20,592 nucleotides of DNA, taken from IMG/VR virus record IMGVR_UViG_3300025646_007973, positions 1-20,592 of that record; one strand, 5' to 3'. Position 1 is the first letter of the stretch. Each line of letters begins with the position of its first letter. The notes beneath the pieces were generated by a model that made no database searches, was not told the origin of the DNA, and worked only from the letters and a program-made list of their open reading frames with translations. This stretch comes from a virus. Made by a program: the position numbers and the translations under genes. Shown here in pieces: positions 1 to 20,592 of this stretch.

Positions 1-33
1 TTCTCGTATTGCTTTTTTAAGGTCTTGACTCAT
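1..33 (-). CDS. Partial CDS, N-terminal 11 codons of an unidentified protein
   Basis: An ATG at 33-31 on the minus strand opens a frame reading MSQDLKKAIRE that runs off the left edge of the window. It starts one base after the stop codon of the upstream gene (stop at 37-35). This matches the tight head-to-tail packing of every other gene here, and its leader is A-rich (AAAATAAA before the ATG), like the other genes. Eleven residues are too few to assign a family. Confidence 0.55.
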   Translation of the reverse strand, partial: MSQDLKKAIRE

Positions 34-34
34 T

Positions 35-463
35 TTATTTTAACATAACGAAGGTAATAAAGGAAGCTAATACTCCCAAAAATCCTCCACCTAACCATTT
101 AATTCCTGTTCTAAGATTTTGGTTTTCTTCTTTTAAATTTTCAACGTCTTTTTCTAAACCTGAAATGATATTTTTTTGTTTTTGTTGGATTTCTAGGTTT
201 AGGGAAGATTGTTTTTCACAAATACTGTCTTTTTGAATATATTTGTTTATAACACTGTCTTTTTGAATGATTGTTTCTTTTAATTGAAAAACTAGATTGT
301 TAGTTTCTTCTAATTCAGCTATCGCTTTATCTCCTCTAACTAAATCAGCTGCTATTCTTTGTGCTATATTGTAACTAAAACAAATTCTATTTGTATCTGT
401 TTGTGAAAAACTCGGTAAGTTGAGAAGGAGTATAACTACTAATATCTTTAATTTTTTTATCAT
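35..463 (-). CDS. Secreted coiled-coil protein with C-terminal membrane helix, spanin-like candidate
   Basis: A 142-residue protein. Residues 1-20 form a Sec signal peptide (KK, hydrophobic core, then SFS|Q, the cleavage style usual in flavobacteria). Residues about 40-115 are heptad-rich, charged and predicted coiled coil. Residues about 122-140 are a hydrophobic helix rich in Gly/Leu/Phe, ending in a lysine. Cys28 and Cys82 are the only cysteines seen. A periplasmic rod anchored at one end fits a lysis protein that bridges the envelope. The first 25 codons overlap the 3' end of the preceding membrane/coiled-coil gene by 77 bp in another frame, reminiscent of Rz/Rz1 overlaps. There is no lipobox (no L-x-x-C), so it is not a classical lipoprotein o-spanin; a variant unimolecular spanin or a structural membrane protein is possible. 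The topology is directly visible; the lysis role is inference. Confidence 0.8.
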   Translation of the reverse strand: MIKKLKILVVILLLNLPSFSQTDTNRICFSYNIAQRIAADLVRGDKAIAELEETNNLVFQLKETIIQKDSVINKYIQKDSICEKQSSLNLEIQQKQKNIISGLEKDVENLKEENQNLRTGIKWLGGGFLGVLASFITFVMLK

Positions 464-752
464 AATAAGCTTTTATATCTATTATTTTTTGGTTTGTGTA
501 GCTTATTTCATTGTTTAATGAATCTATTACATTTTGGTTATTTGAAATAGATTGGTTCAATTCAACTTGTTTTTTTTGTAAATCAACTAATGCATTGTTT
601 AAATTGTCAATTTCTTGTTTTTGTTTATCGTATTTTGATAAATCTACATTAGTTGGTTTAAATACTATCCATAACAGGAGTAAAATGATCGCACCTAAAA
701 TTAGGTGCGATACATTCAATTCCAATTTTTTATTTAAAAGGTTATTCAACAT
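387..752 (-). CDS. Inner-membrane coiled-coil protein, i-spanin (Rz)-like candidate
   Basis: A 121-residue protein. Residues 15-31 are a strongly hydrophobic helix (LILGAIILLLLWIV) close to the N-terminus. They are followed by a long Gln/Asn/Leu-rich coiled coil (about 38-103) and a short C-terminal segment, YTPSQLTEFFTNRYK. One N-terminal membrane helix plus a periplasmic coiled coil is the architecture of inner-membrane spanins. The gene overlaps the end of the upstream tagged protein by 11 bp, and its own last 77 bp contain the start of the downstream secreted coiled-coil gene. The codons for the membrane helix contain a perfect 11-bp inverted repeat at 688-711. There is no sequence similarity to lambda Rz that I can claim; the call rests on topology and gene arrangement. 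Confidence 0.78.
   Translation of the reverse strand: MLNNLLNKKLELNVSHLILGAIILLLLWIVFKPTNVDLSKYDKQKQEIDNLNNALVDLQKKQVELNQSISNNQNVIDSLNNEISYTNQKIIDIKAYYDKKIKDISSYTPSQLTEFFTNRYK
688..711. repeat. Perfect inverted repeat, 11-bp arms with 2-bp centre, inside a coding region
   Basis: Plus strand ATCGCACCTAA at 688-698 is exactly complementary to TTAGGTGCGAT at 701-711, with AA between. It falls in the membrane-helix codons of the i-spanin-like gene. It is GC-richer than its surroundings and is not followed by a U-tract in the direction of transcription, so it does not look like a terminator. It could be an RNA hairpin that tunes translation, or a protein-binding palindrome. The symmetry is directly seen; the role is unknown. 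Confidence 0.75.
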
Positions 753-1476
753 TTCTACCTGCTGCTCGTTTTAAATCATCAAGCATAGCCTTGGTAAGTT
801 TATATTCTTCTTTAGCTTTTTTCAAATATGCATCAATTTTAGCTTTATCGTCTGAATATTTCTTGATGAATTTTAAACCTAAATTAAATTTTTCTTTTTT
901 ATCTTCTGGTGTAGCACCTAATTCTTTTGCTGTTTCATCACTACCAGCTGATTTTGTTGCTGCTGCTACTTCTTCATCTTCATCATCTAATTTGGATTCT
1001 TTTGATTTTGGTTCAGCTTTAGGGGTTTCTTCTTTTTTTTTAGATGCTTTTCTACCTTGTTTTCCTGGTTTGATAAGTCCAAGGGCTTTTTTAATAGCAT
1101 TATTTGTTTGATTTTGTTGTAATTCTTTCCCACTAATCCCTCCAAGAGTATCTACTTCAATATCTTGTTGTTTTTCTAAAGCATCTTTTACTCTAGAATC
1201 TTGAGAAATTCCTTTTCTTTTAGCTCCTAAAACTTTTTCTCTAATACTAGTAAGGGCTTCAGTTGCTTTAGTTTCATCTTTTTTAAGATCTTCAAGTGTA
1301 ACACCCATATCTGCAAGGGTTTCATCAACAATAGCATCAACTGCTGATTGTAAAGTATCTTCTTCTCCATATTTTTGAGATACTCCTTTATCTAATTGTC
1401 CTCCAAAATCAGGAATTTCATTCAACGCAGAAGAAATTTCTTCACGTACTATTTCAAGTAAACGAGCTTTTTTCAT
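742..1476 (-). CDS. Charged virion-associated protein with N-terminal capsid-targeting-like helix
   Basis: A 244-residue protein I cannot assign to a named family. It opens with an amphipathic helix (residues 1-20) containing RLLEIVREEI and ending ALNE, the same type of N-terminal tag carried by several other proteins in this window. The rest is Lys/Glu/Ala-rich. A low-complexity stretch at about 140-190 (KKKEE, DDEDEE) suggests a flexible linker. The C-terminal 55 residues (from about EKFNLGLKFIKKYSDD) look helical and end in a basic segment. Composition and tag fit an internal head or scaffold-type protein. The leader holds a TATAAATA box (minus strand, 1496-1489), a T4 late-promoter-like sequence. 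It sits between the P-loop ATPase gene and the spanin-like pair. Function is inferred only from the tag and context. Confidence 0.8.
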   Translation of the reverse strand: MKKARLLEIVREEISSALNEIPDFGGQLDKGVSQKYGEEDTLQSAVDAIVDETLADMGVTLEDLKKDETKATEALTSIREKVLGAKRKGISQDSRVKDALEKQQDIEVDTLGGISGKELQQNQTNNAIKKALGLIKPGKQGRKASKKKEETPKAEPKSKESKLDDEDEEVAAATKSAGSDETAKELGATPEDKKEKFNLGLKFIKKYSDDKAKIDAYLKKAKEEYKLTKAMLDDLKRAAGRNVE

Positions 1477-1500
1477 TTTAATATATTTTATTTATAAATA
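1477..1500 (-). promoter_or_regulatory. A/T-rich leader with T4 late-promoter-like TATAAATA box
   Basis: The gap upstream of the tagged protein reads on the minus strand TATTTATAAATA, then AAATATATTAAA, then ATG. TATAAATA is the consensus of T4-type late promoters. The box lies within a perfect 12-bp palindrome (1489-1500). It is only 12 bases from the ATG, which would give a very short 5' leader, so it may instead be an A/T-rich flavobacterial-type initiation region. Confidence 0.35.
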
Positions 1501-2031
1501 TTAAGAGAATACTGTTTGTTTAACTCTTCGCACTCTCTCCTCGACACTGCCAGCTAAATTTACTATTCGTTGATTCATATGACCAAATTTACTTAATAGA
1601 TTTTTAATTTCTTTATCTATTTCTTTTCTATATTCAACATCTGTTGTTCGAACACCATTATCTTCTATTTCAACACCTTCAGGTGAAATATAAAACATAT
1701 AATCATATTCTTTAATTAAATGTGAAGCTGCTTGACAAATTTCATCAGCCATATAATATGGTATAGATTCAGCTAAACGTGTAAATGCCATAACATCAAT
1801 TACAGTTCTATCTGTTATGATATCTTGGTTCATTAATTCAGCAGCACGTTCAGCCAAAAATACAAATTGACCTTTTACAGTTGAATCTGTGTTTAAAGGG
1901 ATACCTAAATCGCGTAAATATTTTGAACGTTCTGTTCTAAATTCATAGTCTTTAAATTCAGGTAGTTCTTTTAAAGCATTAACTAATGTAGTTTTACCTA
2001 CAGACATTGTTCCACAAAAACCTATTTTCAT
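1501..2031 (-). CDS. P-loop ATPase/kinase (AAA_28 / NadR-like)
   Basis: A 176-residue single-domain P-loop NTPase. It starts directly with a beta strand and a Walker A motif, G-T-M-S-V-G-K-T-T (residues 7-15). D74-R75-T at the end of a hydrophobic strand (IITDRTVID) resembles the DR(T/S) motif of the NadR/AAA_28 group of small-molecule kinases, and an Arg-rich C-terminal segment (VEERVRRVKQ) could supply a lid arginine. In phages such proteins are annotated as AAA-domain ATPases or nucleotide/NMN kinases; the substrate cannot be told from sequence. It starts 2 bp after the stop of the T9SS-sorted protein gene, so the two are probably co-transcribed. Length is complete for the family. The P-loop call is firm; the substrate is open. 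Confidence 0.82.
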   Translation of the reverse strand: MKIGFCGTMSVGKTTLVNALKELPEFKDYEFRTERSKYLRDLGIPLNTDSTVKGQFVFLAERAAELMNQDIITDRTVIDVMAFTRLAESIPYYMADEICQAASHLIKEYDYMFYISPEGVEIEDNGVRTTDVEYRKEIDKEIKNLLSKFGHMNQRIVNLAGSVEERVRRVKQTVFS

Positions 2032-2033
2032 AA

Positions 2034-3635
2034 TTATTCTTTTATAACTTTTATTGTTTCTCCATTAAATTTAATAAAATATATTCCAGTAGGCAAATTT
2101 TCTCCTAAATTTCTTGTTTGAAAACTTGACTCTACTAATTGTCCACTCATGTTGTATATTTCAACTTTTGAATTTGATTCTGTTTTTAAACTAAAGGTAC
2201 TATTAAATGGGTTTGGGTATGGTTTTGTTGATGTTATCATTCCAGAACTTTGTATTCTAATATAACAAGCTTCACCATAATTACCTAAATTAGTTTTGAC
2301 ACGTACTCTAAATGTAGTATTGTTTGTACCTGCCCAATATCCATCTGTACCTGCAGGAGATGAAGCCTCAATCATGTTTAATCTAAAAGCCCTTGACATA
2401 GAACCAAAATCAGAAGCTTCTCTAGTTAAAAATTTAGTAACTATATCATTTCCACTACCATCCAATTCAGTAACTTCAAATGTATAATTTAAAAATCCAT
2501 ATAAATTATACGCTGCTAAAATGGAAGAGGATGATGTTATTGTGTATGGGCTATTAAAACTAGAACCACATTGATTTGCCCCAGCTACTGGGTATTCACC
2601 GTCTCTTAATTTAACAGTTGGGTTAGCAGGTGTATAAACTATTTTTTCTTTACCCCAAGGGCCCCATACACCATCTGCTTTAACTCTAACTGATATTCTA
2701 TATGTTTTTCCATATGGGTTTGAGTTGGGAAAATTTGTAATAGGTCCAAAATCACTTAAAAATACTGATAAATCTCCTGCGTTTTCAGTAGCTTCTGTTC
2801 CTCCAGTTGCTATTACATAAGGTGAAGTAGTTGATGGGAAATCACCTATTCGATATCTAAATTGATAGTCTTGAACATTTGTACAATTTGAAGGTGTAGC
2901 AAAAATAGCATCATAGTGAAGGTAATTTATAGTAGTTCCACTTTCTGCTTCTTCTAATTCAGAACCACAAGGTGTTGAAATGTTACATATTGTACCATAA
3001 GAACCATAAGTTCCATTACATTTTACTTTTACTCTAACTTCATAAGTTGTATTGTATGTCACAAATGAAGTTGGAAAATTAGCTAATGAAAATGCTCTAA
3101 GTGTAGGTACTGTTTTTTCATATTCTTGTACTTCACTTGTACTTAAATTAGTTAATTCAAAAGTATATGCTTCGGCACCAGAAACATTATCAGCATAAAT
3201 AGGTGTATATATTTCAGATAAAACAGCATCACATTGGGAATTTTGAATTTTGGTAGTAGGAATTGGAGGTGTTAAAACAAAACAATCTACTGCTGCAGGA
3301 GCACTAATATTAGAAGAACTTCCAATCCATGTTCTGACAGACACTTTGTAAGTGGTTCCGTATTGAATATTAGCACCTGGGAAATTGGATAAGTTTGTTA
3401 TTCTTCCGGCTACACTACCATATGTAACTAATGAATCTAGTTCTAATGTAGTTTGATTTTCTACATAATATTTGTATCCATCACAAGGTTTTTTAATTGC
3501 TACAAAATTAGAATACAACAACGGTAAATTGTAATTGTAACAATAGGTATTAGTTAACCTAGTTGGGTAAGGTGTTTGACTAAATATATTACTTATCGTA
3601 AGTAAAGTAAAAAATACAAATAGTGACTTTTTCAT
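2034..3635 (-). CDS. Secreted multi-repeat protein with T9SS type A C-terminal sorting domain
   Basis: A 533-residue protein built like a flavobacterial surface protein. Residues 1-19 are a signal peptide ending IFS|Q. About four fibronectin-like beta-sandwich repeats follow (roughly 22-120, 125-225, 226-340, 341-465). Each closes with a form of Y-x-T-Y-x-V-x-V-(R/K) followed by G-x-(Y/W)-G, as in YNTTYEVRVKVKCNGTYGSYG and YGKTYRISVRVKADGVWGPWG. The second repeat begins SQCDAVL, a form common in flavobacterial adhesin repeats. The last ~65 residues (from PYPNPFNS to the terminal IKVIKE, with VEIYNMSGQLV and LPTGIYFIKF between) match the type A sorting domain used by the type IX secretion system. 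It should cross the inner membrane by Sec and then be exported and attached to the host surface by T9SS. The surface role (adhesin, receptor masking, superinfection exclusion) is not visible. It starts 6 bp after the FAD dehydrogenase gene. A virion fibre is less likely because it has both sorting signals. Confidence 0.88.
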   Translation of the reverse strand: MKKSLFVFFTLLTISNIFSQTPYPTRLTNTYCYNYNLPLLYSNFVAIKKPCDGYKYYVENQTTLELDSLVTYGSVAGRITNLSNFPGANIQYGTTYKVSVRTWIGSSSNISAPAAVDCFVLTPPIPTTKIQNSQCDAVLSEIYTPIYADNVSGAEAYTFELTNLSTSEVQEYEKTVPTLRAFSLANFPTSFVTYNTTYEVRVKVKCNGTYGSYGTICNISTPCGSELEEAESGTTINYLHYDAIFATPSNCTNVQDYQFRYRIGDFPSTTSPYVIATGGTEATENAGDLSVFLSDFGPITNFPNSNPYGKTYRISVRVKADGVWGPWGKEKIVYTPANPTVKLRDGEYPVAGANQCGSSFNSPYTITSSSSILAAYNLYGFLNYTFEVTELDGSGNDIVTKFLTREASDFGSMSRAFRLNMIEASSPAGTDGYWAGTNNTTFRVRVKTNLGNYGEACYIRIQSSGMITSTKPYPNPFNSTFSLKTESNSKVEIYNMSGQLVESSFQTRNLGENLPTGIYFIKFNGETIKVIKE

Positions 3636-3641
3636 GGTATT

Positions 3642-4928
3642 TTATTTTAATAAATTTTCTGCTACATAAATTGCTTGAGCACCCGATACTGTAATTCCTC
3701 TTGCACTTAAAGCATCTCCTACAAAATGTACGTTAGGGTACTTGGTTAATGATAAATTTTCATAATCTACAAGTGGTTCCGGTGATAAATATTTTACTTC
3801 GGGCATATAAATTCCCCAATCATCACCTAATGTTGGAAACACAATTTGCATTTCTGTAATAAAATCTTCAATATATTGAGCATATTCTTCACCTAGAGCT
3901 TCAAACAATGGTTCCATATTATCAACTTGAACAGCTGATACTTCATTTCCTTCAGATGTAGTTGATGGTTTGCGGGAAGGGCTATAATAAGTACCAGTAC
4001 CGTTTACTTGAAGTTTTTTAACTGCTTCTCTTGACCATTCAAATGGATTTGAAATTCCATTAATCTCCATTAAGATACCAAAGTTAGTCATATTATTTCT
4101 ATACGCTTCATCTTTTTTAGCGTGACCATTATATGAATGATCCCCATATGTTTCTTCTACAGCAACATAAGCAGCATTATTGTTTGTACAAAATGAACGC
4201 AATGAAACACCTTTATCTTCAAACTTTTTATATAACTTAAAGTCATATGAAATATCAATTAGTTTTTGAAAGTGATGTTGTGGGGCCTCAAATCGAACAC
4301 CTATTTGAACTGATTTAGGTTCATCTGGGAGTTCATATTTATTGGCTAATTCTTGGGCAAAGTCAATGCCTGATTTGCCTACTCCAAAGATAAGTTCATC
4401 ATATTTGTTTCCGAATTCACCGCATATGATCATTTGATTATCAAAATCAATATCTGTTACTTTAGTCTCCCATTCGAATTGAACACCTTTTTCAACCAAA
4501 TAATCGTACCAATTCTTAGCAATTTCAGATAAATAATCTGTTCCTACGTGCCACACAGGAAATAATCGTAAACCAAAATATGGTTTGATAAAATCAGGTT
4601 CTGTTTCAGGATTTGAACATTGTACTTCTTCAGGTTTAGGGTGAAAACGTTTAAAATTGGTAATCACTTGATCCATCAGTTCCATTGCTTTTTCCTCACC
4701 ACAATATTTAGATAATTGTCCTCCAATTGCTGTATGATAGGTTAATTTACCATCACTCCATCCTCCAGCACCTAAGAAACCTGTCATTACTTCTTCAGGT
4801 TTACGGTTGTATGGATCTTTACCCATATCAATTATTGTGATAAGTTCTCCAGGGTAACCATTATCTACTAATTTTGTTGCAGCATTTATACCTGCTACTC
4901 CTGCTCCTACTATTACTATTTTATCCAT
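3642..4928 (-). CDS. FAD-dependent dehydrogenase, COG2509-like
   Basis: A 428-residue flavoprotein. It opens MDKIVIVGAGVAGINAATKL, a dinucleotide-binding fold with G-x-G-x-x-G at residues 8-13. The middle has GGWSDGKLTYH and HVGTDYLSEI, matching the SDGKLTT and H-x-GTDxL motifs I associate with the COG2509 uncharacterised FAD dehydrogenases. Then come IGVRFEAPQ, the family's GVR(V/F)E motif, and SFCTNNNAAYVAVEE. The C-terminus has HFVGDALSARGITVSGAQAI, the second FAD-binding GD motif. There is no CxxC pair, so it is not a thioredoxin reductase. The frame is open up to an ATG at 4955, but the ATG at 4928 puts the first Rossmann strand at the N-terminus and cuts the overlap with the upstream gene from 40 to 13 bp, so I prefer 4928. 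The substrate is unknown; it would be an auxiliary metabolic gene. Confidence 0.85.
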   Translation of the reverse strand: MDKIVIVGAGVAGINAATKLVDNGYPGELITIIDMGKDPYNRKPEEVMTGFLGAGGWSDGKLTYHTAIGGQLSKYCGEEKAMELMDQVITNFKRFHPKPEEVQCSNPETEPDFIKPYFGLRLFPVWHVGTDYLSEIAKNWYDYLVEKGVQFEWETKVTDIDFDNQMIICGEFGNKYDELIFGVGKSGIDFAQELANKYELPDEPKSVQIGVRFEAPQHHFQKLIDISYDFKLYKKFEDKGVSLRSFCTNNNAAYVAVEETYGDHSYNGHAKKDEAYRNNMTNFGILMEINGISNPFEWSREAVKKLQVNGTGTYYSPSRKPSTTSEGNEVSAVQVDNMEPLFEALGEEYAQYIEDFITEMQIVFPTLGDDWGIYMPEVKYLSPEPLVDYENLSLTKYPNVHFVGDALSARGITVSGAQAIYVAENLLK

Positions 4929-5386
4929 TCTGGTTTGTTGTTTAATTTTTTCCAATCTAATTTTTTTATTTTTACTTTATCGTTAATATAAAAATTCTTA
5001 TATGCTTCTATAGTGTTTTCCAATTTAAATCCATCAGGCATACACTGAGGGGGATCCAAGAATCCATTGTCAGGTATATCGGGTTCATTAACTTGAAGCC
5101 ATTCAAGTACATCTTTTGTTTTATGTCTTTTACCATATCGTTTTTCAAATTCATCACATATTTCTAAACCATGTTTAACTAACCATCTATAGTGTTGAAT
5201 GGATTCTCTTGTCCATTTTGTTGATGGGTGGTTAAAATGGGCCTTTTTATAAGGTGCTTCATTACCTACAGCCCAATGTGCAGTACAACACATTTGAGCA
5301 CATTCGATTTGCATTTTTCTAATATGATCGTCTGCTAATTCACGTGCAGCTATAATAGGATCTTCATTAATGTAAAATATATTCAT
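4916..5386 (-). CDS. Conserved phage protein of unknown function, His/Cys-rich
   Basis: A 156-residue protein of a type I recognise from marine phages but cannot name. Typical features are the opening MNIFYINEDP, an A-D-D-H-I-R-K-M segment (18-25), a C-T-A-H-W segment (34-38), N-H-P-S-T-K-W-T-R (52-60), an E-K-R-Y-G-K segment (81-86), and D-P-P-Q-C-M-P-D (111-118) followed by Y-K-N-F-Y-I. The conserved His, Asp, Cys and Trp residues suggest an enzyme or a metal site. Similar proteins have sometimes been loosely linked to pyrimidine-dimer glycosylases, but I see no T4 DenV signature and do not assign it. It is the first gene after the terminator at 5410-5443 and overlaps the FAD dehydrogenase by 13 bp, so the two are co-expressed and possibly functionally linked. 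Confidence 0.78.
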   Translation of the reverse strand: MNIFYINEDPIIAARELADDHIRKMQIECAQMCCTAHWAVGNEAPYKKAHFNHPSTKWTRESIQHYRWLVKHGLEICDEFEKRYGKRHKTKDVLEWLQVNEPDIPDNGFLDPPQCMPDGFKLENTIEAYKNFYINDKVKIKKLDWKKLNNKPEWIK

Positions 5387-5409
5387 AACTTTTATTGTAT
5401 ATAATATAC
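5387..5409 (-). promoter_or_regulatory. Probable promoter/operator region with 13-bp palindrome
   Basis: Directly downstream of a strong terminator and just before the ATG at 5386, so genes 5386 to 1501 probably need a promoter here. The minus strand reads GTATATTATATAC (5409-5397), a perfect 6+1+6 palindrome that contains a TATATTAT -10/-7-like box. A TTTG about 20 bases upstream, in the terminator loop, could be a Bacteroidota -33 element. Position is the main argument; the boxes match the consensus only in part. Confidence 0.35.
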
Positions 5410-5443
5410 AAAAAAAAGTGACCTAATCCAAAGATTAGGCCAC
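5410..5443 (-). terminator. Rho-independent terminator after the 5493-6128 gene
   Basis: On the minus strand GTGGCCTAATC (5443-5433), the loop TTTG and GATTAGGTCAC (5428-5418) form an 11-bp stem with one G-T pair, followed by eight T residues (5417-5410). It lies about 50 bp past the stop codon at 5493. It is the only strong intrinsic terminator I found and splits the window's transcription into an upstream virion block and a downstream accessory block. Confidence 0.88.
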
Positions 5444-5492
5444 AGCTCTATTAATTTTTTTTAAGTCGACTGGCTATGAATCAGTCTATAAA

Positions 5493-6128
5493 TTAAGCTA
5501 CTAACTTAGAGATAAAAGCTTTAAGTTCACCTCCTTTAATAGCAGATAATGCTCCTTCTAATGTTGCTAATGATATATTCTTAGATTGAAGTGCTTTTAC
5601 AGCTGTTGCTCCTGAAGCAATCAAGAAAGTTGCTACTATTATATGAAATATACCACTTGCTACTTTATCAGCTTTTTCAGGATCTTTAATAAATTTTTTA
5701 ACAATTCCTTTGATAGGAGCCATATATAAATGATGCAACTCATCAGCAATATGACCTAATTTACTCATCCATTGTTGATAATCACTTTCTTTATCTGGTT
5801 TTTTACCTAACATTTTATTTACTATACCACCTGCTGCTTTTCCTAATTTAGAAATTAGTCCCATAATAGCAGGAAGGGCAATAGCTATACTTGCTACGGT
5901 AAGTAAACCTTCGTTAGTTGGTTGGCTTTTTTTTGATGCTTTTTCTAATTCATCCTCTAAACCTCTTACTACATCGTTAATTTCATCTTTAATGTCATCA
6001 ACCACTGCATTTTCTTTATCGTCAAGTTCATAAAGAGATTCTTCTTCAATTTCAGTTACTTTTTCTTTGTATTGGCTTTCAGTAATAATACCAGCCAACA
6101 TTTGCATTCTGAAAGTTTCTTTATTCAT
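5493..6128 (-). CDS. Virion-type protein with two hydrophobic helices
   Basis: A 211-residue protein. It opens with FRMQMLAGIITESQYKEK (residues 6-23), a tag I have seen on many phage virion-associated proteins and close to the LIxE motif of other N-termini here. Residues 25-65 are acidic and helical. Residues about 75-95 (LLTVASIAIALPAIMGLISKLGK) and 157-180 (VASGIFHIIVATFLIASGATAVKAL) are hydrophobic, with a conserved-looking HIADELHHLYMAPIKGIVKK between them. A protein carried in the virion that inserts into the host membrane on entry, or a holin-like membrane protein, would both fit; the N-terminal tag favours the former. It is the last gene before the terminator and overlaps the upstream cupin-like gene by ATGA. 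No firm function. Confidence 0.8.
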   Translation of the reverse strand: MNKETFRMQMLAGIITESQYKEKVTEIEEESLYELDDKENAVVDDIKDEINDVVRGLEDELEKASKKSQPTNEGLLTVASIAIALPAIMGLISKLGKAAGGIVNKMLGKKPDKESDYQQWMSKLGHIADELHHLYMAPIKGIVKKFIKDPEKADKVASGIFHIIVATFLIASGATAVKALQSKNISLATLEGALSAIKGGELKAFISKLVA

Positions 6129-6385
6129 TTTAAATGTATTTTCAATTTCAAATTACCATCACCTTTAATAACACGATGCCATTCGTGTCTTGGTATAAAT
6201 ATACGTTCATTTAATGAAGTTGGTAACTCGTTATCAAGTTGTATCTTCCAATTTGTTTCTCCAAGGATTTCTAAAGTTCGATCTTCATCATCACGATGCC
6301 ATAATAGTTCAATTGGATCTATATTTTCGTTAAATTCACGAATGATATATTTGTCTGTAACTTCTATGTCGGTGTATGGGGTCAT
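6125..6385 (-). CDS. Small cupin-like protein
   Basis: An 86-residue, all-beta-looking protein. The pattern WHRDDEDRTLEIL (29-41), then WKIQLDNELPTSL, then IFIPRHEWHRVIKGDGNLKLKI reads as a minimal cupin barrel with possible metal-binding His30, His67 and His70. The phrase IP-x-x-x-x-H-R-V-x-K-G is characteristic of cupin motif 2. Similar small proteins are frequent in marine phages; the substrate is unknown. Four-base overlaps at both ends (ATGA at 6382-6385 with the upstream gene and at 6125-6128 with the downstream gene) indicate translational coupling inside the virion block. Confidence 0.78.
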   Translation of the reverse strand: MTPYTDIEVTDKYIIREFNENIDPIELLWHRDDEDRTLEILGETNWKIQLDNELPTSLNERIFIPRHEWHRVIKGDGNLKLKIHLK

Positions 6386-6789
6386 TTTGTTTTACCCCAA
6401 GTTTTACCTTTACCTGGGTCTTTACATTTTGAAGGTGTAGGACGACATGAAGGGTATTTTGCACGTTTTTCACCTTCTTCTCTACCACATGATTTATATC
6501 CTGTTATTTCACCATCTTTTCTAATAGGTGCATTACAATCAACCCATCCACCTTTTTTACCAGGTTCACCTTTACGTGAAAACCAAGTGCGGAGAGTTTC
6601 TTTAACTTTTTCTTGAATAACTTCTTCTTTTAAATCCTTCCAAATCATTCCTTTACGACATTTTACAACAGCGCCGGATTTGTAAGCGGATGGTTTATCG
6701 TATTTGCGATCAGCAATACGGAGACATCTGTCACGTTTTTTCTTTTCTTCTAAAAGAACTTCTTGTATTATTTTTTGTAACCTATCCAT
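6382..6789 (-). CDS. Cys-rich conserved phage protein with capsid-targeting-like N-terminus
   Basis: A 135-residue, very basic protein. Residues 1-15 (MDRLQKIIQEVLLEE) form the recurrent amphipathic tag, with I-Q-E as a possible prohead-protease site. Two segments follow that are widespread in cyanophage-like virion proteins. The first is CLRIADRKYDKPSAYKSGAV with CRKG (22-46). The second is a C-terminal module GGWVDCNAP, GYKSCGREEGEKRAKYPSCR and PTPSKCKDPGKGKTWGKT. Six cysteines (22, 44, 85, 101, 115, 122) suggest zinc binding. The function of this module is unknown to me; basic charge and tag fit a DNA-associated internal head protein. It begins 2 bp after the upstream gene's stop and overlaps the cupin-like gene by ATGA. 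Confidence 0.8.
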   Translation of the reverse strand: MDRLQKIIQEVLLEEKKKRDRCLRIADRKYDKPSAYKSGAVVKCRKGMIWKDLKEEVIQEKVKETLRTWFSRKGEPGKKGGWVDCNAPIRKDGEITGYKSCGREEGEKRAKYPSCRPTPSKCKDPGKGKTWGKTK

Positions 6790-6790
6790 T

Positions 6791-7639
6791 TTACCAAAAA
6801 CCGCTAAAAGAACTTTTTAGACCTAACAAACTTGCATAACGTGGTAATCTACAAGACCAATATGATGCTTTTGTTTTATCAGTTTTTTCTGAACATCTAT
6901 GACGTTTGGCAAATGCTTGTCTTGCTTTTGGGTTGTTTATTTTTGCTTTTAATCCACCAGAACCAAATGAAACTTTTTTAATTCTTTTGGTTTTAGGATC
7001 TTTTACATAAACATAATATGCTTTTGAACCACCACGTTTTGGTTTGTTTAGAGGTGGGTTTTTCTTTTTGTCTTTATTTTCATTTAGGTTTAAAAGATCT
7101 TCATATTCAAAATATACACCATAATCTCTTAAAACTTCTTTAACTCGGTTTAAATCTATAGATCCTTGTTTAAACTCATCAGCTAATTCTCTATAAAATG
7201 GGTATTTAGTATGTCCTTTTTCTTCAGCTCTTTGTAAAATTTTCATTAATGGAACTTCATTAGCTCTAACAGAAAGAGGCATATCTAAAGGTACTCTAAC
7301 ACCTTCATAAATTCCATAATTACCTAAATCAGTTTCTAATAAAATTTCTTTATCATCATTATTTACATCAATAATTTCACGTAAATATAAAGCACGAGCT
7401 TCTGCCCATAAATTAATAAAAGATTTTGACCCATAACGAAAGGTATTTTCAGTTAATGGTAACTTGTTTTGTACATGATATCGTAAATTTTCTGAAAGAA
7501 TTTGTTTAGGGGCTATATTTTCATTTAAAGTTATACCTTTAGGGGTTGGTTTACTGCATTCCCCACATCCACAATTGCAGTCTTTCTTTTTTGGGGGTGT
7601 AGATAATGCTTCTTTTATAAGATTTGTTAATCGTTCCAT
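6791..7639 (-). CDS. Tagged virion protein with YWSCR C-terminal domain and repeated LxE-N sites
   Basis: A 282-residue protein. Residues 1-12 (MERLTNLIKEAL) are the clearest copy of the shared N-terminal tag. A Cys cluster follows (CNCGCGEC, 21-28), perhaps metal binding. Then come three L-x-E-N sequences (LNE40-N41, LSE50-N51, LTE64-N65) in a linker, a central domain (about 68-183), a fourth site (LNE187-N188) and a basic linker. The C-terminal domain (205-282) has VYVKDPKTKRIKKVSFGSGG, ARQAFAKRHRC and ASYWSCRLPRYASLLGL, a module repeated across T4-like marine phage virion proteins. The regular placement of LxE between domains suggests processing by the prohead protease. Gap to the next gene is 1 bp. 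The module match is strong; its molecular role is not known to me. Confidence 0.82.
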   Translation of the reverse strand: MERLTNLIKEALSTPPKKKDCNCGCGECSKPTPKGITLNENIAPKQILSENLRYHVQNKLPLTENTFRYGSKSFINLWAEARALYLREIIDVNNDDKEILLETDLGNYGIYEGVRVPLDMPLSVRANEVPLMKILQRAEEKGHTKYPFYRELADEFKQGSIDLNRVKEVLRDYGVYFEYEDLLNLNENKDKKKNPPLNKPKRGGSKAYYVYVKDPKTKRIKKVSFGSGGLKAKINNPKARQAFAKRHRCSEKTDKTKASYWSCRLPRYASLLGLKSSFSGFW

Positions 7640-7650
7640 AGTTATAAATA

Positions 7651-8154
7651 CTAGGAAAAGTAAGAAAATTCAGGTAATGTAGTTTCTAACTCTATATATC
7701 TAGGTGGGGTTATATTATGGAGGTTGTTTCTTAATATACCCCTATATTCATCCCATATTTTACCTAAACCCTTATTAAATGATAATGCTCTTTTTATCTT
7801 ATGTTCTTCCCTATCTTGTCTATAAAAATGTTTTATAGTTTCATCATTACAAACAGTTTTGATAATAACACCAGGAACAAAACCATTTGTAAATTCTTTT
7901 CTTAATAATCTATAACATAATGTACCCTCAACAACAACTTCCCTCCCATTGTTATACATTATATTAGTTAAAGTTCCTAACGGATCTTCATCTTGTAAAT
8001 AATCATCTGAAATTAATAGGGGGTAATTTAATTCTTGGGCTAGTTTTTTAGCTATGGGTAATTTACCTGTTTTAGTATAACCTAAAACTATAATTACACC
8101 CAAATTTGAACAATGATTTACTAATTCAGGTGTAACTAAGTCTTTTGGGTTCAT
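7651..8154 (-). CDS. P-loop kinase-like protein with altered Walker A
   Basis: A 167-residue protein. A hydrophobic strand GVIIVLG leads into G25-Y-T-K-T-G-K31-L32, a P-loop where the usual Ser/Thr after Lys is Leu. LISDDYL (48-53) resembles the S/T-D-D-x substrate motif of zeta-toxin and polynucleotide-kinase-like enzymes, VVVEGTLCYRLLRK (73-86) resembles the strand with the catalytic/substrate Glu and Arg, and a later Arg/Lys-rich stretch (QDREEHKIKRAL) could form the lid. The gene is translationally coupled (ATGA, 8151-8154) to the phosphoesterase upstream, so the pair may act on the same substrate, for example broken nucleic-acid ends. With Leu at the Mg/phosphate position it may be a weak or regulatory NTPase. 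The kinase fold is likely; activity is uncertain. Confidence 0.75.
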   Translation of the reverse strand: MNPKDLVTPELVNHCSNLGVIIVLGYTKTGKLPIAKKLAQELNYPLLISDDYLQDEDPLGTLTNIMYNNGREVVVEGTLCYRLLRKEFTNGFVPGVIIKTVCNDETIKHFYRQDREEHKIKRALSFNKGLGKIWDEYRGILRNNLHNITPPRYIELETTLPEFSYFS

Positions 8155-9248
8155 ACAACAAAATATAGATTGTTTTTTAAACCTTTTGTTTTATCCCAAA
8201 GTAAAGCTTCTGCGGAGCGTTTTGCTCCTACATATCCCCTTCTATGGTGCCAAGAATCGGTAGCTGAAAGGGAATTAAAATATCGAATTATTACACCTTG
8301 GTATTCTTCAGTAGATTTAAATTTGATTTCTTTTTTACGGTGTTCATGTCCTAAATGAAATTCTCTAAAAGTAGACATAGCCCATTCTTGAGGTTGTTCA
8401 TTTGCCATTATTAAAGGCAAATCTATTATCTTTTCTTCATTACCATGTGTATAACCAATTAATACTTCACCGTATTTGTAATATTTTCTTGGGTTAGCAG
8501 AATTATCTACAGTTACATTTTCATTATTGTAAAACCAACCTTCTAGTGAATCACCTAAATAAAAATTCCTCTCAAAATCATGATTACCAGGTACCATAAT
8601 AATGTCTACAGGAGCTATATTAATTAATCTATTAATAGCATCTACAACAAGTTGTCGTCCTAAACGAAATGTTTTTTGCCATCGAGCGTCTTCTTCTTGA
8701 GGTGTACCTTTGGTAGTACTATTAAAAGGGTGAGCTTTGTCTGAGTTGAAGAAATCATTTCCTATGGGGAAAACTATTTTTTCTATATTTTTGTTTGATG
8801 TTTCTTCTATAAATTCATCAATACATTGGTTAAATATATTACTAGCTATTTCTAAATTATAATCATAACTTGTTTCTTCAGACCAAGAAACTTTACCCAA
8901 ATGTAAATCAAATATATTTAACTCTAATAGTAGAGGCTGTTTGTCTATTTTAGACTTGTATTTAATTTTTTCTACTTTAGGAGATAATTTTTTTAAATCT
9001 TCTATAAATTCTTCTCTAATATTTTCTATGATAGGTTCTGTTTTACTGTTTAACCAAACTTTAACTTGAAATAATGGAGTAGTTAATATATTACCATCAG
9101 GGCCTTTAGTTCCTACTTCCCAAGTATTTACTATTTGTTTTTCTATATCCCAATTATCTAAAGATATGTTATGGGCTTCTAAAAGACCGTCTACTGTCAC
9201 TATTCGGTCAGTAATCTCTGATGAAAGAGATTTTGTCTTTGTTGTCAT
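8151..9248 (-). CDS. Calcineurin-like metallophosphoesterase
   Basis: A 365-residue protein with all five metal-binding motifs: D114-L-H116, G163-N164-D165, G221-N-H-D224, H268-G and G300-H-E-H303. This supports a two-metal phosphoesterase. The ~95-residue N-terminal extension (TDRIVTVDGLLEAHNISLDNW and following, likely helix-turn-helix then a beta segment) could bind nucleic acid or tail components. The insert after GND (FFNSDKAHPFNSTTKGTPQ) is typical of the phage branch rather than of SbcD/Mre11. Substrates could be DNA/RNA ends or cyclic nucleotides. A 57-bp gap separates it from the upstream gene, the largest on that side, so it may have its own promoter; I see no convincing box there. 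It overlaps the P-loop kinase-like gene by 4 bp. Confidence 0.87.
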   Translation of the reverse strand: MTTKTKSLSSEITDRIVTVDGLLEAHNISLDNWDIEKQIVNTWEVGTKGPDGNILTTPLFQVKVWLNSKTEPIIENIREEFIEDLKKLSPKVEKIKYKSKIDKQPLLLELNIFDLHLGKVSWSEETSYDYNLEIASNIFNQCIDEFIEETSNKNIEKIVFPIGNDFFNSDKAHPFNSTTKGTPQEEDARWQKTFRLGRQLVVDAINRLINIAPVDIIMVPGNHDFERNFYLGDSLEGWFYNNENVTVDNSANPRKYYKYGEVLIGYTHGNEEKIIDLPLIMANEQPQEWAMSTFREFHLGHEHRKKEIKFKSTEEYQGVIIRYFNSLSATDSWHHRRGYVGAKRSAEALLWDKTKGLKNNLYFVV

Positions 9249-9305
9249 AATCTAATAGATTTTTAGGTTAATATATGGATGATTTTTTAAACTTCCAAAT
9301 TTTAT

Positions 9306-10229
9306 TTAAGAAATTGAAGGATGTAGAGTAGTATAAAGGTTTTTTATAATACGAGTTTCTTTAAATTCACCACTAGCATAGTATGGTTTTCCAAAATCAA
9401 CTTCAATCCAATCTACTATTCCCCTACTATCAGGTTCTCCTGCTCTTGTACCTGCGGAAGCCGCATTGATAACTTTTCCTTCTCCATACTTTTTATGAGT
9501 AAAAAGGGATCCCTTTCTATATGAAGCTTTTACTTTATAGTCTAAATCATCAATATTTATTTTTTTAATAGATTTTTCAGAAGGTTCATCTAAAGAAATA
9601 ATATATTCAAAATCACCCATAGTAAGTAACCTAATATCTTTAGATTTGTCTTTTCTTTTTTCATGCTGTTCTAAACTATTTGTTATATCAGAATCACTCA
9701 TTGTTGGGTAAAGTAGTAAAGTAAGCAGTTTATCATCTGAAATGGAAAGAATATAAGTTGTTCCTATATTGTCTACCATTATAGGTTCTCCTTGTTTGTC
9801 TGTGCCTTTACTATACTGAGTTTTTAGGGATAATTCATATTTGTTATCACCTATTTTTAAAATGGGTTTTAGGATTTTATAGCCAATTTTTTCTTTAAAA
9901 GAAATGGGAAGGTTATTTATATTTTCAAAATATGATAATCTCTTTTTTAACTCTTTTTGTATTTTATCTATAATTAGAGGAATAGTTTCTTTTATATCAT
10001 AATTATCTCCTAACATTTTTTGAGTTAAATTTGTAATAGCAAGTATATTTTCTCCTCTTTCTTTTTTTCGATCATCATAATGTTCTGTACGGGTAAGTTC
10101 ATTTAAGTTTATACCTATCTTTTTTAATTCATTTTCTATCAATAAAATATCCTGTTTATTATTCATATCAGGATATCCTTTGGGAAACTTATAAGCTATA
10201 CTATGTAAAAAATGTTCTAAAAGGTCCAT
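9306..10229 (-). CDS. Conserved phage protein with C-terminal Tudor/SH3-like segment, probably virion-associated
   Basis: I place the start at 10229 (307 residues), one base after the upstream stop. The frame is open to an ATG at 10346, but those extra 39 residues are only the other-frame reading of the upstream gene's repeated tail. The N-terminus LLEHFLHSIAYKFPKGYPDM is a pattern I know from marine phage proteins. It is followed by TRTEHYDDRKKERGE (46-60), a His/Arg-rich motif, then a helical region and a beta-rich middle. The last ~70 residues (KGSLFTHKKYGEGKVINAA, then VDWIEVDFG) resemble the H-x-x-x-G-x-G-x-V Tudor-like domain found at the C-terminus of UvrD-type helicases, here as a stand-alone binding module. 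Function unknown. Confidence 0.78.
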   Translation of the reverse strand: MDLLEHFLHSIAYKFPKGYPDMNNKQDILLIENELKKIGINLNELTRTEHYDDRKKERGENILAITNLTQKMLGDNYDIKETIPLIIDKIQKELKKRLSYFENINNLPISFKEKIGYKILKPILKIGDNKYELSLKTQYSKGTDKQGEPIMVDNIGTTYILSISDDKLLTLLLYPTMSDSDITNSLEQHEKRKDKSKDIRLLTMGDFEYIISLDEPSEKSIKKINIDDLDYKVKASYRKGSLFTHKKYGEGKVINAASAGTRAGEPDSRGIVDWIEVDFGKPYYASGEFKETRIIKNLYTTLHPSIS

Positions 10230-10230
10230 A

Positions 10231-10698
10231 TTATGTTTCAGGTTCTTCAGTTGGTTCTTCAGTTGGTTCTTCAGTTGGGGGTTCAGGTGGGAGTTCAGAA
10301 TCTGCTTCTTCACCACCTTCTTCACCCTCTTCAACTTTAATTCCATATCTTAAAATGCGAGCTATTGCTTCAGCAGCATGTTGTTCTTCAGGGAGATTAA
10401 GTAAATAGTATTTTTTTCCTTCAACTTGAGCAATCCAACTTCTTTTACCATAAATTAAATAAAATAATTGGTCATTTTTTAAGTTAATTCTAAATGTAGA
10501 AGGACGTGGTGCAACCCAATCAATTGAAGCTACAAAATTATCATACTCAGGAGTTAAAAGATCTACAATAACAGCTTTTAATTCAGGAAATTTAGTTAAT
10601 TCATCATATTGAACAGCTTCCTTAGGTGTAATTCTTTTACTAGAATATACCTGCTTAATTAAAAGTTTTAATTTATTTTGTAGTTCTTCTCTTGTCAT
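10231..10698 (-). CDS. Conserved T4-like marine phage virion protein with PTEE repeat tail
   Basis: A 155-residue protein. Residues 1-20 are an amphipathic helix with LKLLIKQVY. The core LKAVIVDLLTPEYDNF, IDWVAPRPSTFRINL, FYLIYGKRSWIAQVEGKKYY and LNLPEEQHAAEAIARIL is a family I recognise from many marine T4-like phages, usually annotated as structural or hypothetical. The C-terminal 30 residues are an acidic, proline-rich tail with a three-fold 12-bp tandem repeat coding EEPT. The start shares one base with the stop of the 1179-residue protein gene (TAATG), so translation is coupled. The tail is probably disordered. Role in the virion is inferred from family distribution and neighbours. Confidence 0.82.
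   Translation of the reverse strand: MTREELQNKLKLLIKQVYSSKRITPKEAVQYDELTKFPELKAVIVDLLTPEYDNFVASIDWVAPRPSTFRINLKNDQLFYLIYGKRSWIAQVEGKKYYLLNLPEEQHAAEAIARILRYGIKVEEGEEGGEEADSELPPEPPTEEPTEEPTEEPET
10241..10276. repeat. Three perfect 12-bp tandem repeats (GGTTCTTCAGTT)
   Basis: The 12-bp unit occurs at 10241-10252, 10253-10264 and 10265-10276 without mismatch. It codes for the E-E-P-T repeats in the tail of the 155-residue protein. Unit length is a multiple of three, so copy-number slippage would keep the frame and only change tail length. Confidence 0.9.
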
Positions 10699-13600
10699 TA
10701 CTTTTTAGATTTTTCTAATTCAGCTCTTCTTTTGATTAATTTTTGCATTTCAGGATCACCAGCATTTTTTCCTTTGGCTTGTAAATCTGAAATTTTCTTT
10801 TCAATTTGAGCATATTCACTTTTACCTTCTTTAAGTTTAGCAAATACGGCTTCAGCTACTTTATCTGGTAGGTTTTTATAGTCTTTTTTAGTCATTTTAG
10901 ATCCTAACTTTTCAGCGGCTTTTTTATCAGTAGCATATAAATATTTTTGCTGCGCTTTAGATGCAAATTTTTCATCAATTACTCCTTCCTCACTTGCAAC
11001 ATCTACCATTGCATCAATTTGGGGTTCTTTCATTTCAAAATCAAGATAATGTTTTGCAGAAACCATTAAATCTTTTGCTTTAGATATTTTTGATTGCCAC
11101 CAATGAGGAAAATCTACTTCATTTTCCATATTATTATATTGATCAAGCATTTTGTAAAGTTCCATAGCATATTTTCCAATACGATACACATCAGCTTTTA
11201 ACATACCAGGTTCATCGTCTTGATGTCCTATATCAAGATCTTCATCTAATTTATCTTGTTTTTTTAAAATAGCTTTTTGCAAACCATCAGGTAAATTTTT
11301 ACGTTTATCATCAAATTTGTCATCATATTTTGAAGTAAACTTTTCAGATAAAGGTTTAGATAAAGCATCTTTAACCATTTCTTTTAATTTTTCCATTTTT
11401 TCCATAGGTTCTTTTTCAGTTGATTCTTTAGATTTTCTTTTTATATTATTTACAGAAGCGCCATAAGCTACATTTTCAGCTCTTTTGCCATGTTTAGCTA
11501 CAAGTTTATTTCTTCTTTTTTTATTATTTACTATAGCTAAAAAATTATTATATATAGCTTTAGATTCTTCAGAAGAAAAAGCTTCATTTATACTCCCTTT
11601 TTGGGAATATTTTTTTATTACATTTCTAATAGCTGTTTTTATTTCTGTAGGTTTTTTTAAGAATTGTGGGTTAAGTTCTGGTAGTACTACTCTTAGGATA
11701 TATTGGATGATTTCTTCTTTGGTGTTAAGTTTTTTTATAGCAGGGCCTAGGTCTTTATAAAGAGAAAGATTTTTTTCAATTTTTTCAACATCTTTAGACA
11801 TCTCTTCTTCTTCTTTTATGTAGTCATATTTTACTTGTGCCCCAGTAGTTGAAGTAGTTGTAGTTGGTTCAGGGGTTCCTTTATCATCAAGTCTCTGGAT
11901 GATTTGGAGTAAATAGTTTTTTATTCTTTTTGAATCAATATTAGCTTCATCACTAATTTGGGCTAAAAGAATTATTAGTAGGTCTTCTAGTTCAGCTTTA
12001 TTATTAACAAATTTAAGTGATTTATCTAAATTCTTTTTAGAATCTAATTTTTTATCTATATTCTTAACATCTTTTTCTGTAGGAATATCTTCTTTATTAT
12101 CAAAATCTTTACTTTTAACACCCATAGGTACCCCATTAATTGTAGTATCAGGGCCTACAAATTGAGCTATATCTTTTTCAGGGTTTAAAGAAGTATTTTT
12201 TACAGTTTTTAAATTTGTCCATTTTTCACCTTGTTTATTTCTTCCCCAATAAACTGTAATTTGCCCATTTGTTGTGGTTCGAATCTTATTATACAATTCA
12301 GAAGCGGGGATTGTTTTTCTTTTAAAATCTTTAGAAGGTTCTTGTTTTTTGTCTTGTGTTTTAGAAACATCCTTATCAAACTTTTTGTATTTATCGTTTA
12401 CAATCTGAGTTAAAGAAGGAAATTTAGTAAATTCTCTAAAGCTTTCTTTATAGGAATTATCTTTACTATCATCTGCAAAAACATCTAAAGCACTAGCAAT
12501 ATAGTCTTCATCTTCCCCTGGCCATATTCCAGCATAGAAAGGGATAAGAAAACCTAGATTTTTAAGGGCTATATCTTCTTTATAAAAGGGTAAATTGCTA
12601 AAATCACTTTGGGCTTCTAATAAAAGAGTAGAAAGTGAAAGATTTTCCATCAAATCTCCTCCTTTTTTACTTGTGCCTATTTGAGGACCTATATTTTGTT
12701 TATCCCCTATTTCATCTCCAGTTCCTCTTAAAACCGCAGCTTGACCCGCTTTTCCAGGTTGAGTAAGGATATATTTTTGTCTATCTCCTATTTTACCTTT
12801 TAATTTAGGGTCAGTGTTAGCTAATTTTTTAAGTTGATTAAGAAGAGTAGAAGGGGCTTTTTTAGAAGATCTAGCCCAATATAGTGTTTTAATAGCATTG
12901 TCTATTTCTTCTTTATTAGCTCCTTTTTCAGATTTCTTTTTTTCTAATTCAGCTAATTTTCTTTTTATAAAACTATCACTAATTACTTCTCCTTTTTTAA
13001 TACCAATAGTTTTAATAACAGACTCAAAAGATTCTCTATCTGTTATCCTAGGTAAAATATGGAATAAAATAGACATATATCTACTTCCATTATATATAGG
13101 TTTATCAGCATAAAAAGCAGTTAAATCTTCAGGAGATGATACAGGTTTTGAATCTTCTTCATCTGTATCTTCTTGAGGGGTTTTTTTATTAGTTATTTTT
13201 ACTACAGATGTTTGTTTGGCTTTAGCTTCAGAAGAATCAGTATCTACTTCATTTCCAGGATTACTTACATTTGTACCACCATCAACAATTTTTACTTTAG
13301 CTTTAGGATATTTTTTTAAAAATTCTTTAACTCCTTTTTCAGCTCCTTCTTTAGCTACTTGATTTCTTTTATTTCCTAACCCTGTTTCATCAGGACCATC
13401 AGGATTATCATCTTGACTTCCTGGTGTGTTAGATATATTTCCAAAATGTTTAAGGTCAATACTATAACCTTCTCCATCTTCTCCAATATTGTTGGTATTT
13501 TTAAGATCATTTTCTAACATCTTAAATATATCATTTCCAAAAGAATCAGTGTTAGCTTTAAATTCACCTGTATTAAAAGAAATTTTAACTGAATCAAGGC

Positions 13601-14237
13601 CTGAATTAGAGTCAGGGCTTATGGCTGTTTGGATTTTATCTTGAACTTTAAGTTCTTTAGCTACATCTTTACTATTAATAGAATCTCCTCCTTCTAAAGA
13701 ATCACCTGAATCTTCAGCTGAGATTTCTACTTTTTTGATATCTTGTTCTGCTCCATCTATAGAAGATTGCGCCGTAGCAGGAGTAAGAAGAGATAAAACT
13801 AAAGCTGTTGTTTTCAGAGTTAATAAAAACCAACTACCTATTTTACTAGCAGTATCTGAAAGTATAATTTCATTTAATTCTTTGCTGTCTTGGGTGGATA
13901 AAAAATTTTTAAGGGTTTCATCTGTTATATTCCCTTTATTTTCTTTAGCCCATCTGTTTAGATTAGTGAGAAATTTTTTTATGTCTATTTCTTTAGGTAA
14001 ACCTTTTTTAATTTTGGCAAATAAAGTAGCTAATAGACGTTCTGTGGGTTTTAAATCTTTTAATTTAGATTTAAGATTATTAACAAAATCTTTTAAACCT
14101 TCATTTAAAGTAACGTTATGGATATCTAAATTTAATTCTTTAACAAGAATCAAAGCATCTTTTAAATCCTTTTCTTCTAAAGAAATTGAATAAAGAGGAT
14201 TATTATAAAGATATTCTCTTAAGTTAAACTTATCCAT
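10698..14237 (-). CDS. Giant multidomain virion protein / possible head polyprotein
   Basis: An 1179-residue mosaic. Residues 3-12 ([10 protein letters not shown]) form an N-terminal tag like that of the next gene upstream. Residues 132-157 are a hydrophobic segment ending TPATAQ, like a buried signal or membrane helix. Residues ~216-348 look OmpA-like (FNTGEF, then [22 protein letters not shown] and VKIVDGG). Lys/Glu-rich helical regions follow. Residues 903-932 contain [22 protein letters not shown], and 946-965 form an internal tag ([18 protein letters not shown]). Residues ~1003-1068 contain [21 protein letters not shown] and [16 protein letters not shown], a module found as separate proteins in marine phages. 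Residues 1092-1125 ([20 protein letters not shown], then [10 protein letters not shown]) resemble DUF3008. Candidate (L/I)xE sites lie at E46, E541, E885 and E965, between these regions. It probably arose by fusion of several head proteins, or is cleaved into them. It ends on the start of the 155-residue gene. Confidence 0.85.
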
Positions 14238-14249
14238 TTGTTAAAGTTT

Positions 14250-14888
14250 TTATTCCTTATCTGAAATGAATTCGCTTATAAAAAATTTTAAAGTATTTCC
14301 GATTTGAGTAGTAAGTTTTTCATTACCCATTCCTTTAGCTACTTTTAAAGCTGACATTAGGTGGTTCATGAGATCACCTTCATCGCCTTCCATATCAGCG
14401 GCTATATCTTCTAAACCTCCTTCAGAATCAATATCAACATCTTCTTCAGTTTCAGTTTCAACATCTTCTTCAGTTTCAACATCTTCTTCATCTTCTTTAG
14501 CTTCTTCTATATACATAGCAGCAGGATCATCTTCATCAGCATCATGCATTCCACCTGCAGGGTCCATCCAAAATTCGGCTTTTTCTTCTTTTTCTCTTCT
14601 TCGATTTTCTTCTTCTTCGTAATCAGATAACCTTTTATCATAATAATCATCAAACCCTTTATCTACTAAGTAATCTTTTCCTAATCTAGCTTCAACACTT
14701 TCATCATCCCCTAAATCTTCTATTTCATCATAGTCAGCATAATCAGGATTTAATTCATTGAGGATTATTTCGCGAATTTTTTCACGAAGATTACCTTCAC
14801 TTAAATTTTCTTTTTTAAAATAAGGATTAGATTTTTCAATAGTTTTATTTTCTATTAAAAATTTTTTTAAATCGAAAGTATCTTTCAT
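14250..14888 (-). CDS. Acidic virion or scaffold-like protein
   Basis: A 212-residue, strongly acidic protein. It starts with the tag MKDTFDLKKFLIENK, and a second amphipathic helix LREKIREIILNEL occupies residues 34-46. The middle is Glu/Asp-rich with imperfect EEDVETE repeats (about 130-155). The C-terminal 40 residues, DLMNHLMSALKVAKGMGNEK then LTTQIGNTLKFFISEFI, form a helical module seen at the ends of marine phage virion proteins. The 12-bp gap to the 1179-residue gene and the matching N-terminal tag (F-(D/N)-L-(K/R)-x-(F/Y)-L) tie the two together. Acidic, helical and tagged proteins fit a scaffold or internal head role; direct evidence is lacking. Confidence 0.8.
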   Translation of the reverse strand: MKDTFDLKKFLIENKTIEKSNPYFKKENLSEGNLREKIREIILNELNPDYADYDEIEDLGDDESVEARLGKDYLVDKGFDDYYDKRLSDYEEEENRRREKEEKAEFWMDPAGGMHDADEDDPAAMYIEEAKEDEEDVETEEDVETETEEDVDIDSEGGLEDIAADMEGDEGDLMNHLMSALKVAKGMGNEKLTTQIGNTLKFFISEFISDKE

Positions 14889-14912
14889 TTTTGTATTTTA
14901 TTATAAATATTG
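14889..14912 (-). promoter_or_regulatory. A/T-rich leader with TTTATAATAAAATA motif
   Basis: The 24-bp gap before the acidic protein gene reads on the minus strand CAATATTTATAATAAAATACAAAA, then ATG. It shares TTTATAA(A)TAAAATA with the leader at 1477-1500, and the spacing to ATG is similar. It could be a phage late-promoter variant of TATAAATA, or a flavobacterial-type A-rich initiation region. Confidence 0.3.
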
Positions 14913-15536
14913 TTATTTTTTAGACGGTGATAAATATTTGGAAAGCAATGTTCCTATAACTCCTACTTTTTGTCTAATTTTAATCCAATCTTCAGTTACT
15001 AAATTTGTTTGTTCAATAAAGGATATACCCATTATTCCAATTAGATTATTTTGTAAACTATATAATCCTACTATACATAAAGATTTAGTTTTAAATTCTG
15101 AGGATAAAGCTGATATTCCAAAAGTATTTTCTTCTATTTCAGTGTTAAAAATTTCAAGTTCCCCTTTTTCATATATTTCAGATAAAATTTGAGTAAATAA
15201 AGATACAGGTATGTTTTGAAAAGTGTTTTGAATAGCCGGGATTGAAGGTTTACATTTTTCATAAAATATAGAAAATTTTTGGATTGATTTCCCTGTAGGG
15301 TAAAAATATCCACCATTATGGAATTGGGATACCCATATTCGATCACAATCAATTTCTTCCATTAAATCTTTCATTTGCTCCTCTACTAAAGTGCTAGTTT
15401 CAAGAGCCTCCTTCATTGGAGTTTTACTGCTTTTCTTTTCTAGTTTTGATTTAACCCAAGTAACAGCTATAGGTCCTAATACTGCTGTAATAAATGCTAT
15501 TATGATAGCTCCAATAATTTCAATTGTAAAAATCAT
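14913..15536 (-). CDS. Membrane-anchored GAF-like domain protein
   Basis: A 207-residue protein. Residues 4-28 are one membrane helix (IEIIGAIIIAFITAVLGPIAV), followed by a Lys-rich cytoplasmic-side segment and a short helix. The rest (about 45-200) looks like a GAF-type sensor fold. It contains DRIWVSQFHNGGYFYPTGKS (65-84) and FSIFYE, a pattern I know from phage GAF-like proteins, and ends with beta strands such as SLCIVGLYSLQNNLIGIMGI. The ligand is unknown. It might sense a host metabolite or act at the membrane in lysis timing or superinfection control. Its start overlaps the stop of the zinc-ribbon gene (ATGA, 15533-15536), so the two are translated together. Confidence 0.76.
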   Translation of the reverse strand: MIFTIEIIGAIIIAFITAVLGPIAVTWVKSKLEKKSSKTPMKEALETSTLVEEQMKDLMEEIDCDRIWVSQFHNGGYFYPTGKSIQKFSIFYEKCKPSIPAIQNTFQNIPVSLFTQILSEIYEKGELEIFNTEIEENTFGISALSSEFKTKSLCIVGLYSLQNNLIGIMGISFIEQTNLVTEDWIKIRQKVGVIGTLLSKYLSPSKK

Positions 15537-16105
15537 TTTTTAAGATTCTTTAAGTAATTAATACCTTCATCAAGTGCTTTTTTAGCACGTTCTTTATCTA
15601 TACCGCCAACCCATTTTTGAATATCCCCAGCTTCTGTGATGTAGTTATTGTTACTCTCAGATAGCATATCTTCCATAAAACTTTTATACTCCTCAATATT
15701 AATATCGATTTCTTTATTAAAAGTAGTTTTTATATACTCTTCCCATTTACCTTCATTCTTTAATTTAGTTTCAGTAGTTGCTCTACAATCTAAACACTCT
15801 CCATAAGCTTTATAGTAGTAAGGATCTAATTGTTTGTCCATATTTTGTTTACAGTTAGGACAAAATATAGGAACAGCTACCTTTTTAAATTTATCTAATT
15901 TAGTTACATTTTCTTTAATACCATCTCGTATAGTCCACGTTTTACCATCTTCTTTCCAAATATCACCTTCTTTATAAGAAATAGATTCTTCACCATTATA
16001 ACCTATACCTGATGTGGTTTTATTTCCAGATTTTCCTTTAATAAGATTTCTAAGGCGTTCTACGTCTCGTTTTTGAAACTGTTTTTTTAGTATTGAATCT
16101 GACAT
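15533..16105 (-). CDS. Zinc-ribbon conserved phage protein
   Basis: A 190-residue protein opening MSDSILKKQFQKRDVERLRN, a conserved start that I recognise from marine T4-like phage hypothetical proteins. GDIWKEDGKTWTIRDGIKEN (47-66) forms a likely beta hairpin. Cys82-x-x-Cys85 and Cys104-x-x-Cys107 form a treble-clef/zinc-ribbon pair. The C-terminus GDIQKWVGGIDKERAKKALD is also conserved in style. It may bind nucleic acid or a protein partner. It shares one base with the upstream nucleotidase gene (TAATG at 16105) and four with the downstream GAF-like gene. No enzymatic motif is visible; function unknown. Confidence 0.8.
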   Translation of the reverse strand: MSDSILKKQFQKRDVERLRNLIKGKSGNKTTSGIGYNGEESISYKEGDIWKEDGKTWTIRDGIKENVTKLDKFKKVAVPIFCPNCKQNMDKQLDPYYYKAYGECLDCRATTETKLKNEGKWEEYIKTTFNKEIDINIEEYKSFMEDMLSESNNNYITEAGDIQKWVGGIDKERAKKALDEGINYLKNLKK

Positions 16106-16650
16106 TATAGTCCTAGTTGTTTAAGTTGTTTAATGGTATCTTCTGTGGATGTATGTAAAATACCTGTTCCCCCAGAAGAATTCCAGTTATCTATTGTACT
16201 CGCCTTATCGTCTATAAGTATATCAGACTTTGTGAGGTTTAATTTAATTTGATGTTTTTCTTTAGCGGGTTTAAAATTTACTTTAGGTTTGTTGGGGAAT
16301 AAGTCGGGGTGGATTTTACGTAGCCAAACTAATTTACCTACTTTAGATTGTTTTTTAACAGAAGGTGCAGTTAATATTTCATAATCATATTGTGAAACAT
16401 AATCTACTAACTTTTTTGCTTCAGGCATTAAAGGAATTCCTGCCCAAAATTTAACTTTATTTTTCTCATCTATTAAATCCCAAAACTTTTTCTTTCCATG
16501 TTTATCTTTATATTCACTAGGAGTCATTCCTGAAATATCTAAAAATCGCTGATCAAAGTCTGCTATTACACCATCCATATCTAAATAAATAGTATATGCT
16601 GATATTTCGTTTTCTTTAATTAGTTTGTATAGATCAAATAAATTAGCCAT
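16105..16650 (-). CDS. HAD-superfamily 5'(3')-deoxyribonucleotidase-like phosphatase with N-terminal tag
   Basis: A 181-residue protein. After the tag-like MANLFDLYKLIKENE (1-15) comes the HAD motif I, Y-L-D24-M-D26-G-V-I-A-D-F-D, the form used by NT5C-type 5' nucleotidases. Motif II is likely LTAPS (93-97). Motif IV is ILIDDK (144-149), preceded by a conserved D143. Basic residues between (KVGKLVWLRK) can supply motif III Lys. It should dephosphorylate nucleoside monophosphates, perhaps host dNMPs during nucleotide recycling. The ~17 residues before the first strand are not needed for the HAD fold and match the N-terminal tags of neighbouring virion proteins, so the enzyme may be packaged. 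It precedes the zinc-ribbon gene by a TAATG overlap. Confidence 0.83.
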   Translation of the reverse strand: MANLFDLYKLIKENEISAYTIYLDMDGVIADFDQRFLDISGMTPSEYKDKHGKKKFWDLIDEKNKVKFWAGIPLMPEAKKLVDYVSQYDYEILTAPSVKKQSKVGKLVWLRKIHPDLFPNKPKVNFKPAKEKHQIKLNLTKSDILIDDKASTIDNWNSSGGTGILHTSTEDTIKQLKQLGL

Positions 16651-16664
16651 AACTAAAAGGATTT

Positions 16665-17168
16665 TTAATTTTGGTTATTTTCTTTTAATATACTTTCAGT
16701 TATTATATCAGTCCACTCTCTAAATGTCATAGTCCCTAAAGTATTAGCTTCTTTTTCTAATTCATACAAATAATCATCTTCAGTTATATTAGTAGTAGAT
16801 ATATGATTTAAACGATCTTCACAATTTTGCATATGATGTATCATTTCATGTGCAAACGAACGCATAACATCTTTTGGGTGTCTGTTTAAAGTATATAATA
16901 CTATTCTATGGTGATTTGGATCATAATATGCTGTTTTACCAAAAAAGTTTTTAGAGTTTTCAACATCATCATTTACAAATTTTACAGTTGGTAAAGGTCT
17001 CAACTTTATTCCTTTATCAAGCATAAATTTAGTTAATGATTTTATATGTTTAGGATAATCAAAAGAATCATAATTTTCTTCTTCTTTCATTATCTCTCTT
17101 GCAAATTGGTTTAACCCAAATGGGTCTTTACCTAAATTTTTATTAAATCCTTCTTTTTTGAGTGCCAT
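16665..17168 (-). CDS. HExxH zinc metallopeptidase-like protein
   Basis: A 167-residue protein with S-F-A-H107-E-M-I-H111-H-M-Q-N, a zincin active-site helix, and a downstream E-L-E-K-E-A-N (136-142) that could give the third zinc ligand Glu. The conserved end FREWTDIITE is typical of this phage-borne type. Residues 17-30 (FGLNQFAREIMKEE) resemble the N-terminal tags of the virion proteins nearby. The substrate is unknown: it could be a virion-packaged protease or act on host proteins. It is not the usual Ser-type prohead protease. It lies 11 bp after the nuclease gene and 14 bp before the nucleotidase gene. The HExxH assignment is firm; peptidase activity is likely but unproven. Confidence 0.82.
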   Translation of the reverse strand: MALKKEGFNKNLGKDPFGLNQFAREIMKEEENYDSFDYPKHIKSLTKFMLDKGIKLRPLPTVKFVNDDVENSKNFFGKTAYYDPNHHRIVLYTLNRHPKDVMRSFAHEMIHHMQNCEDRLNHISTTNITEDDYLYELEKEANTLGTMTFREWTDIITESILKENNQN

Positions 17169-17179
17169 GTTTATACATA

Positions 17180-17944
17180 TTATAAGTTTCTTTTAGCAGT
17201 AGTTTTAAATTCTGTAAATGATGGGGAATGTGAGGGGTTTTCTAAGTCAAATAGTTTTTTAACTGTGTTGAATATGTCTAAATTTTCTTCTTGGGTTCTA
17301 TTTGATTCATACATTTCCCATCCTTTACCTTGCATTTTACCTTTAGCAGGTTTACGTTTAGAAGATTTTAACCATAAAATACCATGTCTATCTGCTTTTT
17401 TACCAAAACATTCTTCATAACATTTACCATAAATTGCAGTTTGTAAATCGTAAGTTGTTTGCAAACTATTAGATGTTTTAAAGTCTATAATCCATAATTC
17501 ATCTTCAATTTCACAGACTAAATCACAAGTACCTGCTACTTTAAGTTCATCTGAAAATAAATGTACTTCTGTTTCTATAAGTGTAGGATTATATTCTTCC
17601 CACCATTCAACAAATTTTAAAAACATTTGCCATATGTTTGGGTCATATTGAGGATACCCAGATGAATTTAAAAAATTAAGTTCCTCACCATTTAAATAAC
17701 TTTCAATCATTTCATGTACTTGGGTACCTTCTTCACCTGCTTTTTGTACGATATAATCAGCGTTATATCCTACTCTTTTTAACCAATCTTCAAAATGTTT
17801 TCCTTTAGGATAACAACTTAAAACATAAGTAATAGAAGGATAGTATTCTCCATTTCTTTGATAATATCTAGAATCAGGTAATGTTATTTGTTTTGCATCA
17901 TCTGATATTTGTAAGATTCGATTGTAGGATTTTTTAATGTTCAT
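17180..17944 (-). CDS. PD-(D/E)XK nuclease, RecB/Cas4-like exonuclease
   Basis: A 254-residue protein with the RecB-family nuclease motif set: G-T-Q-V-H77, I-E124-T-E126, A-G-T-C-D141, I-I-D154-F-K156 and the closing Q168-x-x-x-Y172. The order and spacing match PDDEXK_1 phage nucleases. There is no four-cysteine Fe-S cluster as in true Cas4, although several Cys are present in the helix after motif QxxxY. It probably processes DNA ends in replication, recombination or host DNA breakdown. Its ATG overlaps the primase stop (ATGA, 17941-17944), so it is translated together with the primase, which supports a replication/recombination role. Confidence 0.86.
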   Translation of the reverse strand: MNIKKSYNRILQISDDAKQITLPDSRYYQRNGEYYPSITYVLSCYPKGKHFEDWLKRVGYNADYIVQKAGEEGTQVHEMIESYLNGEELNFLNSSGYPQYDPNIWQMFLKFVEWWEEYNPTLIETEVHLFSDELKVAGTCDLVCEIEDELWIIDFKTSNSLQTTYDLQTAIYGKCYEECFGKKADRHGILWLKSSKRKPAKGKMQGKGWEMYESNRTQEENLDIFNTVKKLFDLENPSHSPSFTEFKTTAKRNL

Positions 17945-18870
17945 ATTAAAGATAATTTTTTCTCCATAAGTGAATATTGAGTTAATGGAGTAACGGTTTG
18001 TATTAATTTAGTGAAGTTTTCAAAACCTAATTCACTTGGGTCTTTTCCTTGCAATTCAACAAAATAAACTTCTTTTCCAACATTTAAAAGTTGTTCACAA
18101 AATTTTAAAGCTTGGCCTATTGCATCATCATCTAAAGCAATATATATTTTTTCAACTTTAGATTCAACTAACTTTTTCATTAAATTAGGTTGTATGTTTT
18201 TACCAAATAGTGGTATAACATTTCTTTTTATGGCTATTGCATCAAATGGACCTTCACATAGTATTATAGGTAAATCCCAATTAATAAACAACTCAAACGG
18301 TATAATATCGCGAGAAACATCTGGGTTACGGTATTTTATGTAGGGGTTTTTTTCGAATGATCTCGCGGTGAAATAATTTAATTTACCGTCGTTATCATAT
18401 GAAGGTATGATGATCATATTTGAATATCGCCCATAATCACAATATCCTATATTGTATTTATAAATGTCTTGTACAGTTATATTTCGTTTTTTTAGATAAG
18501 CATAAGCATGTTTAGCAATAATGTCTTTATTATCTACAAATTTTTTAAATTCTTTAGGTAATTCTAATGTTTTTTCTTCAACTATAGTTTCTTTATCATT
18601 GTAAACATTTTTAACTAGTTTGTCTAGTTCTTGAAAGTAATTAGAAGATACTTTTATCTGTTTAAATAAGGTTCTTATGGTTTTACCTTTTTTACCGCAT
18701 ACCCAGCATTGCCAAAGATTAATTCCTTTTTTATTTTCTGTGAGATTAATTTCTAATTTGGGTTTATGATGATGACAAAAAGGGCAATTATAAGCTTGGT
18801 TTCCTCTAGCAGTTCGTTTTCCTTTGCCTAGAACTTTATTTACTAGATTAACTAATAATTCATTTACCAT
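17941..18870 (-). CDS. DNA primase (T4 gp61-like; DnaG family)
   Basis: A 309-residue primase. The N-terminus carries a zinc-binding domain, Cys29-x-x-Cys32 and Cys55-x-x-Cys58, with a His-rich turn. A linker of about 45 residues leads to the RNA-polymerase-like core with NMIIIPSYDNDGKLNYFTAR. The TOPRIM site follows: E206 in ILCEGPFDAIA and the acidic D247-D-D249 in IALDDDAIGQA, then K276-D277. The length is close to T4 gp61. It would synthesise RNA primers for lagging-strand replication with the phage helicase, which is outside this window. An inverted repeat just before the ATG (18877-18895) may control translation. It is coupled to the PD-(D/E)XK nuclease downstream. Confidence 0.9.
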   Translation of the reverse strand: MVNELLVNLVNKVLGKGKRTARGNQAYNCPFCHHHKPKLEINLTENKKGINLWQCWVCGKKGKTIRTLFKQIKVSSNYFQELDKLVKNVYNDKETIVEEKTLELPKEFKKFVDNKDIIAKHAYAYLKKRNITVQDIYKYNIGYCDYGRYSNMIIIPSYDNDGKLNYFTARSFEKNPYIKYRNPDVSRDIIPFELFINWDLPIILCEGPFDAIAIKRNVIPLFGKNIQPNLMKKLVESKVEKIYIALDDDAIGQALKFCEQLLNVGKEVYFVELQGKDPSELGFENFTKLIQTVTPLTQYSLMEKKLSLI

Positions 18871-18896
18871 AACTATAAGGTATGAAATTTACCTTA
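18871..18896 (-). promoter_or_regulatory. Hairpin in the primase leader
   Basis: In the 26-bp gap before the primase start the minus strand reads AAGGTA (18895-18890), a 7-base loop and TACCTT (18882-18877), a perfect 6-bp stem that ends 6 bases before the ATG. Such a structure would sit over the initiation region and could act as a translational operator. No U-tract follows, so it is not a terminator. The symmetry is directly seen; the role is inference. Confidence 0.4.
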
Positions 18897-19343
18897 CTAT
18901 TCAAAATCTTTTCTGTAGAATTTACCTAAAATATTATCATTAAAATACATATCAGGTTCTTCTAGTACTCTATATACAAATAAAGTTTGTGTTTCATAAT
19001 AAGTTAAAAGTTTTTTGCTTGAGCAAGTATGTAGTATTTCTTTTGTAAAATTTTTAGATGGTTCATTTTTTACAAGTTCAAGTAAAGGTTTGTTTGAACC
19101 CCAATATTTTATCCAATCAGATTCTAAAATAGCTATTTTATATGAAGGTTTTCTACCTACTACACCTTCATACATTGTAAGTTCTTTTTTTCCTAATTTT
19201 ACTTTTCTTTGATAGTAAAGTACTTTTTTACCAATATAAGCTTTATTAGAAGGTAAGTGAGTTATTTTATAGATGAACCCATATGTGTTATCGGGGAATT
19301 GGGAAATATCGGATATTTCCTCTTTTTTATATGTCCAGTTCAT
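18897..19343 (-). CDS. GIY-YIG endonuclease (Seg-like)
   Basis: A 148-residue protein with the GIY-YIG core: Y-G-F-I-Y25 replacing GIY, then AY36-I-G38-K. Downstream lie S-D-W-I-K-Y-W-G-S-N (75-84), ILHTC and the catalytic-type Glu117 in YYETQ, and the end is YFNDNILGKFYRKD. This is the arrangement of free-standing phage GIY-YIG enzymes of the SegE type. It could be a homing endonuclease that spreads itself, or a domesticated nuclease. It lies between the virion paralogs and the replication genes, 3 bp after one and 26 bp before the other, the type of boundary where such genes insert in T4-like phages. The catalytic Arg is not certain (candidates R46, R64). Confidence 0.85.
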   Translation of the reverse strand: MNWTYKKEEISDISQFPDNTYGFIYKITHLPSNKAYIGKKVLYYQRKVKLGKKELTMYEGVVGRKPSYKIAILESDWIKYWGSNKPLLELVKNEPSKNFTKEILHTCSSKKLLTYYETQTLFVYRVLEEPDMYFNDNILGKFYRKDFE

Positions 19344-19346
19344 GAT

Positions 19347-20267
19347 TTATAAATCTAAATTAACTAGTATAGTTGTATCAGTGACTGATGATATAGGTAA
19401 AGGTTGTGATAATTTTGCAACTGCTATTAATTCTTTATTATTATTATACATACCAACAGTTGTAATGTATGGAGTAAAATATGAACCTGTAGCAAAATCA
19501 TATAATGTACCATCTAAAGAACTACCTGATATAAGAGTGGGGTTTTGGGAAAAATTAAATTCGTTTTGACGTAATGTACATTTATATTGTGATTCGTATA
19601 TTGTTGTTGTGCTTTCAAATGAACAAGTTATAGCTAGTCCTTCATACATGTTTTCTAAATCTAAAGCACTTATTCCCCAATCTTGTTGAGTTAGTATAGC
19701 TATACCATGTTCATAAATTATATTACCTACATTGATGCTAGATGATAATAAATTACCATTAGTATCATCTGTTATTGTAACATCTTCTGTCCAATTAGAT
19801 CCATCATCATTACATTCTAAAATAAAAGATCCAGGTTTAATATACTCACCATATAAATTAGATGGGATAGAAAAAACTAATATTTTATCAGATGATCCTG
19901 TAGGGAAAGATCGAGATTGAGTTAAAGTAGTAGATAAATAATTATAATAATTAGGAGTATAAGCTGGGCCTGTTATAGTACCATCAATATTAAAAGAAGC
20001 TGTTCCTGCAGGAGAGCCTGCGGGGTTTTCTAAAAAATTAGAGTAATATAATTCTTTTATAGAGTCATATATTAATCTTTGATATTGAGTTGTAATTAAT
20101 CCTGTAGTATTAGAACCAGAAACAAATTCCCAATTTCGGCCTATATATCTATCTATTGAAACATTGGAAGCGGTAAGTTCGGAATTTCCTTTAAAAGTAA
20201 AAGATTTATTTACCTTAAAAGGTGAGATAACAATATCTGAAGTAATAAAGGGTTTGTAAACGCTCAT
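19347..20267 (-). CDS. Virion structural protein, paralog of the adjacent gene
   Basis: A 306-residue, beta-rich protein without signal peptide or membrane helix. It begins MSVYKPFITSDIVISPFKVN. The C-terminal ~80 residues (from EFNFSQNPTLISGSS through YITTVGMYNNNKELIAVAKL to VNLDL) form a conserved module that I associate with marine T4-like phage structural proteins, probably baseplate or tail. The next gene upstream ends with the same module, so the two are tandem duplicates. It starts 5 bp after that gene's stop and ends 3 bp before the endonuclease start. Asn, Ser and Thr-rich composition is common in tail proteins. The exact part of the virion is not determined. Confidence 0.82.
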   Translation of the reverse strand: MSVYKPFITSDIVISPFKVNKSFTFKGNSELTASNVSIDRYIGRNWEFVSGSNTTGLITTQYQRLIYDSIKELYYSNFLENPAGSPAGTASFNIDGTITGPAYTPNYYNYLSTTLTQSRSFPTGSSDKILVFSIPSNLYGEYIKPGSFILECNDDGSNWTEDVTITDDTNGNLLSSSINVGNIIYEHGIAILTQQDWGISALDLENMYEGLAITCSFESTTTIYESQYKCTLRQNEFNFSQNPTLISGSSLDGTLYDFATGSYFTPYITTVGMYNNNKELIAVAKLSQPLPISSVTDTTILVNLDL

Positions 20268-20272
20268 TCATC

Positions 20273-20592
20273 CTAAAAATCTAGTTTAACTCTAACTAAA
20301 GCTTCTTTAGTAAAGTCTTTTAATAAAGGTCTTGATAATTTAGCTACAGCTAACAATTCATTTGAGTTATTGTACATACCAATAGTTGTTATATAAACTT
20401 GTGGTTGATTTATAAAATCATCATATATAACTTCTCCTGTTGATCCTGAAATAAATGATGGGTTTTCTGAATAGTTAAATTCACTGTTTCGAGCTCTAAT
20501 AAATACATAATCTGATGTAATTGTTTCTTGGGAATTTAAACCAAATGAAGCTCCTTTACTAATAGCAGTATATAAAGTTTCATTATTTTCTC
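20273..20592 (-). CDS. Virion structural protein, C-terminal part (partial, tandem paralog)
   Basis: A frame open from the right window edge to a TAG at 20275-20273 gives 105 residues. It includes EFNYSENPSFISGSTGE, VYITTIGMYNNSNELLAVAK and LVRVKLDF at the end. These align without large gaps to the C-terminus of the adjacent complete gene (EFNFSQNPTLISGSS, YITTVGMYNNNKELIAVAKL, ILVNLDL). The start and N-terminal two thirds lie outside the window. The segment VFIRARNSEFNYS is a conserved phrase of this structural protein type. Confidence 0.82.
   Translation of the reverse strand, partial: ENNETLYTAISKGASFGLNSQETITSDYVFIRARNSEFNYSENPSFISGSTGEVIYDDFINQPQVYITTIGMYNNSNELLAVAKLSRPLLKDFTKEALVRVKLDF

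Follow-up and report, generated by a model that had tools for sequence, protein, structure and literature searches.

A predicted type IX secretion cargo gene occupies an insertion hotspot in a group of T4-like phages

Results

A gene with a predicted export signal, a repeat array and a sorting domain

The window, by which we mean the whole 20,592-base IMG/VR fragment (20.6 kb) analyzed here, carries on its minus strand an ATG-started gene of 533 codons (2034..3635) that we assign as a T9SS type A cargo gene from the list of open reading frames, from family matches, and from orthologs found in the same place in two relatives (L011 and L092). Residues 473–532 of the protein (2040..2219, minus strand) match the sorting-domain profile TIGR04183 (E = 6.5e-12, 45.3 bits against a curated cut-off of 23) as well as Pfam Por_Secre_tail PF18962 (E = 2.7e-10, 40.8 bits against a curated cut-off of 27), and the same stretch scored 49.1 bits in a six-frame search of the whole record. 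The domain forms the extreme C-terminus and clears the curated scores, as a type A assignment calls for, and both profiles bear out the type A sorting domain that a sequence-only reading of this DNA had claimed. At the other end of the protein, the N-terminus MKKSLFVFFTLLTISNIFS|QTPYP is signal-like by eye, with a KK pair, a hydrophobic core, and an S|Q junction, and its 12-residue hydropathy maximum is 2.12. Residues 1–19 (MKKSLFVFFTLLTISNIFS/Q; 3579..3635, minus strand) read as a predicted Sec signal peptide typical of Bacteroidota.

Between these ends lies a passenger of four divergent repeats (2238..3569, minus strand), with limits at about residues 23–124, 125–224, 225–337, and 338–466. 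Four of the six repeat pairs (R1-R2, R1-R3, R2-R3, and R2-R4) each outscored all 200 shuffles, with z of 6–8, while R1-R4 and R3-R4 did not rise above all 200; the four adhesin-like repeats described earlier are supported as a repeat architecture of adhesin type. An AlphaFold model of the protein is of low confidence overall (mean pLDDT 54.6, about 80 in repeat 2), and a Foldseek search with this low-confidence model retrieved tandem FN3 arrays from the PDB, the best at E = 5.8e-8. A Pfam search of the protein gave no fn3 match, and we refer to the passenger, on the strength of the model, as an FN3-like array. Family searches found no enzyme domain; the whole protein consists of repeats and tag. 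This composition speaks against an exported cargo that serves host metabolism or competition, a role that has been proposed for some Cryophage cargos, with an endoglucanase and a glycoside hydrolase among them (PMC7468147), and that we consider unlikely here.

The cargo gene is one insert in a variable slot

The bordering and spanin-like genes described next lie on the same minus strand. Upstream, the slot is bordered by an FAD/NAD-dependent oxidoreductase gene (3642..4955; Pyr_redox_2, phrog_12409) and downstream, 2 nt from the cargo stop, by an AAA_28 nucleotide-kinase-like gene (1501..2031; Pfam AAA_28, phrog_2107) that is conserved across relatives. In L011 and L092, this order of FAD oxidoreductase, cargo, and AAA_28 kinase stands upstream of spanin-like genes and the terminase. 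The gene at 387..752, which encodes an N-terminal transmembrane segment and a coiled coil, is spanin-like by a weak match to the Rz-like phrog_214 (E = 0.002) and by synteny, being near the terminase in relatives. It is overlapped by a gene at 35..463, described from sequence and synteny, whose coiled-coil product has a signal-like start and a C-terminal transmembrane segment and gave no family match; the overlapping pair (35–752) are possible spanin partners. Family searches also identified genes for a Mre11-like exonuclease, a DnaG-type primase, a PD-(D/E)XK exonuclease, an NT5C nucleotidase, a SegE GIY-YIG endonuclease, and a pyrimidine dimer glycosylase elsewhere in the window. The late-promoter motif TATAAATA occurred at 8 sites, no more than expected by chance.

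Two further features of the window were recorded in passing. An amphipathic stretch, L..IxxExL, lies at or near the start of several proteins (742–1476, 6382–6789, 6791–7639, and 14250–14888) and recalls the capsid-targeting starts of T4 internal proteins, and positions 10231–10300 hold four overlapping tandem repeats, spaced by 12 bases, that encode an acidic tail, TEEPTEEP.

Relatives of the FAD oxidoreductase were found on 526 viral contigs, 80 of which were fetched, and the slot was surveyed in 78 loci with both flanking genes, the cargo-bearing L002 and L011 included. In 23 of the 78, the slot counts as empty, with at most 40 nt between the flanking genes, and the rest hold mostly unrelated inserts, for example pairs of genes of about 90 and 127 aa, GIY-YIG genes, or, in L015, L026, L067, and L074, inserts of 4–5 kb with an AAA+ ATPase-like gene (functions as read from sequence). 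The gap between the FAD and AAA_28 genes (1501–4955 in the window, with equivalents in L003–L082) is therefore an insertion hotspot in this phage group, and the cargo gene is one of its inserts. Since most relatives have the slot empty or filled with mostly unrelated genes, the cargo gene is accessory.

The cargo gene belongs to the phage and is under selection

An accessory gene that resembles a cellular cargo might reflect an assembly join of host and phage DNA, or be a host gene that was captured recently and is decaying. Against this, an independent contig from another metagenome (L002) matches the window at 99.6% nucleotide identity over 3,990 bases that run across both gene borders, and in L011 and L092 the gene sits in exactly the same slot, so that in all three it has phage genes on either side. 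The gene's GC content (0.313) is similar to that of its neighbors, and its orthologs are under purifying selection: the copies in L011 and L092 share 92% identity, and their dN/dS is 0.13 at a dS of 0.33. We accordingly reject a chimera with host DNA, which the sequence-only reading had named among the findings that would overturn it, as extremely unlikely, and likewise a decaying captured gene. A genome pattern scan recovered no close cellular homologs of the cargo, and none were found among plasmids; the corresponding scan for the FAD gene gave only distant relatives, Firmicutes and gammaproteobacterial.

The ortholog in L011 and L092 is 410 aa long and has three repeats where the window has four. 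Its sorting domain stays above the cut-off in both (44.2 and 38.8 bits, respectively), and its N-termini, MKSLLFIFLFVPLSLIAG, are unrelated to that of the window yet signal-like. Compared with that of L011, the window's passenger is only 48.7% identical in amino acids (dS about 1.1), whereas the neighbors are far closer (FAD oxidoreductase 85%, dS 0.6; AAA_28 88%, dS 0.5), and identity reaches 76.5% over the final 34 residues of the sorting domain. A passenger so much more divergent than its neighbors is what would be expected of a surface-exposed, exchanged part, and the pattern fits a passenger that was replaced or that diverges fast between conserved ends, two options that fit these few sequences alike.

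The same comparison bears on whether the protein could instead belong to the virion, as a fibre or decoration with a mere sorting-domain lookalike. FN3/Ig-like repeats are frequent on virions, and PHROGs, where neither this cargo nor the others described below have a family, gave one marginal match of repeat 2 to a major tail protein (phrog_4971, E = 0.0073). Both ortholog types, however, have a signal-like N-terminus along with the full sorting domain, neither of which is needed in virions, and the gene lies outside the tail cluster and is optional in the lineage. A virion protein is improbable on this evidence.

The type A tag recurs on other phage passengers

The sequence-only reading had called for a survey of phage genomes for T9SS domains, and such domains were indeed present in five relatives, in Flavobacterium phage immuto, and in LR756502 and LR745206. 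Among 30 relatives searched whole, the five with a sorting domain above cut-off comprise L011, which has the same gene, two with a cohesin-type protein of 633 or 634 aa, and two with proteins of 801 or 932 aa rich in repeats of the GCTDPxAxNYNPxANxDDGSC type. The type A tag is consequently found with three distinct passenger types in one T4-like lineage. No further sorting domain was detected in 50 mostly shorter relative contigs, and the search was specific, with hits in 0 of 6 phages of non-Bacteroidota hosts and 0 of 6 other Bacteroidota phages. A tblastn search of phages with the whole cargo protein gave no match, and one with the sorting domain alone gave weak leads, from which three records were confirmed by profile.

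In immuto (vB_FspM_immuto, MW353175), the protein immuto26A_15 combines a cohesin with a TIGR04183 domain (46.5 bits), and its annotation makes no mention of a T9SS cargo. Together with immuto26A_14, it matches the two halves of the 634-aa cargo (33% and 26%).

Several observations accompany these cargos. The adjacent reading frames immuto26A_14 and 15 (L117:5599-7423) correspond to the single 634-aa cargo of L088:7654-9558, and immuto26A_15 has its own signal-like start; the gene may really be split in immuto, or the discrepancy may stem from sequencing. A guess that immuto26A_17 is CsgG-like was dropped after Pfam and CsgG searches found nothing. At L090:4955-10369 and L091:5025-10038, the GCTDP...GSC-repeat cargo is followed by a 353-aa protein with a signal-like start, judged by eye to resemble an outer-membrane barrel; next come a secreted thioredoxin-like protein and an amidase endolysin. 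LR756502 (L110) and LR745206 (L112), phages of about 640 kb, encode short signal-like proteins with sorting domains beside a DnaJ-like gene.

Phage group and host

The isolate nearest to the phage group is immuto, a 160-kb T4-like phage. The window's terminase gene lies past its left end, and that of relative L092 is 57.9% identical to immuto TerL over 99%. The window's order of primase, exonuclease, and NT5C genes recurs in immuto, where they lie upstream of the terminase. By terminase and gene order, the phage group is T4-like and related to Immutovirus.

The synteny points most likely to a flavobacterium-like Bacteroidota host. The earlier statement that the sorting domain fixes the host phylum holds as to a Bacteroidota host, in that the nearest isolate infects Flavobacterium, and fails as to the domain being sufficient proof: a control search also matched Deinobacterium chartae, and T9SS is ascribed more widely to the Fibrobacteres-Chlorobi-Bacteroidetes group (PMC7468147), so the domain alone is insufficient to name a phylum. 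Synteny with a Flavobacterium phage is better evidence of the host than the sorting domain. Separately, this Bacteroidota phage group shares 55% terminase identity with Microcystis phage Mel-JY01 (L101, PP395634), which is recorded as infecting a cyanobacterium and whose host assignment may merit rechecking.

Discussion

A Sec signal combined with a type A sorting domain directs a protein to surface export through the host T9SS. On this knowledge of T9SS, the cargo is very likely an exported T9SS protein. The reading draws on a sorting domain retained in both orthologs despite only about 49% identity elsewhere in the protein, on the low dN/dS and the same place in three distinct phages, and on the same tag in four relatives with two other passenger types and once more in immuto. 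The signal peptide would take the cargo over the inner membrane by Sec, and the sorting domain would lead it through the outer-membrane channel of the host T9SS, where the domain would be cut off and the repeat array attached to the surface or released. Putatively by this route, a protein made by the virus is probably displayed on the surface of infected cells.

The FN3-like array, serving as a stalk or adhesin, could alter what binds the infected cell, and it would most likely obstruct the surface adhesins and receptors on which other phages rely, or compete with them, giving superinfection exclusion. Mutations in gld/spr genes (T9SS and gliding) make F. columnare resistant to phage V156 (PMC9233685), which implies that features of the cell surface that depend on T9SS are important to infection, and a cargo made by the phage could obstruct them. 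We hold with moderate confidence that T9SS export of an array that alters binding to the infected cell, most likely for superinfection exclusion, is the best explanation as a whole. That superinfection exclusion is the main role of the cargo is a more tentative proposal that we rate as less likely than not; the effect on adsorption is inferred.

Spanin-like and terminase genes are expressed late in T4-like phages. The position of the cargo gene beside them would leave little time to block a superinfection, and its late and lysis-type neighbors better suit an exported cargo for adhesion or aggregation, by which infected cells or their remains would stick to particles, polysaccharide, or neighboring cells. 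Progeny phage might in this way reach new hosts, or the infected cell might be held in place. FN3-like tandem arrays are typical of adhesins, and related phages encode cohesin-like, C-type-lectin, and repeat-rich secreted proteins; yet no binding domain was found in the cargo beyond the FN3-like repeats, and it has no known partner. Adhesion or aggregation is a possibility that we rate nearly as likely as superinfection exclusion, close behind it.

Phage-encoded T9SS cargos, and the idea that they serve superinfection exclusion, have been published for Cryophage by Bellas et al. 2020 (PMC7468147), so that the kind is known. The present cargo resembles those of Cryophage in that type A sorting domains are encoded by a Bacteroidota phage and vary between phage variants, and differs in its FN3-like array, in place of which Cryophage has endoglucanase, GH39, and PA14 passengers; beyond that case, the slot, the orthologs, and selection are measured here and a cultured relative is identified. 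De Jonge et al. 2019 described T9SS sorting domains in 'cluster 2' of crAss-like gut phages (PMC6949934). By description, those phage proteins likewise join repeats to a T9SS sorting domain, but the repeats are of the BACON kind and the genes lie next to head genes. A further comparison is immuto26A_15, whose phage is likewise T4-like and belongs to the same broad group, and which begins with a Sec signal-like stretch and carries a TIGR04183 domain. It differs in having a cohesin passenger and a gene located elsewhere in the genome, close to that of a C-type lectin, and is not orthologous. Cellular T9SS type A cargos of Bacteroidota share the plan of signal peptide (predicted in the present protein), repeat passenger, and type A sorting domain but are chromosomal. 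The papers searched did not contain this gene, its slot, its selection, or its link to a cultured T4-like phage.

The takeover by a phage of the host's outer-membrane secretion machine is a proposal for which we found no test in those papers. The selection evidence, the conserved slot, and the relative in a cultured phage make the case testable, and immuto on Flavobacterium sp. LMO8 offers a cultured pair in which localization and adsorption can be tested directly. More broadly, and with the case close to balanced, T4-like Bacteroidota phages may keep exchangeable T9SS-exported surface proteins that remodel the infected cell, their passengers swapped while the tag is shared and the flanks stay fixed.
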